From Lentibacter algarum (lineage in GTDB: Bacteria > Pseudomonadota > Alphaproteobacteria > Rhodobacterales > Rhodobacteraceae): a stretch of DNA of 64,000 nucleotides. The translations under genes were made by a program, and so were the position numbers. Of this stretch, positions 1-64,000 are shown piece after piece. The stretch spans positions 1,116,001 to 1,180,000 of the forward strand of contig NZ_CP158687.1 of the NCBI RefSeq assembly GCF_040580765.1, written 5' to 3'. Positions within the stretch are counted from its first letter, which is position 1. Each line of letters begins with the position of its first letter. Under the pieces are notes generated by a model. The model made no database searches and was not told the DNA's origin. It saw only the letters and a list, made by a program, of their open reading frames with translations.

Positions 1-1
1 G

Positions 2-1540
2 ATGGATGGCCAAGACCTGAACCCATTGCTGCAAGACGTTGGCTTGGCGATGCATCCTCCGCTTTTGTATATTGGATATGTCGGCTTTTCGATCGTATTT
101 GCGTTTGCTGTGGCCGCACTGATTGAAGGAAGGGTTGACGCCGCTTGGGCAAGGTGGGTGCGCCCCTGGACGCTTGCAGCGTGGATGAGTTTGACCGCAG
201 GCATCGCGCTGGGTTCTTGGTGGGCTTATTATGAACTTGGCTGGGGTGGCTGGTGGTTCTGGGATCCGGTCGAAAACGTGAGCTTCATGCCGTGGCTCAT
301 GGGAACGGCGCTTCTGCATTCTGCAATCGTTACAGAAAAAAGAGGTGCGTTCAAAAGTTGGACAATTCTGCTCGCAATTTTGACCTTCTCGTTATCGCTT
401 CTGGGAACGTTTATTGTTAGATCAGGCTTGCTGACTTCTGTTCATGCATTTGCCGTCGATCCGGAGCGCGGGATGTATATTTTGGGCTTGCTCGCAGTTT
501 CTATCGGTGGCTCGCTTGCGCTGTTCGCTTGGCGCGCTCCGATGTTGGAGGCGGGGGGATTGTTCAAACCGATCAGCCGCGAAGCGGGTTTATTGGTCAA
601 CAACCTAATTCTTGCGACAGCAACCGGTGTGGTATTGTTAGGTACACTTTATCCCCTTTTCTACGAGGCTTTGACGGGCGGAGAGAAACTGTCCGTCGGG
701 CCACCCTTCTTCAATTCTGCATTCATACCGTTGATGTTGCCCTTGGTTTTCGTAATGGGACTTGGGCCATATCTTTCGTGGAAGCGCGCAGACTTAGCGG
801 GCGTCCTCCAGCGCCTGCGGTTTGTCGCGGTTCTATCAGTGCTAGCAACGTTGGCCGTTTGGTTTTTGACCGAAGGTGGTCCTGTTCTTGGTTATCTTTC
901 AGTATTGCTTGCGATATGGCTTTTCGCCGCAACAGTCCGGGAATGGGCGATGCGTGTTCGATTGTTCGAAGTCCCGTTTCCAGAGTCACGCCGACGCATT
1001 CGTAACCTGCCGCGTTCCTCGCACGGAATGTCCATGGCGCATGCTGGCTTGGCCGTTGCTATGTTCGGTTTCATTGGGTCGAGTGTTTGGAAAACAGAAG
1101 AGGTTGTTTTTGTTAAGCCAGGAAGTGAAATTTCTATTTCTGGTTTCGACGTTACTTTTGAAGGTGTCGAACGCGCGCGGGGCCCCAACTACTTTGCAGA
1201 CCGTGGCAGTTTGACAGTCCGGCGCGACGACAAGTTTATCACGCAACTTTATCCTGAACGGCGCACATACCCTGTTGCGCAAAGTTCGACGACAGAAAGT
1301 GATATTCGCACAACATTTGCGGGTGATCTCTATACATCTATCGCAAACCCCGCATCCGAAGAAGCGGGAGCAGAAGGGGCGTGGACACTTCGCATTCTCT
1401 ACGAACCATTGGTAGTGTTCATCTGGATAGGCACAACGATGCTGGTTCTGGGAGGCGGGTTGTCGCTTTCTGATCGCCGCCTACGCATTGGGGCTCCACG
1501 GCGCAAAGCACCAGAACCAATAATCTCCCCGGCGGAATAA
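2..1540 (+). CDS. ccmF: Cytochrome c heme lyase subunit CcmF (5' end outside window)
   Basis: This is the C-terminal 512 residues of a multi-pass membrane protein of the CcmF/NrfE family, which moves heme from CcmE to apocytochrome c at the periplasmic face together with CcmH and CcmI. The tryptophan-rich heme-handling motif WGGWWFWDPVEN lies near residue 80 of the visible part, and many hydrophobic segments follow. The family is usually about 650 residues, so roughly 140 residues lie upstream of base 1, and the first visible Met is probably internal. It ends 1 bp before the next gene, within a ccmF-G-H-I operon. Base composition is visibly more AT-rich than the genes beyond 33.7 kb. Confidence 0.95.
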   Translation: MDGQDLNPLLQDVGLAMHPPLLYIGYVGFSIVFAFAVAALIEGRVDAAWARWVRPWTLAAWMSLTAGIALGSWWAYYELGWGGWWFWDPVENVSFMPWLMGTALLHSAIVTEKRGAFKSWTILLAILTFSLSLLGTFIVRSGLLTSVHAFAVDPERGMYILGLLAVSIGGSLALFAWRAPMLEAGGLFKPISREAGLLVNNLILATATGVVLLGTLYPLFYEALTGGEKLSVGPPFFNSAFIPLMLPLVFVMGLGPYLSWKRADLAGVLQRLRFVAVLSVLATLAVWFLTEGGPVLGYLSVLLAIWLFAATVREWAMRVRLFEVPFPESRRRIRNLPRSSHGMSMAHAGLAVAMFGFIGSSVWKTEEVVFVKPGSEISISGFDVTFEGVERARGPNYFADRGSLTVRRDDKFITQLYPERRTYPVAQSSTTESDIRTTFAGDLYTSIANPASEEAGAEGAWTLRILYEPLVVFIWIGTTMLVLGGGLSLSDRRLRIGAPRRKAPEPIISPAE

Positions 1541-1541
1541 T

Positions 1542-2108
1542 ATGAAACGTGCATTTGCAATTGTCCCACTTCTCGTTGCGGGTATTTTTGGTGGCTTCTT
1601 TTTGTGGGGCCTCAATCCTGAACGTGATCCTAACGGTATTCCTTCCGTTTTGATTTCCCAGCCTGTCCCTAAATTCAAGTTGGAGCCTGTTGAGGGACTT
1701 GAAACTTTGGGACTTTCAAAGGCGGATTTGACTGACAATTCTGGACCAGTCATCGTGAATGTCTTCGCATCGTGGTGTGTACCATGCCGCGCAGAGCACG
1801 AAGTTCTGACGAAACTGGTGGAACGTGATGGTCAACGGCTTTTTGGGATCAACTACAAGGACAAGCCCAAAGACGCTGTTCGTTGGCTCGAACAGCTTGG
1901 CAATCCATATGAGCGGATTGGCTCGGATATCACAGGTCGCGCAGGCATTGAATGGGGGATCTCGGGGGTTCCAGAAACGTTTATTGTCGGATCGGATGGG
2001 ACTGTACTTTATCGCTATGTTGGCCCTGTTGTAGGCGAAGCCGCTATCGCGAAATTCAGGGCAGCTCTCGTTCAAGCAGGGACGCTAAAAGGGGCTTCAG
2101 GCGAATGA
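1542..2108 (+). CDS. ccmG: Thiol:disulfide interchange protein DsbE/CcmG
   Basis: A membrane-anchored periplasmic thioredoxin that keeps the CXXCH heme-binding cysteines of apocytochromes reduced for heme attachment. An N-terminal hydrophobic anchor (about residues 5-22) precedes a thioredoxin fold with the active site WCVPC (Cys79 and Cys82). The cis-proline region GVPETF lies in the second half. Length (188 aa) is normal for the family. It starts 1 bp after ccmF and its stop overlaps the start of ccmH in an ATGA, so the genes look translationally coupled. Confidence 0.95.
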   Translation: MKRAFAIVPLLVAGIFGGFFLWGLNPERDPNGIPSVLISQPVPKFKLEPVEGLETLGLSKADLTDNSGPVIVNVFASWCVPCRAEHEVLTKLVERDGQRLFGINYKDKPKDAVRWLEQLGNPYERIGSDITGRAGIEWGISGVPETFIVGSDGTVLYRYVGPVVGEAAIAKFRAALVQAGTLKGASGE

Positions 2109-2575
2109 GATATCTGATTGTAGTGTTCTTCTTGATCGCCCCATTTTTGGCGCAGGCAGTCGAGCCAGATGAAATCTTGCAAGACTCCGCATTGGAATTG
2201 CGTGCACGAGAAATTTCAAGGGATCTTCGCTGCGTTGTTTGTCAGAACGAAGATATTGATAGCTCAAACGCGGGTGTCGCACGTGATCTTCGCATTATTG
2301 TTCGCGAAAAACTTGTCGCAGGCGACTCGGATCAAGATGTTCTTGATTATGTGCAGGCAAAATATGGCGACTATGTCTTGATGAGTCCCCCTTTGAACAC
2401 GCGAACGTTAGCACTCTGGTTTGCCCCTCCGATCTTGGCGTTTATTGCGTTTATTGTTGGGTTTTTCGTCCTAAGGGGCGCCGGACGTTCGCGTGCTACC
2501 AACGATCTTAGCGAAGAAGATGAAGCCGAAGTCTCGCGCTTTATCGAGGCACACAAGTCAGAGGATCAATCATGA
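2105..2575 (+). CDS. ccmH: Cytochrome c-type biogenesis protein CcmH/CycL
   Basis: This 156-aa protein has a signal peptide (MRYLIVVFFLIAPFLAQAVE), the CcmH motif RCVVCQNEDI and one C-terminal transmembrane helix. CcmH is the periplasmic thiol oxidoreductase that works with CcmG to reduce apocytochrome c and forms part of the CcmFHI heme ligation complex. I chose the ATG overlapping the ccmG stop because it begins directly with a signal peptide. The open frame extends further upstream, but that part only shadows ccmG. It overlaps ccmI by an ATGA. Confidence 0.94.
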   Translation: MRYLIVVFFLIAPFLAQAVEPDEILQDSALELRAREISRDLRCVVCQNEDIDSSNAGVARDLRIIVREKLVAGDSDQDVLDYVQAKYGDYVLMSPPLNTRTLALWFAPPILAFIAFIVGFFVLRGAGRSRATNDLSEEDEAEVSRFIEAHKSEDQS

Positions 2576-3735
2576 TTTGGGCTTTTTTCATCCTGCTCGG
2601 GTTAGCAGCGGTTATTTTGATGAGCATGCCACTTTTGCGTTACAAAGGATCGATGGTGACGTCGTCCCAAGCAACGCCAGCCATTCTTCTGGATCAACTG
2701 GGTGAAATTGCGCGTGATCTTGAGCGCGGAATTATTTCGGAGGCAGAAGCAAAGGCGGCTGAGCGTGAAATAAAGCGACGGATCTTGCAGGAGTCCCGTA
2801 GAGCGAAAGTGGCTTCGTCTCGCACGACTAAAGAAGGTCGCAAAACACTCCTTTTCAGTATTGTCTTGGTCCCGACCTTGGCGATCGGATACTACGCTTA
2901 TATGGGGTCACCTGAAATTTCAGGAATTGCCTATGCTGAACGTACTGCGGAAAGAGAAGAAGCGGCGAAGATTGATGAACTCGCCACTAAACTCTTTAAC
3001 CAGCTGTCAAATGACTCCAAAGGCGGACAATCAGAGGGTTGGATGCTCTTGGGAGAGACCTATTCGAAAATGGGTCAGTATGAAGCAGCCGCCAATGCCT
3101 TCGCGATTGTATCAAAGCGTCCAGAAGCAAGTTCAGGCGTATTTTCGATGCTCGGAGAAGTATTGATCTTTGCTGAGCAAGGTATTGTTACTCCGCCAGC
3201 TGAAGCCGCAATTGACAAAGCGCTTGCTTTGGATCCGAACAACCCCGCAGGAATTTATTACAAAGCGGTATCGTTGTCTCAATCAGGAGCGTCTGAGCAA
3301 GCCTATGATTTGCTGGTTTCGACGCTGAACAATTTGGACGGCTTCTATCCTTGGATGGAAACATTTGTGATTGAGGCAAATAGGATTGGCAGCGAAATTA
3401 ATAAGGCTCGGATCTCTCTCGCGAGTTTTGCACCGATGATGTCTGCTCCGGGTCCAACAGGTGAAGATATTGCGAATGCTGAAAGCATGACAGATGAGGA
3501 TCGTCAGGCGTTTATCCGATCAATGGTCGAGCGTTTGGCAACGCGCCTTGAAGTCGAGCCAGAGGATTTGGATGGCTGGATGCGACTTGGGAACGCTTAC
3601 ACGGTCTTGGGCGAGACTGATTTGGCTGTTAGCGCGCTTGAGCAGGCGCAAAAGCTGTTGGCCAATGCGCCTACTGATGATCCGCGCCTACAAGGTGTGA
3701 AGAGAGCGCTGGAAGACCTAAAAACTAAATTTTAG
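2572..3735 (+). CDS. ccmI: Cytochrome c biogenesis protein CcmI (TPR)
   Basis: A 387-aa protein with an N-terminal transmembrane helix, a cytoplasmic stretch rich in charged residues, a second membrane segment near residues 95-110, and a periplasmic region with TPR-like repeats (for example GWMLLGETYSKMGQYEAAANA and the C-terminal GWMRLGNAYTVLGETDLA). CcmI is the apocytochrome chaperone of the heme-ligation complex. It is the last gene of the ccm operon, and its stop overlaps the stop of the convergent small lipoprotein gene by 4 bp. The order ccmF-G-H-I resembles the long gammaproteobacterial-style ccm operon rather than the split arrangement I associate with Rhodobacterales. Confidence 0.92.
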   Translation: MIWAFFILLGLAAVILMSMPLLRYKGSMVTSSQATPAILLDQLGEIARDLERGIISEAEAKAAEREIKRRILQESRRAKVASSRTTKEGRKTLLFSIVLVPTLAIGYYAYMGSPEISGIAYAERTAEREEAAKIDELATKLFNQLSNDSKGGQSEGWMLLGETYSKMGQYEAAANAFAIVSKRPEASSGVFSMLGEVLIFAEQGIVTPPAEAAIDKALALDPNNPAGIYYKAVSLSQSGASEQAYDLLVSTLNNLDGFYPWMETFVIEANRIGSEINKARISLASFAPMMSAPGPTGEDIANAESMTDEDRQAFIRSMVERLATRLEVEPEDLDGWMRLGNAYTVLGETDLAVSALEQAQKLLANAPTDDPRLQGVKRALEDLKTKF

Positions 3736-3962
3736 ATTGAATTACCGAATGCAAAACCGGTTCGCCCGTCATCACATTCGATTTTTTGAAGCGTGCTGTC
3801 TGGGTAATCTACAAGGCGGCACCCATTTGGCATTGTCTTGGATTGACTGGAAATGTGTGTGCCTAGCGCAGATTTAAAACTGCAAAACTTGCTACTTTCA
3901 GCGCAGCCCGCAGTGGTCAAAAGCACAGTGCCTAGCATGGCTAGTCTTGGTTTAGACGTCAC
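3732..3962 (-). CDS. Small putative lipoprotein, unknown function
   Basis: A 76-aa product with a short lipoprotein signal ending in the lipobox-like LLTTAGC, followed by a small cysteine-containing domain. I start it at a GTG lying 1 bp after the stop of the upstream membrane-protein gene, because that start places the signal sequence at the N-terminus. The longer open frame reads through the neighbour. I do not recognise a family. Its place downstream of a small membrane protein beside a copper cluster suggests an envelope role, but that is inference. Confidence 0.6.
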   Translation of the reverse strand: MTSKPRLAMLGTVLLTTAGCAESSKFCSFKSALGTHISSQSKTMPNGCRLVDYPDSTLQKIECDDGRTGFAFGNSI

Positions 3963-3963
3963 C

Positions 3964-4263
3964 TTAGCGCGCAATTTCTGACACTTGCACTTGATCGAAA
4001 CCCGTTTCAGCAGCTTTTGCAGAAGCGGTTTTGTCTTTGCTTCCATGGCAAGATTTGTCCATCATTTTGAACATAACCACGTGAATCCCGACGCATAGGG
4101 CAATAGGAACAAAGAGGCCCAAGTTCGCCCAAAGCCCCACGATGCTTCCACCTGCCAAAAAGAAAAGCGCAATCGGCAGCAGCATAACTGTGCAGCAAAT
4201 TACCATTCCATAGTGCATCAGCTTTGAGGGCGCAGTTGGTTTGGGATTACTTGATTTTGACAT
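3964..4263 (-). CDS. Small integral membrane protein, DUF2933-like
   Basis: A 99-aa protein with two hydrophobic segments (about residues 18-37 and 42-64) followed by a tail with potential metal ligands (HVVMFKMMDKSCHG). It resembles the small DUF2933-type membrane proteins often found beside copper genes, though I base this on appearance only. It is divergent from the L,D-transpeptidase gene and followed at 1 bp by the small lipoprotein gene, so the two probably form a bicistronic unit. Confidence 0.7.
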   Translation of the reverse strand: MSKSSNPKPTAPSKLMHYGMVICCTVMLLPIALFFLAGGSIVGLWANLGLFVPIALCVGIHVVMFKMMDKSCHGSKDKTASAKAAETGFDQVQVSEIAR

Positions 4264-4413
4264 TGGAATCTCGTCTTTTTCGCGGGGACTTCTCTCTTAT
4301 CACACTATCAGCGATCCAAAGGTCAAGATTACATTTTGGTAAATATTGTTACTGGATTCATTTGTCATAGTAGTGTCCAAAAGTCCTGTGACTTTTTGCG
4401 AGGATCCCAGGCC

Positions 4414-5079
4414 ATGTTGACCAGACGCCATTTTGTTATTTCGACGGGTGCGCTGTTCTCCGCACCCTTACCCACCAGTCTTTTGGCGGCCCCCACATCT
4501 GATAAATCGATGTGGGATATCTGGGATGCGCAGGTGACGCCACCCAATTACGATGCTGCCACATCAAACCCATGGGGTCTGCATCGGCGCTTTTTGCCAC
4601 AGCGCGTGGAAGCGAACACAGGACTCGTTCCGGGAGATATCCATGTCGATGCGGTTGCAAGATATCTTTATCATATTGGGACTGATGGTACCGCTATGCG
4701 CTATGGCGTAGCGATTGCACGTGGCAATCTTTATGAGCCGGGCACCTATGACATCCGCTGGAAGACAAAATGGCCAACTTGGACGCCGACAGCGGCGATG
4801 GTTGAACGCGATCCAAATCTCTATGGCAATCTTGCCGAAGGCGTGGACGCGGGTCCAAAAAATCCATTGGGGTCTCGGGCTCTCTATTTATTTGTAGGCA
4901 ATCGCGATACGTACCTTCGCATTCACGGTTCCCCAAACCCAGAGTCGATCGGTGGTCGTGCAAGTTCGGGATGTGTACGCATGGTGATGGCGCATATTAA
5001 TGGTCTTTATGAACACGTAAATGCAGGATCCACTGCATTTCTCTACGCTGCGGAAAAGGGCGTTACCGCTCAAAGCTAA
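4414..5079 (+). CDS. L,D-transpeptidase (YkuD), Tat-exported, paralogue 1
   Basis: A 221-aa YkuD-fold enzyme. It begins with a twin-arginine signal (TRRHFVISTGALF, cleavage probably after LLAA) and carries the catalytic signature IHGSP...SSGCVRM near residues 170-190. Such enzymes form 3-3 peptidoglycan cross-links or attach proteins to peptidoglycan and are inhibited by copper. I moved the start from the longest frame to the ATG at 4414 because it puts the RR motif at the N-terminus behind an AGGA-type ribosome site. It is one of three related copies in this cluster (see 8072 and 8802). Confidence 0.9.
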   Translation: MLTRRHFVISTGALFSAPLPTSLLAAPTSDKSMWDIWDAQVTPPNYDAATSNPWGLHRRFLPQRVEANTGLVPGDIHVDAVARYLYHIGTDGTAMRYGVAIARGNLYEPGTYDIRWKTKWPTWTPTAAMVERDPNLYGNLAEGVDAGPKNPLGSRALYLFVGNRDTYLRIHGSPNPESIGGRASSGCVRMVMAHINGLYEHVNAGSTAFLYAAEKGVTAQS

Positions 5080-5115
5080 TGTTGGGCTAAGGTACGGTTT
5101 TTGGAGTTTGAAGCT

Positions 5116-5775
5116 CTACTGTGCTCCTTCAAACAGCAGGCGCGCGGCATTTGAAAGGAACGTCACAGCTAGCAATGTCGAAGCGCAAGTGCTTATCGAT
5201 AGCGCATGGGCACGCCATTTTTGTGCACTTTTGCGCGGGGCAAGCACGGCAATGTACAATGCGTAGGAACCCACCAAAGTACCATACAAATATACACTAG
5301 AGATGTTTTCAAATGCATAGGCGCGCTGAAGCGTTGGTCCGACAACTTGAAGAGCGGTTAAGCGATCTCCGCCGAAAGAACCGAACAGATCTGCGGATAT
5401 GACGTAAACCAAGGCATGCAGAGCGATAAACAAGATAGCGCGAATGCATCCGTCCAAAAATAGATAGCAAACAGGGTGTTGTCTAAGGCGCGTTTGAAGC
5501 GCTTTAGCCGAGAAAAACCCTATGTAGTTGATCACGAAAACGACGAGAACACCGTTCGATAGAACTTGGCGATTAAAACGGATGAACGCCGTGGCATTTG
5601 TCGCCAATATGGTAAGAAAGCCTGACGAGAGCAGAATGAAAATCAATAGAAGTGGAAGAATACTGAAACAGCTAAGCAGTAAGATGTTCCTAAAGAACCG
5701 TGAAAACGGAATTTCTGGATTAAAGTGACTTTCGAGTCCTTGTGCGCAGAGATATTGAAACTTTGATAAGTTCAT
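5116..5775 (-). CDS. Polytopic membrane protein, unknown function
   Basis: A 219-aa protein with about five hydrophobic segments (near residues 29-52, 70-86, 108-128, 165-182 and 193-212) and no enzymatic motif I can recognise. It is divergent from the response regulator gene, with about 135 bp between them, and convergent with the first L,D-transpeptidase. A membrane role linked to the copper and redox cluster is only suggested by position. Confidence 0.75.
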   Translation of the reverse strand: MNLSKFQYLCAQGLESHFNPEIPFSRFFRNILLLSCFSILPLLLIFILLSSGFLTILATNATAFIRFNRQVLSNGVLVVFVINYIGFFSAKALQTRLRQHPVCYLFLDGCIRAILFIALHALVYVISADLFGSFGGDRLTALQVVGPTLQRAYAFENISSVYLYGTLVGSYALYIAVLAPRKSAQKWRAHALSISTCASTLLAVTFLSNAARLLFEGAQ

Positions 5776-5911
5776 TTCAGGTTCCCTTTTTCGGTCTTTA
5801 TACCTTAAAAGCTCTACGCAGATTTATCGAGCAAAGTTCAGAGTGTTGTCTGTTACATTTGGCTACAAACGTGGGATGGGACTTTTTGCCTACGTCTAGT
5901 AGTAAGTAAAA

Positions 5912-6631
5912 ATGACTGAAATGCCCCATATCTTGGTCGTCGATGACCACCCAGAAATTCGAAAGTCCGTTTCTAGCTTTCTGGAGCGGAACGGGATGAA
6001 AACGTCGAGCGCTGAAAATGCTGCTGATATGGATGCAAAACTTGCGCGGTCGCAGTTTGACTTGATTGTTTTGGATATAATGATGCCCGGTGAAGACGGC
6101 CTTAGCGCGTGCAAACGTCTAAGCCGAGAAAGCAACACACCGATCTTAATGCTCACAGCTCTTGGGGACGCCGACGATCGTATCTCAGGGCTTGATTCAG
6201 GGGCGGACGACTACCTCGCAAAGCCTTTCAATCCACGAGAATTGGTCGCGCGGATAAATGCAATTCTGCGCCGAACGCAGAAACTGCCTCAGATAGAAGC
6301 ATTAGCGGGCAAAACGGTCCGATTTGCGCATCTTGAATTAGATTATGATGGACGTAATCTTAAAGACGCAGATGGGCGGAGAACTCAACTAACCTATGGG
6401 GAATTGAAGCTGTTATCGCTTTTACTTGAACGTCCTAGAATGGTGCTAAGCCGTGATGAGCTTTTGGAAATGAGCACTGGACGTACAGCGGGCCCTCTAG
6501 ATCGAACAATTGACAATCAAATAAGTAGATTGCGGCGCAAGATCGAGCAAGACGTTCTCCGGCCGAGTATCATCGCAACCGTGCGTCATGGCGGTTACAG
6601 TTTATCCTGCGATGTTGAGGTGCTATCTTGA
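5912..6631 (+). CDS. OmpR-family response regulator
   Basis: A 239-aa regulator with an N-terminal receiver domain (acidic pocket DDHPEIR, phosphoacceptor Asp55 in LDIMMPGEDG, conserved Lys in AKPFNPREL) and a C-terminal winged helix ending in VRHGGYSLSCDVE. It overlaps the next gene, a histidine kinase, by a TTGA. The pair is probably the local sensor for copper or periplasmic redox stress (CopR/CusR-like), inferred from the genes around it. The spacing to the divergent membrane protein leaves room for a shared regulatory region. Confidence 0.93.
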   Translation: MTEMPHILVVDDHPEIRKSVSSFLERNGMKTSSAENAADMDAKLARSQFDLIVLDIMMPGEDGLSACKRLSRESNTPILMLTALGDADDRISGLDSGADDYLAKPFNPRELVARINAILRRTQKLPQIEALAGKTVRFAHLELDYDGRNLKDADGRRTQLTYGELKLLSLLLERPRMVLSRDELLEMSTGRTAGPLDRTIDNQISRLRRKIEQDVLRPSIIATVRHGGYSLSCDVEVLS

Positions 6632-7995
6632 AGGCACTTGGTTGGCGATTGCAAACACAGATCGGGCTTTTGCTACTTGGCGTATTAGTTGTGGCTCAAG
6701 CGCTAAGCCTTTGGTTGTTTGTGGATGAGCGGGCATTGGCAATCCAAGCGGCAATAGGGGCAGAGGCAGCCGGGCGCGCCGCCAATGTCGCACTTTTAGT
6801 TGAAGATGTTTCACCTGACATACAGAGACAAATCATCCAAGCAGCCACATCTCCGCTTGTTAGTTTCGAACTGTCCGATGAACCTAAAGTCCTGCATGAG
6901 CATCCTAGCGAGGGGGCTGCTGTTAAGGCGCGCATCAGGGCGTTGATGGGGGAGTTGTATAGCCGCGATATACGCGTTGAGGTGCATGAAATTGAACAGG
7001 GACTGTTACCTCTGCCAAACCTTTCACATGAAATGGCCGAAATCCATACCGAAATGATGCAGGGCAGCTTGGCAGCGATCGAGATGGAAATATCAATCGC
7101 ATTGGCAGGTGGAACCTGGCTCAATGTTGCCACCCGATTTGAACGACCGCCTCTTCAGTGGTCACGAGCCTCAAATATGACTTTTGGCATCACAGCTGCT
7201 TTTCTACTCATAACCAGCTTTTGGTTCCTTCTTACGCGCTTGACCGGCCCATTGAATACACTGGCACAGGCATCAGAGCGGTTTGGTCGGGGAGAGAGAG
7301 AAGCGCCCTTACGGATTGTCGGACCGAAAGAAGTTCGCGATCTGACAATCGCCTTCAACACAATGCAATATCGCCTCACGCGGTTTGTATCTGATCGCAC
7401 ACAAATGCTGGCGGCGCTCGCGCATGATTTGCGTTCTCCGTTAACAGCAATACGGGTACGTTCTGAAATGGTTGAAGACGCTGAAACCCGTGCGTCCCTC
7501 ATAAGCTCGGGCGAAGAAATGCAGCAAATGGTTGAAGCGACATTGGACTTCGCCAAAGGAGTTGGTCAGCATGAAGAGATTCAACCGATTGACCTGAAAG
7601 AAATACTGACCGGGATTAAGGCAGATGATTATTATCTAACCAACGATCAATCACTTGTGTTGCCGGTGAAGCCGAGCGCAATTCGACGTGCGTTTCGCAA
7701 TTTAATCGAGAACGCTATTCGGTACGGAAGCGAAGCACATGTTTCATGGAAAATAGTTGATTGCTATGTTGAAATTTACATTGATGATAAAGGGCAAGGC
7801 ATTCCTGAAGCGGACCTTGAAGCGGTGTTTAGCCCCTACGTTCGGCTCGAAACATCGCGCTCGCTTGATACGGGTGGGCATGGGTTGGGTCTGTCAATCG
7901 CGCGGAGCATAGTTTTAGAACATGGCGGAACGATAAGCTTATTCAACCGCCTAGAAGGCGGTTTGCGTGCGCACGTAAGGTTGCCACTAGACTGA
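6628..7995 (+). CDS. Sensor histidine kinase
   Basis: A 455-aa membrane kinase starting at a TTG that overlaps the stop of the response regulator. It has a first transmembrane helix (residues about 10-33), a periplasmic sensor domain, a second helix near residues 185-205 (FGITAAFLLITSFWFLLT), HAMP, an H-box AHDLRSPLTAIR with His266, an N-box (NLIENAIRYG), and G-boxes DDKGQGIPE and GHGLGLSIA. All catalytic blocks are present. It likely senses an envelope signal and phosphorylates the upstream regulator. The ligand cannot be told from sequence. Confidence 0.92.
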   Translation: MKALGWRLQTQIGLLLLGVLVVAQALSLWLFVDERALAIQAAIGAEAAGRAANVALLVEDVSPDIQRQIIQAATSPLVSFELSDEPKVLHEHPSEGAAVKARIRALMGELYSRDIRVEVHEIEQGLLPLPNLSHEMAEIHTEMMQGSLAAIEMEISIALAGGTWLNVATRFERPPLQWSRASNMTFGITAAFLLITSFWFLLTRLTGPLNTLAQASERFGRGEREAPLRIVGPKEVRDLTIAFNTMQYRLTRFVSDRTQMLAALAHDLRSPLTAIRVRSEMVEDAETRASLISSGEEMQQMVEATLDFAKGVGQHEEIQPIDLKEILTGIKADDYYLTNDQSLVLPVKPSAIRRAFRNLIENAIRYGSEAHVSWKIVDCYVEIYIDDKGQGIPEADLEAVFSPYVRLETSRSLDTGGHGLGLSIARSIVLEHGGTISLFNRLEGGLRAHVRLPLD

Positions 7996-8071
7996 TTGCG
8001 TTAGCCTTAAAAAAATTGGCCTAGTATAGGAGGAGATATGTAATGGGTAATAGAAATTTAGGACAGCAGAT

Positions 8072-8655
8072 ATGAACAGACGTCAATTTGTAGCAGCCTC
8101 GACAGCCTTTGTTGCGACTGTAAATCAAGCAGATGCACATAGTACAAAAACGCATGATGGGTGGGTTAAGACGCCGAACTTACCACCCGAATTTTTGCCT
8201 AAAGTGGTTGATCTACCGGGTGGTTTCGCACCGGGAGAAATACACGTCGACCCTAGCCAGTTCGCACTATTTTGGACGCTGCCAGAGGGGCGTGCTTTGC
8301 GCTATATTGTTGGAATAGGACGAAAGGGCTTGTATGAGGCGGGTGAGTTTTATGTCGCAGCAAAACGTGAATGGCCACGTTGGACCCCTACGCCATCGAT
8401 GATCAAACGCAATCCAAAGAAATATAAGAAGTTTGCGAAGGGCGTACCCGGTGGCTTGAAGAACCCCGGGCACTTTATTTGTATCAACCGGGCCGTGGCG
8501 ATACCTATTTGCGGATCCATGGCACACCAAATCCCGACACTATTGGACAGCGCGTTTCGAATGGGTGCGCGCGGTTAACCAATGATCAGATCATAGATTT
8601 TTATGAGAAAGTGCCGCTTCAGACACGCGTAGTTTTGAACCCAATTGTAACTTGA
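8072..8655 (+). pseudogene. L,D-transpeptidase paralogue 2, frameshifted
   Basis: The first 132 codons encode a Tat-signal YkuD protein (NRRQFVAAS start, then GEIHVD and WPRWTPTPSMI as in paralogues 1 and 3). After codons for KNP at about 8467 the frame breaks. Reading resumes in another frame at 8467-8655 with RALYLYQ, the catalytic IHGTPNPDTIG and SNGCAR, and a TGA at 8653. Comparison with the paralogues (KNPLGSRALYL) indicates loss of about 10 bases removing the LG(S/A) codons. The in-frame product stops at 8578 without the catalytic cysteine. Either the gene is dead or the assembly has a local error. Confidence 0.85.
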
Positions 8656-8801
8656 AGATTAAAGTGGGTAGCCACGTCGATCAGATGCAGGGCTACAATT
8701 CATTACATTTGAAATCTGGCAAAGGCCGTTCAAAACCGCGAAATAAGATGAGGAGAAAAGCAGTAAGAGTCAGTTAAAGGCTCAAACCGAAAGGCAAAAG
8801 T

Positions 8802-9371
8802 ATGAAAAATGGTTTGAAGGCAGCATCGCGTCGCAAAGTGTTGAGCGGACTTAGTGCTACGATTTTGTTCGCCCCGACCTATCTGCGTGCGCAGGAGCAG
8901 GGCGGTGTTCGTCGCAATTCATCTTCGTTTCGCATACATGATTGGCAGGATCATTTCGATAAAATTGGAAAAGGAATCTTGCTTTCTGATACTGTGACGA
9001 TGGTCCTACAGCATTGGACACCTGATGGGGAAATGCGAATTTATCCAACTTCGGTACCTTTGACCGAAGACCTTACAAGGCGCGGGTATACGGAAGTGGT
9101 AGAGAAGCGCGTCAACCCAGGCTGGACCCCGACACCTTCTATGCGCGAACGCGATCCTGAGTTGCCCATCCATGTCAAAGGTGGTGATCCGAAAAATCCA
9201 CTTGGTTCGCGCGCGCTGTATTTATCTTGGCAGTTCTACCGAATTCATGGAACGGCAGACACTCGTAAGATCGGTCGTAAGTCCTCGAGCGGTTGCATTG
9301 GTCTTTACAATGAACACGTCGAGGAGGTGTTTGAACGCTCTCCCGTCGGAACTCAGGTAAAGCTAATATAA
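8802..9371 (+). CDS. L,D-transpeptidase (YkuD), Tat-type signal, paralogue 3
   Basis: A 189-aa protein with an N-terminal SRRKVLSGL Tat-type signal and the YkuD catalytic block IHGTADTRKIG...SSGCIGL near residues 146-165. It is shorter than paralogue 1, but the conserved WTPTPSMRERDP and KNPLGSRALYL segments are intact. Its TAATG stop overlaps the start of the cytochrome c gene. It opens a likely operon running through the cytochromes and the multicopper oxidase to dsbA. Confidence 0.9.
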   Translation: MKNGLKAASRRKVLSGLSATILFAPTYLRAQEQGGVRRNSSSFRIHDWQDHFDKIGKGILLSDTVTMVLQHWTPDGEMRIYPTSVPLTEDLTRRGYTEVVEKRVNPGWTPTPSMRERDPELPIHVKGGDPKNPLGSRALYLSWQFYRIHGTADTRKIGRKSSSGCIGLYNEHVEEVFERSPVGTQVKLI

Positions 9372-9826
9372 TGTCCAAATCAGGTATCTTCATCGTTGCA
9401 TTGCTCATCCTTGGAGGCGGAACATTTATTTGGCAGCAAACAGCACCGGCGGTTCCAGCCGGACACTCGATGACCCCGCCGGATTTGTCAAACGTTGGTG
9501 AGGGGAAGCCAATTGCGAATGTGATTGTTCCTGCCGAATTTTCTGAAAATGCAAAAATTGGTAAGCGTGTCTTCGCAGCCAAATGCTCGGAATGTCACGG
9601 CAAGAATGCGGCTGGACAAAATGGTGTTGCCCCGCCCCTAGTTCACAAGATTTACGAGCCAAGTCATCATGGTGATGGCGCATTTCTAGTTGCAGCAAAA
9701 AATGGTGTCAGATCACATCACTGGAAGTTTGGGAATATGCCACCGGTCGAAGGTTTGACGGACGGCGATTTGAAAATGGTTGTCGCATATGTACGCGAAC
9801 TTCAACGCGCCAATGGCATCAAATAA
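9371..9826 (+). CDS. Class I c-type cytochrome (monoheme)
   Basis: A 151-aa protein with an N-terminal membrane anchor or uncleaved signal (IFIVALLILGGGTFIW), a CSECH heme site near residue 74 and a distal Met in GNMPPVEGL. This is a typical small class I cytochrome c attached to the periplasmic face. The start overlaps the L,D-transpeptidase stop. It probably passes electrons among the redox proteins of this cluster. The direct partner is unknown. Confidence 0.9.
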   Translation: MSKSGIFIVALLILGGGTFIWQQTAPAVPAGHSMTPPDLSNVGEGKPIANVIVPAEFSENAKIGKRVFAAKCSECHGKNAAGQNGVAPPLVHKIYEPSHHGDGAFLVAAKNGVRSHHWKFGNMPPVEGLTDGDLKMVVAYVRELQRANGIK

Positions 9827-9842
9827 CTAAAGGACTAACTCA

Positions 9843-10433
9843 ATGGCTAAGAAAATCCTTATCCCTTCTGTCTTAATTGCGTTTATCGGCGTTGCTGCAA
9901 TGGCGCATAACGGAGCTACAGGCATTGTAAAAGAACGCATGGACGGCATGTCTGCAATGGGCAAAGCCGTTAAAGCCCTAACGCCGATAATGCGTGGAGC
10001 CGTAGAATATGACGCTGACAAAGTTCGCAGCGCTGCTGACGTTATGATCAAGCACGCGGGCGAGCAAATGATATCTCTGTTTCCAGAGGGCACAGGTGGA
10101 ATGCCATCCTCTGCCTTGCCAGCGGTATGGGATAATTGGGAAGAATTTTCCAAAATTTCAAATGAACTCAAAGCCTATGCTGAAGGCATGAAGATTGCGG
10201 CTGGCAACGGTCTTGCAGAGGATGCTGTAGAGCAAGACGACGCAATGATGGGCGGATCGAATGACACGATGATGGGTGAAACCTCAGAGGATACTATGGG
10301 AGGTGGCACCATGGGTGCTGAGACCATGATTACGGCCGAGATGTTCGCAACAATGCCGGTAGACACGGCGTTTGCGTCTGTTGCGCAAACGTGTTCGGCA
10401 TGTCATCAGAAATTCCGCGCGAAAGAAAATTAA
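9843..10433 (+). CDS. Cytochrome c' / c556-type with Met-rich insertion
   Basis: A 196-aa exported protein whose heme motif CSACHQKFR is at the extreme C-terminus, the class II cytochrome c arrangement (four-helix bundle). The helix segments resemble cytochrome c556. Between about residues 134 and 163 there is an unusual methionine-rich stretch with repeated MMGG/TMMGE/TMGGG units, of the kind that binds Cu(I) in copper-resistance proteins. It lies 16 bp after the preceding cytochrome and 4 bp before the next one. Confidence 0.88.
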   Translation: MAKKILIPSVLIAFIGVAAMAHNGATGIVKERMDGMSAMGKAVKALTPIMRGAVEYDADKVRSAADVMIKHAGEQMISLFPEGTGGMPSSALPAVWDNWEEFSKISNELKAYAEGMKIAAGNGLAEDAVEQDDAMMGGSNDTMMGETSEDTMGGGTMGAETMITAEMFATMPVDTAFASVAQTCSACHQKFRAKEN

Positions 10434-10437
10434 GCTA

Positions 10438-11337
10438 ATGCGGTTCTGGAAATGGGCGCTAGCAACAACTGCAATCTCTGGAATAGCCGTGATTGGCGCG
10501 CTTGTTGTGTGGCCAATCGGGCAGGATGTTGCCCCGATCACGTTAGCGGGTGATGTCAAAAAAGGCGGCTACCTTGCACGGGCAAGTGGCTGCATCGCCT
10601 GTCACACCAATTTTGAAGGCGGTGGAAAGCCTTTAGCTGGCGGGGTCAAATTGGATACCCCCTTTGGCGCGCTCTATTCCGCGAACCTGACAAGTGATCC
10701 CGAATTGGGTATTGGCGGTTGGACTGTTGAAGAATTTGCTAAAGCGGTTCGCCAAGGCATTTCGCCTGAAGGGGAGCCGTATTATCCGGCATTCACCTAT
10801 CCGTTTTATGCAAACTTTAGTGACCAAGACATCGCTGATCTGTATGCAGCGTTTCAAACTGTAAAGGCTGTGCCAGAAGCGGCACCAGCTAACGAAATGC
10901 CGTTTCCGTTTAATCAACGGTGGGGCCTTAAAGTCTGGCGCGCAGCCTTCCTTAAGCAACCAGCTACGGACCCAATTTCCGGTCAAGATCCCGAATGGAA
11001 CCGCGGTCGTGAATTGGTCGGAGGCGCGACGCATTGCGCAGCTTGCCACACGCCCCGTAACCTTATCGGGGCGCGAAAGAGCGCTGATGAGCATTTTGCG
11101 GGCAATCCGTCTTTGCCCGGCGGCAGTAAAGCTCCTGCTATTGATTATAACACCCTGCGAAAGCGCGATTGGACAGTGGATTCGCTGGCCTATGCTTTGA
11201 AGACTGGAATTATGCCCGACGGCGATACTTTTGGCGGTTCGATGAACGAAGTTGTCCAGCAGGGCACACGTTTTCTAACAAATGAAGATCGTCGCGCAAT
11301 GGCAGTGTATTTGATGGACGATCACAGCGGAGGATGA
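10438..11337 (+). CDS. Diheme c-type cytochrome
   Basis: A 299-aa protein with an N-terminal hydrophobic anchor and two heme sites (CIACH near residue 51 and CAACH near residue 201). It resembles the cytochrome subunits of membrane alcohol or gluconate dehydrogenases, but has two hemes rather than three and no dehydrogenase partner. I use the ATG 4 bp after the previous stop, because the longer frame upstream duplicates coding sequence of the neighbour. It may shuttle electrons to or from the multicopper oxidase encoded next. Confidence 0.88.
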   Translation: MRFWKWALATTAISGIAVIGALVVWPIGQDVAPITLAGDVKKGGYLARASGCIACHTNFEGGGKPLAGGVKLDTPFGALYSANLTSDPELGIGGWTVEEFAKAVRQGISPEGEPYYPAFTYPFYANFSDQDIADLYAAFQTVKAVPEAAPANEMPFPFNQRWGLKVWRAAFLKQPATDPISGQDPEWNRGRELVGGATHCAACHTPRNLIGARKSADEHFAGNPSLPGGSKAPAIDYNTLRKRDWTVDSLAYALKTGIMPDGDTFGGSMNEVVQQGTRFLTNEDRRAMAVYLMDDHSGG

Positions 11338-11388
11338 CCAATTTTTTGAATATCCGCTAACACGAAATTTGATAGGATTAAGAGCACG

Positions 11389-12774
11389 ATGCATCTAACA
11401 CGACGCCACTTTCTGATGAGTTCCGCAGGGGCTGTTTTTGCGTGTCCCTCGTTTGCGCAAACCGCAAGTAAACCGCAGGTTTTGAAAGCGAGCGTCGCTG
11501 ACGTTCAATTGCTGCCAGAGGGTTACGGACAAACCTCAATTTGGGGATATGAAGGCAGCACGCCGGGTCCAGAAATTCGAGTTGTTAAAGGTGCCCGCGT
11601 TCAGCGAACGCTCTTGAATGAAGTGCCTGATCCGACGTCTGTGCATTGGCACGGCATCAGGATTGATAATGCAATGGACGGAGTCTCTGGCCTGACACAG
11701 GCCGCGGTTAAAACGGGCGATACGTTCGAGTACGATTTTGTTGCGCCCGATGCTGGTACTTTTTGGTATCACGCGCACAATCGCTCCTATGAACAAGTCG
11801 CACGCGGCTTGTCCGGGCCGCTTATCGTTGAAGAACCGGAAGCAATCGACATAGATCGCGAAGAGGTTCTGGTTTTGGACGATTGGCTCATAAACCCCGA
11901 GACGTCTCAGATCGATAGCGATTTTGAAGCTGGTGGCGACAAAAGCCACGGCGGTAGAATTGGCAATTACATAACTACAAACGGAAAATATAACCTGACC
12001 TTGAGCGCGCGTAAAAACGAACGTTACAGATTGCGATTGATCAATGCCTCAAATGCTCGAATTTTGCCGCTACAACTTGAAGGTTTCGATGGGTGGATCG
12101 TTGCGTTGGATGGAATGCCGCTTACAACACCAAAACCCGTGACTGAAACGATTGTGCTAGCGCCTGCGCAAAGAATTGATTTGATTGTTGATGTGACTGC
12201 TGAGGTTGGGGAGACCGCACACGTGCAGCGTTTGGATCGTAGTGATGTAGCGAGCCAAGTAGCTTTTGACGTGAAATCAAGTGCAGCGACAAGCAAGCGT
12301 GGCACACCAAAACCACTGACACCGAATGAAACACCAACGGTGGATCTAAGTAGCGCCAAACCCTTTGTTCTGAAAATGGAAGGCGGCGCGATGAGTGGAT
12401 TGCGTTCAGCTACGCTGGGCGGCGTAAAAAGATCAATGGGTGAAATCGTTGAGGCTGGCCAATTTTGGGCCTTCAACGGCGCTGCAGATGGTATGGATGG
12501 ACCGCCATTGGCTGAGTTGAGCCAAGGCGAGCACGCACGCATTATGATCAAAAACGAGACGTCTTTCGCCCATGCTATGCACCTTCACGGAATGCATTTT
12601 AACGAGGTGAATCCTGATGGAACGCTGGGTCTTCTTCGCGATACCACGCTTGTTGAACGTGGTGAGGAACGCGAAATTGCGTTTGTCGCGGATAACCCGG
12701 GCAAGTGGCTTTTCCACTGTCATATGTTGGCACATGCCGCGTCTGGTATGACCACGCGAATTTTAGTCTCATGA
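11389..12774 (+). CDS. Multicopper oxidase, Tat-exported
   Basis: A 461-aa three-domain oxidase with a Tat signal (TRRHFLMSSAGAVF). All four copper motifs are present: HWHGIRIDNAMDGV, FWYHAHNRS, HAMHLHGMHF and FHCHMLAHAASGM. The last carries the Cys ligand of the type 1 site, with Met as likely axial ligand. Such enzymes (CueO/PcoA-like) oxidise Cu(I) or phenolic substrates at the expense of oxygen and protect the periplasm. No long Met-rich insertion is seen. It overlaps the next cytochrome gene by an ATGA. Confidence 0.93.
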   Translation: MHLTRRHFLMSSAGAVFACPSFAQTASKPQVLKASVADVQLLPEGYGQTSIWGYEGSTPGPEIRVVKGARVQRTLLNEVPDPTSVHWHGIRIDNAMDGVSGLTQAAVKTGDTFEYDFVAPDAGTFWYHAHNRSYEQVARGLSGPLIVEEPEAIDIDREEVLVLDDWLINPETSQIDSDFEAGGDKSHGGRIGNYITTNGKYNLTLSARKNERYRLRLINASNARILPLQLEGFDGWIVALDGMPLTTPKPVTETIVLAPAQRIDLIVDVTAEVGETAHVQRLDRSDVASQVAFDVKSSAATSKRGTPKPLTPNETPTVDLSSAKPFVLKMEGGAMSGLRSATLGGVKRSMGEIVEAGQFWAFNGAADGMDGPPLAELSQGEHARIMIKNETSFAHAMHLHGMHFNEVNPDGTLGLLRDTTLVERGEEREIAFVADNPGKWLFHCHMLAHAASGMTTRILVS

Positions 12775-13262
12775 AGAAAAATCTTTTTGCTGTTAATAGT
12801 GCTGCGATCTTGGCCTTTGCCCTTGGTAGTTTGTTTGTTTGGGCAAACGGATCTGAAGCAATAGCGTCACAGACAGAAAATTCTGCGGATTTGGGCATCG
12901 GCCAAACGCTCTATTTAGAAAACTGTGCATCTTGTCATGGAGTTGATCTAGAGGGTCAAGAAAATTGGCGAAGTGCGGGGGATGATGGAGTATTACCCGC
13001 GCCGCCACACGATAAAACCGGTCATACGTGGCATCATCCGGATAGTTTGCTTTTCAACTACACGAAGCTTGGCGGAAAAGAATTGCTTGCTGAGCAAGGA
13101 ATTGAGTTCAACAGCGGAATGCCAGCTTTTGGTGACGTGTTGAGTGATCCAGAAATTCTGAATGTTATCGCGTACATCAAATCGACGTGGCCAGAACGCC
13201 AACGCGAAATTCAGGCGTCGCGAACACAAGCCGACATAAAATCTAAAGGGACATCAAAATGA
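12771..13262 (+). CDS. Class I c-type cytochrome (monoheme)
   Basis: A 163-aa exported cytochrome with a signal peptide, heme motif CASCHG near residue 48 and a late Met (SGMPAFGDVL) as likely axial ligand. I start at the ATG overlapping the oxidase stop. The longer frame upstream only shadows the oxidase. ATGA overlaps on both sides show tight coupling to the multicopper oxidase and the DsbA-like gene, so it is probably an electron partner of one of them. Confidence 0.9.
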   Translation: MKKNLFAVNSAAILAFALGSLFVWANGSEAIASQTENSADLGIGQTLYLENCASCHGVDLEGQENWRSAGDDGVLPAPPHDKTGHTWHHPDSLLFNYTKLGGKELLAEQGIEFNSGMPAFGDVLSDPEILNVIAYIKSTWPERQREIQASRTQADIKSKGTSK

Positions 13263-13978
13263 AGCTACTTTTAGCAAGCACCGCGCTATTTCTACTACCT
13301 CTGGCATCGTTTGCTGACAGTCTCAGTGAGGAGCGGGTAAAAGAACTGGTTCTTGAGGCTATCCGGGAAAATCCAGGCATTGTTATTGAAGCTATTCAGA
13401 TGATTGAAGAACGACAAGAAGCAGCCAAAGCATTTGAAGCGAAGCAGATATTGACATCCAACCGTGATGCACTTGAACGCGATCCTAATGCACCCGTCCT
13501 TGGCAACCCCAACGGCGATGTCACTGTCGTTGAGTTTTTCGACTACAATTGTCCGTACTGCAAGCGCGTGAAGCCCCATATGGAAGCGCTCTTGGCCGCA
13601 GACAAAAATGTCCGGGTTGTCTATCGGGAATGGCCGATTTTGGGAGAAGGGTCTGTGTTTGCAGCGCGTGCTGCTTTGGCATCACGTGAACAGGGCAAAT
13701 ACGATGAGTTTCATTGGGCAATGATGGAGATGAAAGGTCGTGTAGGTGAGGCGAACGTAATGCAAGCTGCGGAAAAACTGGGTATCGACACGGCACAATT
13801 ACGCAGCGACATGGACTCCCCAAAAATCAACGAGCATATCGAAACATCGATGCGCCTGGCACGTTCGCTCGGATTTAATGGAACGCCGTCTTTCGTAATC
13901 GGAGAGGCCTTGGCGCCCGGCCTGATTGAAGCTGACCAAATGATCGAGTTGGTCAATCAGGCGCGGGCCGCTAACTAA
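13259..13978 (+). CDS. DsbA-family thiol oxidoreductase
   Basis: A 239-aa periplasmic thioredoxin-fold protein with a signal peptide, a charged helical N-terminal extension, the CPYC active site (Cys98-Cys101) in FFDYNCPYCKR, and cis-Pro GTPSFVIG near residue 200. It resembles the BdbD/ScsC-like disulfide proteins that pair with a ScsB/DsbD reductase. Such a membrane reductase is encoded at 16883-18949. It is the last gene of the operon and its stop overlaps the convergent copZ by 4 bp. Confidence 0.92.
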   Translation: MKLLLASTALFLLPLASFADSLSEERVKELVLEAIRENPGIVIEAIQMIEERQEAAKAFEAKQILTSNRDALERDPNAPVLGNPNGDVTVVEFFDYNCPYCKRVKPHMEALLAADKNVRVVYREWPILGEGSVFAARAALASREQGKYDEFHWAMMEMKGRVGEANVMQAAEKLGIDTAQLRSDMDSPKINEHIETSMRLARSLGFNGTPSFVIGEALAPGLIEADQMIELVNQARAAN

Positions 13979-14169
13979 GCCAATTTGGCATCATATCCCG
14001 CATCAGAAATTGCCTGAAGTACATCTACGGCAGGCAATTTACTGTCAACGGAAACGGTACGTGTCTCAAGGTCAGTGGAAACAGCTGCGGCTGAATCCTT
14101 GGCCTTAATGCTCTTTTCAATGCTTGCGGTGCAATGGCCACAGCTTATTTCGGGTACGCTAAATTTCAT
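13975..14169 (-). CDS. copZ: Copper chaperone CopZ-like (HMA domain)
   Basis: A 64-aa heavy-metal-associated domain with the metal motif SCGHC near residues 9-13. It carries Cu(I) in the cytoplasm to the CopA ATPase encoded divergently. I place the start at 14169 behind a GGAAAGGA ribosome site. The longer frame would run into the promoter at 14200-14226. The motif is CGHC rather than the more common CxxC variants, which is frequent in alphaproteobacterial CopZ. Confidence 0.9.
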   Translation of the reverse strand: MKFSVPEISCGHCTASIEKSIKAKDSAAAVSTDLETRTVSVDSKLPAVDVLQAISDAGYDAKLA

Positions 14170-14199
14170 AGATCTGTCCTTTCCATCTGTATCGCCGGA

Positions 14200-14226
14200 T
14201 AAGGTCTCCCGTAGGGGGAGGGTCAA
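14200..14226 (-). promoter_or_regulatory. MerR/CueR-type promoter-operator of copZ
   Basis: Reading on the minus strand, a -35 box TTGACC (14221-14226) is separated by 19 bp from a TATCCG-like -10. The spacer carries the inverted repeat CTCCCC-CTA-CGGGAG. An over-long 19-bp spacer with a central palindrome is the hallmark of promoters activated by MerR-family metal sensors such as CueR. No such regulator gene is in the window. Confidence 0.7.
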
Positions 14227-14264
14227 GACAACGAAAATATATTTCCAAAAGTCATCTTTTGCTC

Positions 14265-14295
14265 TTGAGGTTCCAGTTACTGGAAACCCTATCTA
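14265..14295 (+). promoter_or_regulatory. MerR/CueR-type promoter-operator of copA
   Basis: A -35 box TTGAGG (14265-14270) and a -10 TATCTA (14290-14295) are 19 bp apart. The spacer holds the palindrome GGTTCCAG-TTA-CTGGAAACC (14269-14288). This is the typical CueR-like architecture, placed 28 bp upstream of the copA start and divergent from the copZ promoter. Confidence 0.75.
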
Positions 14296-14322
14296 TCGAT
14301 CGAATACCATTAGGAAGCTGTC

Positions 14323-16836
14323 ATGTCTGATTCGAAAAAGCTAAATCTATCTGTTAAAAGTATGACATGTGCGTCTTGTGTTGGTCGTGTAGATCGCGCG
14401 TTGACGGGACTCGAAGGCCTGACCGAGGTCTCAGTCAATCTGGCAACGGAAACGGCATCCTTTAGGGCAGAGAACGCAGCGCAAGTCAGCGCGGCGTCGG
14501 CAACCCTGACGGAGTTGGGTTATCCAGCGCGCACGTCTCGTGTGACTTTTAACATTTCGGCAATGAGCTGTGCGTCCTGCGTCGGTCGTGTAGATAAAGC
14601 GCTTGCAGCTGTTGCGGGCGTGTTAGACATTTCAGTCAATCTCGCCTCGGAGACGGCAACGGTGGTCTATCTAGAGGGCGCGGTTACGCCCGCTATTTTG
14701 ATTGGCGTCAGCAAAGACGCGGGATACCCTGCAGAAATCGCGAAGGCAGGTGCCCAGATTGATCGTGCCGAGCGCAAAGCAGATGAAGCGCGCACGCAAG
14801 CGCAACGCATGATTTTCGCGGCGGTGCTAACTTTTCCAGTATTTGCTTTGGAAATGGGGTCACATTTAGTGCCCAGCATTCACATGCTGATTGAGAGAAC
14901 GATCGGATTGCAATCCTCATGGTTGATCCAGTTTGTTCTTACCTCACTCGTTTTGTTTGGCCCCGGACGTCAGTTCTTTGCAAAGGGTTTGCCAGCCCTA
15001 TTCAAGGCAGCACCGGATATGAATTCGCTCGTGGCGTTGGGGACTGGCGCGGCGTGGAGCTATTCTGTTGTGGCGACCTTCTTGCCTGCACTTCTTCCGG
15101 ATGGCGTGCGCGCAGTCTATTTCGAAGCTGCGGCAATAATTGTGGTATTGATCCTGCTTGGGCGCTGGCTTGAGGCACGTGCAAAGGGGCGCACAGGGGC
15201 GGCTATCCAAGCGCTATTAGGCCTGCAAGCCAAGACCGCGTGTGTCTTCCGAGATGGCGCGCTTTTTGAAATCGAGATCGACGCTCTTCAAGTTGGCGAC
15301 ACTATTTTGGTGAGACCTGGCGAACGTATCCCTGTCGATGGTGACGTCGTCGATGGAACAAGCAACGTTGATGAAAGCATGATCACTGGAGAGCCTCTCG
15401 CTGTTTCAAAAGCCTTGGGTGAGAGTGTCACGGGCGGAACCGTGAATGGCACTGGCAGTTTGACCTTCCAAGCTAGTCGTGTCGGCGCTGATACAACGCT
15501 CGCACAGATCATCCGTTTGGTAGAAGATGCACAGGGTGCCAAACTCCCGATCCAAGGATTGGTGGACCGTGTAACAATGTGGTTCGTTCCCGCCGTGCTC
15601 ATGCTTGCCGCATCAACTGTTATCGTATGGCTGATCGTTGGCCCGGATCCTGCGCTAACCTTTGCGCTGGTAGCTGGGGTGTCTGTGCTGATTATTGCGT
15701 GCCCTTGTGCCATGGGCTTGGCAACGCCGACGTCGATTATGGTCGGCACTGGTCGGGCAGCAGAAATGGGCGTTCTGTTTCGAAAAGGCGACGCGCTTCA
15801 GGGTTTAAGTGATGTGGGTGTTGTCGCACTTGATAAAACGGGGACTGTGACAGAGGGTAAGCCCGTCTTGACGGATATTGTCTTAGCACAGGGCTTTGAT
15901 CGTGCAGAAGTGCTGCGGTTGATCGCCTCCGTAGAAGCCCAATCAGAGCACCCCATCGCTGATGCGATTGTAAACAGTGCAAAGGCTGAAGGGGTCGCTT
16001 TGTTGGGTGTTGATGCCTTCGAGTCCATTACCGGTTTCGGTGTTATTGCTGAGTTGGAATCGCGCAAAGTTCTGATTGGCGCCGATCGTTTGATGACACG
16101 TGAAGGCGTTGACGTGACCCCACTTGCAACAGAAGAGAACCGATTGGCAAAAAGTGGAAGAACCGCGTTATATGCCGCAATCGACGGTAAACTTGCAGCG
16201 GCAATAGCTGTCGCCGATCCAGTCAAAGCATCTAGTCAAGCTGCCATTGCAGCGCTGCGCGATAAAGGAATGAAAGTGGTGATGATCACTGGAGACAAGC
16301 AAGAAACAGCAGACGCAATTGCGCGTGAAACCGGTATTGATGATGTTGTTGCGGGTGTTTTGCCAGATGGAAAAGTTGCAGCGATACAAAGTCTTCAAGC
16401 TGGTGGTATGAAGTTAGCGTTTGTCGGGGATGGCATAAACGACGCGCCTGCGCTGGCCCATGCAGACGTTGGCATTGCGATCGGCACTGGAACAGACGTG
16501 GCTATTGAAAGCGCAGATGTGGTGCTGATGTCGGGCGATCTGCGAGGTGTAGTAAATGCAATCGAGGTCTCGCGCGCAACTATGCGCAATATTCGCCAGA
16601 ACTTGATCTGGGCATTCGCTTATAACGCAGCGCTTATTCCTGTTGCTGCTGGCGCACTTTATCCTGCGTTTGGATTGCTTTTGTCGCCCGTTTTCGCCGC
16701 AGGCGCGATGGCGATGTCATCGGTTTCTGTTTTGGTTAACGCGTTACGCTTGCGCAGGGTCAAGCCGCTGATGTCTGAAAATGCGGATATTGCTAAAGGC
16801 GCGCTCCCTGCCTTTGCCGCCCAACCATCGGGATAG
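14323..16836 (+). CDS. copA: Cu(I)-exporting P1B-type ATPase CopA
   Basis: An 837-aa copper pump. Two N-terminal HMA domains ([10 protein letters not shown] and [10 protein letters not shown]) are followed by membrane helices, the TGEP actuator motif, the membrane CPC copper site (Cys460-Pro-Cys462), the phosphorylation site DKTGT (Asp504) and the hinge GDGINDAPA. Length and domain order are those of a full CopA. It exports Cu(I) to the periplasm, where the multicopper oxidase and cytochromes of the cluster act. It is controlled by the promoter at 14265-14295. Confidence 0.97.
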
Positions 16837-16882
16837 TTAGTCGTAATTTTCCAGGCCCGTTTCTCTCGCTAGATGAATAGGC

Positions 16883-18949
16883 TCATTTACGTTGTCTGGC
16901 CGTTGCTAACGCGTCCACGACAGCAGAAATCGACAATATTTCAGACAACAAAATTCCGTTTGGGGCGCTTGGACCATATACAATATTGAATGGTATGCCG
17001 AAGCGATTTTGTGTCTCCAAATACGTTGCAATGTCTGAATTTGGGCGGGTCCAATCCGCTTGCATTGCGACTACGTTTTCGGAACGCAACAAAGTGGCGA
17101 CAGGTTCTCGATCGAGCACCAAACCTTTGTTGACCTTGCACGAAAGGCACCAGTCGGCCGTTACATCTACAAAAACCGTCTTTCCCTGTGAGACCAGACG
17201 TGGAATGTCACTTTGATTGAATTCGGTCCAGTTCTGAGACAAGCTACGTTCAGCGCCCTTTTGGACCATCACAAAGGGAGTGATGAGCGCCAGAACAGCA
17301 ACCGCAGTAAGTGCAAGCGCGCGCAAACGTAAGCCGAGCGCAGGCAGTATGGAGCAAAGTAGAAAAACAAGCGTCAGAACAGACACAACCCCTGCGACCC
17401 TGATCCCAGCAACGCCTATTAGAACCCACAATAGCCAAATAGCAGTGGTCGCAAGCAATGCGCCTAGCACCCATTTGACAGCGACCATCCAGCGGCCAGG
17501 CTTTGGCAGATGCGTGACCCAGCTTGGGCGCGCCGCAAACAAGAGATAAGGGAGGGCTAGGCCAAGTCCGAGCGACGTAAAAATTATCAATACATCAAAC
17601 GAGCTACCCGTCAGCGCAAACGCGATTGCTGTTCCTAAGAAAGGTGCTGAACAGGGCGTTGCCAAGATCGCGGCAAATGCCCCTGTCGCAAAATCACCCG
17701 CATACCCGTCGCGGCTACCCGAAGTGGCAAGCCGGGTTTGTATTGAAGAGGGTAAAGATATCTCGAAAAAGCCAAACAGATTTGCCGCGAATACAAAAAG
17801 TACCATGAACATTAACGACAAAAAAACGGGGCTTTGAAATTGTAACCCCCAGCCCACACTTAATCCGGCCGCTTGCAGCATCAAAACGATGGTGACAAGG
17901 ACCCACATGAACACAAGTACGCCCAAGGCTGACATCAAGAACCCACCACGCACAATATGTGCCGGGCGATTTTCATGTTTCAAAACTGATGCTAGTTTTA
18001 TCGAGAGCACAGGCAAAACGCAGGGCATAACATTCAAAATCACGCCTCCTAGAAACGCAAAGCCAATGATCGACAACACTTGCCAGAAACTCGTTGACTG
18101 TTTCGCAACTTCGTAAGGGGCGGGGGCAGGGGTGATAGACCACGCAGGACTGTCGGTGACAGCGCGTACGCCATCCGTAATTGTAATAGTGATCTCAGGG
18201 ATAACATCTTCCCCTGCCAAAAGCGGTAAACGCGCCCACATTTCTGTCCCTGATGCGTTCAGGCGAATATCTGGTAGACCAAATGTGAAATAAGGCCCCA
18301 TCTCAGGGAAGACATCGGGCGAACGGAAATCTGAAGTGGTTCGCGCCGTCACAATCAGCGCTTTTTCAATGAGCGACGCGGACGTAACTGCGATATCGCT
18401 TGTCTCGGGTGTCTGGGGAACCTTTTGTGCGAATTCAGTTATCAGAGCCGCAGCTTTCGTATCAATGCCTTGGCCCGAAGGTATTGTCAGATTGAGCGTA
18501 AAATCATTTGGCACGCAGATATCAGAACAGGTCAGTAAACTTACATGCGCCGTCAGGTTTGCAGACGTACCGCTATCGATCAGGACTGCTTGGATAGGTA
18601 ACAATACGTGCTTGCTATAGCCGAAATTTTCGATCCCGAATGCTGTGAAGCGGGTTGGTGCTGGCCACAACAACTCGGCGCTTGCCAGATTTTCGGACCC
18701 GCTCCAGTCAATTTCCGGAGGCAAGCCAACTTCGCCCGGGGAGCGCCAATAGGCTTTCCAGCCCTTGCCTAGCTTTAAGTCCAATCCCAGCGATAATGTC
18801 TTTGCATTGGGCGCAACACCATCTTCTACAGAAACCAAACGCGCTGTGAGTGCTGCGTTAGAAAAACTGTCAGAGCTTGCCGCATATACCAAAGGCGCTG
18901 AAAGCGTGAAAACCAAGATCATCGCGATACGCAAGGGTGTTGAGATCAT
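16883..18949 (-). CDS. DsbD/ScsB-like protein-disulfide reductase
   Basis: A 688-aa envelope protein with a signal peptide, an N-terminal periplasmic immunoglobulin-like domain, about eight membrane helices including the conserved MPCVLPVLSIK and TPCSAPFLG cysteine segments, and a C-terminal thioredoxin domain with DWCLSCK. It carries reducing power across the inner membrane, probably to the DsbA/ScsC-like protein at 13259. I start at MISTPLRIAM, which gives a clean signal peptide. The longer frame adds about 84 unlikely residues. It faces the truncated multicopper oxidase, so the two may share regulation. Confidence 0.92.
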   Translation of the reverse strand: MISTPLRIAMILVFTLSAPLVYAASSDSFSNAALTARLVSVEDGVAPNAKTLSLGLDLKLGKGWKAYWRSPGEVGLPPEIDWSGSENLASAELLWPAPTRFTAFGIENFGYSKHVLLPIQAVLIDSGTSANLTAHVSLLTCSDICVPNDFTLNLTIPSGQGIDTKAAALITEFAQKVPQTPETSDIAVTSASLIEKALIVTARTTSDFRSPDVFPEMGPYFTFGLPDIRLNASGTEMWARLPLLAGEDVIPEITITITDGVRAVTDSPAWSITPAPAPYEVAKQSTSFWQVLSIIGFAFLGGVILNVMPCVLPVLSIKLASVLKHENRPAHIVRGGFLMSALGVLVFMWVLVTIVLMLQAAGLSVGWGLQFQSPVFLSLMFMVLFVFAANLFGFFEISLPSSIQTRLATSGSRDGYAGDFATGAFAAILATPCSAPFLGTAIAFALTGSSFDVLIIFTSLGLGLALPYLLFAARPSWVTHLPKPGRWMVAVKWVLGALLATTAIWLLWVLIGVAGIRVAGVVSVLTLVFLLCSILPALGLRLRALALTAVAVLALITPFVMVQKGAERSLSQNWTEFNQSDIPRLVSQGKTVFVDVTADWCLSCKVNKGLVLDREPVATLLRSENVVAMQADWTRPNSDIATYLETQNRFGIPFNIVYGPSAPNGILLSEILSISAVVDALATARQRK

Positions 18950-19115
18950 CGCAAAGCCACCAATCTTCCAAAGCCAATGAGGGGAAATAGTAATCAGTGT
19001 AACCGGGGTTGAAGAGCACTGAAATGTATCATTATGTCTGCGTTCCCACCCCTTAATAAATAGCGTACAGTGTGATCCTTTGAGAATGGATGCACATGTT
19101 TGGGTGACTAGGAAA

Positions 19116-19677
19116 ATGAAGTTAAGCAGGCGACAGGTCCTACTCGCTACGGGCGCTACTGTATTGCCGGTCTCTTTGTTTGGCGCGACAACACAGGTCA
19201 CTTTGCAGCCGCGCCCAACAGTCGCGAAAATAGGTCAGCACAGATTGGAGATGCTTGGTTTCAATGGATCGGTTCCGGGTCCGGAAATTCGACTTCGCCA
19301 GAATGAAAAGTTGAATGTGCAAGTGGAAAACGGCCTTGACGATGGAACGCTGGTCCACTGGCACGGCATTCGATTGCCAAATGCCATGGATGGCGTGAAT
19401 GTGTTGACCCAAGATCCGATAGCCCCGGGCGACGTTTTCAACTATCGTTTCTCTGTTCCGGATGCAGGCACATATTGGTATCATTCTCACTATCTTTCGT
19501 ATGATCAGGTGTCTCGGGGTTTGTTCGGTCCTTTGATTGTTGAGGAAAGCGTTCCGCCGGATGTCGATCGCGACATTACCGTGATGTTGTTTAATGTGCT
19601 ACTTGATGTCAGCGGCAATTTTGACGATGAATTTAGACCAGAACATTTTGCAACAGCTGGTCGACTTGGAGGTGTGG
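19116..19677 (+). pseudogene. Second multicopper oxidase, truncated by the IS element
   Basis: About 187 codons of a Tat-exported multicopper oxidase (SRRQVLLATGATVLP). It contains only the first cupredoxin domain, with the copper motifs HWHGIRLPNAMDG and YWYHSHYLS. The C-terminal domains with the type 1 site are missing because the reading frame runs into the IS at 19678. I place the start at 19116 behind AGGAAA. It is related to the intact oxidase at 11389 but clearly distinct. The remaining part is not found on the other side of the IS, so it was lost. Confidence 0.9.
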
Positions 19678-19715
19678 GGTAATCCCCCCATTTTTAATGG
19701 GGTCCGCCTGTAGAA

Positions 19716-20516
19716 CTACGCGGCGATTTTCAGTTTCATAGCGGGTGTGATGCCGCCGATGGCCATGTTGGGCCGGTCGTTGTTGTAAGTCCAGAGCCAT
19801 TCGGTTGCTTGTTCTTGGGCCTCCTCGATAGTTTCAAAGATGTTCTGATCCAGCCATTCGTGGCGCACCGTGCGATTGTAGCGCTCGATGTAGGCGTTCT
19901 GTTGCGGCTTTCCTGGCTGGATGTATTCAATGTGAATGCCACGCGTCTCAGCCCATGATTTCAGCAGCCCACTGACATATTCTGGGCCGTTATCAACGCG
20001 GATTACCTCCGGCGCGCCGCGCCATTCGATGATCTGGTTCAGGCTGCGCACAACACGCACGGCGGGTAGCGAGAAGTCCACTTCAATGCCCAGGCCCTCT
20101 CGGTTGTAATCATCCAACACATTGAGGGTCCGGAACTTTCGCCCATCCGCCAGCTGATCCTGCATAAAGTCCATCGACCATGTGTGGTTGGGGGCTTCCG
20201 GCACTGCCAGTTCATCCGGCTTGGGCCGTTTCAGCCGCTTACGCGGCCTGATACGCAGGTTCAGCTCCAACTCGCAGTAGATCCGGTACACGCGCTTGTG
20301 GTTCCATTCATAGCCTTTGACGTTGCGTAGATACAAAAAACACAACCCAAAGCCCCACGTCTTGCGATTGGCCGTCAGGCGTACCAACCAATCCGCGATC
20401 TCAGCATTCTCATCGTCAAACTTGCGCTCATAACGATAGCACGTTTCGCTGATCTCAAAGGCGCGGCACGCCAGCGCGATGCTGACCTGTTTCGTTCTCA
20501 CCGCGTTTACGGCCAT
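19716..20516 (-). CDS. IS3-family transposase OrfB (DDE catalytic part)
   Basis: A 266-aa integrase-core transposase with the DDE residues visible in [19 protein letters not shown] and [11 protein letters not shown]. It is normally made as an OrfAB fusion by -1 frameshifting at the A7G run (20544-20550), since the open frame continues upstream into that run without a separate good ribosome site. The coding sequence looks intact, so the element could be active. Confidence 0.93.
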
Positions 20517-20536
20517 CTCGCGTCGCTGAGACGGCC

Positions 20537-20806
20537 TTACCGCTTTTTTTCAAGGGCTTCCTTCAGCAGATCATTCTGCATGCTCATCTCAGCATACATC
20601 CGCTTCAGACGACGGTTCTCAGCCTCCATCGCCTTCATTTGCGATACCATCGAAGCATCCATGCCGCCGAACTTCGCACGCCATTTGTAAAAACTCGCAC
20701 TGCTCATCCCATGTTCACGGCACAGCTCAGAGACAGGCACACCGCTCTCCGCTTGCTTCAAAATACCCATGATCTGCGCGTCGCTAAATCGTCCGTTCTT
20801 CATCAA
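20537..20806 (-). CDS. IS3-family transposase OrfA (helix-turn-helix)
   Basis: An 89-aa protein with an N-terminal helix-turn-helix ([16 protein letters not shown], then [16 protein letters not shown]) and a C-terminal leucine-zipper-like coiled coil ending EALEKKR. It binds the IS ends and supplies the N-terminus of the OrfAB transposase after a -1 shift at the run of seven A residues just before its stop. Confidence 0.92.
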
Positions 20807-20874
20807 AAATCTCCTCAGATATCATGCCGAGAAAATTCTACTGTTGAACACCACTAATTTGCGGGGGGATTACC

Positions 20875-21476
20875 GGACCCAGCGCAAATATGGCGTCAAC
20901 GTTGGAGGATACTTCGTGCATGCCTTGCAGGAGAACCTACTCTTGGATGGCTTCGCGTCACTGGGTGCTGGTCGCAACGACATGAAGATGGCGGACGATA
21001 TACTTGACCTAACGAGTGACTACACAACTCAAACAGTGGCACTTGGTGCTGCAATCTCGGGTGTTATTGAACAGAATGGCTATGACATACTGCCTGAGCT
21101 AAGCGTCGCATACGGCAGAACCACTATTGGCAGTGTTGGCTTCACAGGTGTCGCCTACGGCCTAACGGATGACACCCTCAGCCTCGATGCTGGGAGCGTC
21201 TCTACAGCAACCATCATGTTCCGTCCGGAGTTCCGAGTGTCACTGGATGGGCAAAAGCCATCTGAAAGCCTCTCGACCCTCAGCTTCGCACCCCGCGTGA
21301 TGTGTGAACGTGTCCAAGTGGCGAGCACGACAAACAACTGTGGTTTTGGCGCAGAGCTAGGCATCTCGTCCAGCACGCAAGATGGCCTGACGTCAGTAAA
21401 CGCAGCGATCGTCGCTGACCGTGTGGGCAATAGCACACGCTCTAGCCTCCAGTTCCAGCTTGAGCACAAGTTCTAA
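20875..21476 (+). pseudogene. C-terminal fragment of an autotransporter-like outer membrane protein
   Basis: An open frame of about 200 codons entering from the IS end and finishing in a beta-barrel-like sequence with a terminal phenylalanine (SLQFQLEHKF), typical of autotransporter barrels. Alternating hydrophobic strands and aromatic girdle residues are visible. There is no start or passenger domain. The 5' part was lost at the IS junction. Any expression would depend on readthrough from the IS. Confidence 0.75.
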
Positions 21477-21616
21477 GCAAGGCGGATAAACGTACAAAGC
21501 AAGGGGCGGTCGGCGTCTGCCCCTTTGCATTGTTGCGTAAATTGATGGATGCCTAACAAGTTACGAGCAAGGGCAGGGCGCTGCAAGCAGTCGCCCCAAC
21601 GTCCAATCTCCACCAC

Positions 21617-21716
21617 CGGACAACTGGACACCCCTATAGGGGGATGTCCGTGTCTGTCCGTCTGCATGGGGCGCTGACATGGGTCGGACGTGTCCGCTAA
21701 ATGTCTTGTCTGTCCG
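21617..21716. repeat. Iteron-like TGTCCG cluster after repA
   Basis: Within 100 bp overlapping the end of the RepA-like gene there are four direct TGTCCG units (21645, 21655, 21691 and 21711), plus inverted CGGACA (21617) and CGGACG (21685) and a near-copy TGGACA (21625). Clustered short repeats next to a replication gene suggest initiator binding sites, but no experimental inference is possible. Confidence 0.45.
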
Positions 21717-22818
21717 CTTCATCAATGAACCACACTTTGTCATCATATTCGCGAGTATAGTCGTGGTCCTGTAGCCAGTTTCGAGCACGTGTGAAAGCGG
21801 TACGGATGCTGTCTTCCTTGACGTCGTCTTTCGCTCGCCTCAGCTTGAACTCATCATACCAAGCTTTTGCGTTAACAACCCTTCGACCGGATGGATAATG
21901 CTCTGAGTTTGTCATCTTGCAGCCCTTGTTTTTGAGCGCATCGTGTAGAGCTTGGTGTGCTACTTGATTGCTGCCTTTAAGCAATCGAGTCTTGCTGCGC
22001 TTCAGTTCAGCAGCATCTTGCGGCTCAATAGTGCAGCTGGTGGAGGGGTCACCATCAGGATCGACCCCCAATGTTACAGTGTTCAAGGTGAAGGCTGCGA
22101 CTTTGCCGCCCTCTAGATCGCGCTGCTTCTTGGTGGTTGCGACCTTCATCAACCCATCGGCGGTAAGTTCTATCTCAGTATCTACGGCTGCACGTAAGCC
22201 GCTATGCCCGCGTGCCCCTCTGCCTTGATCCTTGCCGCTGTGGTGGACAAGCATGACGTGGCAACCAAGCTTTTGGCGTATTTCTGCAATGTGGGTGAGG
22301 AACTGAGTGACATCCTTTCCATCATTCTCATTGCCTGCACCAAATGACATTGCCAGCGTATCTACGACGAGCATATCGACGGGGCGTTCACCTATGGCTG
22401 TTAGCAGCGCCTCCACGTCTTCAACGCCGTGCAGGTCAAGTTGTAGGGGTAAGTGATGGAAGCTCTCCTTTGCAGCGTCAAACAAATCGGGCTTGCCCTT
22501 CGCAATAGCTCTGATCCGCTTTGAGAAGCCTGTACCACCTTCTGCTGCCAAATAGATCACATGGCTTTGGGTGACTCTGCAGCCGTTCCATTGCCTGCCG
22601 GCCGCCACATGAAAGGCCACATCGAGCGTGAAGAAGGATTTACCTACGTTGGACTGCCCGTAAACGAGAGATGTGGCATCTAGATCAAGCCATGACTTTA
22701 CGAGATAGGGCTGGTGTTCAATGTAGCTGGTGTCGGTTGCTGCAGTTAAAGCGGTTCGTATCTGCTCCACTCGTGGATTGCTGATCTTTGTGCCTTGGGA
22801 AATGTCAAATTCAGCCAT
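21697..22818 (-). CDS. RepA-like AAA ATPase (replicative helicase type)
   Basis: A 373-aa RecA/RepA-fold ATPase. The Walker A is YGQSNVGKSFF near residue 57, and a Walker B-like MLVVDTLAMSFG with downstream HHSGKDQGRGARG resembles the hexameric RepA helicases of plasmids and phage satellites. The C-terminal part (about residues 285-373) looks like a small DNA-binding domain. It overlaps the primase-like gene by 8 bp, and the pair probably replicates or maintains element A. Confidence 0.85.
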   Translation of the reverse strand: MAEFDISQGTKISNPRVEQIRTALTAATDTSYIEHQPYLVKSWLDLDATSLVYGQSNVGKSFFTLDVAFHVAAGRQWNGCRVTQSHVIYLAAEGGTGFSKRIRAIAKGKPDLFDAAKESFHHLPLQLDLHGVEDVEALLTAIGERPVDMLVVDTLAMSFGAGNENDGKDVTQFLTHIAEIRQKLGCHVMLVHHSGKDQGRGARGHSGLRAAVDTEIELTADGLMKVATTKKQRDLEGGKVAAFTLNTVTLGVDPDGDPSTSCTIEPQDAAELKRSKTRLLKGSNQVAHQALHDALKNKGCKMTNSEHYPSGRRVVNAKAWYDEFKLRRAKDDVKEDSIRTAFTRARNWLQDHDYTREYDDKVWFIDEADRQDI

Positions 22819-23659
22819 TGTATTGCTCCATCAAGATGTCGTTCCAGTCTTTGCCGTCTGGTGCCTGCATGAGAGTTACGTTCCATCCAATACGCGCCGC
22901 ACGCGCACCGAGTTCCTCAGCCGCTGACAGGCCAACAGCATCACCATCTGCTGCAAGGATGAGTTGATCCGGCTTTGCGGGTAGTTCGAGTGACTTGATG
23001 CCACTCGCTGAGAGGGCAGACCAATAGCGCCCGTGATCAGATTTATGCAATTCTGGTAGTGCCAGCGTGGTCTCTATGCCTTCAGCGACAATCAGTGGAC
23101 CAGTAGACCCGATCAGGCGAGCCGCTCCACCTTTGCACTTACCAAGCATAAGCTTGTCTCTCTTTGTGCCATCAGTATTTAAGTAAATCCTGTGTAACCC
23201 CACGAGTTTACCTTGACGCTGAACGGCCGTTAGGAGCGCAGGTAATGGTTCACCAGTGTTGGCGTAGATCAAACTTGGATGGTGGCGCTGTGTGGCGCTC
23301 CACTGGTGTATATTGCGCGATGCCAAGTACGATTGTGATAGAGTGCCCTCTATGGGCTGCCCCTGTTTCCAGAGCTTACGACAGTAGGCAGCTCTGCGGA
23401 CGTCTTCTTGCCGTTGTTGCTCTTGTATCGCCTTCAAATCTGATCGTGTAACTGATCGGTATGCCTTTGAGCCAGTTAGACCAGCGGCAGATATGATGCT
23501 GTCAAAGCTACATCCGGCAAAGCAGTGTAGAAGTAACTTGCCGTCAGCGCCGACGTTGACGCTCAATGACGGTGATCTATCATTATGTGCTGGGCATACA
23601 TCTATCCAGCCTGTCCCGCTTTTGCGGGCTTTGGGTGATAGTGGAAAATCAATTTGCAT
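22811..23659 (-). CDS. Toprim-domain primase-like protein
   Basis: A 282-aa protein with an N-terminal zinc-finger-like region (DVCPAHNDRSPSLSV then LLHCFAGC) as in CHC2-type primases, and a Toprim domain in the second half (IVAEGIETTLAL, then LILAADGDAVG). It likely synthesises primers for the RepA-like helicase encoded directly downstream. I use the ATG at 23659. The longer open frame upstream adds about 57 residues of unlikely composition. Family members of this size are common on satellites and genomic islands. Confidence 0.82.
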   Translation of the reverse strand: MQIDFPLSPKARKSGTGWIDVCPAHNDRSPSLSVNVGADGKLLLHCFAGCSFDSIISAAGLTGSKAYRSVTRSDLKAIQEQQRQEDVRRAAYCRKLWKQGQPIEGTLSQSYLASRNIHQWSATQRHHPSLIYANTGEPLPALLTAVQRQGKLVGLHRIYLNTDGTKRDKLMLGKCKGGAARLIGSTGPLIVAEGIETTLALPELHKSDHGRYWSALSASGIKSLELPAKPDQLILAADGDAVGLSAAEELGARAARIGWNVTLMQAPDGKDWNDILMEQYNG

Positions 23660-23774
23660 CGATAACCTCAATTGTTGAGGCGCTCTGAAAGACGTGGTAC
23701 AAGCAAAGCAGGTTGTTACTTCCCCAAGTTTAACCTGCGTTACTGGACCGCGTGCTTTCGAGCGCGCGGTTTCT

Positions 23775-24119
23775 TTATGAGCGGTAGTGCTCGAAAACGT
23801 AGTTGCGGATGTGAGAGGGCAGGGCCTCAAGCGTTAAGTGCGCAGTTGGCTCAAAGAGCAAACCTCGCCCCGAACAGGCGGCCATGAGGCCTCCCCGAGT
23901 TGTCGCATAGCTCTTGCCAGCCCACGTCCCTGTGTTCGGGGGCTCTACAGAGCGCTTCTGCAGGATCCATTGGATGCCATGCTTGCAGACGATTATACGC
24001 CAGCGAGGTGTAAGAAGGTCGACGATCCTAGAATAATTATCGTCTCGTTCCCTGTGTGAAGCCCGCTGTAGTGAGTGATCCAAGCTACTATTGGAAAAGG
24101 TTGGCACTGACGCACTCAT
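23775..24119 (-). CDS. Small conserved-type island protein, unknown function
   Basis: A 114-aa product with the segment RWRIIVCKHGIQWILQKR followed by a basic TWAGKSYATTRGGL block. I have seen this pattern in small proteins of alphaproteobacterial islands, but know no function for it. Its start overlaps the stop of the AlpA gene (ATGA), which supports it being real. A DNA-binding or accessory replication role is only a guess. Confidence 0.65.
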   Translation of the reverse strand: MSASVPTFSNSSLDHSLQRASHRERDDNYSRIVDLLTPRWRIIVCKHGIQWILQKRSVEPPNTGTWAGKSYATTRGGLMAACSGRGLLFEPTAHLTLEALPSHIRNYVFEHYRS

Positions 24120-24310
24120 TTGGGCGCTTCGCCACTATGAAGCGCGCGTAAATGTGCTTCCACATCGCCTTCTGGCCAGTAAAGGCGGCCGCCTAGCTTG
24201 ATTGGCGGCGGCAGCCGGCCGTGGGCGAGATCGAGGTAAATGGCAGAGCGTGAACGGCCGCCGAGTTTTGAGCTAAGCTCTGTGAGTGTGAGGTAAGTCT
24301 GCATTTCCAT
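24116..24310 (-). CDS. AlpA-family regulator / excisionase-like
   Basis: A 64-aa winged helix-turn-helix protein (TLTELSSKLGGRSRSAIYLD then LPPPIKLGGRLYWPEGDVEAHL), the classical AlpA/MerR-like excisionase form. On P4-like elements such proteins activate the integrase or act as directionality factors. It starts downstream of a 400-bp gene-poor stretch and is coupled to the following small gene. Confidence 0.88.
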   Translation of the reverse strand: MEMQTYLTLTELSSKLGGRSRSAIYLDLAHGRLPPPIKLGGRLYWPEGDVEAHLRALHSGEAPK

Positions 24311-24708
24311 GCTCCAAGATGTTGTTCTTGGTGCATCGTTAACCTTAAAAGTTATCGCTGTAATTTAAGAAAAATGCTCAAAAATGCACACCATTTCTAT
24401 TAAGAGGCCTTTTCTCAAGGGGAAATTCTTTTAAGCCTTTTGAGACTGGGTTTCGAATGGTAGGCCGCTTCAGAGCGAAACAGTTTCTTTTCTCTATTTT
24501 TATTTTCTAAAAAGATTTCATGAATTTGCCGCATGAAGTTGATAGCCTCTTCTTGTGCCTTAATCGTCTCGTTAAATCGCTGGAATTATCATTTGGCAGA
24601 ATCAACTAAGGCTCCTGCTAGCCCTGGGTGTACTGTATACTACCCTGTAGACAGGTGGTCCCTTGTGCCTCTTGTCAAAGATTCTTAGCTTATCAGAATT
24701 ACCGCTCT
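24311..24708. other. AT-rich gene-poor stretch with a possible short ORF
   Basis: About 400 bp with poly-T tracts. On the minus strand an open frame without an early ATG spans 24585-24415 (about 56 codons, first ATG at 24534), encoding a basic helical peptide around FMRQIHEIFLENKNREKK. It could be a decayed gene or a small leader. The rest probably holds the promoter of the alpA operon. I see no RNA gene. Confidence 0.35.
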
Positions 24709-24966
24709 TTAATTGATGGCAGTCTCATCAGCTGCTAATTTGGCTAACTCATTTTCAATGAACGCAGTGAGTTCTTCCTGACGTTCAAACTCTAAACCCT
24801 TCGGGACCAAGTCTTTCGCGCGCGGAGTTACCCCCACTCCGAGACCCACTAGCGCAGAGGGGTCGTTAGGATCTATTGATCCACCCAACAGGCCCGTTAA
24901 ACCTGCATCATGTGTAGCGGAAGTAGCGGATGTAGAAGGGATTTTGTCTGATTTTTCATTTTTCAT
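24709..24966 (-). CDS. Small hypothetical protein coupled to the integrase
   Basis: An 85-aa product with a Ser/Thr/Gly-rich N-terminal half and a C-terminal helix (FERQEELTAFIENELAKLA). Its start overlaps the integrase stop by 4 bp (ATGA), which is the main reason to accept it. I do not recognise a family. It may be an accessory recombination or regulatory factor of element A. Confidence 0.55.
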   Translation of the reverse strand: MKNEKSDKIPSTSATSATHDAGLTGLLGGSIDPNDPSALVGLGVGVTPRAKDLVPKGLEFERQEELTAFIENELAKLAADETAIN

Positions 24967-26162
24967 TTTGCAGCTCCCACAAGCTTCACGACCTGACCAT
25001 CGCCGCCCGTCACATAGTCAGCCCATCGTTCAGTTAGCGCCAAACGCTGCTCGAGATAATCTGTTCTGCGATAGGCACGAACGACACCGCTATCGGTGGC
25101 GTGAGATAGCATCGCTTCGGCAACTTCGTGGGGGGCGTCTGTAGCCTCCGCCAGCCACGTTCGTAAGGACGTACGGAAACCGTGGGGCCTTGCCTCCAAG
25201 CCTCGCCGCTCCATCAACCTTGAAAGGGTCATATCACTGATCACGCCACCTCGTGTATTTGGGAATAGGTAGCCATTGCGTGCATGAGGGCGCGCTTGTT
25301 CAATTATACATCTGGCCTCCTTGCATAGAGGCACGCGGTAGGCAGGGGCCTTACCCTTCTGGCCCTTCATATCACCCTCAGGTACGGTCCAAACTTCCCC
25401 CTCAATTTGCTCAACGCGAAGATGCCGTAAAGGTTTTGAGCGTACTCCGGGGTTCAGGATTAATAGCCTTAGAGCTAAATGTGTAAGTGTCGGCTCTTTG
25501 AGGCTGGCATAAAACGCGGGGACATCAGCCCAAGCCATGGCGGGGATATGCTTTGCCACATGGCGAGATTTACCAAGCAGCGCCTTTGCTTTCTCGGTCG
25601 CCTGCAAGTCTACGTCCAAGCCCAGTGCCGCAGCATGACGTAAAACAATTGAGAGCCTGTTCATTGCTTTGCGTGCTGTATCAGCTTTGGTGTGCCAAAT
25701 GGGAGCTAACGTATCTCGGATGTCACGTTGGTCTATATCGGTAACAGGTACTTTGCCGAGCTTGGGCAAGACGTGAAGACTAAGTGGCGTTAACCATCTA
25801 CCCGCTTTGCCATCGTCCTTGAGTTCAGCCTTTCGAGCCTCGAACGCATCTTCAGTTATGATTGACAGCGATATGTCCTCACGTCTTGCGGCACGTCTCT
25901 CAGCTTCACGTTCCTTTATTGGATCACGGCCTGCTGCTGCCATACTGCGCCAGCGCTCACTCAGTTTGCGAGCATCGGCCAATCCCACAGTAGGATGGCC
26001 GCCCAATCCCATCTCGCGCCGCCTGCCGTGAACGGTCACACGTAGCATCCATTGAGCGCCACCATCCTCGCGTTTGATCAACCAAAGGCCTGCTCCATCT
26101 GAGTGCTTGCCAGCAGGAGCGGTTCTTATGAATCCTGCGGAAAGCTTGTTCTTCGCGCGCAT
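24963..26162 (-). CDS. Tyrosine recombinase / integrase, P4-like (DUF4102 arm-binding)
   Basis: A 399-aa integrase with an N-terminal arm-binding domain (DGAGLWLIKREDGGAQWMLRV), a SAM-like core-binding domain and a catalytic domain with Arg in GVRSKPLRHLR, HGFR and LSHATDS boxes, and Tyr in AYRRTDYLEQR. The GVRS box continues KPLR instead of the usual GELR. I take the ATG at 26162 rather than the TTG at 26177, because the TATCCACCC repeats lie in between. It should integrate or excise element A. It is back to back with the second integrase at 26382. Confidence 0.85.
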   Translation of the reverse strand: MRAKNKLSAGFIRTAPAGKHSDGAGLWLIKREDGGAQWMLRVTVHGRRREMGLGGHPTVGLADARKLSERWRSMAAAGRDPIKEREAERRAARREDISLSIITEDAFEARKAELKDDGKAGRWLTPLSLHVLPKLGKVPVTDIDQRDIRDTLAPIWHTKADTARKAMNRLSIVLRHAAALGLDVDLQATEKAKALLGKSRHVAKHIPAMAWADVPAFYASLKEPTLTHLALRLLILNPGVRSKPLRHLRVEQIEGEVWTVPEGDMKGQKGKAPAYRVPLCKEARCIIEQARPHARNGYLFPNTRGGVISDMTLSRLMERRGLEARPHGFRTSLRTWLAEATDAPHEVAEAMLSHATDSGVVRAYRRTDYLEQRLALTERWADYVTGGDGQVVKLVGAAK

Positions 26163-26166
26163 TTTG

Positions 26167-26257
26167 TATCCACCCAATTATCCACCCTAGCTTGCGAGAT
26201 ACGGATGGACAGGTCAAGACATGGATGGGCACATTTCGTAACGTTTAAAGGTGGATA
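26167..26257. repeat. TATCCACCC repeats upstream of integrase A
   Basis: TATCCACCC occurs at 26167-26175 and 26179-26187 (12 bp apart), and GGTGGATA occurs inverted at 26250-26257. TACGGAT also recurs nearby. Short repeats immediately upstream of a P4-like integrase are typical arm-type or autoregulatory sites. Assignment is by position only. Confidence 0.4.
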
Positions 26258-26304
26258 GCGTTACGGATAGACAATTAAAAACACATAAAAACAATGGGTT
26301 GGTG

Positions 26305-26321
26305 CCGTGTGGGGGCACCAT
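26305..26321 (+). repeat. attL core of element B (17 bp)
   Basis: CCGTGTGGGGGCACCAT, identical to 33333-33349 in the same orientation and to 29013-29029 inverted. Together with the preceding bases it forms a hairpin TGGTGCC-GTGTGGG-GGCACCA. Identical end repeats plus an adjacent recombinase mark it as a probable crossover core. Confidence 0.7.
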
Positions 26322-26558
26322 AATTCAAGTCAAAGCATTGTAATACCTCACTAATTCGACTGATCGAGTGAGCCGTAGACCATGCTGGCAACCAAATCTA
26401 ATAGCTATACGTTCCAAAAGGACGGTATCTGGTATTTCTCCCGTAGAGTTCCCGCTGATTTACGGCGGCATTATCGGACGGGTAGGATTGCTTACTCGCT
26501 AAGGACTAAGTCCATTAGGGATGCCCGTGTTAGGGCGATGAATGATGCTGCTAAGTTA
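26305..26558 (+). repeat. 254-bp inverted repeat, left arm
   Basis: Matches 28776-29029 on the opposite strand without a mismatch that I can see. The arm begins with the att core, includes the recombinase promoter region with the CCGTAGACCA motif at 26373, and ends inside the recombinase gene after codon 59. Confidence 0.9.
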
Positions 26559-27545
26559 GACAGGCATTGGCACATCCTGCGAATCTCCTCTGATGATTTG
26601 CCAGGCAAGCATTTGCTAGCAGATGCTGTTCAGGAGCCAGCAACTGTAGCTTCTATCGATAATCATTCGTTTAAGGCTGCCGTGGCTGTTTATCTGCGCC
26701 TGAAGGGCAACGACCGCCCTCCAACCTTTGAAGCTGCTGTGAGGCGTTCTTGCGGCTATCTGATTGATTGCTGTGGGATGAAAGACCTCCACGATTATGT
26801 GCGGTCTGATGCTACCAAGTTCCGTGATTATCTATTTGCTAAGGGTCTCAACGGGGCTTCTGTGGCAAGGATATTTGGAACTGTAAGAGCCGTTATAAAC
26901 TTAGCTTTAAGTGAGTTTGGGCTAGCAATTGTCAACCCATTCTCAAACGTCTATTTTGATCATAGTGTTGGGGTTAAGAAGCGGCTGCCAGTAAAGCCTG
27001 AGGACATCAAGAAGGTTCAGGCAGAGTGCTATAAGGCTGATGATGAGAAGCGCTGGCTGATAGCCCTAATAGCTGACACTGGGATGCGTTTAGCCGAAGG
27101 TGCTGGGCTGTTAAGGTCTGACTTCATTGAGCAAGACGGCATCCTGTGCGTCAACATCAGGCCCCATCCTTGGCGATCCTTGAAGACCGCAAGCAGCACT
27201 AGAGTAATCCCGTTAGTCGGATCAGCTAAGTGGGCCGCAGAACGCATACTGGCCCAACCTGCTGATAGTGAGTTTGCATTCCCCAACTACAATGATGGGG
27301 AGAGAACCAACGCAAACTCAGCAAGCGCTGCATTGAACAAGTGGCTCAAAGGTAAGATTGGCGCAGGCTACACCATTCACAGCTTCCGTCACTCAATGCG
27401 AGATAGGTTGAGGGCAGTTGAATGTCCCAGTGATGTGATTGACCAAATTGGTGGTTGGCTTACCCAAGGAGTGGGGGCATCGTATGGAGAAGGGTATTCA
27501 ACGAAAATTCTCAGTCAATATCTGAAACAAACCAACTTTTTGTGA
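26382..27545 (+). CDS. Tyrosine recombinase of element B
   Basis: A 387-aa site-specific recombinase with an N-terminal domain of the kind seen in many island integrases (FQKDGIWYFSRRVPADLRRHY), a core-binding domain and a catalytic domain. The catalytic Arg is in DTGMRLAEGAGLL, HSFRHSMRDRL supplies the His/Arg box, and Tyr is in GASYGEGYS. All residues needed appear present. The start ATG overlaps a CCGTAGACCA motif, suggesting self-regulation, and no strong ribosome site is visible. The first 59 codons lie in the 254-bp repeat, so an inverted partial copy exists at 28776-28952. It is expected to recombine the 17-bp cores. Confidence 0.9.
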   Translation: MLATKSNSYTFQKDGIWYFSRRVPADLRRHYRTGRIAYSLRTKSIRDARVRAMNDAAKLDRHWHILRISSDDLPGKHLLADAVQEPATVASIDNHSFKAAVAVYLRLKGNDRPPTFEAAVRRSCGYLIDCCGMKDLHDYVRSDATKFRDYLFAKGLNGASVARIFGTVRAVINLALSEFGLAIVNPFSNVYFDHSVGVKKRLPVKPEDIKKVQAECYKADDEKRWLIALIADTGMRLAEGAGLLRSDFIEQDGILCVNIRPHPWRSLKTASSTRVIPLVGSAKWAAERILAQPADSEFAFPNYNDGERTNANSASAALNKWLKGKIGAGYTIHSFRHSMRDRLRAVECPSDVIDQIGGWLTQGVGASYGEGYSTKILSQYLKQTNFL

Positions 27546-27623
27546 GCCCACCGTTGAGAAAGCCAACAACGGCAAAGCACTTTGTCGCTTGTTTGCGTCA
27601 GTTGTTTAGAGGATGATATCATT

Positions 27624-28778
27624 ATGAAACTTTTTAACAAATACCATCCCAAAAACCATAGGCTGATCGCCGTTCTTGCATTTGTAATTAGCGCACCATC
27701 ACTTCTCGTAGCTGAGGATAGACCAGGCTTTTATAGCCCTGAGTTTCTCCCACTTGAACGTAATTATTATGACTTGTCGTTTGACAGTTCAGTAAGTGAT
27801 ACTGCTTCAGTGGGTAACAGCACGAGCCTGAGATGTATCGGTAGTGAGTGTAAAACCGCCCAATTCACCTCGTCTAGCGATATGGATCAGTATGGCTTTG
27901 GCATTACCTTCGTTACACCTCATATTAACGGACTAAGCTTTGGATCGTCAGTTCGATACACTGATTGGAGTGGTGTCACTTCACAGGATACTTGGGCGGG
28001 CCTTGATACGAGATACGATACTAATCATGCAGTTTCATTGAGAGTTTCTGGCTCATATTTGCTATCTGATGACAGCATAATAAAGGTCTCGCTTTCGCAA
28101 GATAAAAGTGCCTCCGCCAATCAAACTCAACGGGATGTACACTTCGAGGCGTCAAGTCTCATTACAGATAATGTAATGCTTTCTGGCCGTATATCTGCGC
28201 TTTGGGGCGATAAGCATCTTCCTAACGGTATAAAACATGTTGGAGCAACATTGCGATACAGCGAGACGTTTGGATCACTTGAAGCAAACGGCTCCATAAA
28301 TGTTCATAGCGCTACCTCGATAAGTCGTTCCTCGGTTGATGGGGTGGCGACAGCTACTGAGGAACAGTTTAATGGCTTTGGATCAGGTGGTGCTGTTTAT
28401 TTGAGGCATGATAATTCGAGATTTGGGGTAACTGCTTCGTTTGACGGCAATGATTTTGAGGGATCGCCACAAAACTATTCTTTCGGTCCGCAGTATATAT
28501 TCACTGGTTCTAATTTTGAGTTCACCGTGAGTGGTAATTACTTGGTTTCTCAGTCAAATGATGTGGCTAGTGGTTCTGACGTAACCAGCTTCTCAGACAA
28601 CATCACCAAAGAGTTGCGCATGCGATACGTTAGGGATTTCTCAGGTGGTTATTATCTCAACGCATCCGTGGTTCGCAGCTGGAATTCAGGTGGAAGCAGT
28701 ATTATTGGTACCCAAGTTCAAACTCAAAACTCTTCGAGCGGTTGGGGTTTGAACCTAGGGCTGACAAAGCAGTTTTAA
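27624..28778 (+). CDS. Putative outer-membrane beta-barrel protein
   Basis: A 384-aa protein with a signal peptide (LIAVLAFVISAPSLLVAED) and a body of alternating polar and hydrophobic residues. It ends in SGWGLNLGLTKQF, the C-terminal aromatic signature used for outer-membrane insertion. I do not recognise a specific family. A short cysteine pair (RCIGSECK) lies near residue 78. The ATG at 27624 follows GAGGATG. The stop codon TAA is formed by the first three bases of the 254-bp inverted repeat, so the present 3' end was set or reset by the repeat boundary. As mobile-element cargo it might alter phage or nutrient entry, which is speculation. Confidence 0.72.
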   Translation: MKLFNKYHPKNHRLIAVLAFVISAPSLLVAEDRPGFYSPEFLPLERNYYDLSFDSSVSDTASVGNSTSLRCIGSECKTAQFTSSSDMDQYGFGITFVTPHINGLSFGSSVRYTDWSGVTSQDTWAGLDTRYDTNHAVSLRVSGSYLLSDDSIIKVSLSQDKSASANQTQRDVHFEASSLITDNVMLSGRISALWGDKHLPNGIKHVGATLRYSETFGSLEANGSINVHSATSISRSSVDGVATATEEQFNGFGSGGAVYLRHDNSRFGVTASFDGNDFEGSPQNYSFGPQYIFTGSNFEFTVSGNYLVSQSNDVASGSDVTSFSDNITKELRMRYVRDFSGGYYLNASVVRSWNSGGSSIIGTQVQTQNSSSGWGLNLGLTKQF

Positions 28779-28952
28779 CTTAGCAGCATCATTCATCGCC
28801 CTAACACGGGCATCCCTAATGGACTTAGTCCTTAGCGAGTAAGCAATCCTACCCGTCCGATAATGCCGCCGTAAATCAGCGGGAACTCTACGGGAGAAAT
28901 ACCAGATACCGTCCTTTTGGAACGTATAGCTATTAGATTTGGTTGCCAGCAT
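28776..28952 (-). pseudogene. Truncated inverted copy of the element B recombinase (59 codons)
   Basis: Identical to the first 59 codons of the recombinase at 26382, then running into the end of the barrel-like gene, where an open frame continues for six unrelated codons. It lacks the core-binding and catalytic domains. It has the same upstream sequence as the intact gene, so it would be transcribed toward the barrel-like gene and could produce antisense RNA to its 3' end. Confidence 0.85.
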
Positions 28953-29012
28953 GGTCTACGGCTCACTCGATCAGTCGAATTAGTGAGGTATTACAATGCT
29001 TTGACTTGAATT

Positions 29013-29029
29013 ATGGTGCCCCCACACGG
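29013..29029 (-). repeat. Central inverted core of element B (17 bp)
   Basis: ATGGTGCCCCCACACGG on the plus strand, the reverse complement of the two terminal cores. It is the overlap between the 254-bp and 640-bp inverted repeats. Confidence 0.85.
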
Positions 29030-29652
29030 GGATGGCTCCGCCAGTAGGCACCAAGGTTAAGCATTAACCTCATAAAACAAGGCTACTGTCTCATTCTGAT
29101 CTCTGCAACAGGCGTAAATTGGTCTACGGTTTGGTCTACGGTTCAAGTTTAGGGCTACTGAACCTGAACGGTGCATTTAGGCGTCCCTATGACCCAAGCT
29201 GCCAGAGACTCTCAGTGAGTCATGCAGGGCGATGCTGCTTGTGCGCTAGGTCGGCTGGCGGATGAATCTAATGGGCCTGTACGAGCCTTACAGAGTCTCT
29301 CAGGGGCATTCAGCACTAGGGGGCGAGTGCCACCCCACCCTATAGGGGATATCGTATACAGGCCTGGCCCAAGATTGGTGGTGAGGAACTGTAAACCTAG
29401 CTGCATGCAGGGCGTTTAGGCCAAACTTGACTGTTTCATGAGAGCAGAGGGAGGATGGTTTATGTGCTAACTATCACAGCATTTGGTGATGCTGAGCGGT
29501 ACTCTGAGTTTCTACACAGTAGTCGCCCAATGTCATTGCCGTGCAGCTTGTCGATCACAGTCAGCCTGACTGATTAAATATATACTGGTAATGGAATAGG
29601 CCTAAGTGATTATTCTTGATTAGAAGGTGATAGTTGCCATCCTATTGAGGTG
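29013..29652 (+). repeat. 640-bp inverted repeat, left arm
   Basis: Matches 32710-33349 on the opposite strand over its whole length by eye. It contains no convincing gene. It holds two CCGTAGACCA motifs 12 bp apart (inverted here), a hairpin CAGCAT...ATGCTG (29477-29494), a hairpin CAGTCA-GCC-TGACTG (29558-29572) and small palindromes. It ends 30 bp before the polymerase-like gene, so it probably carries that gene's promoter. Confidence 0.92.
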
Positions 29653-29682
29653 TGAGGTGACTGAATAGGAATTGATCAGCGT

Positions 29683-31116
29683 ATGACGTCAGACAACTTA
29701 AACAACTCTCGTCCGCTAGATGTTCATCTATGGTCCGATTACCCTGAGATTAACCACTTAGTCGATGCACTGTGGGAGACTTACTTTGAACCTGTTGAAG
29801 TTATCCGTCGTGGTCCAAAGCCAAAGGCTACCAAGAAGTCCCATTTAAAAGTACTACTCTTAGATCTGTATGTTTGTTGGGTGAACGACCCCACGATGTA
29901 CATTGCTGTTCACATGTCAATGTCTGGCTGGAAAGCGAATAGCAGGTACAACGCCCTCCATCTATCATCCCAAATGATAGATATCGTACGGAGGCTGGTT
30001 CATCTCGAATACCTTGAATTCCACAAAGGTTATGAGGGGAGACTATCTCGGATTAGAGCCACTGACAGACTTCATTATATCTTCCACAGCATTATAGTTC
30101 CTTTACCTGCCATATTCTTCCATCACTCTCAGGAAGTGTTAGAACTGCGAGGCGATGCTGATACGGAGATATCAATCTCTAAGCCGAAGCTAGAATATAC
30201 AGATACTGATGCCACGGCGAAGATGCGGGCAGTCCTGCTAGCCTACAATGACCTGTTAAGACGCAGTCATCTGGATATCTGTTCATTGGAACAGCCTTTC
30301 ATCGATAGAGTTATTACAAAGGGTCCACGGCAAGGTGAGCAGGTTCGGATCCATATTGATCATAGGAACATCTTTGTTAAGCGGGTGTTCAACAAAGGTA
30401 GTTGGGGGTTAGGCGGCCGCTTCTATGGAGGATGGTGGCAACTCATCGACAAAGACCTTCGTAGCGATATCATGATCAACGACAAACCCACCATTGAGAT
30501 CGACTACAAGTCGATGCACGTTGCTCTTCTTTTGGCTCAAATTAAACAGAAGTCGAACTACGATCCGTATACTTTAAGCAAGTCTATCTTCCCTAATAGA
30601 AACGATCTTGATCAGCGTTCTGTGGTGAAACAACTCGTGCTTATGGCCCTTAACGCCAGTGACAGGAAAACAGCGTTCTCTGCATTTCGTGGTGATCAAC
30701 CAACAGGACATTCCGCCAAAAAACTTACTAACGTCGAACTATCCAAACTGCTTGATGCTTTCATCGATGAGTATCCTGATTTGGCACCATTTATGTGCAC
30801 AGGTAAAGGCCTTGAACTGATGTACATAGACAGTTGCATAGCCGAGCATGTCATTGATCACTTTACGGACCTAGGCGTCCCTATCCTATGCCTGCACGAT
30901 AGCTTTATCGTACCATTTGCTCACGTTTTGGAATTACGGGCTGAGATGGTCAAAGCTGGTTCGACAGCTACACGGCGGTTCATGTTTACTGAAAAAGACG
31001 GCATTGGTCTGGATGAATGGTTTACGGCTTATGAGAACACTGGGCAGCAACCAGGCTTTGAGCCGAAGCAAGTTGTAAGATGTGAAGGATACATGAGCCG
31101 GTTGGAGGCCTGGTGA
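29683..31116 (+). CDS. Divergent single-subunit polymerase-like protein (PolA/T7 RNAP superfamily candidate)
   Basis: A 477-aa protein with three blocks that fit the palm and fingers of family A polymerases. Motif A-like TIEIDYKSMHVALLLA carries Asp274, motif B-like QRSVVKQLVLMALNAS has the Arg312-x3-Lys316 spacing of both PolI and T7 RNA polymerase, and motif C-like CLHDSFIVP has His405-Asp406 as in T7 RNA polymerase. The Tyr that follows Lys by eight residues in PolI and T7 is Asn324 here. The N-terminal 200 residues look helical and match no exonuclease domain I can see. It lies between the arms of the 640-bp repeat. A polymerase or primase role is inferred from motifs only. Confidence 0.6.
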   Translation: MTSDNLNNSRPLDVHLWSDYPEINHLVDALWETYFEPVEVIRRGPKPKATKKSHLKVLLLDLYVCWVNDPTMYIAVHMSMSGWKANSRYNALHLSSQMIDIVRRLVHLEYLEFHKGYEGRLSRIRATDRLHYIFHSIIVPLPAIFFHHSQEVLELRGDADTEISISKPKLEYTDTDATAKMRAVLLAYNDLLRRSHLDICSLEQPFIDRVITKGPRQGEQVRIHIDHRNIFVKRVFNKGSWGLGGRFYGGWWQLIDKDLRSDIMINDKPTIEIDYKSMHVALLLAQIKQKSNYDPYTLSKSIFPNRNDLDQRSVVKQLVLMALNASDRKTAFSAFRGDQPTGHSAKKLTNVELSKLLDAFIDEYPDLAPFMCTGKGLELMYIDSCIAEHVIDHFTDLGVPILCLHDSFIVPFAHVLELRAEMVKAGSTATRRFMFTEKDGIGLDEWFTAYENTGQQPGFEPKQVVRCEGYMSRLEAW

Positions 31117-31187
31117 TGCACGTCATTAGAAGACAGGCTATATCTGAGCAAACAATTGAAACCTTAGACCAACAAGGAATTCGCTAG

Positions 31188-31685
31188 ATGTATCAGACTA
31201 TCGTATTATGGATGGCCTTCATAACGATGGCATCCTGCTCAACTGCATCGCTGGCCGATGGATTACCCGGATCGATCTTTGCAATCGAAAGGTATCGTTC
31301 CATCGAGCGATCTTACCTCACTGAGCGCTACGATATCTTCTGCCTACAAAGGCCGGGTTTTATGGTCGAGATCCCTTGGGATGCGAGCAAGTTTTATGGC
31401 GATCCCTCAAAGGCACAGGTTGAAGTCGAACTGATCGACATGGGTATGATTGAGTGTAAGCATGGTTGGGACCTGCATGAAATGGGTAACATCCGCCAGG
31501 GTAGCGGCGGCACTGAATGGATCGCTGTGTACAATGATGAATTCTTAGTCAGATTTACTGCTATGGAGGCCGAAATCACATATTCTGACAATGGAGAACC
31601 AAGCATTGTGGCTTTGGTGCATCCAATGTATTGTGAAAATGTCAGAGAGAAATGTACGCTTTATATGCGACTTCCGTTAGAATAA
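31188..31685 (+). CDS. Exported or lipoprotein-like protein of element B, unknown function
   Basis: A 165-aa product with a hydrophobic N-terminus ending TMASCSTASLADG, which could be cleaved either as a lipoprotein (before Cys17) or by signal peptidase I. The mature part has several cysteines and a beta-rich appearance (QVEVELIDMGMIECKHGW). I recognise no family. It lies 71 bp after the polymerase-like gene on the same strand, inside the 640-bp repeat pair. Confidence 0.6.
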   Translation: MYQTIVLWMAFITMASCSTASLADGLPGSIFAIERYRSIERSYLTERYDIFCLQRPGFMVEIPWDASKFYGDPSKAQVEVELIDMGMIECKHGWDLHEMGNIRQGSGGTEWIAVYNDEFLVRFTAMEAEITYSDNGEPSIVALVHPMYCENVREKCTLYMRLPLE

Positions 31686-31809
31686 CGTGACTTCTGAAAA
31701 TATTCAAAATTGAAAAACTCACTATGATCAGTATTGTTATTTTACAACAAATGAGCACATGTCTCAGACGCAGTAGATGCATCCCGCTCAACTTTGAAAG
31801 GTCTTTTGT

Positions 31810-32631
31810 ATGCTAGCGGTAGCTGGTGGTATTTTGCTCGCACTCCTCATTCTTGTTCTGTTGCCAGCTATTTTTGAGTTGATACCAATTCTGTTAGGCG
31901 CTGGAATCTTGCTGTTTGTTGCTGTGTTAATTATAACAGGAGCAATACCATTAGAAATTGTCATTTTAGGCTTTGGTCTATTATTTGCGTTAGGCGTTTT
32001 TGGTTCTTTTAAAGGTAACCACAGTATGTCTGACAAAAGCAGTATTAGTTATGCTGCTGGCCGTAAGCTTGCCGCTTCTAAATCAATGGTAAGTCAGCAA
32101 AAAATACCAAGATCAAAAAAAATAGAATTTCAGAGAAAAATAAGATTACTGACCCCAGCACTCACAAATCGTTCAGCACTGAAAAAAATAAAAGATCTTA
32201 AAGAAATTGATGACCAGCAGGTAGAGTACGAAAAGCTTGCAATGCAAACTGCATCTGCCGCCTTAGATACCTTTACCGTATATTTAGTTGATCACCTCTC
32301 AAAACAATTTCAAGTATATATTGAAAGTGACCTACTACGGTTAGTGACTAACAGACATGAGGACATGCCAGAAACAGCAACATTTAAGTGTGACATTTCA
32401 ATTCAGCTAGGCGATGAAGCCAGTGAAATTGCATCTGTATGCACACTAGTCAGAGCGATTTCTGAAAAAAGGTCAATACGTACAATCAGTCTTTTTCTTT
32501 CGAAATCAGATCTAAGAAACTTACACGGTATAAGTATTAAAAAAGCTGTTCGTAATATCAACAAGTTAATCATATCCGAACTCAAAAAAAATCCTCAACT
32601 AATAGATAAAATAAAAAAAACCGAAACATAG
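31810..32631 (+). CDS. Membrane-anchored protein of element B, unknown function
   Basis: A 273-aa protein with two or three N-terminal hydrophobic segments (residues 1-67) followed by a basic, lysine-rich cytoplasmic domain of about 200 residues with charged helices. The sequence is strikingly AT-rich and uses AAA and ATA heavily, unlike the core genes on either side. This suggests origin from an AT-rich source. No motif points to an activity. It is the last gene before the right arm of the 640-bp repeat. Confidence 0.6.
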   Translation: MLAVAGGILLALLILVLLPAIFELIPILLGAGILLFVAVLIITGAIPLEIVILGFGLLFALGVFGSFKGNHSMSDKSSISYAAGRKLAASKSMVSQQKIPRSKKIEFQRKIRLLTPALTNRSALKKIKDLKEIDDQQVEYEKLAMQTASAALDTFTVYLVDHLSKQFQVYIESDLLRLVTNRHEDMPETATFKCDISIQLGDEASEIASVCTLVRAISEKRSIRTISLFLSKSDLRNLHGISIKKAVRNINKLIISELKKNPQLIDKIKKTET

Positions 32632-32709
32632 TCTTTAAGTCAGTTATCTTACCCCAAAAACAGTCTACAGTTATACTCCTATTGAGTTCCCTCTCATCCA
32701 AACATCCAT

Positions 32710-33349
32710 CACCTCAATAGGATGGCAACTATCACCTTCTAATCAAGAATAATCACTTAGGCCTATTCCATTACCAGTATATATTTAATCAGTCAGGCTG
32801 ACTGTGATCGACAAGCTGCACGGCAATGACATTGGGCGACTACTGTGTAGAAACTCAGAGTACCGCTCAGCATCACCAAATGCTGTGATAGTTAGCACAT
32901 AAACCATCCTCCCTCTGCTCTCATGAAACAGTCAAGTTTGGCCTAAACGCCCTGCATGCAGCTAGGTTTACAGTTCCTCACCACCAATCTTGGGCCAGGC
33001 CTGTATACGATATCCCCTATAGGGTGGGGTGGCACTCGCCCCCTAGTGCTGAATGCCCCTGAGAGACTCTGTAAGGCTCGTACAGGCCCATTAGATTCAT
33101 CCGCCAGCCGACCTAGCGCACAAGCAGCATCGCCCTGCATGACTCACTGAGAGTCTCTGGCAGCTTGGGTCATAGGGACGCCTAAATGCACCGTTCAGGT
33201 TCAGTAGCCCTAAACTTGAACCGTAGACCAAACCGTAGACCAATTTACGCCTGTTGCAGAGATCAGAATGAGACAGTAGCCTTGTTTTATGAGGTTAATG
33301 CTTAACCTTGGTGCCTACTGGCGGAGCCATCCCCGTGTGGGGGCACCAT
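32710..33349 (-). repeat. 640-bp inverted repeat, right arm
   Basis: Reverse complement of 29013-29652. It ends in the attR core and carries CCGTAGACCA at 33221-33230 and 33233-33242. Together with the left arm it flanks a unique 3057-bp segment (29653-32709) with the polymerase-like gene and two unknown genes. Confidence 0.92.
33333..33349 (+). repeat. attR core of element B (17 bp)
   Basis: Identical to 26305-26321 in the same orientation. After it the sequence departs from the element (TTTCCAGAAAA), which sets the right boundary. Confidence 0.7.
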
Positions 33350-33523
33350 TTTCCAGAAAAAATATAAATGACATCGCCCGAAACAGGGCATCTGTTTCGT
33401 CGTTTAATCACGTTGAGCTTGATGCCCTGAAGGTAGCACTGAGGCGCATGATTGGAGGCTGCCCGCGCGCATCCGTGCTATAAACTACATGATGTATTGG
33501 GCAGCGTTTACTTGGCGGGTGAG
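33350..33523. other. Short stretch between element B and tRNA-Asn with a possible interrupted ORF
   Basis: About 170 bp. A plus-strand open frame from the core to a stop at 33481-33483 encodes about 45 residues (for example SSFNHVELDALKVALRRMIGG). If element B is removed in silico, this frame joins an ATG at 26294 to give a 53-codon ORF. It could be the remnant of a small gene interrupted by the insertion. I do not recognise it. Confidence 0.35.
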
Positions 33524-33562
33524 GCTAAAAAGAAAAGAGCCTGACACTTGCGCGTCAGGCTC
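33524..33562 (-). terminator. Rho-independent terminator of tRNA-Asn
   Basis: On the minus strand a 9-bp stem GAGCCTGAC/GTCAGGCTC (33537-33545 with 33554-33562) is followed by a T-rich run (TTTTCTTTTT). It lies just after the tRNA-Asn 3' end. Confidence 0.88.
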
Positions 33563-33571
33563 TCTCTATCT

Positions 33572-33646
33572 TGGCTCCGGCGGTAGGGATCGAACCTACG
33601 ACCAATTGATTAACAGTCAACTGCTCTACCGCTGAGCTACGCCGGA
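33572..33646 (-). tRNA. tRNA-Asn (GTT)
   Basis: A 75-nt cloverleaf on the minus strand starting TCCGGCGTAGCTCAGCGG. The anticodon GTT is at 33612-33614, the T-arm is GGTTCGATCC, the acceptor stem TCCGGCG pairs with CGCCGGA, and the CCA end is encoded. Its 3' end faces the mobile region, the usual side for integrative elements, but no repeat of its 3' end was found at the other side of the islands. Confidence 0.96.
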
Positions 33647-33724
33647 ATATTTGGGGGATATAACAACACCCTTGGGGGGCGTCCAGCGTATTTTGTTGGT
33701 TTTCGTGTAAAAAATGGCCGCGCT

Positions 33725-34636
33725 TCAGAGAAGGCTAAATTGGGCTGTTATGTTAAGGCTGGGCAGCGCTGCAATCTGTGATTTTTGCTTCAAATCAACG
33801 AGATGCGCAAAGACGTTGCGCTCGGCTGCAGGCAGGAGCGCGGCAGGCGTGTCAGAATAGATTTGTGCAGTCAGGCTCTTTGCTGTGGCTGGGCCATCCC
33901 TGAGGGCTGCAAGAATTTGCGCTTCGCGGCTCTGCCTGTGGCTGATGAGCCATGCAAGGCGCTCGGCGGGGTTTGTCACGGGCGCCCCGTGGCCTGCGTG
34001 AAATACACGCCAGCTCTGCGCGGCGAGGCGGGTGCAGGAGGCCATGAAGTCGCTCAGATCGCCATCAGGGGGGCTGACAAGGGAGCTGGCCCAACCCATC
34101 ACCAAATCACCACTGAAGAGCGCGTCATCCCATTCAAAAGAGAGGTGGTTGCCGAAGTGCCCAGGCGTGTGGTGGGCGGTGAGCGCCCAACTTGCCCCGC
34201 TGACGGTTTCACCATCCTGCAGCAAGATGTCTGGGGCGAAGTCAGGATCGACACCTTCGCCGCCGCCTGCGAGGCCGTTTAGCGCGAGGTGTCGCATGAT
34301 CTCGCTTTGCCCTGCCAAGCTGTCGCCAAAGGCCAGCACAGGCGCGCCTGTGGCCTTTGAGAGGTCAGCGGCTAGGGGCGAGTGGTCAATATGTGAGTGG
34401 GTGACGAAAATGTGGGTTATCGCTTCATCGGGCTCTAGCGCCGCGAGGATTGCTGCGAGGTGCTCTGCAGTGTTGGGGCCTGGATCGATCACCGCTATGT
34501 CACCCTTGCCGAGCAGATATGTGTTTGTGCCCCGATAGGTCATGGGGGAGGGGTTGTTGGCCAGAACACGCCGCAGATTGGGCTCAAGCCACTCCGCTTG
34601 ACCAACGGGTGGATTAAAGCTTGTCAGATCGCTCAT
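33725..34636 (-). CDS. Metallo-beta-lactamase-fold hydrolase
   Basis: A 303-aa protein with the binuclear zinc motif HSHIDHSP near residue 80, a further ligand in HHTPGHFGNH and SGDLVMGW, and a C-terminal winged-helix-like domain (residues about 225-300). It resembles the LACTB2-like hydrolases of Rhodobacterales. It may act on thioesters or RNA, and the substrate is not evident. It is divergent from the kinase gene by 39 bp. Confidence 0.9.
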   Translation of the reverse strand: MSDLTSFNPPVGQAEWLEPNLRRVLANNPSPMTYRGTNTYLLGKGDIAVIDPGPNTAEHLAAILAALEPDEAITHIFVTHSHIDHSPLAADLSKATGAPVLAFGDSLAGQSEIMRHLALNGLAGGGEGVDPDFAPDILLQDGETVSGASWALTAHHTPGHFGNHLSFEWDDALFSGDLVMGWASSLVSPPDGDLSDFMASCTRLAAQSWRVFHAGHGAPVTNPAERLAWLISHRQSREAQILAALRDGPATAKSLTAQIYSDTPAALLPAAERNVFAHLVDLKQKSQIAALPSLNITAQFSLL

Positions 34637-34675
34637 GGCTCTTCCTTCTTTGCGCGTGCCTCGCTAGGTTTAGGC

Positions 34676-35965
34676 ATGTTTTTTGGATGGCTCAAACACT
34701 ATATGCCGCGCTCGCTCTATGGGCGGGCAGCGCTTATTCTGATTGTCCCAATTGTCGGCCTTCAGCTTATTGTTTCTATTATCTTTATTCAGCGCCACTT
34801 TGATGACGTGACAACCCAAATGACACGCTCGATGGCGATAGAACTTCGGCTTGTGCTTGCGCAGTATGATACAGCAGGTGTGAGTGAGTTGGCCGCGCCT
34901 TTGAAGATTGAGCTTGCGGCTGGCGAAATAATTGAAGAGCGCAGGCGCTGGTATGACTTTTCAGGTTTAATCGTCAGGCGAGAGCTTTTTGGCATGTTGG
35001 ACGGTGTGCAAGCCATTGATCTGCCTGACGGACGCGTGCTGCGTGTCGAGGTCGATACGGAGCGGGGGCCAGTTGTCTTGAGTTTTGACAGGCTGCGTGT
35101 GTCGGCGTCAAATCCGCATCAGCTGTTGGTTTATATGATTGGGTTTGGCGTTTTGATGACGATGATTGCCTATATTTACTTGCGCAATCAGCTGCGCCCA
35201 ATCAAGCGACTGGCGAGGGCTGCAGCAGCATTTGGCCGCGGACAAGTGAATGATTTCCGCCCCTCTGGCGCAATTGAGGTGCGTGCGGCGGGGCACGCTT
35301 TTTTGGATATGCGTAACAGAATCGAGCGCCAGATTGAGCAACGAACGCTTATGCTGTCTGGCGTGAGCCATGATTTGCGCACACCTCTGACACGGATGAA
35401 GCTTGGACTTTCCTTGTTGGAAGACGAGGACCGTGAGCCTCTGGAACGCGACGTCACTGAGATGCAGCGTTTGCTGGACGAGTTTCTATCTTTTGCCAAG
35501 GGGGCTTCGGAGGGTGAGGCAGAAGCCTGTGACCCCTTTGAGCTTGTTCGTGCGATCGTAGAAGACTGTGAGCGCGTCGGGCAAGATGTGACTCTTGGCG
35601 CGCTGGAAGGCGAGGGCAGTGGCCTTGTTACTTTGCGTCGCATCGGGGTGCGACGGGCCGTGGAAAACCTTGTTGGAAACGCAGTGCGCTATGGCAACAA
35701 GGCGGTTGTCTCGGTGGCGCTGACTGAGAGGGCTCTGCGGATCAGAGTTGAAGATGATGGTCCGGGCATAGCGGTCGATGATCGGGAGGAAGCGCTCAAG
35801 CCGTTTGCCCGCCTTGATGCGGCTCGAAATCAGAACAAGGGGTCTGGAGTTGGTCTTGGGCTTTCGATTGCGATGGATGTGGCGCGCGCTCACGGCGGGA
35901 TTTTGCGGCTGAGTGAAAGCACCGATCTGGGCGGTTTGCGTGCGGATATTGTGATTGGGCGCTGA
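34676..35965 (+). CDS. EnvZ-like sensor histidine kinase (orphan in this window)
   Basis: A 429-aa membrane kinase. It has a first helix (AALILIVPIVGLQLIVSIIF), a periplasmic loop of about 130 residues, a second helix (LLVYMIGFGVLMTMIAYIYL), HAMP, the H-box GVSHDLRTPLTRMK with His232, the N-box NLVGNAVRYG and G-boxes DDGPGIAV and GVGLGLSIA. I start at 34676, directly before the first membrane helix. The long upstream frame is a shadow of the hydrolase gene. No response regulator lies beside it, so its partner (probably OmpR-like) is elsewhere. Confidence 0.9.
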   Translation: MFFGWLKHYMPRSLYGRAALILIVPIVGLQLIVSIIFIQRHFDDVTTQMTRSMAIELRLVLAQYDTAGVSELAAPLKIELAAGEIIEERRRWYDFSGLIVRRELFGMLDGVQAIDLPDGRVLRVEVDTERGPVVLSFDRLRVSASNPHQLLVYMIGFGVLMTMIAYIYLRNQLRPIKRLARAAAAFGRGQVNDFRPSGAIEVRAAGHAFLDMRNRIERQIEQRTLMLSGVSHDLRTPLTRMKLGLSLLEDEDREPLERDVTEMQRLLDEFLSFAKGASEGEAEACDPFELVRAIVEDCERVGQDVTLGALEGEGSGLVTLRRIGVRRAVENLVGNAVRYGNKAVVSVALTERALRIRVEDDGPGIAVDDREEALKPFARLDAARNQNKGSGVGLGLSIAMDVARAHGGILRLSESTDLGGLRADIVIGR

Positions 35966-35970
35966 AAAGC

Positions 35971-36044
35971 TGGAGCGGGTAGCGGGAATCGAACCCGCGC
36001 GTTCAGCTTGGGAAGCTGACAGGCTACCATTACATCATACCCGC
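35971..36044 (-). tRNA. tRNA-Gly (CCC)
   Basis: A 74-nt cloverleaf on the minus strand beginning GCGGGTATGATGTAATGGTA. The anticodon loop TTCCCAA gives CCC, the T-arm is GGTTCGATTCC, the acceptor stem GCGGGTA pairs with TACCCGC, and CCA is encoded. Confidence 0.94.
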
Positions 36045-36085
36045 GCGATTGGCTGATTAGCTTTCCCGTTGGGGAGGGTCAAGCG

Positions 36086-37258
36086 CTATGCGTTGGCCTC
36101 AAAACGCCTAATGGCATGGAACGTGATGCCTATAGTCAGAATGAGGCCGAGACCAGCAAGGGCAGGCAGCCCGAAGCCAGCATCACCCAAGGCACCCGCA
36201 AACAACGCTGTGGTCAGCCCATAGCCTGTTGCGAGCAAGAGTGACGCGGCGAGCACTGCGCGGAGGATGACTGTCAGCTCTGTTTTGATGGCTTGGTATG
36301 CGAGCGCAAGAGCTGGTGCGAGAACGCAGAGATCGTAGTCATAGGCATAGGGGCTGAGAGTTGTGCCTGTGAGAATGGCGAGTACGATGATGTGGCGGAG
36401 CTGCCAGCCTTTGAGCGCGACCCAGACGAGCGTTAGCAGACTTAAGAGCGCGCAGCCGCCGTGAAGGAGTATGGCGAGTGAGGGGGCAAGTCCGACAGAG
36501 GCAAACAAAGCAAAAGGTGTGATCATGCGAGCGAGTTTGTATTCACCAGCTTCCAGGATTGTGCCAGAGGTTGAGAGGCTGTTGCGAAAGGCGCTCCAGA
36601 TATCGGAGCCATAGAGCAATGTCGCGAGCAGAAGTAAAACGAGCAGAGTCAGCGTTGCTATTGCGACCATACGCCGGCCTCCGCGCAAAAGGGCGGCAAG
36701 GCCAAGGCCTAGGCCGAGGTGGGGCTTATATGTTAAAAGGCCAAGCACGAACCCCGCTTTGCCGCGCTGCTCTGTGAGTGAAAGGCCCGCAAAAAGAGCC
36801 ATCAAGCCCGCGGTAAGAAAGCCATTTTGCCCTGTCAGCAAGTTGATCACTAATGCGGGGAGAATAAGCGGAAGAACCCATGTCGTAGCATCTTGAGACA
36901 GGCGCATCATAGACCAGACAAAGAGCGCAAAGCTTGAACCAGTAAAGAGCAGATAGCCCCAGCCGACACCGAACAGCGCGAAGCCTTGCAAGGGGAGGTT
37001 AAAATGGGGCGGATAAGTCCATGTCATAAAGACTGTACTGTTTGTTCGGCTGGCTTGATAGGCCTTGAACGCGGCGGCGTCATAGGCTTCGGCGATGCGG
37101 CCAAGATTTGCCAGCTCCCCGACTTGATGAAAAATCATGTAGTCGGCTGAAACCTCGTCCACTCCGAAGAGTTCGGGCAAACCGATGCGCAAAGCTGTGA
37201 GGCCGATAAGTGCCACAAGAAGGCCTAGGACCATGAAAAGACTGCGCTGTGACATCAA
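36086..37258 (-). CDS. GT87-like polytopic glycosyltransferase family protein
   Basis: A 390-aa inner membrane protein with about ten hydrophobic segments, an early acidic pair (VDEVSADYMIFHQ) and TYPPHFNLP and YKPHLGLG segments, resembling polyprenol-phosphate-dependent mannosyltransferases of the GT87/DUF2029 group. It would transfer a sugar from a lipid carrier on the periplasmic side. The acceptor is unknown. It stands alone between tRNA-Gly and the RACo-like gene. Confidence 0.78.
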   Translation of the reverse strand: MMSQRSLFMVLGLLVALIGLTALRIGLPELFGVDEVSADYMIFHQVGELANLGRIAEAYDAAAFKAYQASRTNSTVFMTWTYPPHFNLPLQGFALFGVGWGYLLFTGSSFALFVWSMMRLSQDATTWVLPLILPALVINLLTGQNGFLTAGLMALFAGLSLTEQRGKAGFVLGLLTYKPHLGLGLGLAALLRGGRRMVAIATLTLLVLLLLATLLYGSDIWSAFRNSLSTSGTILEAGEYKLARMITPFALFASVGLAPSLAILLHGGCALLSLLTLVWVALKGWQLRHIIVLAILTGTTLSPYAYDYDLCVLAPALALAYQAIKTELTVILRAVLAASLLLATGYGLTTALFAGALGDAGFGLPALAGLGLILTIGITFHAIRRFEANA

Positions 37259-37323
37259 GGCCCGCCTGCATACGTGTTACAAGGCGAGCCTACTCCAGCC
37301 AGAGGTTAGGTGTAAACCAGAGC

Positions 37324-39366
37324 CTAGCCGCGCCGTCTGCGTCGACGGCCCCCGTCACCGCCAGCTTCTCCACCTGTGTTGAAACTGACATCAGGTAGCG
37401 TGACCACGGTCGCCAATATCGGGAAGGGCTCCGCAGAATTTGGGATCGCTGATGCATTGACGAAATGTTCTTGAAAACGGGGTTCAACGGCTGTTTCGAT
37501 CTTGATGATCCTGCGTACCGTCGCCTCGATCTCTTCGCGCGCTTTACTATTTAGAAGCGCAATGCGCGCGCCTGTTCCTGCCGCGTTGCCTGCGGATGTG
37601 ACCTTCTCAATCGCGCAATCTGGGATCATGCCGAGGACCATGGCGTGTTTGGGAGAGATATGCGCGCCAAAGGCCCCTGCAAGAACGACGCGATCGACGG
37701 TTGCGACATCAAATTTGTCCATCAGCAGGCGTGCGCCGGAGTAAAGCGCCGCCTTGGCCATCTGGATGGCGCGAATATCAGGGTTTGTCACCGTGATGGT
37801 TGGGCCGCCTTTTGCAGAGCCGTCCCACATCATGTAGCTGTGTGTGCGACCGTCGCTGATACACCGCGGTGTGCCGACTTGCTCAGTAGAGCCGATGAGG
37901 CCAGAAGCATCCACAATTCCAGCAATGCGCATTTCTGCGATGGCTTCGATAATGCCTGAGCCGCAGATGCCTGTGATACCTGTTGTGGCGATTGCGTCTT
38001 CAAAGCCGTCTTCGTCTGACCAAAGATCTGAGCCGATGACGCGAAAGCGGGGTTCTTTTGTGATTGGGTTAATTTCGACCCGCTCAATTGCTCCTGGGGC
38101 AGCACGTTGCCCCGAGGTGATCTGCGCACCTTCAAAGGCGGGGCCTGTCGGAGATGAACAGGCTAGAACTTTGCTTTTGTTGCCTAAAAGGATTTCGGCG
38201 TTTGTGCCAACATCGACGACCAAGACAAGATCTTCGGACTTGTCAGGGGCTTCAGACAGCGCGACCGCGGCGGCATCGGCTCCAACGTGCCCCGCAATAC
38301 ACGGCAGAAGATAGACACGTGCTGAGGGATGTAAGTTTAGCTCAAGATCGCGTGCTTCGAGACGCAGGGCATCTGACGTTGCGAGTGCGAAGGGGGCTTG
38401 ACCGAGCTCGAAGGGGTCGATTCCGAGGAAGAGGTGGTGCATCACGGGATTGCAGACGAAAACAGCGTCCATGATGAGGGCGCGGTCGATTTCTGCTTCG
38501 GAAGCGATTTGGGTGAAGAGGGCGTTCATTCCGTCGCGTACGGCGGCGGTCATTTCGGCGGCGCCGCCTGCGTTCATCATAGAGTAGCTGACCCGACTCA
38601 TGAGGTCTTCACCGAATCGAATCTGTGGATTCATGAGGCCCGAGGAGGCGACGACCTCGCCTGACTGGAGGTCGCAGAGGTGGGCGGCGATTGTTGTGGA
38701 GCCGAGATCTACGGCGAGTCCGTAGATGGAGCCTTCGTAGTAACCGGGCCAAACTTGCATGATGGAGGGCACAGAATCGCTGTGACCCTGATGAACGGCG
38801 ACTGTGACCTTCCACGCGCCTTTGCGCAGGGCTTGTTGCAGGTGCGTGAGCACGTGCGGATCGGCCTTTGGAACGTCAATGTCCCACTGCGCTTTGAGGC
38901 CCTCGCGCAGGCGCTCAAGGTCGCCCGACGGCTCGTGCATGTCAGGCTCCACCACTTCAACATAGTAGAGCTTAACCGTTGGATTCATTATGATATCCCG
39001 CGCCTCAGCCCGCTTGCGCACAACCTGTTTGTGGACCTGACTTTCGGGCGGGACGTCGATGACGACGTCGCCTTGGACGGTGGCTTGGCAGCCGAGTCGG
39101 CGGCCCTTGGGGAGGCCGCGCTTGCTGTCGTAACGCTCCTCAACGGCGTTCCATTCGCTGAGCGCATTGTCGGCGACCGTGACGCCGTGCTTTGAGAACT
39201 CGCCGTAGGACGGGGTGATCTGACATTTGGAACAGATACCACGGCCACCACAGACAGAATCAAGATCAACGCCAAGCTGACGCGCCGCTGTAAGTATCGG
39301 AGTTCCCACAGGAAAATGCCCGCGCTTGCCCGAGGGAGTGAAAACGACGAGGGGGTCTTTGGTCAT
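37324..39366 (-). CDS. RACo-like corrinoid reactivation protein (2Fe-2S plus ASKHA/DUF4445)
   Basis: A 680-aa protein with an N-terminal [2Fe-2S] ferredoxin domain (cysteines in SVCGGRGICSKC and later LGCQA), a linker, and a large ASKHA ATPase domain (YGLAVDLGSTTIAAHL near residue 205 and VVDVGTNAEILLG). Such proteins reduce inactive Co(II) corrinoid back to Co(I) for methyltransferases. No methyltransferase or corrinoid protein is adjacent. I start at MTKDPLVVF. The longer frame adds an implausible leader. The C-terminus is odd: GGEAGGDGGRRRRRRG. Confidence 0.88.
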   Translation of the reverse strand: MTKDPLVVFTPSGKRGHFPVGTPILTAARQLGVDLDSVCGGRGICSKCQITPSYGEFSKHGVTVADNALSEWNAVEERYDSKRGLPKGRRLGCQATVQGDVVIDVPPESQVHKQVVRKRAEARDIIMNPTVKLYYVEVVEPDMHEPSGDLERLREGLKAQWDIDVPKADPHVLTHLQQALRKGAWKVTVAVHQGHSDSVPSIMQVWPGYYEGSIYGLAVDLGSTTIAAHLCDLQSGEVVASSGLMNPQIRFGEDLMSRVSYSMMNAGGAAEMTAAVRDGMNALFTQIASEAEIDRALIMDAVFVCNPVMHHLFLGIDPFELGQAPFALATSDALRLEARDLELNLHPSARVYLLPCIAGHVGADAAAVALSEAPDKSEDLVLVVDVGTNAEILLGNKSKVLACSSPTGPAFEGAQITSGQRAAPGAIERVEINPITKEPRFRVIGSDLWSDEDGFEDAIATTGITGICGSGIIEAIAEMRIAGIVDASGLIGSTEQVGTPRCISDGRTHSYMMWDGSAKGGPTITVTNPDIRAIQMAKAALYSGARLLMDKFDVATVDRVVLAGAFGAHISPKHAMVLGMIPDCAIEKVTSAGNAAGTGARIALLNSKAREEIEATVRRIIKIETAVEPRFQEHFVNASAIPNSAEPFPILATVVTLPDVSFNTGGEAGGDGGRRRRRRG

Positions 39367-39732
39367 GGATGTACTGCCTGATTTTGTGGCCTTTGAGCGC
39401 AAGATAGTGCGCCAGACGGCAATGTATAGGGCAGGGAGCGGCAAAAAGCTGACTGGGAACGTCATATTTTATTTTCAAAATGGTTAAGCCCGCGAAACCG
39501 CCCGTTAAGCTCTGAGCAAACCACCAAAAACAGGGGGGTGAAAAGCGTGCACAACCCGTGCACACCCCGTGCACCGCCTGAATCGGGGTTTTGGTAACGG
39601 AAAATTAGGTAATGGAGCGTTCGGTGGGGGGTGGTTTCGGCTTAGAGCTCGCTAACTCACCAAGACGTCTATTTCAGTGCGCCCCACCTTACCTGTCGTT
39701 CGCTGTGCGCGCATCGGTTGAGCAGGCACAGG
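39367..39732. promoter_or_regulatory. Intergenic region with three phased GTGCAC palindromes
   Basis: This 366-bp gap holds three copies of GTGCAC (39547-39552, 39558-39563 and 39569-39574) exactly 11 bp apart, in the context CCCGTGCAC. Regular helical spacing suggests cooperative protein binding, about 180 bp before the RACo-like start. The part from about 39600 to 39730 shows nothing I can name. Confidence 0.45.
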
Positions 39733-41214
39733 CTAGTTTCCAACTGCCTTTTTGACTGCTTCTTCGATTACTTCTAGAACTGGCATTTTCTCGCCATGCT
39801 TACCCTCTAGGGTCTGGGCAGCATTGTTTGAAATCGCTTTCAGCATCACCTCCAGAAGACTTTGAAGTAACACATCATCGCCTTTGCCCAACTCAACGAC
39901 TTGTTTTTTGAACCCTTGGTAAGACTGAGCCAAAGCTTCCTTATGCGCATATTCCTCCGCCAAACGCTGCATTTCGCTACGGCGTTTCGAAACCGTCAAG
40001 ATTGCCCACAAAACAGGTATCACGAGCGGCAGCTTAAACACAATTTTGTCCAAATACTCCTTGGCGCTCTCGATCTTTATGACATCCCAGTAGAAAGGCC
40101 AAAGGCTAATCGTCTGCGTAACTGTGGCTGCTGCTAAAACCACGAGCACAACTAGTCCAAGAAAAAAAGCCTTCGAGTATAGTTTGGCACTATCTTCAGC
40201 TTTAACCCTTCGGCTGCTGTAGGCTGTGGCCAGGCCAGCGCTTGTCGCGCCCGGTAATAGTCCCTCAATTTGCTCGAGCAGGCTTTTCGCCGTTTGCTTT
40301 TGCCCTTCAAAATGCGCAAACAGTTGTTCCTGATTTACTTTTCCTTGCTCAAAATCCTTATTCCGTTTTTCCAGCTGCTGGTCGAATGATTCGAACTTCA
40401 CTCTATACTCTTCCACTTCTTTTTTCAGTGAAGAGGCTTCGGTGTGTGCAGACTCAATGGCGGCTTTCTTTTCGGTGGCGTCGGCAAGATATTCGGCTAT
40501 GGTGTTTCGGTCCTTGGCGCCCTCATCCCTTGAGAGGATTGTTTCTGCTGCGGCTTCCTTGGCGCTTTTTGCTTGAGTTTTTGCGGCTGACACCTGATCT
40601 GAGGCCGCTGCAACTGCCTGCCTAAGAGCCGCATTCTCCTCATGCAGTTTGTGTAGCTGTTCGCTGGACGACTCAACTATGGTTGACAAGGCATTTGCAG
40701 CCGCTTGGAAGCTGTAAGTGGAACGTGTCGGCCTAAGGACGGTCAATACCGAATAGAATGCATCCAATAGTGTTTCGGTGCTGTCACTGAAACTTTTGAA
40801 GCTGGTTCTAAAATCATGGTTTTGCCCGTTGGTTGTTTGAAGGTGGAAATTGTCGTAATTGAACTGCAGAAATCCGCCACCAGCACTTATGACCTGGCGG
40901 AAGTGGCCGCCCAAAGTGTTTAGGTGGCTTTGAGTCTCATCAATTCTCTGCTTGAGTTGCGCTATTCTATTTCCTGGAACCATCAAGAAGTGTTTAGAGC
41001 TTCCGAATTTGTCTGCAATCTCGGCCATCGATGCAATGCGGCTTACACAGTCAGCATATGAGATGTCCGTCCCATGAATCGCTTTCGCCACGTCAAAGGA
41101 CGGGGAACCAGTCTTTCCAGAGCTATTAAAGAATTCAAGCAATTCAATTGCAGTTGCAGCCAAGTCCTTCGCGCCAAGGCTAATCTCATCAATCTTTTTC
41201 TTACGCATAACCAC
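39733..41214 (-). CDS. Coiled-coil membrane protein, unknown function
   Basis: A 493-aa protein. Residues 1-170 form an alpha-rich domain, about 180-330 is a long coiled coil rich in Ala, Glu, Lys and Gln, two hydrophobic helices lie near 350-372 and 392-410 (FFLGLVVLVVLAAATVTQTI, then LPLVIPVLWAILTV), and a charged cytoplasmic tail follows. It stands alone, with flanking non-coding DNA on both sides and a more AT-rich look than its neighbours, which suggests a recent insertion. No catalytic motif is seen. I recognise only a loose resemblance to coiled-coil membrane proteins of unknown function found in accessory regions. Confidence 0.7.
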   Translation of the reverse strand: MVMRKKKIDEISLGAKDLAATAIELLEFFNSSGKTGSPSFDVAKAIHGTDISYADCVSRIASMAEIADKFGSSKHFLMVPGNRIAQLKQRIDETQSHLNTLGGHFRQVISAGGGFLQFNYDNFHLQTTNGQNHDFRTSFKSFSDSTETLLDAFYSVLTVLRPTRSTYSFQAAANALSTIVESSSEQLHKLHEENAALRQAVAAASDQVSAAKTQAKSAKEAAAETILSRDEGAKDRNTIAEYLADATEKKAAIESAHTEASSLKKEVEEYRVKFESFDQQLEKRNKDFEQGKVNQEQLFAHFEGQKQTAKSLLEQIEGLLPGATSAGLATAYSSRRVKAEDSAKLYSKAFFLGLVVLVVLAAATVTQTISLWPFYWDVIKIESAKEYLDKIVFKLPLVIPVLWAILTVSKRRSEMQRLAEEYAHKEALAQSYQGFKKQVVELGKGDDVLLQSLLEVMLKAISNNAAQTLEGKHGEKMPVLEVIEEAVKKAVGN

Positions 41215-41443
41215 TCCACTCGTTTTAGGAGACTATACATAGGAAGCGCTCGCCTTCTAGTGCAATGTTCTGCTGGTCTGGAAAAGCTCATCCCAAAGGG
41301 CATTAGCCTGATAATTCACAAAATGTGATCTCGGATCGGTCTATGAAGCAAGTCAGTTGTAAATGACGGCCTGACGCAGCCTGATGTATTCTGTTCGCAC
41401 CCGCAGCTAACTTCCGCTTCTAGCCCACACCCCCACTAGCCCG

Positions 41444-42400
41444 TCACCCCTTCCTTGCCTCAAAGACAAACCCCAGCAGGTTCAGCAGGACCTGTGCGGC
41501 GAGGATGCTTGTGCTGTCTGAATGGTCATAGTCGGGGGCGACTTCGACGAGGTCTATGCCGACGATCTCGTGGGATTGGGCGACGTGTTGGAGGAGCTCC
41601 AGCACTTCGTAGTAGAGGAAGCCGCCGTGGCTCGGCGTGCCTGTGCCCGGCGCGATGGAGGGGCAGAAGGCGTCGATATCAAGGGTGATGTAGACGCGGG
41701 CGCCTGAGGGGATGCGCTTGGCTGTGGCCTCGGCGCCGAGCTTGCGCATCTGGCGGACAGAGAGGATATCGGAGCCCATTTCGCGGGCGGCCTCGTAGCC
41801 TTCCTGCGTCGTGGAGCTGACATTGCGGATGCCGACTTGGGTGAGGCCCGTGACATAGGGCTTTTCGGCGGCGCGGCGCATCGGGTTGCCGTGGCCATTG
41901 CGAACGCCGTGGCGGACATCGACGAAATCAAGGTGGGCGTCGATCTGGAGGATGTGGATATCGCCCTGACCCTCAAAGGCATTGATGCAGGGGATGTTGA
42001 CGGAGTGATCGCCGCCTATGACCACGGGGAGCGCGCCAGCGGCAAGGGCGGCGCGCACGCCTGTCTCGATGTTGGCGTGGCTTGTGGCGGTGTCTGTGTG
42101 GACGATATCGGCATCGCCCATGTCAACGATGCGCACATCGCCTGTGAGGTAGGTTGTGTCATCCTCGTGGTCATATGCGCCTGCGTGGCCAAAGGAGAAG
42201 AGCGTGGAGGCTTCGCGCACGGAGCGGGGGCCGAAGCGTGCGCCCGAGCGGTACTGTGTGCCCGCATCAAAGGGCGCGCCGAGCACGGCGACATCGGCCT
42301 CAAGGGTGCTCCAGTCGGGTTCGTAGGGGCGCTTGGCGAAGGTGGCTATCCCGACGAAGGGGAGATTGAGGCGGCCTGTGTCGTAGCTGTTCTTGGTCAT
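41444..42400 (-). CDS. speB: Agmatinase/arginase-family ureohydrolase
   Basis: A 318-aa ureohydrolase with the dimanganese ligands in GGDHSVNI, DAHLDF and DIDAFCPSIAPGTGTPSHGG. The sequence is closest in form to agmatinases, which release urea from agmatine to give putrescine. Related guanidino-acid hydrolases cannot be excluded. Length is normal. The start follows an AGGAG site. Confidence 0.9.
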   Translation of the reverse strand: MTKNSYDTGRLNLPFVGIATFAKRPYEPDWSTLEADVAVLGAPFDAGTQYRSGARFGPRSVREASTLFSFGHAGAYDHEDDTTYLTGDVRIVDMGDADIVHTDTATSHANIETGVRAALAAGALPVVIGGDHSVNIPCINAFEGQGDIHILQIDAHLDFVDVRHGVRNGHGNPMRRAAEKPYVTGLTQVGIRNVSSTTQEGYEAAREMGSDILSVRQMRKLGAEATAKRIPSGARVYITLDIDAFCPSIAPGTGTPSHGGFLYYEVLELLQHVAQSHEIVGIDLVEVAPDYDHSDSTSILAAQVLLNLLGFVFEARKG

Positions 42401-42529
42401 GGTATGCTCCTGTCGTTTGGGCGCAGAGTGCTGCGGCGGCGCGTCTTTGGCAAGCCTGCGACATTGTTTATCTTGGGTTTGGGGCGCGAAGGGCGTATGG
42501 CTTGGGAAATATGCTGTAAGGGGAATGTG

Positions 42530-43510
42530 ATGCGTTCGAAAACAGGCTTTGGCGAGCAGACGCCACCCGCGATTTTCTCACTGATTTTGGGGATGTTTGG
42601 GCTTTCGCTTTCGTGGCGGGCCGCGGCGAATACGTCGATCCTCCCTGCGGGCATATCGGAGGCAATTTTGGGCGGTGTGCTGATCATTTTCATTATAGCT
42701 GCAGTGGCTTACATGCGAAAGCTCATGTTGCGCGCGGGAACGCTTGTGGAGGATGCACGGATCTTGCCCGGGCGGGGCGGTCTGGCGGCCTTTGGCGTTT
42801 GCTTTGCGATTTTGGCAGCGGGGCTTGTGCCAATTGCGCCAGAGTGGGCTGAGCGGATTCTGTATCTGGCTTTGGCTGTGCAAGGCGGTATGGCGATTTT
42901 GGTGGTTTATGTTCTTGTTAGCGGGCCGAAAGAGCAGCGCCAAGTCACGCCGCTGTGGCACCTGAGTTTTGTCGGGTTTATTGTGGCGGCGGTCTCAGCT
43001 GTGAACCTTGGGTTTTACGGGCTGGCGGAAGCGATTTTCTGGCCGACTTTGGGCGCCGCCTTGTTGATCTGGGGGGTGAGTGCGATGCAGCTGCGCCACC
43101 ATGTGCCGCCTGCGCCTTTGCGTCCGATGCTGGCGATCCATTTGGCGCCGGCGTCTCTCTTTGTGATCGTGGCTCTGGGCTTCCCTGCGCAGGATTACCC
43201 TGTGATAGCACTTCTGGCGCAGGTGTTTGCGGGCGTAGCCGCGCTCATATTGCTTGGGCTGCTTATTTCATTGAAGAGTTTGCTGGAGGCAGGCTTTAGC
43301 CCCATGTGGGCGTCCTTCACCTTTCCGCTCAGCGCCTTTGCCACAGCGATGCTGAGCCTTGCGGGCCAAACAGGGGGCGTGGCGGAGCGTCTGGTGGGCG
43401 GGATTGCCCTTGTCGCGGCGAGCACGATCGTCCCTTACATCGCTGTTAAAGTGATCCGAATGTGGATGACGGGGCAACTTGCGTTGAAGACCAATGCCGC
43501 AAAAGCGTGA
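42530..43510 (+). CDS. TehA/SLAC1-type channel protein
   Basis: A 326-aa inner membrane protein with about ten hydrophobic helices and the TehA-like beginning PPAIFSLILGMFGLSLSWR. The family contains tellurite-resistance TehA and plant anion channel SLAC1, and members conduct or export small anions. I place the start at 42530 behind AAGGGGA. The much longer frame upstream only mirrors the agmatinase gene on the other strand. Confidence 0.85.
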   Translation: MRSKTGFGEQTPPAIFSLILGMFGLSLSWRAAANTSILPAGISEAILGGVLIIFIIAAVAYMRKLMLRAGTLVEDARILPGRGGLAAFGVCFAILAAGLVPIAPEWAERILYLALAVQGGMAILVVYVLVSGPKEQRQVTPLWHLSFVGFIVAAVSAVNLGFYGLAEAIFWPTLGAALLIWGVSAMQLRHHVPPAPLRPMLAIHLAPASLFVIVALGFPAQDYPVIALLAQVFAGVAALILLGLLISLKSLLEAGFSPMWASFTFPLSAFATAMLSLAGQTGGVAERLVGGIALVAASTIVPYIAVKVIRMWMTGQLALKTNAAKA

Positions 43511-43546
43511 CTTTGGTCTTTCCCTCTTCGCGAATGCGTGAAATAG

Positions 43547-45030
<1,484 letters not shown>

Positions 45031-45031
<1 letters not shown>

Positions 45032-46203
45032 TGACACCAGCAGCACGGGTGGCCGCGGCCGCAGAAATTCTTGATGTGATCCTCGGCGGCGAGCCTGCGG
45101 AAAAAGCGCTTACAGGTTGGGCGCGCGGCAGTCGCTATGCGGGGTCCAAAGACCGTGCGTCTGTACGTGACCATGTCTTTCAGGCCTTGCGCTGCATGCG
45201 CTCTTACGCGGCGCTTGGGGGCGGCGAAGACGTGACAGGGCGTAGCTTGATGCTGGGAGCGATGCGTGCGGAAGGCGCTGATCTTGCTGGTATTTTCTCT
45301 GGTGAAGGCCATGCGCCTGCGCCCCTAAGTGAGGATGAGCTGGCGGGCGGACGTGCGCCCGAGGCAGGGGCTGAAGCCTGTGATATGCCGGAGTGGCTCT
45401 GGCCTGCACTTGAGGCAGCTTTGGGCGAGGGGGCTGCAGCGGAAGCCAGCCTCATGCGCGAGCGTGCGGATGTGTTTTTGCGGGTTAATCCGCTCTATGG
45501 AACTGTCGCCGAGGCTCAGGCCGCTTTGGCAGAGGAGGGCGTTGTCAGCGAGGCGCACCCGCTGTCTGAGATGGCTTTGAAAGTAGTCGAAGGGGCGCGG
45601 CGCGTGCGCCTGACCCATGCGTTTGAAGATGGCTTGATTGAGCTGCAGGACGCCGCTAGCCAAGCTGTTGTGGATTGGCTGCCCTTGGAGGGTGCGATGC
45701 GCGTGCTGGATTATTGCGCGGGCGGTGGCGGCAAGAGCCTTGCCATTGCAGCGCGTTCGGATGCCAAGATTGTGGCGACAGATATTGCGCCCGAGCGGAT
45801 GAAAGATTTGCCCGAGCGGGCCACACGGGCAGGCGCGAGCATCACCGTTACATCACTTGAGGATCTTTCCGCAGAAGATTGTTTTGACTTTGTTTTATGC
45901 GATGCACCTTGCTCAGGCTCTGGTGCGTGGCGGCGCTCGCCAGCTGGCAAGTGGCAGCTGACAGAAGAGCGCTTGATTGAGCTTTGTGATACGCAAGTTG
46001 ACGTTTTGAAGTCTGCGTCACATCATGTCTCTGAGGCGGGGCAGCTTGCCTATGTGACATGCTCGCTTTTGCGTGTCGAAAATGAAGATGTTGTTGCACG
46101 CTTTGAGGCGCTTGCGCCTGAGTGGAGCTGCACGGCACAACAGCGCTGGCTGCCGTCTGCGGGCGGCGACGGCTTTTTTGGCGCAATCTTTACGCGCAAG
46201 TAA
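45031..46203 (+). CDS. rsmB: RsmB/NOP-family rRNA cytosine-C5 methyltransferase
   Basis: A 390-aa S-adenosylmethionine methyltransferase with an N-terminal NusB-like RNA-binding region and a C-terminal Rossmann domain. The SAM-binding block is LDYCAGGGGKSLAIAA, and the two cysteines are in DAPCSGSGAWRR and TCSLLRVEN. It modifies 16S rRNA. It is translated with guaB through an overlapping TAATG. Confidence 0.92.
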
Positions 46204-46278
46204 CGAGTAAATGCACTTTTAACGTGAAATTCAATCGGTTCAGTCTTAAGTTTGGCTTAACCTATTTGGCATAGTCTT

Positions 46279-48633
46279 GTGTCAAACCCAGATTGGCGCC
46301 CGTTTGTGAGCTACGCAGCGTTTACGCCTGATAAAGTGACGACGTCGTCTCTGAGCCTTTTGCCGCGGGCGAGTTCACTGTTTGTAATAGCTGTCATGGC
46401 TTACGCTGTGTCGGTTGCTGCTCCATCAGAACACATTCAGCTTGGCGCGGCGATTGTCGGGACAAGTCTCGTCTGTCTTGGTCTGCTGAGCCTCATTTCC
46501 GCAGTCTGGACCAAGCGCAACAACGCGCGGGCGCTCAAGGCGATTGCAAGTTTTGTGGAGCATGATGTGGCGGCCTGTTTTGTGGCAGACGATGTCGGGG
46601 ATATTTCCTATCGCAACGCGGCCGCGCAGGAGAAGTTTAGCCTTGTTCCCCAGACTGTCGAGGCCGCTCTTTCGACCGTGGTGATGAACCCGAACGGTCT
46701 TGTGACGCGGCTTTATATGAAGGCGGGGCAGGCTGGTGCGGCCCGCGAGGATGTTGTGACGCAGGATGCGCATTTGCGGCTGTCTTGCCACAAAGTCACC
46801 GATGGAAATGCGATCTGGCGGCTTGAAGATCTGCCTGCGGCGCCCAGCGAAAGCGCGCCCGGCGGGGCAGCCAAACTGCCTGTTGTTGTCGTGGGCCGGC
46901 AGGACACAATTTTGCATATGAATGCTTCTGCGCGGCGCTTTTTTGGGGAGCGCGTTAAATCGCTTGATCGGTTGATCCCCGAGATGCCGCTCAAGCTGAA
47001 CCGTTTGCAAGAGGTGCTTGCGGAGACAGGCACAGTCAGCTGTGTGGCGACAGAGCTTTCCACAGGTATCGGGCGACGAGAGATCGCTTTTGTCCCGACC
47101 GATGACGTTTTGGTCGAGTTGCCCGAGAGCCAACGGTTTTTTGATGCGCTGCCCGTTCCGCTGCTGAAACTTGGACCTGATGGAATTGTGACGGAGTCAA
47201 ACAAGCTTGCGCGCGATCTTCTCGGGCGGGATGACCTTGTGGGCGAGAGCCTTGGCGCCATTCTGGAAGGCCTTGGCCGCTCGATCAAGGACTGGTTGCA
47301 AGATACGGTTCTGGGCCGTGTCAGCCGACAGTCCGAGTTCTTGAAGGTGCGGCGCGGAGATGTGGAGACTTTTGTTCAGGTGACGCTGAAGCCAGCTCGT
47401 GAGGGCGATGAGAATGTGTTGGTTGCTGTTTTGAACGACGCGACCGAGCTCAAGACGCTTGAAGCGCAGTTTGTACAAAGCCAAAAAATGCAAGCGATTG
47501 GCCAGCTTGCAGGCGGGGTTGCGCATGACTTTAACAATCTGTTGACGGCGATTACGGGGCATTGCGACTTGTTGATGCATCGGCGCGATGAGGCGGATCC
47601 CGATTTCTCCGATCTGGAGCAAATCGCCCAGAATGCCAATCGCGCAGCCGCGCTTGTAAGTCAGCTCTTGGCCTTTTCACGAAAGCAAACGCTGCGCCCA
47701 CAGACCATCGATATTCAGGATACGCTGTCAGAGCTGACGCATCTGCTGAACAGGCTTGTGGGCGAGAGGGTGCAGCTTGAATTTGAGCATGCCACGGGCA
47801 ACCACATGATCCGTGCAGACAAGCGCCAGCTTGAACAGGTTGTGATGAATCTTGTGGTGAATGCACGCGATGCAATGCCGAAGGGGGGCATTGTCAAAAT
47901 CCGTACAGAGGCGCTCGACTTGGTCAAACCGCTCAAGCGCGACCGAGCCGAAGTTCCGCCTGGGTCTTATGTGTCGATCAAGGTGATTGATCAGGGAACC
48001 GGGATTCCAAGGGATAAGCTGCAAAAGATTTTTGAGCCGTTTTTCACAACAAAGCGTACCGGCGAGGGCACGGGGCTTGGGCTTTCCACAGCCTACGGGA
48101 TTGTGAAGCAAACAGGCGGGTTTATCTTTGCGGATAGTGTCGTTGGCAAAGGCAGTTCCTTTACGTTGATCCTTCCGACGCAGCCGGTTGTCGAGATCGA
48201 AGAGACGTTAAACGTAAAGGCGCCAGTCATCGAGAGCGAGGAGCTGCCCAGCTTGGTTGTTCTCTTGGTCGAAGATGAAGCGCCTGTGCGCGCCTTCGCA
48301 TCGCGTGCGCTTAAGCTCAAGGGCTTTACTGTGCTGGAAGCGGGAAGCGGGGAGGAGGCTCTTGACTTGGTGCGCGACCCGAACCTGCATATTGATGTCT
48401 TTGTGACCGATGTGATTATGCCGGGTCTGAAGGGCCCCGAGTGGGTTGCGCGGGCGCGCGAGATGCGTAGCGATGTCAGCGTGGTCTTTGTATCGGGGTA
48501 TGCCGAAGACGTGTTCAGCGACAATGGCCTTGAGATTTTGAACTCGTCCTTTTTGCAAAAGCCTTTTTCTTTGGCTGAACTTGCAGAGGTTGTCCAAAAA
48601 GCCGTGGCGCAGCCTGAGCCTATGAAGGAATAG
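46279..48633 (+). CDS. cckA: Hybrid sensor histidine kinase CckA
   Basis: A 784-aa kinase beginning at a GTG. Two membrane segments lie within the first 85 residues, followed by PAS-like regions, a HisKA domain with GGVAHDFNNLLTAITGHCD (His416), an ATPase domain (DQGTGIPRDKL and GTGLGLSTAYGIVKQ) and a C-terminal receiver with Asp711 in VTDVIMPGLKG. CckA phosphorylates ChpT and through it the master regulator CtrA, which in Rhodobacterales controls motility and gene transfer agents rather than the cell cycle. Confidence 0.95.
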   Translation: MSNPDWRPFVSYAAFTPDKVTTSSLSLLPRASSLFVIAVMAYAVSVAAPSEHIQLGAAIVGTSLVCLGLLSLISAVWTKRNNARALKAIASFVEHDVAACFVADDVGDISYRNAAAQEKFSLVPQTVEAALSTVVMNPNGLVTRLYMKAGQAGAAREDVVTQDAHLRLSCHKVTDGNAIWRLEDLPAAPSESAPGGAAKLPVVVVGRQDTILHMNASARRFFGERVKSLDRLIPEMPLKLNRLQEVLAETGTVSCVATELSTGIGRREIAFVPTDDVLVELPESQRFFDALPVPLLKLGPDGIVTESNKLARDLLGRDDLVGESLGAILEGLGRSIKDWLQDTVLGRVSRQSEFLKVRRGDVETFVQVTLKPAREGDENVLVAVLNDATELKTLEAQFVQSQKMQAIGQLAGGVAHDFNNLLTAITGHCDLLMHRRDEADPDFSDLEQIAQNANRAAALVSQLLAFSRKQTLRPQTIDIQDTLSELTHLLNRLVGERVQLEFEHATGNHMIRADKRQLEQVVMNLVVNARDAMPKGGIVKIRTEALDLVKPLKRDRAEVPPGSYVSIKVIDQGTGIPRDKLQKIFEPFFTTKRTGEGTGLGLSTAYGIVKQTGGFIFADSVVGKGSSFTLILPTQPVVEIEETLNVKAPVIESEELPSLVVLLVEDEAPVRAFASRALKLKGFTVLEAGSGEEALDLVRDPNLHIDVFVTDVIMPGLKGPEWVARAREMRSDVSVVFVSGYAEDVFSDNGLEILNSSFLQKPFSLAELAEVVQKAVAQPEPMKE

Positions 48634-49216
48634 AATTCCAGAGATGGAAGTCTGCAGCGCAGGCCGTGCGCAGCCGCGCTTCGAGAGCGGGTGACAGCTC
48701 CAGATCCTGTTTGGGGGAGACATTTACCTGAGGCAGCGAAATGGCGAGCTCAAGTCGCTCTTCAAGATAGGCAACGCAGTCCTGTAGCTCTTCATATTTG
48801 AAAAAGCGCGTGATTGCGGTTCCGTTGGGGCGAGGTTCCACGAATTTTGATTGCGCGCCGACATTGGCATAGGCGGGGCGTGTTTCCGCAAGATAGGCCT
48901 CGACGAACTGATCAAAGCTCAGCCCTTCCGTTGAGACGGGGCGGCCTGACAGGAAGGGGCGCTGACGATAGCGATACCAGCTGCCAAGCCAGCTGACGGG
49001 CTCGCGTATGACGGCGAGTGTCTCGACCTCGTCGTCGATAAATTTCTCAACCATCGGGCGCAAGAAGCGATTGTAGCGATACACTGGTGCGTGTTTGAGC
49101 TCAGGCGGATCAAGTAGGGCGATGGCGGCATGGGGCGCGAGGGCTGTCTCTATTGCGGTGGTGCCTGTTTTGGGAACCGAAAACAGAACCAACTTGGCTT
49201 TTGAAAAGATCAGCAT
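48620..49216 (-). CDS. Sulfotransferase-family-like protein
   Basis: A 198-aa protein beginning MLIFSKAKLVLFSVPKTGTTAIE, where VPKTGTT is the typical PAPS-binding loop, and with VIREPVSWLGSWYRYR as the expected second binding segment. It could sulfate a carbohydrate or lipid, but the substrate is unknown. It is short for the family. It overlaps the end of cckA tail to tail by 14 bp. Confidence 0.82.
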   Translation of the reverse strand: MLIFSKAKLVLFSVPKTGTTAIETALAPHAAIALLDPPELKHAPVYRYNRFLRPMVEKFIDDEVETLAVIREPVSWLGSWYRYRQRPFLSGRPVSTEGLSFDQFVEAYLAETRPAYANVGAQSKFVEPRPNGTAITRFFKYEELQDCVAYLEERLELAISLPQVNVSPKQDLELSPALEARLRTACAADFHLWNSIPS

Positions 49217-49324
49217 CCAACCTCCAATGGCTTGGGCATACTTGTAAACTACTCTTTAACTTCTTTCAGGAACAGTCAGGAATGTAAAATTTGTGTTGTA
49301 ATGTTCTCTTTTTGATCACATAAA

Positions 49325-49339
49325 GAACACAAGCAGAAC
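49325..49339. promoter_or_regulatory. SOS (LexA) box of recA
   Basis: GAAC-ACAAGCA-GAAC, the direct-repeat GAAC-N7-GAAC operator used by alphaproteobacterial LexA, 52 bp before the recA start. A weaker GTTC-type half site lies near 49304. Confidence 0.85.
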
Positions 49340-49390
49340 ATTTGCAGTGATTGCCGCCTTGGGCGGGGTGTGAAATAAGGAAGCATAACA

Positions 49391-50485
49391 ATGGCAACGG
49401 CAGACCTTTTAGACATGAAAAACAAGCGCGACGCAGACAAGCAAAAGGCGCTCGACAGCGCTTTGGCACAGATCGAACGGCAGTTCGGTAAAGGCTCCAT
49501 CATGAAAATGGGGAGTGAAAACGCAATTCAGCAGATCGAGTCGACATCGACAGGGTCTATCGGGCTGGATATTGCGCTTGGCATTGGGGGTCTGCCCAAA
49601 GGGCGGATCGTTGAGATTTATGGCCCTGAAAGCTCGGGCAAGACGACACTGACACTGCATTGTGTGGCTGAAGAGCAGAAAAAGGGCGGTGTTGCGGCGT
49701 TTGTGGATGCGGAGCATGCTCTGGACCCGCAATACGCGAAAAAGCTTGGCGTTGATCTGGATGAGCTTCTGATTTCACAGCCTGACACGGGCGAGCAGGC
49801 GCTTGAAATCATCGACACGCTTGTGCGCTCTGGCGCGGTGAGCCTTGTTGTTGTTGATTCGGTTGCGGCTTTAACGCCGAAATCAGAACTTGAGGGCGAG
49901 ATGGGCGATTCCAGCGTTGGTGTGCATGCCCGCCTGATGAGTAAAGCGATGCGTAAGCTGACTGGCTCGATTTCGCGGTCCAACTGTATGGTGATTTTCA
50001 TCAACCAGATTCGGATGAAAATCGGCGTGATGTTTGGCAGCCCTGAGACGACCACAGGCGGTAATGCGCTCAAGTTTTATAGCTCTGTGCGCTTGGATAT
50101 TCGCCGGATTGGTTCGATCAAGGACCGTGACGAAGTTGTGGGCAACCAGACGCGTGTGAAGATTGTTAAGAACAAGGTGGCGCCGCCCTTTAAGCAGGTG
50201 GAATTTGACATCATGTATGGCGAGGGGATTTCCAAGACGGGTGAGTTGCTCGACTTGGGGGTAAATCTCGGGATTGTCCAGAAATCGGGCGCTTGGTTTA
50301 GCTATGGGGACGAGCGTATTGGGCAAGGCCGTGAAAATTCGCGTCAGTTCCTGAAAGACAACCCGCATATCGCTTATGACATCGAAGACAAGATCCGTGC
50401 TGCGCATGGGCTCGACTTTGACGACGAGAAGCCGACAATGGCGTCTTCAAAGTCCAGTGATGACGAGGATATTCTCGAAGCGTAA
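49391..50485 (+). CDS. recA: Recombinase RecA
   Basis: A 364-aa RecA with Walker [10 protein letters not shown], the MAW-like segment [11 protein letters not shown], Walker [11 protein letters not shown], the L2 region [14 protein letters not shown] and an acidic C-terminal tail. It catalyses homologous strand exchange and LexA self-cleavage. A LexA box lies upstream and a strong terminator follows, so it is a single-gene unit. Confidence 0.98.
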
Positions 50486-50508
50486 GCGAGACGCTGGTAG
50501 AGACATAT

Positions 50509-50541
50509 GCGCCAGAGCAGGAGGCTGCTCTGGCGCTTTTT
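50509..50541 (+). terminator. Rho-independent terminator of recA
   Basis: A 12-bp stem GCGCCAGAGCAG with CTGCTCTGGCGC (50509-50520 and 50525-50536) around a 4-base loop, followed by TTTTT. Confidence 0.93.
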
Positions 50542-50606
50542 GTCATGTGGACATGAGCGGGTATGGCGGCTAAACCGTGACGGATCTCATTACGTCGGAA
50601 CATCAC

Positions 50607-53279
50607 ATGCCAAGCCTGAACGAAATCCGCTCTACCTTTTTGAATTACTTTGCAAAGCAAGGTCATGAAGTTGTCGCTTCAAGCCCGCTTGTGCCGCGCA
50701 ATGACCCGACGCTTATGTTCGTCAACTCTGGGATGGTGCAGTTCAAGAACTTGTTTACGGGTGTTGAAACGCGTGACTACAACCGCGCAACGACAGCGCA
50801 GAAATGTGTGCGCGCGGGCGGCAAGCATAACGATCTGGACAATGTTGGCTACACGGCGCGCCACCACACGTTTTTTGAGATGCTCGGCAACTTCAGCTTT
50901 GGCAATTACTTCAAGGAAGAGGCGATCACCTATGCGTGGGAGCTGATCACCAAAGACTTCGGGATCGACAAGAACAAGCTGACCGTGACGGTCTATCATA
51001 CCGATGATGAGGCTTTTGCGATTTGGAAGAAGATGGGCGTTCCTGAAGAGCGCATCATTCGCATCGCGACGTCAGACAACTATTGGCAGATGGGTCCAAC
51101 GGGGCCATGCGGGCCTTGCACCGAGATTTTTTATGACCACGGTGAGCATATTTGGGGTGGCCCTCCCGGCAGTCCAGAAGAAGACGGCGACCGCTTTATC
51201 GAGATCTGGAACGTTGTTTTCATGCAGAACGAGCAGTTTGAGGACGGCTCTATGCGCAATCTCGACATGCAGTCGATTGATACGGGTATGGGACTTGAGC
51301 GCATTGGCGCGCTGCTTCAGGGCAGCCATGACAATTACGATACTGATTTGTTCAAGGCACTGATCGAAGCATCTGCTCATGCCACGGGCGTTGACCCTTA
51401 TGGCGCACAGAATGTGCACCACCGTGTGATTGCAGACCATTTGCGTTCGACTGCGTTTCTGATTGCGGATGGCGTTATGCCGTCAAATGACGGACGCGGC
51501 TATGTTTTGCGCCGTATTATGCGCCGTGCGATGCGTCATGCTCATCTTTTGGGGGCGAAAGACCCTGTGATGCATCAGCTGGTGCCCTCGCTTGTCCGCC
51601 AGATGGGCGGAGCATATGGCGAGCTGAATCACGCACAGGCGCTGATTGAAGAGACGTTTTTGCTAGAGGAAACGCGCTTCAAGCAGACGCTTGAACGCGG
51701 ATTGAAGCTTTTGGACGATGAGGTTGAGGGGCTGGGCGAGGGCGTTGCGCTTTCGGGCGAGGCTGCGTTTAAGCTCTATGACACCTTTGGTTTTCCGCTT
51801 GATCTGACGCAGGATGCGTTGCGTGAGAAGGGCCGCGAGGTCGATGTTTCGGGCTTTGAGGCCGCTATGGCCGAGCAAAAAGCAAAGGCGCGCGCTGCAT
51901 GGTCCGGTTCGGGTGATGCTGCGGATGCGAGTGTCTGGTTTGATATCGCCGATGATGCAGGCGTGACCGAATTTCTTGGCTATGACACGGAAGTGGCCGA
52001 AGGGCAGGTTCTTGCGCTGGTGGCGGATGGCGCGCGCGTGAAGACGCTTGCCGAAGGGCAAGAGGGCTGGGCTGTGCTCAACCAGACGCCATTTTATGCG
52101 GAATCGGGCGGGCAGGTTGGCGACAGCGGCCTGATGCGCCGTTTGGAAAATATGGAGCAGGTGAGCCGTGTGAGTGACACGCGCAAGCATGCCGACGGTA
52201 AAATCTTTGGTCATATGATTGTTGCGGGCGAGGGCGGTTTGTCTGTCGGTGACACGGTTTCGCTTGAGGTTGAACATGGGCGCCGCAGCGCGATCCGTGC
52301 CAATCACTCGGCGACGCACCTTTTGCATGAGGCGTTGCGTTCGGCGCTTGGTGACCATGTGGCACAGCGTGGCTCGCTCAATTCGGATGATCGGCTGCGC
52401 TTTGACTTTAGTCACTCCAAGGCTTTGGAACTGGACCAGATCAAGCAGGTCGAAGCGGATGTAAACGCGTGTATCCGCCAGAATGCGCCTGTTGTGACGC
52501 GGGTTATGACCCCTGATGAGGCACGTGAGCTTGGCGCGCAGGCGCTCTTTGGCGAAAAATACGGTGACGAAGTGCGTGTGGTTTCGATGGGCCATGAGAG
52601 TGGCTCGGGCAAGGGCAGCGACGGGCACACCTATTCGATTGAGCTATGTGGTGGCACGCATGTGCGCCAGACAGGTGATATTGGGTTGTTTGTGGTGCTC
52701 GGGGATTCTGCATCGAGTGCGGGTGTACGCCGAATTGAAGCGCTCACGGGCAAGGCCGCGTTTGACTATTTGAGTGCGCAGGATGCCCGCGTAGCGGAAC
52801 TGGCGCTGGAGCTGAAAGCGCCTGCGGCGGATGTGCCTGCACGTGTGAAAGCGCTGATAGATGAGCGCAAGGCGCTGACCAATGAAGTGGCGCAGTTGCG
52901 CCGCGAGTTGGCGATGGCGGGCGGTGCGAAGGACGGTGGCGCAGAAGCGATTGAGATCAATGGCATAAAGCTTATTGCTCAAGTGCTTTCTGGCGTCTCG
53001 GGTAAGGATTTGCCTGCGTTGATTGATGCGCATAAGGGCCAGATTGGCTCTGGTGCTGTGCTTTTGATTGCAGATACGGGCGGTAAGGCCGCTGTGGCGG
53101 CAGGCGTTACCTCTGATTTGACCGACCGTCTTTCAGCTGTGGATCTTGTGAAGGCTGCTGTGCCTGAGCTTGGCGGCAAGGGTGGCGGCGGCCGTCCTGA
53201 TATGGCGCAGGGCGGTGGTGCGGATGTCAGCAATGCCGAGGCCGCGATTGCGGCGGCGAAATCTGTTTTGGAGGCTTGA
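50607..53279 (+). CDS. alaS: Alanyl-tRNA synthetase
   Basis: An 890-aa class II synthetase. N-terminal catalytic motifs include [16 protein letters not shown] and [10 protein letters not shown]. The editing domain has [12 protein letters not shown] and CGGTHV, which form the zinc-binding editing site, and the C-terminal domain ends in a Gly-rich segment. I prefer the ATG at 50607 ([11 protein letters not shown]), the usual N-terminus of the family. A GTG 30 bp upstream is possible. Confidence 0.97.
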
Positions 53280-53280
53280 T

Positions 53281-53568
53281 ATGTCAGCTCTTTGGATTGC
53301 CCATGTTACTGTGACGGACCCCGAGCCCTATGCAAAATATGCGGAGCTTGCGGGGCCAGCCATTGCGGCGCACGGGGGTGTGTTTATCGCCCGTGGGGCG
53401 CGCTTTGTGCAGCTTGAGGGCAAGGAGCGCCCACGCAATGTTGTAGCGCGTTTTCCGACGCTTGAAGCGGCTGTTGAGTGCTACAATTCGGATGCCTATC
53501 AAGAGGCATTGACCCATGCCAAAGGCGCGTCAGAGCGCGAATTGATGGTTGTTGAAGTCAGCGAATAA
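53281..53568 (+). CDS. DUF1330 family protein
   Basis: A 95-aa dimeric alpha-beta-barrel-like protein with the characteristic pattern PEPYAKYAELAGPAIAAHGG and RNVVARFPTLEAA. The biochemical role of the family is not established. It starts 1 bp after the alaS stop, so it is cotranscribed with alaS and the phosphatase that follows. Confidence 0.88.
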   Translation: MSALWIAHVTVTDPEPYAKYAELAGPAIAAHGGVFIARGARFVQLEGKERPRNVVARFPTLEAAVECYNSDAYQEALTHAKGASERELMVVEVSE

Positions 53569-53604
53569 CGCCATCCTTGCCTTGAACAGGTGAGGAGAGC
53601 TGTG

Positions 53605-54150
53605 ATGCGTTGTGTCTTGTGCCTGCTTTTGTTGGTTTTGCCTCTGCCTGCTTTGGCAGATGGTTGGGCTGCACTGGAGCGGGACGGGGCGATTGCGATT
53701 ATGCGCCATGCGCTAGCGCCGGGCGGAGGCGATCCTGCACAATTTGTCCTTGAGGACTGTGAGACGCAGCGCAATCTTGATGCGCGGGGGCGGGGTCAGG
53801 CGCGCGCGATTGGTGCCGAACTGCGGTTGCGCGGTGTGAAATTTGACAAAGTCTTCACAAGCCAATGGTGCCGTTGCCGCGAAACGGCCGCTTTGATTGA
53901 GATGGGGGCCGTTCAGGCGCTGCCATCGCTGAACTCGTTCTTTGCCGGACAAGGTGACCGTGTTGGTCAGACGGCTGCGACGCTTGCGGCACTGTCCGCG
54001 AGCGAAGGGCGCGTGCTGCTGGTGACACATCAGGTTAATATTACCGCGCTGACAGGTGTTTTCCCAAAGTCAGGCGAGATTATTGTGGCCGAGCTTAACG
54101 ATGGCGCGCTCACCGTGACTGGGCGTATTTTGATAGAGCCGCCGCAGTAA
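53605..54150 (+). CDS. Exported histidine phosphatase-fold protein
   Basis: A 181-aa protein with a signal peptide (CLLLLVLPLPALADG) and a histidine phosphatase core: IMRHALAPGG in the place of the RHG motif, ETQRNLDARGRGQA, TSQWCRCRETA and LLVTHQVNI with the second His. The catalytic RHG is RHA, an acceptable variant in exported members. The start at 53605 follows GAGGAG. The substrate is unknown. Confidence 0.85.
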   Translation: MRCVLCLLLLVLPLPALADGWAALERDGAIAIMRHALAPGGGDPAQFVLEDCETQRNLDARGRGQARAIGAELRLRGVKFDKVFTSQWCRCRETAALIEMGAVQALPSLNSFFAGQGDRVGQTAATLAALSASEGRVLLVTHQVNITALTGVFPKSGEIIVAELNDGALTVTGRILIEPPQ

Positions 54151-54170
54151 AACAGCAGAGTTGCCAGAAC

Positions 54171-54201
54171 GAAAAAGCCCCGCTCGTTTGAGCGGGGCTT
54201 T
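54171..54201. terminator. Bidirectional terminator
   Basis: A 12-bp stem AAAGCCCCGCTC with GAGCGGGGCTTT (54174-54185 and 54190-54201), with A and T runs on the two sides. It serves both the phosphatase gene and the convergent typA. Confidence 0.92.
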
Positions 54202-54207
54202 GTTATA

Positions 54208-56025
54208 TTAGAGCTTTTTTGACTCGCGTTTGCGCTCATGCGGGTCAAGGTGACGCTTGCGCATGCGGATCGAGCTTGGCGTGACTTCAACGAGTTCGTC
54301 ATCGTTGATGTAAGCAATCGCTTCTTCAAGGCTCAGGGTGATCGGCGTTGTCAGGCGAACGGCTTCGTCTGTGCCTGATGCGCGCACGTTTGTGAGCTTT
54401 TTGCCTTTGAGCGGGTTCACTTCCAGATCGTTCTCGCGGCTGTGCTCACCGATGATCATACCTTGGTAGATCTTGGTTTGTGCGCCAATGAACATTTTAC
54501 CACGGTCTTCAAGGTTCCAGAGAGCGTAGGCCACGGCCTCGCCATCTTCCATGGAGATCAGAACGCCAGCGCGGCGGCCTGGCATTGGGCCTTTGTGGGG
54601 CGCCCAACCGTGGAACACGCGGTTCAGAACGCCTGTGCCGCGGGTGTCTGTGAGGAATTCACCGTGATAACCGATCAGGCCACGTGAGGGGACATTGGCG
54701 ATGATGCGGGTCTTGCCTGCGCCTGCTGGGCGCATTTCGACCAGCTCGCCTTTGCGCGCGCCTGTCAGCTTTTCGATCACGACGCCTGAGTATTCGTCAT
54801 CCACGTCAATTGTGGCTTCTTCGATAGGCTCAAGTGTTTTGCCGTCTTCTTCGCGCAGAAGCACTTTGGGGCGGGAGATCCCAAGCTCAAAGCCTTCGCG
54901 ACGCATGTTTTCAATCAGAACACCCATCTGCAGTTCGCCACGGCCAGCGACTTCAAAGGCTTCGCCGCCAGGTGTGTCGGTGACTTTGATGGCGACGTTG
55001 CTTTCGGCTTCTTTCATCAGGCGGTCACGGATGACGCGGCTCTGGACTTTTTTGCCTTCACGGCCAGCCAGCGGGCTGTCGTTGATGCCGAATGTGACTG
55101 TGATTGTGGGCGGATCGATTGGCTGTGCGGGCAGGGCCGTATCAACGGCGAGCGCACAGATTGTGTCGGCCACTGTGGCTTTGGACATGCCTGCAATAGA
55201 TACGATGTCGCCCGCGAGGGCTTCTTCGATGTCTTGCTGGGCAAGGCCACGGAAGGCCTGAATTTTGGTCACGCGGAATTGCTCAATCTTTTGGCCAACA
55301 CGCGAGAGCGCCTGAACAGTTGCGCCGACTTTGAGGCGGCCTGTTTCGACACGACCCGTCAGAACGCGGCCAACGAAGGCGTCTGCGCCCAGAGTTGTGG
55401 CCAGCATGCTGAAGTCTTCGTTCTGGTGCGCGATTTGCTTGGGAGCGGGCACGTGATTGACGATCAGGTCAAACAAAGCCGAAAGGTCTTTGCGCGGGCC
55501 GTCAAGCTCGTGATCGGCCCAGCCAGAACGGCCAGACGCGTACATATGCGGGAAGTCGAGCTGATCGTCATTTGCATCAAGGGATGCGAAGAGATCAAAG
55601 CACTCGTCCAGCGCGCGGTCAGGCTCGGCGTCTGTTTTGTCGACTTTGTTCAGGACAACGATCGGGCGCAGGCCGAGGGCGAGGGCCTTTGACGTCACAA
55701 ACTTGGTTTGTGGCATCGGGCCTTCGGCTGCGTCCACGAGGAGGACAACACCGTCAACCATCGACAGGATGCGCTCGACTTCGCCGCCGAAGTCGGCGTG
55801 GCCGGGCGTGTCAACGATGTTGATGCGCATGCCTTTCCACTCTACAGAGGTCGGCTTGGCGAAGATGGTGATACCACGCTCGCGCTCGATGTCGTTGCTG
55901 TCCATGGCGCGCTCGGCCACGTCCTGATTGGCCCGAAACGCGCCGGACTGTTTCAGAAGTTCGTCCACGAGAGTTGTTTTGCCGTGGTCAACGTGGGCGA
56001 TGATGGCGATATTGCGCAGGTCCAT
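54208..56025 (-). CDS. typA: Translational GTPase TypA/BipA
   Basis: A 605-aa GTPase with G1 HVDHGKTT, G2 in RERGITI, G3 [11 protein letters not shown] and G4 NKVDK, followed by translation-factor domains II, III and V and the BipA C-terminal domain. It binds the ribosome and supports growth under stress. I start at [15 protein letters not shown], the universal N-terminus, rather than the longer frame. Confidence 0.97.
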
Positions 56026-56108
56026 GATATGTCCTTGGGTTGTTCGTTGAGGGCCGATATACCGCGCGGGGACGAAAGGCCAGTCAGAATAAGGGGCGGA
56101 GTGCATTT

Positions 56109-57254
56109 ATGTCACGTATGGGGCTTTATGAGCAATTAGATGCCTGTGTTGTGGGGGCTTTGGCCGAGATAACGGGCCGAGAGGCGGATTTCTTTCGCGG
56201 GTTCGACTGTGTGGCGGCGAAAGATGCCTTGCATGGCGATGTTTCGATCAATGCTGCGTTGGTGATGGCAAAGCGGCTTGGTGTGTCGCCGCGCGCGCTT
56301 GGCGCTGATCTGGCGCAGGCTTTGGGGGGCGTTAAGGGCATCGCCAGCGCGTCTTTGGCGGGCGCAGGGTTTGTCAATCTGAGGCTTGAGCAGGACTTTA
56401 TTACAGGGGTGCTGGGGAAGGCGGAGCTTTTGCCCAAGCCGCGCCAGGGGCGGCTCGCGATTTGCTTGGATGCGCCTGAGGATATGCGGCAGCGCTGGAC
56501 GGGCGAGGCAGCGCAGGCTGTGGCGCGCGCGCTTGGGCTTGAGGCCGAGATATGCGATCCCTCGGCTGCGACTGAGGGGGCTGAGGCGCGGCTTTTGCCG
56601 TTGATCGGTCCAGACGCTTCCTATGGTGCGGCGACAGAACAGGAGTGGCGGGGCCTTTTGGCGACGTTCTCAGATATTTGGGCGGCATCTGAAGCTTACG
56701 AGGAGGTCACGCTCTTTGCGGGGATTGGCGGCGGGTTTCGCGCGGGGCTTTATGAAGCGGCATTGGGTGACAGAGCGTGCTTGCGTAGCACTGCTTTGGC
56801 CGCGGCGGACATACCAACGCTTGGGGGCGAGCACGCCGAACTCGCGCGGCTTTATGTGCTGTGCCACCGCGCGGAGCGCGTGCTTGACCTGACAGAGCGG
56901 GCCCATGCAAAGCCTGAGCGGGCGAACCCTGCGTTTTTGTTGCATTATGCAGCGTCAAAACTTTCGGCATTGAGGGGCGCTGAACCTGTTGAGGTTTGGG
57001 ACGCCGCGACACGCCGTCTGGCTCTTTTGGTGGCAGGGTATGCGCGGGTGCTGGAGCTTGCTCATGATCTGGGCGCGCCGCAGCGTTTGGCGCTCTATTT
57101 GTGCGAGGTGGCACATTTGCTCCTTGATGCTGGGGCCGCAGCTCAGGACCGTGGCGAAAAAGCCATTTGCCCACGTGTTATTGATGCCTGCGAAGTTGTG
57201 TTTTGCAGCGGATTCGCTATTGTCGGAACAAAGGCGTTGGATGAAATCACCTGA
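56109..57254 (+). CDS. ArgRS-like protein lacking the catalytic core (DALR-domain protein)
   Basis: A 381-aa protein whose first 110 residues resemble the N-terminal additional domain of arginyl-tRNA synthetase (GDVSINAALVMAKRLGV, then ASLAGAGFVNLRL) and whose last 110 residues resemble the DALR anticodon-binding domain (LLHYAASKLSAL, then GAPQRLALYLCEVAHLLLDAG). The class I signatures HIGH and KMSKS cannot be found and the middle is far too short (ArgRS is about 580 aa). In related bacteria argS stands exactly here, before the SPOR gene, so this may be a degenerate duplicate with a new role. Charging activity seems impossible. Confidence 0.75.
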   Translation: MSRMGLYEQLDACVVGALAEITGREADFFRGFDCVAAKDALHGDVSINAALVMAKRLGVSPRALGADLAQALGGVKGIASASLAGAGFVNLRLEQDFITGVLGKAELLPKPRQGRLAICLDAPEDMRQRWTGEAAQAVARALGLEAEICDPSAATEGAEARLLPLIGPDASYGAATEQEWRGLLATFSDIWAASEAYEEVTLFAGIGGGFRAGLYEAALGDRACLRSTALAAADIPTLGGEHAELARLYVLCHRAERVLDLTERAHAKPERANPAFLLHYAASKLSALRGAEPVEVWDAATRRLALLVAGYARVLELAHDLGAPQRLALYLCEVAHLLLDAGAAAQDRGEKAICPRVIDACEVVFCSGFAIVGTKALDEIT

Positions 57255-57323
57255 AGAGTGAGGCCAGCGCAAAGAGCAGTGATAAGCGCAGCATAGATTT
57301 GCGCATAAAAAACGAGGCATTCG

Positions 57324-58319
57324 ATGGCAGAACTCCCATATAGCGGAGCGCGGCAGAGCAGCTCTGCAGCTTATTCTCTTGGAACACTTACGAATTACGC
57401 GGGCGCAGTTGTTTCGCTTGGCTTGATGGTCGGGATTGGTGTTTGGGGGTATAAAGTTGTGGCGCGTGATGTGAGCGGTGTGCCCGTTGTGCGTGCGGCG
57501 TCGAATGAGCCGATGCGCATGGCGCCTGAGAAGCCGGGTGGGCAGTTGGCTGCGCATCAAGGGCTGTCTGTGAATGAAGTTATGGCTAAAGGCGGCGCTG
57601 AGAAGCCCGCAGAGCGGCTTGTTCTTGCGCCCAAGCCCGTGGATCTGACAGAAGAAGACCAGCCCTTGGCGGGTATTGTTGCGCCTAGCCCTGTGGTGCG
57701 CAGTGAGGCTGGTGTGTCTCTTGAAGAAAGTGACGCCGAACCTTTGACGCCCCAAATGGCCTCGATCCGTGCGCTGGCAGAGGCGCTTGCAGATGGGGTT
57801 GCGCCTTTGGCCGCTCAGGAAGCGCAAGTCGAGACGGTAACGCCTGTGGCCGTGGTTGTGCCAGCTGAGCCTGTGACGGCTGTCATTGAGGCTGTGCCTG
57901 AGGTGACGGCTGTTGAGGATAATATAGTCGCGGAGCCTGTCAAAGCGTCTCTTGTGAGCACGTCGTTGCGCCCCAAGCTGCGCCCGGCGGCCTTTAAGGC
58001 AGTTGCGCCTGCGGCGACAGAGGCGGCCGTTTTGGCGGCGTTGACAAGCGAGGCGGGGAGTATCCCTGTGGGCACACGGCTTGTGCAGCTTGGCGCCTTT
58101 GACAGCGCTGAAGTGGCGGGGCGCGAGTGGGAGCGGCTTGTAACCAAATTTGGCGAATACATGGACGGCAAAGAGCGTGTGATCCAGCGGGCTGAAAGTG
58201 GCGGGCGTGTGTTTTACCGCCTGCGCGCAATGGGCTTTGCAGATCTGTCAGACTCACGCCGCTTTTGTGCGGCGCTTGTGGCCGAGCGCGCCGATTGTAT
58301 TCCTGTGGTGAGCAAATGA
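57324..58319 (+). CDS. SPOR-domain membrane protein
   Basis: A 331-aa bitopic protein: short cytoplasmic tail, one membrane helix (about residues 24-46), a long Ala/Val/Pro/Glu-rich periplasmic linker, and a C-terminal SPOR domain (LVQLGAFDSAEVAGREWERL then VFYRLRAMGF). SPOR domains bind denuded septal peptidoglycan. Its stop overlaps the nagZ start (ATGA). Confidence 0.9.
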   Translation: MAELPYSGARQSSSAAYSLGTLTNYAGAVVSLGLMVGIGVWGYKVVARDVSGVPVVRAASNEPMRMAPEKPGGQLAAHQGLSVNEVMAKGGAEKPAERLVLAPKPVDLTEEDQPLAGIVAPSPVVRSEAGVSLEESDAEPLTPQMASIRALAEALADGVAPLAAQEAQVETVTPVAVVVPAEPVTAVIEAVPEVTAVEDNIVAEPVKASLVSTSLRPKLRPAAFKAVAPAATEAAVLAALTSEAGSIPVGTRLVQLGAFDSAEVAGREWERLVTKFGEYMDGKERVIQRAESGGRVFYRLRAMGFADLSDSRRFCAALVAERADCIPVVSK

Positions 58320-59326
58320 GCCGTTTTGGCGCGAGCATCCTTGATGCGGACGGGCATCAGCTTACGCGGGAGGAGCGGGCGTTTTTTCGCGATGTGAACC
58401 CTTTCGGGTTCATCCTCTTTGCGCGCAATATCGGGACCGAGGCACAGGTTGCGCGGCTCTGTGACCAGATGCGGGACGCTGTGGGGCGCGAGGCGCCCAT
58501 TACCATTGACCAAGAGGGCGGGCGTGTGCAGCGCTTGCGCGCGCCTCTCTGGCGCGAGTGGCTGCCGCCATTGGAGCAGGCCGAGCTTGCAGGCGAAAAC
58601 GCTGCGCGCAGCTTTTATCTGCGTTTTCGACTGATTGCGCATGAGCTGAAACGCTGCGGGATCGACAGCAACTGCGCGCCGATGCTCGACATTGCCTTTC
58701 CCGAGACACATCCTTTCTTGAAAAATCGCTGCTATGGTACTGATATTGCAGCGATTGCCGAGATTGGTGCAGCTTCCTCCCGTGGTATGCTTGATGGCGG
58801 TGTTTTGCCTGTGGCCAAGCATATCCCCGGCCATGGGCGCGCTGTGGCTGACAGTCATTTTGAGCTGCCGAGCGTCGATATTGGTCGTGAGGAACTTATT
58901 GCTACGGACGGTGCGCCTTTTGCTGCGGTAAAAGACTGTCCCATGGGGATGACGGCGCATATTCTGTATCCGCAGATTGACGAACGTCCTGCGACGCTGA
59001 GCGCGTCTGTGATGGAGCTGATCCGCCGTGATCTTGGCTTTGACGGGCTGATCATGACCGATGATATCTCCATGAAGGCGCTCAACGGTGATCTGGGCGA
59101 TTTGAGCCGCGCGGCACTTCTGGCGGGCTGTGATGTTATCTTGCATTGTAATGGCACTTTGGAAGAGCGTCGCACTGTGGCAGAGGCTGCTGGCGAGATG
59201 AGTGATGCGGCGCAAGAACGGGCCGAGCGGGCACTTGCTCTGCGTCAAAAGCCGGACGATATTGACATTTCGGCCATAGAAGCCGAGCTTGAAGCGCTTT
59301 TGAATGGGCGCGTGTATGACAGCTGA
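58316..59326 (+). CDS. nagZ: Beta-N-acetylhexosaminidase NagZ
   Basis: A 336-aa GH3 enzyme of muropeptide recycling in the cytoplasm. The signature ITIDQEGGRVQRL and the catalytic loop KHIPGHGRAVADSH are present, with the nucleophile in LIMTDDISM. It starts inside the SPOR gene stop and overlaps scpA by 11 bp. Confidence 0.95.
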   Translation: MSRFGASILDADGHQLTREERAFFRDVNPFGFILFARNIGTEAQVARLCDQMRDAVGREAPITIDQEGGRVQRLRAPLWREWLPPLEQAELAGENAARSFYLRFRLIAHELKRCGIDSNCAPMLDIAFPETHPFLKNRCYGTDIAAIAEIGAASSRGMLDGGVLPVAKHIPGHGRAVADSHFELPSVDIGREELIATDGAPFAAVKDCPMGMTAHILYPQIDERPATLSASVMELIRRDLGFDGLIMTDDISMKALNGDLGDLSRAALLAGCDVILHCNGTLEERRTVAEAAGEMSDAAQERAERALALRQKPDDIDISAIEAELEALLNGRVYDS

Positions 59327-60116
59327 TGACTTTGAAGAAGATCAGACAAAACTAAGTGTCGCCGACCGTATGACTGCGGAGGCGCTGATTGTGGATGTGA
59401 GTGGCTTTGAAGGGCCGCTTGATGTTCTGTTGACGCTGGGGCGCACCCAGAAAGTCGATCTGACCAAAATCAGCATTCTTGAACTGGCGCGGCAATATCT
59501 TGCCTTTGTCGAAAAGGCCAAGTCTTTGCGCATTGAGCTTGCGGCGGATTATCTTGTGATGGCGGCATGGCTTGCCTTTTTGAAGTCGCGTTTGTTGCTG
59601 CCGCCTGATCCGTCTGAGGACGGGCCCAGCGGCGAGGAACTTGCTGCGCATCTGGCCTTTCAACTTGAGCGCTTGCAGGCGATGCGCGACGTGGCGGCGC
59701 GGCTTATGGGGCGAGACCGTTTGGGCCGCGATTTTTTTGCGCGTGGTCTCCCCGAAGATGTGACGCGGGTGAAGAAGGTGACATACACCGCCACGCTGCT
59801 TGATCTGATGCAGGGCTATTCGCGGCTGCGCACGCGCGATGAGTTTCGCCCGTTTGTTATGGATCGCGACTCTGTGTTTACGCTTGAGAATGCGCTGGAG
59901 CGGATGCGCGGGCTGATCGGCTATGCGGGAAATTGGACTGATATTTCGAGTTATATTCCCGAAGGCTGGGACAAGGACCGCGCGCGGATCCGCTCGGCCA
60001 CGGCCTCGACTTTTGCCGCTTCTCTGGAGCTTGCCAAGGAAGGGCGCGTGGAGCTGCGCCAGTCAGACACATTTGCGCCAATAGAGCTGCGCCGCAGAAA
60101 TGAAAGCCGTGATTGA
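59316..60116 (+). CDS. scpA: Segregation and condensation protein ScpA
   Basis: A 266-aa kleisin with the N-terminal block FEGPLDVLLTLGRTQKVDLT and a C-terminal winged helix. It joins Smc heads with ScpB in chromosome condensation. I chose the ATG at 59316, which overlaps the nagZ stop. It is followed 2 bp later by scpB. Confidence 0.93.
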   Translation: MTADDFEEDQTKLSVADRMTAEALIVDVSGFEGPLDVLLTLGRTQKVDLTKISILELARQYLAFVEKAKSLRIELAADYLVMAAWLAFLKSRLLLPPDPSEDGPSGEELAAHLAFQLERLQAMRDVAARLMGRDRLGRDFFARGLPEDVTRVKKVTYTATLLDLMQGYSRLRTRDEFRPFVMDRDSVFTLENALERMRGLIGYAGNWTDISSYIPEGWDKDRARIRSATASTFAASLELAKEGRVELRQSDTFAPIELRRRNESRD

Positions 60117-60118
60117 AC

Positions 60119-60790
60119 ATGAATGACGACATGGAACATATTGAAGAAAAAGAGGAAAGCCTCTTTGAGGCGCCCCCCATCGCTGAGCAGGAACGGATGG
60201 TTGAGGCGATCTTGTTTGCCTCTAGCGAGACGGTGACTGTGGCGGAGCTTAATGCGCGAATGCCTCACGGGAGTGACGCCGCTGAGGCGCTTGTTTATTT
60301 GCGCAAGCGCTATGAGGGACGGGGTGTGCGGGTTGTTAAAGTGGGCGATGCTTGGGCGATGCGCACCGCGCCTGATCTGTCGTTTCTCATGCAAAAAGAA
60401 ACGGTTGAAACACGCAAGCTTAGCCGAGCGGCCATCGAGACATTGGCGATTGTGGCCTATCACCAGCCTGTCACGCGTGCCGAGATCGAGGAAATTCGCG
60501 GTGTGAGCGTGAGCCGTGGCACTGTGGACCAGCTTTTGGAAATGGAATGGATTCGCTTCGGGCGGCGGAAGATGACGCCGGGACGACCTGTGACTTTTGT
60601 TGTGACGCAGGACTTTTTGGACCACTTCGGGCTGGAATCGGCCCGCGATCTGCCTGGATTGAAAGAGCTTCGCGCCTCAGGGCTTTTGGAGAGCCGTTTG
60701 CCACCGAGCCATATGCCTACTTTGGGCGAAGGCGACGAGGACTTGATCGAAGAAGTGCAAGAGGGACAGAGCGAGCTCTTTGAGGACTGA
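60119..60790 (+). CDS. scpB: Segregation and condensation protein ScpB
   Basis: A 223-aa protein with two winged-helix domains (ILFASSETVTVAELNARM, then YHQPVTRAEIEEIRGVS and GRRKMTPGRPVTFVVT) and an acidic C-terminal tail. It partners ScpA. I use the ATG at 60119 rather than the TTG 6 bp upstream. Confidence 0.94.
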   Translation: MNDDMEHIEEKEESLFEAPPIAEQERMVEAILFASSETVTVAELNARMPHGSDAAEALVYLRKRYEGRGVRVVKVGDAWAMRTAPDLSFLMQKETVETRKLSRAAIETLAIVAYHQPVTRAEIEEIRGVSVSRGTVDQLLEMEWIRFGRRKMTPGRPVTFVVTQDFLDHFGLESARDLPGLKELRASGLLESRLPPSHMPTLGEGDEDLIEEVQEGQSELFED

Positions 60791-60856
60791 GGGAATGCCT
60801 TATTTTACGCACAATGGCTGCTTATATTGCGGATTGAGCAGGTAAAGGAGGCCAAT

Positions 60857-61015
60857 ATGAATGCGAATAGGCTTATTAATATGGTGCTGCGCATGGTGAT
60901 GCGCAAAGTTGTGAGCGCGGGGCTGAAACGCGCAGGCGGGGGTAAGGGCGCAAGTGCTGCGACCAAGGGCTTGAACAAAGCCTCCCGTATGGCGCGGCGC
61001 GCAGGTCGATTTTAA
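60857..61015 (+). CDS. Small basic protein, unknown function
   Basis: A 52-aa, strongly basic product (MVLRMVMRKVVSAGLKR, with a Gly-rich middle and an Arg-rich end) behind a perfect AAAGGAGG ribosome site, which is the main reason to call it. It lies between scpB and the convergent dcd, whose stop it overlaps. In related genomes small ORFs of this kind occur between scpB and tatA, from memory. Confidence 0.7.
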   Translation: MNANRLINMVLRMVMRKVVSAGLKRAGGGKGASAATKGLNKASRMARRAGRF

Positions 61016-62088
61016 GATTTGAAGTGCTTGGAGAGCTTGAGGCCTTGGCCTTGATAGTTTGAGGCGATCCGTTCGCCATAGAGCTCTTTGGGCGTTTGTG
61101 ACATTTTTTCATAGACCAAGCGGCCAACGATCTGGCCATGCTCTAGCACAAAGGGGCTTTCGTGGCAGCGCACTTCGAGCACACCGCGCGAGCCTGCGCC
61201 GCCTGCTGCGGCATAGCCAAAGCCCGGATCAAAAAAGCCTGCGTAATGCACGCGGAACTCACCGACCATCGCGAGATAGGGTGCCATTTCGGCAGCGCAA
61301 TCTGGCGGGATGCAGACGGCTTCATTGCTTACGAGGATATAAAATGCGCCTGGATCAAGGATGATCTGGCCGGTGTCGCTGCGGACCTCTTCCCAGAAGT
61401 CGGCGGGGGCGTAGTGCCCGAGCCTATCCAGATCAATCACACCAGTGTGAGGCTTAGCGCGATAGCCAACGAGGGTGCTGCCTTCGGGGCGCAGATCAAC
61501 GGAAAAGCCGAGCCCCTCACTGATCACGGGGGTGCTGCCATCAACCAGCGGGATTTCTGCATGAAGGGCGCGCAGATCAGCGTCGCTCAGTGTCGCTTGG
61601 CCATCGCGGAAGCGAATCTGGTTGAGGCGCATACCGGGGCGCACGAGGACAGAGAAGGAGCGCGGACAAATCTCGGCATAGAGCGGGCCTGAATAGCCCG
61701 CTGGAATGCGGTCAAATTCTTCGCCGCCGTCTGTGATTGTACGGGTGAGCAAGTCAAGGCGGCCCGTGGAGCTTTTTGCATTGGCGACTGCTTGGATGCC
61801 TTCAGGGAGAGCGAGGCTTTCTTGTAGCTCGACGACATAGACGCAGCCTTTCTCAAGCACGGCGCCTTGGCTGAGGTCTATCTGGTGCATTTCGAACTCG
61901 GACAAGCGCTCGGCAACTGTACGGCCTGCACCCGCGAGGAATGAGGCGCGCACACGATAGGCGCGCGCTCCGAGACGCAGATCGAGGCTAGCCGGCTGAA
62001 TTTGGCCTTCGGCATAGTCGTCTTGAGCGGAGATTTCGCCACGGGCGATCATCTCGTAAAGCTGCTGGCTGGCCAGAACGCCTGTCAT
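61012..62088 (-). CDS. dcd: dCTP deaminase, large two-domain form
   Basis: A 358-aa protein with two Dcd/DUT-like domains, the form found in many alphaproteobacteria. Substrate-site segments include NAKSSTGRLDLLTRTI and GGAGSRGVLEVR. It deaminates dCTP to dUTP, feeding thymidylate synthesis. I start at MTGVLASQQLYEM behind AAAGGA. Confidence 0.92.
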   Translation of the reverse strand: MTGVLASQQLYEMIARGEISAQDDYAEGQIQPASLDLRLGARAYRVRASFLAGAGRTVAERLSEFEMHQIDLSQGAVLEKGCVYVVELQESLALPEGIQAVANAKSSTGRLDLLTRTITDGGEEFDRIPAGYSGPLYAEICPRSFSVLVRPGMRLNQIRFRDGQATLSDADLRALHAEIPLVDGSTPVISEGLGFSVDLRPEGSTLVGYRAKPHTGVIDLDRLGHYAPADFWEEVRSDTGQIILDPGAFYILVSNEAVCIPPDCAAEMAPYLAMVGEFRVHYAGFFDPGFGYAAAGGAGSRGVLEVRCHESPFVLEHGQIVGRLVYEKMSQTPKELYGERIASNYQGQGLKLSKHFKS

Positions 62089-62208
62089 ACTGTGTCCTTT
62101 CACGGGCAAGGTTGCGCAGCTTTTATCAAGTTTTTGGCTGAGAGGCAGGGAAAAATGCATCCCTGCCGTCTGATTGCTCAAGTTTTGTCGCCCGTTAGGT
62201 CCGTGGCA

Positions 62209-63648
62209 CTATAGAATATCAGTCACAATGGTCTTGAGGCTTGCGGAGAGTGGCGCGCTTTCGTCTTCTTCGCTGTCGTTATAGGGACTTTCTTGGGCAT
62301 AAAATGTGCTCATCGGGACTGTCGGGAAGCCGAGGTCACCACTTTGTTCGGCAGCATAGAAGGCTTCGGCCTCGGCAATCTGCTCTGGCGTGCAATAAAG
62401 GGCTTCGGCAGCCATCATATCGGCAACTGTAACGCCTTGCTCAAGCTCTTGACCCCGCCACATCTCAGTCTCAGTCTCAGTCTCAGTCTCAGTCTCAGTC
62501 TCAGTCTCAGGTTCGGCTGGAGGCTCAAGATTTGTATCTGATGCCGGCGGCAGCTCTAATGCAGGCGCTCGCTCAGCTTCCAGAGAGCCCTCAAGCTCAG
62601 GTGTATCTTCGGGGGCAAGCTCCGGTTCTGGGGGGGAGACGACTTCGGCCTCGGGAGCTGGCAGGGGAGCAGGATCTGGCGTGACCTCTGGTGGCGGGGC
62701 GGCCTCTGGCGCAATGATCGGCTCTTCTGGCGTTTCGTCCACGGTTTCCTCTTCGGGCGTTTCTTCAACAGGTGTCTCTGGTTCGAGTTCTGGTGTGGGA
62801 ACGACCATATCCATATAGTTTGTGGTTTGAACTTCGATGTAATCGAGCAGCTCTGTATAGTTTTCGGCGACGAGTGGGTGGATATTGGCGGGCACGTCGA
62901 AACTTGCAGGAGCGGGTTCGCCATTTGTGGCCTGATAAGTGATCAGGCTGGCAAGAAAATATGTTGTCTCTGTGCCGTGCGGGGCGCTGTCTGTGAAAAG
63001 TTCGGTTGTACTGATGGCAGCCAGCGGGCCGCCCTCTTCGAGAAGGGAGGCGAGCACAGGAGCGACGGGAATGAGCGTGATATTGGCGTCAGGCGTGCTG
63101 GCGTTGAGCGTGTCAACATAGTCAACAAACCAAGTATGATAGTCTTCTTGGTTGTAATCGTAATAGCGCTCGATACTGCTTTCGCTTGGTGGGAAGGTCT
63201 CGCTGAAGGCCGCGAGATCGCTCCAGCCTTGGTAGACAAAAATCTGCGCATTGGGTTGATCGGTGAGCACTGTGGCAAGGATCGACTCGGTGGCATCGAC
63301 TGGGCTTATGTTGCCGTCGGGATAGTTGGCTGTGGGCGCGAGGTCTTGGATAAAATTGCCTGGTGTTATGATCACTTGGCTAAACGCCTGATCCGCAAAG
63401 CGCTCCGTGTCATCGTCCCACTGACCTGTAATGCCCTGGAAGCCCCATTCGTTAGCGGGCTCAAGGCGGTCGGCGAACTGGCGCAGAAAGCCGAAGCCGC
63501 CGTTCACGTCATAAGTTCCTCCGGCTTCCAGAGTGAGTTGGTTGAGCCAATAGGGCAGGTTGGTTTGGGCGCCCCCTTCGGAAAAGTTGACAAGCGAGTT
63601 CCCGAAAAAATACTGGTTGGTTTCTATCGGCACAGGCGCACACTCCAT
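62209..63648 (-). CDS. Putative SGNH-like or secreted protein with Pro/Glu-rich and ET-repeat regions
   Basis: A 479-aa protein. The first 270 residues look globular, and its beginning (FFGNSLVNF) together with QIFVYQGWSDL and HPLVAENYTELL is reminiscent of SGNH-type hydrolases, although I cannot identify the full catalytic triad. Residues about 285-400 are a Pro/Glu/Ala-rich linker. Seven Glu-Thr pairs follow, then an 85-residue C-terminal part. No classical signal peptide is seen at the first Met. Confidence 0.6.
   Translation of the reverse strand: MECAPVPIETNQYFFGNSLVNFSEGGAQTNLPYWLNQLTLEAGGTYDVNGGFGFLRQFADRLEPANEWGFQGITGQWDDDTERFADQAFSQVIITPGNFIQDLAPTANYPDGNISPVDATESILATVLTDQPNAQIFVYQGWSDLAAFSETFPPSESSIERYYDYNQEDYHTWFVDYVDTLNASTPDANITLIPVAPVLASLLEEGGPLAAISTTELFTDSAPHGTETTYFLASLITYQATNGEPAPASFDVPANIHPLVAENYTELLDYIEVQTTNYMDMVVPTPELEPETPVEETPEEETVDETPEEPIIAPEAAPPPEVTPDPAPLPAPEAEVVSPPEPELAPEDTPELEGSLEAERAPALELPPASDTNLEPPAEPETETETETETETETEMWRGQELEQGVTVADMMAAEALYCTPEQIAEAEAFYAAEQSGDLGFPTVPMSTFYAQESPYNDSEEDESAPLSASLKTIVTDIL
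62464..62510 (-). repeat. Hexanucleotide microsatellite (CTCAGT)n coding for Glu-Thr pairs
   Basis: About 7.8 uninterrupted copies of CTCAGT on the plus strand, read as (ET)n in the protein on the minus strand. Changes in copy number would keep the frame and only alter linker length. Confidence 0.9.
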
Positions 63649-63849
63649 GCTCGGAGTGCAAAGCCCGAGCGTTACTTTTTAAATGCAGTCAGGAAAGCCC
63701 GAGGCTGCATGCAAACATCCCTAAATTTAGACATAGTGTAAGCAACGGGTTTGGCAAGAAATTAGCATGCTGATTGAGGGGCATATCTGGAAACAGTTTG
63801 GTGACTGTTTTGCTGGTAGCTGGCTCAAAAATCTGGGGAAAAGGTGAAA

Positions 63850-63926
63850 TGGTCGGGCTAGCAGGACTCGAACCTGCGACCTTCCGTCCCCCAGACGGAC
63901 GCGCTACCAGGCTGCGCTATAGCCCG
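63850..63926 (-). tRNA. tRNA-Pro (GGG)
   Basis: A 77-nt cloverleaf on the minus strand beginning CGGGCTATAGCGCAGCCTGG. The anticodon loop CTGGGGG gives GGG, the T-arm is GGTTCGAGTCC, the acceptor stem CGGGCTA pairs with TAGCCCG, and CCA is encoded. The 200 bp between it and the preceding gene show nothing else. Confidence 0.95.
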
Positions 63927-64000
63927 ACTAAGGCTGCTTATTAGCGGTTTTGAGCCAGAGGGCAAGGGCAAATCTCTGTGTAATTTGGGCCAAGTGTGTC

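Follow-up and report, generated by a model that had tools for sequence, protein, structure and literature searches.

We found that an integrative element in the window, as we call the whole 64,000-nucleotide stretch of Lentibacter algarum DNA analysed here, carries a second, inverted copy of its own attachment site, and comparison with related loci placed this element in a family of tyrosine-recombinase integrative elements with two identical, inverted attPs. As read from these sequences, one attP divides the element into an integrase half and a cargo or replication half, and after integration via one attP the other lies inside, inverted. Textbook integrative elements have one attP. By every feature tested the window element is a tyrosine-recombinase integrative element, and the paired inverted attP is what is new.

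The initial annotation had noted three copies of a 17-bp core in +, -, + orientation, the central one embedded in an exact inverted attP whose arms appeared free of mismatches by eye. Self-BLAST bore this out: the core (CCGTGTGGGGGCACCAT) lies at 26305 (+), 29013 (-) and 33333 (+), and the 877 bp at 28776-29652 repeat, inverted and without a single difference, the circle junction (attP) of the element 26305-33349. The segment 29013-29652 is the reverse complement of 32710-33349 over 640 bp, and 28776-29029 that of 26305-26558 over 254 bp, each with 0 mismatches and 0 gaps (both arm lengths count in the 17-bp core). Read on the minus strand, the central copy runs arm B, core, arm A, which is the junction expected of attL x attR, and it contains the first 59 codons of the integrase (ORF 28755-28952, -), again as annotated. 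The 877-bp segment matches only three places in its own genome, all of them within the window element. The features of the element are collected in Table 1.

Table 1 Features of the integrative element, in window coordinates.
Feature	Position	Strand	Remarks
Whole element ("element B")	26305..33349	+	7045 bp, outer to far core; direct end cores, inverted core inside
Core 1, outer end (attL side)	26305..26321	+	same sequence as tRNA-Thr(TGT) 3' end
Arm A, outer copy	26322..26558	+	integrase upstream region and first 59 codons; 100% identical to inverted 28776-29012
Integrase, tyrosine recombinase, 387 aa	26382..27545	+	DUF6538 and Phage_integrase
384-aa protein	27624..28778	+	exported beta-strand look, porin-like by eye only; no Pfam or PHROGs match
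Arm A, inner inverted copy	28776..29012	-	carries truncated integrase start, ORF 28755-28952
Core 2, inner inverted	29013..29029	-	located by self-BLAST
Arm B, inner inverted copy	29030..29652	-	100% identical to 32710-33332; immediately upstream of polymerase-like gene
Polymerase-like protein, 477 aa	29683..31116	+	family-A DNA polymerase / single-subunit RNA polymerase fold
165-aa ORF	31188..31685	+	exported or lipoprotein-like by eye; no family match in Pfam or PHROGs
273-aa ORF	31810..32631	+	hydrophobic N-terminus; no family match in Pfam or PHROGs
Arm B, outer copy	32710..33332	+	located by self-BLAST
Core 3, far end (attR side)	33333..33349	+	located by self-BLAST

The integrase matched bacterial Phage_integrase and PHROG integrase models (PF20172, E 7e-17, and PF00589, E 1e-10, over the cut-off; PHROG 1 integrase, E 2e-34) and had no match among viral contigs or phage records. 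The protein at 29683-31116 has the polymerase-domain fold of family-A DNA and single-subunit RNA polymerases and matched no Pfam family; its relatives, found in many roseobacter islands and in phages of Vibrio, Aeromonas and Rheinheimera, carry the label "hypothetical protein". A search with the polymerase found none among viral contigs, and its alignment gave 13 distant matches there and, as a profile, no match among solved structures.

Two direct cores, at 26305 and 33333, bound the element, and the identity of the core with a tRNA 3' end is what is expected of an integrative element. Five cores occur in the 3.28-Mb genome, at 1098132, 1110527, 1142305 and 1149333 and as the window's middle copy (29013), the only inverted one of the five. 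The core at 1098132 forms the 3' end of tRNA-Thr(TGT) (anticodon UGU; 16 bp identical), and the window element is the last of three stacked behind this one tRNA gene, 44 kb downstream of it, which is why its left flank is not a tRNA. No inverted core was found in the two tRNA-proximal elements of the stack (1098132-1142305). The genome holds another, distant polymerase element (L027; 2402500-2422400; 3448-12732), which has 54-bp direct repeats at a tRNA-Leu and no inverted attP. The window also holds, at 19716-20806, a transposase-like ORF pair of IS3-type look by eye.

The search for the same three-core layout in related genomes that the initial annotation had proposed recovered it, as +, -, + cores with arms 85-100% identical, in 15 loci besides the window. 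Relatives of the polymerase led to elements in tRNA-Gln genes of roseobacters, where both arms were repeated at 85-100% identity in Roseovarius (L093), Shimia (L098), Falsiruegeria mediterranea (L105), Ruegeria arenilitoris (L152) and Marivivens (L085); a sixth tRNA-Gln locus, in Pseudohalocynthiibacter (L084), joined them once its far end had been fetched. Extending the fetched stretch likewise revealed the third core of L228, L248 and L247, the cores of L223, L235, L242 and L256 all lay within the stretch first fetched, and no third core was found for L222, L246, L249 and L250 in the stretches fetched. In two of the tRNA-Gln-type elements (L100 at ~11738, L097 at ~4100) one end retains just the final bases of the core before the sequence departs from that of the tRNA, which would fit insertion at a secondary site or a move to one.

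The sister of the window element, in strain IMCC1909 (L158), has an integrase 90% identical in protein sequence, the same core, again in +, -, + order, and arms of 262 bp (99.6%) and 438 bp (99.8%); in its half B, genes for a Prim-Pol and a D5-type helicase replace the polymerase. The remaining locus lies on a finished replicon, the megaplasmid of Ruegeria sp. TM1040 (L308, NC_008043.1), a bacterium of marine origin, where the element spans about 586-599 kb and has arms of 85 and 1148 bp, both 100% identical. Its order is tRNA-Phe, core, integrase, inverted core, the 1148-bp arm, type I restriction-modification cargo, the identical inverted arm, and core. The 1148-bp arm contains a complete BRO-family gene, so that the NCBI annotation lists the same BRO protein, under one accession, twice in opposite directions (L308 16511-17086 and 26855-27430), since these are the two inverted copies of arm B.

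The cleanest test was to survey loci by the integrase itself, for which we scored an inverted repeat of at least 40 bp and at least 85% identity that encloses the integrase within 13 kb. Such a repeat was present in 16 of 20 family loci (20 of the 27 non-own integrase matches, seven partial or weaker ones being left out) and in 14 of 20 wider-class loci (20 of 21 non-own matches), and in 0 of 20 P4-type loci of the same family, picked from a longer list and mostly full-length; relatives thus differed from P4-type controls by 30/40 versus 0/20 (Fisher p 1.4e-8). The integrases of eight relatives were identified by tblastn and the tree. Of 61 integrases tried, 59 entered that tree (two gave no match), and the positives fell into two well-supported clades: the window's clade, with 32 positive among 42 rows, and a tRNA-Gln clade in which all 9 rows were positive, having been chosen for their repeats.

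Ten of the 40 integrase relatives had no qualifying inverted repeat. In two of these ten (L252, L258) the contig stops close to the integrase, and for L225, L231, L234 and L240 no adjacent tRNA was found; in L243, L254, L255 and L261 both a tRNA and an integrase are present, L254 retaining a 57-bp repeat of 82.5% identity. Of 18 random windows of 16-20 kb, drawn from arbitrary positions in same-family genomes (20 were asked for, 2 contigs being too short), none had an inverted repeat of at least 60 bp and at least 80% identity, and exact inverted repeats of such length are not due to chance. Recurrence and these controls together led us to reject both chance and simple duplication as the source of the layout.

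Two simpler associations were also rejected. The layout does not belong to the polymerase gene: 23 of 80 polymerase loci (80 kept of 248) have the gene enclosed by an inverted repeat, against 0 of the 18 random windows, L158 combines the layout with other replication genes, and polymerase elements with one attachment pair and no such repeat exist (for example L027, L094, L140, L143 and L148). The layout is found, too, in elements with no replication gene in the ORF list of the cargo half (L242, L256, the L245 region and L290). Nor is DUF6538 alone sufficient, as 0 of 10 DUF6538 loci outside the family had an integrase-enclosing inverted repeat, in 7-kb windows that would miss larger units; one of these loci, L296, has a repeat elsewhere.

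One origin offered in the initial annotation, integration of a second copy followed by deletion, was not supported. Such an event would be a one-off, which conflicts with a layout that recurs at different tRNA genes with near-identical arms specific to each element. A relic of a second copy that integrated or recombined and was then deleted, or an error of assembly, is in our judgement very improbable, given the 15 other loci, the long or single-contig assemblies and the finished TM1040 replicon among them, and the 0 of 20 control integrase loci with the layout. In L226, L227, L229, L230, L232, L236-L239 and L241 the integrase lies from a few hundred bases to ~3 kb from a contig end, the pattern expected if assemblies break at repeated arms.

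We then compared the arms within and between elements. For arm A in five elements of the window's subclade, identity was 96.6-100% within elements and 81.8-93.4% between them, and 18 of 28 arm-A pairs of equal length (gap-free) had no mismatch. If the two copies had drifted apart independently after one shared duplication, an outer copy should look like the outer copies in other elements; it looks instead like its own partner, indicating that arm copies are homogenised or remade. The repeat arms span 77-1148 bp among elements, and the repeated arm A ends no more than 25 bp from the integrase start in 24 of 32 loci. These comparisons showed that the second attP is maintained and that the arms are kept alike within each element. 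As related elements from many marine bacteria share the layout, the mirrored arrangement seems to be a functioning component of a so far undescribed kind of integrating element and not an accident.

The orientation of the two halves bears on what that part may do. Within the window's integrase clade, the tRNA side could be placed in 27 of 30 loci, and in all 27 the integrase has its 5' end towards the tRNA; with TM1040 the count is 28 of 28 (p 7e-9 on random use of two equivalent attPs). It covers many different tRNA genes and, like our other tallies, ignores kinship. The sole candidate exception, left uncounted, is L245 (G699:C22), a possible tandem of two elements in which a repeated arm lies 5' of the integrase. 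In the tRNA-Gln group 8 of 10 integrases point outward (not significant), and the polymerase half of that group lies 5' to the tRNA in 8 of 15 loci and 3' to it in 7 of 15; in these tallies L099 has no inverted repeat and L149 a partial gene, and L031 (a fragment) and L086 (no repeat) were left uncounted. The polymerase half is flipped between close relatives, namely L122 and L030 (polymerase genes sharing 96.5% of their nucleotides; the integrase half is gone from L030) and L100 and L152 (90.7%). A double-stranded circle with two equivalent attPs should yield both integrase orientations; as these were not seen, either one attP is used or one outcome survives. Of the maintained recombination switch suggested in the initial annotation, maintenance is borne out by the recurrence and the homogenised arms; for a switch the observations point both ways, the integrase half lying one way next to the tRNA in all 28 loci judged and the polymerase half being found both ways.

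The most likely reading, which we hold tentatively and somewhat short of an even chance, is that the inverted attPs pair in single-stranded DNA into one duplex attP, as in CTXphi, whose two inverted attP copies (attP1/attP2) are described as pairing in folded ssDNA to give a duplex attP (PMC5357621). An inverted att pair able to pair within one strand, a feature of CTXphi-type integration (IMEX), is present here in the perfect inverted arms. During transfer or replication a single-stranded form of the element would arise, and its inverted attPs would anneal into one perfectly double-stranded attP in which the region upstream of the integrase would also be double-stranded. Recombination by the integrase would then join this folded site to the 3' end of the tRNA, in the way that XerC acts on folded DNA of CTXphi. 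With one strand only in use, the integrase 5' end would always come to lie beside the outer core, the paired arms would be kept identical by mismatch repair or recombination, and the polymerase half may flip by ordinary homologous recombination between its long arms.

Strand-specific pairing would account for the fixed orientation of the integrase, for perfect identity even in arms of 77-120 bp, for a repeat that ends at the integrase start, and for elements in which replication genes are not recognised. When one strand of the TM1040 integrase cassette is folded by prediction, 85 of 85 arm pairs form, as is expected from the repeat itself. Against pairing in ssDNA, neither the window element nor the 8 scanned proteins of relatives contained a recognisable relaxase or rolling-circle initiator, and ten of the 40 integrase relatives have no qualifying repeat, four of them (named above) despite a tRNA and an integrase. 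The candidate exception L245, the non-significant 8 of 10 in the tRNA-Gln group and the two orientations of the polymerase half also count against it. Selection against transcripts that run from the integrase into the tRNA, or transcription that blocks one attP, could likewise fix the orientation.

We also weighed a scheme like that of the yeast 2-micron plasmid (Flp/FRT), which has inverted identical 599-bp repeats with recombinase sites and two equal isomers (PMC3147054). On this scheme, the excised circle would invert during replication, through the integrase or by homologous recombination, so that a single initiation would lead to double rolling-circle amplification and to a higher copy number before the element re-integrates or is transferred. 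The predicted circle shares the plan, since its two inverted identical 877-bp repeats, each with a core, divide it into two unique halves, one with the recombinase and the other with the polymerase-like gene (or, in L158, the Prim-Pol and D5-type helicase genes). Inversion predicts the two orientations of the polymerase half among relatives, including those of the close pairs, more directly than pairing in ssDNA does, and the scheme would also account for recombinase and replication genes lying apart. Equivalent double-stranded attPs, however, would predict both integrase orientations, against the single one seen, unless the choice of attP or survival is biased; several elements have no recognisable replication gene; and inversion with homogenisation is expected of any long perfect inverted repeat and so is not evidence of amplification. 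Unlike the 2-micron plasmid, these elements integrate into tRNA genes with a bacterial integrase in a fixed orientation, and amplification is only hypothetical here. We regard this scheme as unlikely, though it is the main rival.

Similarly doubtful, in our estimate, is a role in regulation or redundancy, with the inner attP serving as a spare, as a decoy for the integrase or as an inversion switch for the promoter of the integrase or cargo, and with orientation fixed by selection against transcription into the tRNA. That the repeat spans exactly from the core to the integrase start, the likely promoter, in those 24 loci is consistent with such a role, as are the flipped polymerase halves, but an integrase-driven switch should leave both integrase orientations, and the homogenised arms far exceed a promoter or an attP, being 640 bp long here and, in TM1040, 1148 bp with a complete BRO gene inside.

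Returning to pairing in ssDNA, the elements differ from CTXphi in several respects. They use their own integrase and a core identical to a tRNA 3' end, where CTXphi-type integration (IMEX) uses host XerCD and dif, and their folding as single strands is a proposal. Their repeats of 77-1148 bp are split by the integrase gene, whereas the corresponding spacing in CTXphi is ~90 nt (PMC5357621). With tRNA-targeting islands and integrative mobilizable elements they share an integrase near one end, a core equal to the tRNA 3' end, direct repeats at the ends, tandem stacking and cargo of the restriction-modification type; they differ in having a full second, inverted attP inside with both arms homogenised, a feature seen in 0 of the 20 P4-type islands examined. 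Like tycheposons, they are tRNA-anchored cargo elements of marine bacteria with a tyrosine recombinase, and they apparently differ in the inverted internal attachment site, of which the passages on tycheposons in PMC10872708 make no mention. A Tardiphaga xanthorhodopsin element, reported to have direct or inverted repeats beside its integrase (PMC7701988, in part), may be a relative of this family; compared by description only, its repeats are not presented as an inverted attP in the portion available. Within the mostly non-subscription literature searched, which included parts of PMC8373256 and PMC8138268, there was no description of an inverted internal attP in an integrative element.

The second, mirrored attP is conserved in two separate integrase clades and homogenised, and none of the P4-type islands examined has it. 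Because these repeats often interrupt short-read contigs, such elements are likely to be fragmented in draft genomes; the inverted repeat offers a simple signature for finding them. On a stronger and rather less probable version of the folding model, an alphaproteobacterial class of elements with paired, inverted, homogenised attPs would integrate as folded ssDNA, the duplex attP and integrase promoter letting an incoming strand express the integrase and integrate before it becomes double-stranded. On the two leading readings, the second attP would point either to folded-ssDNA integration by ordinary island integrases or to a bacterial counterpart of 2-micron inversion, and either would be new.
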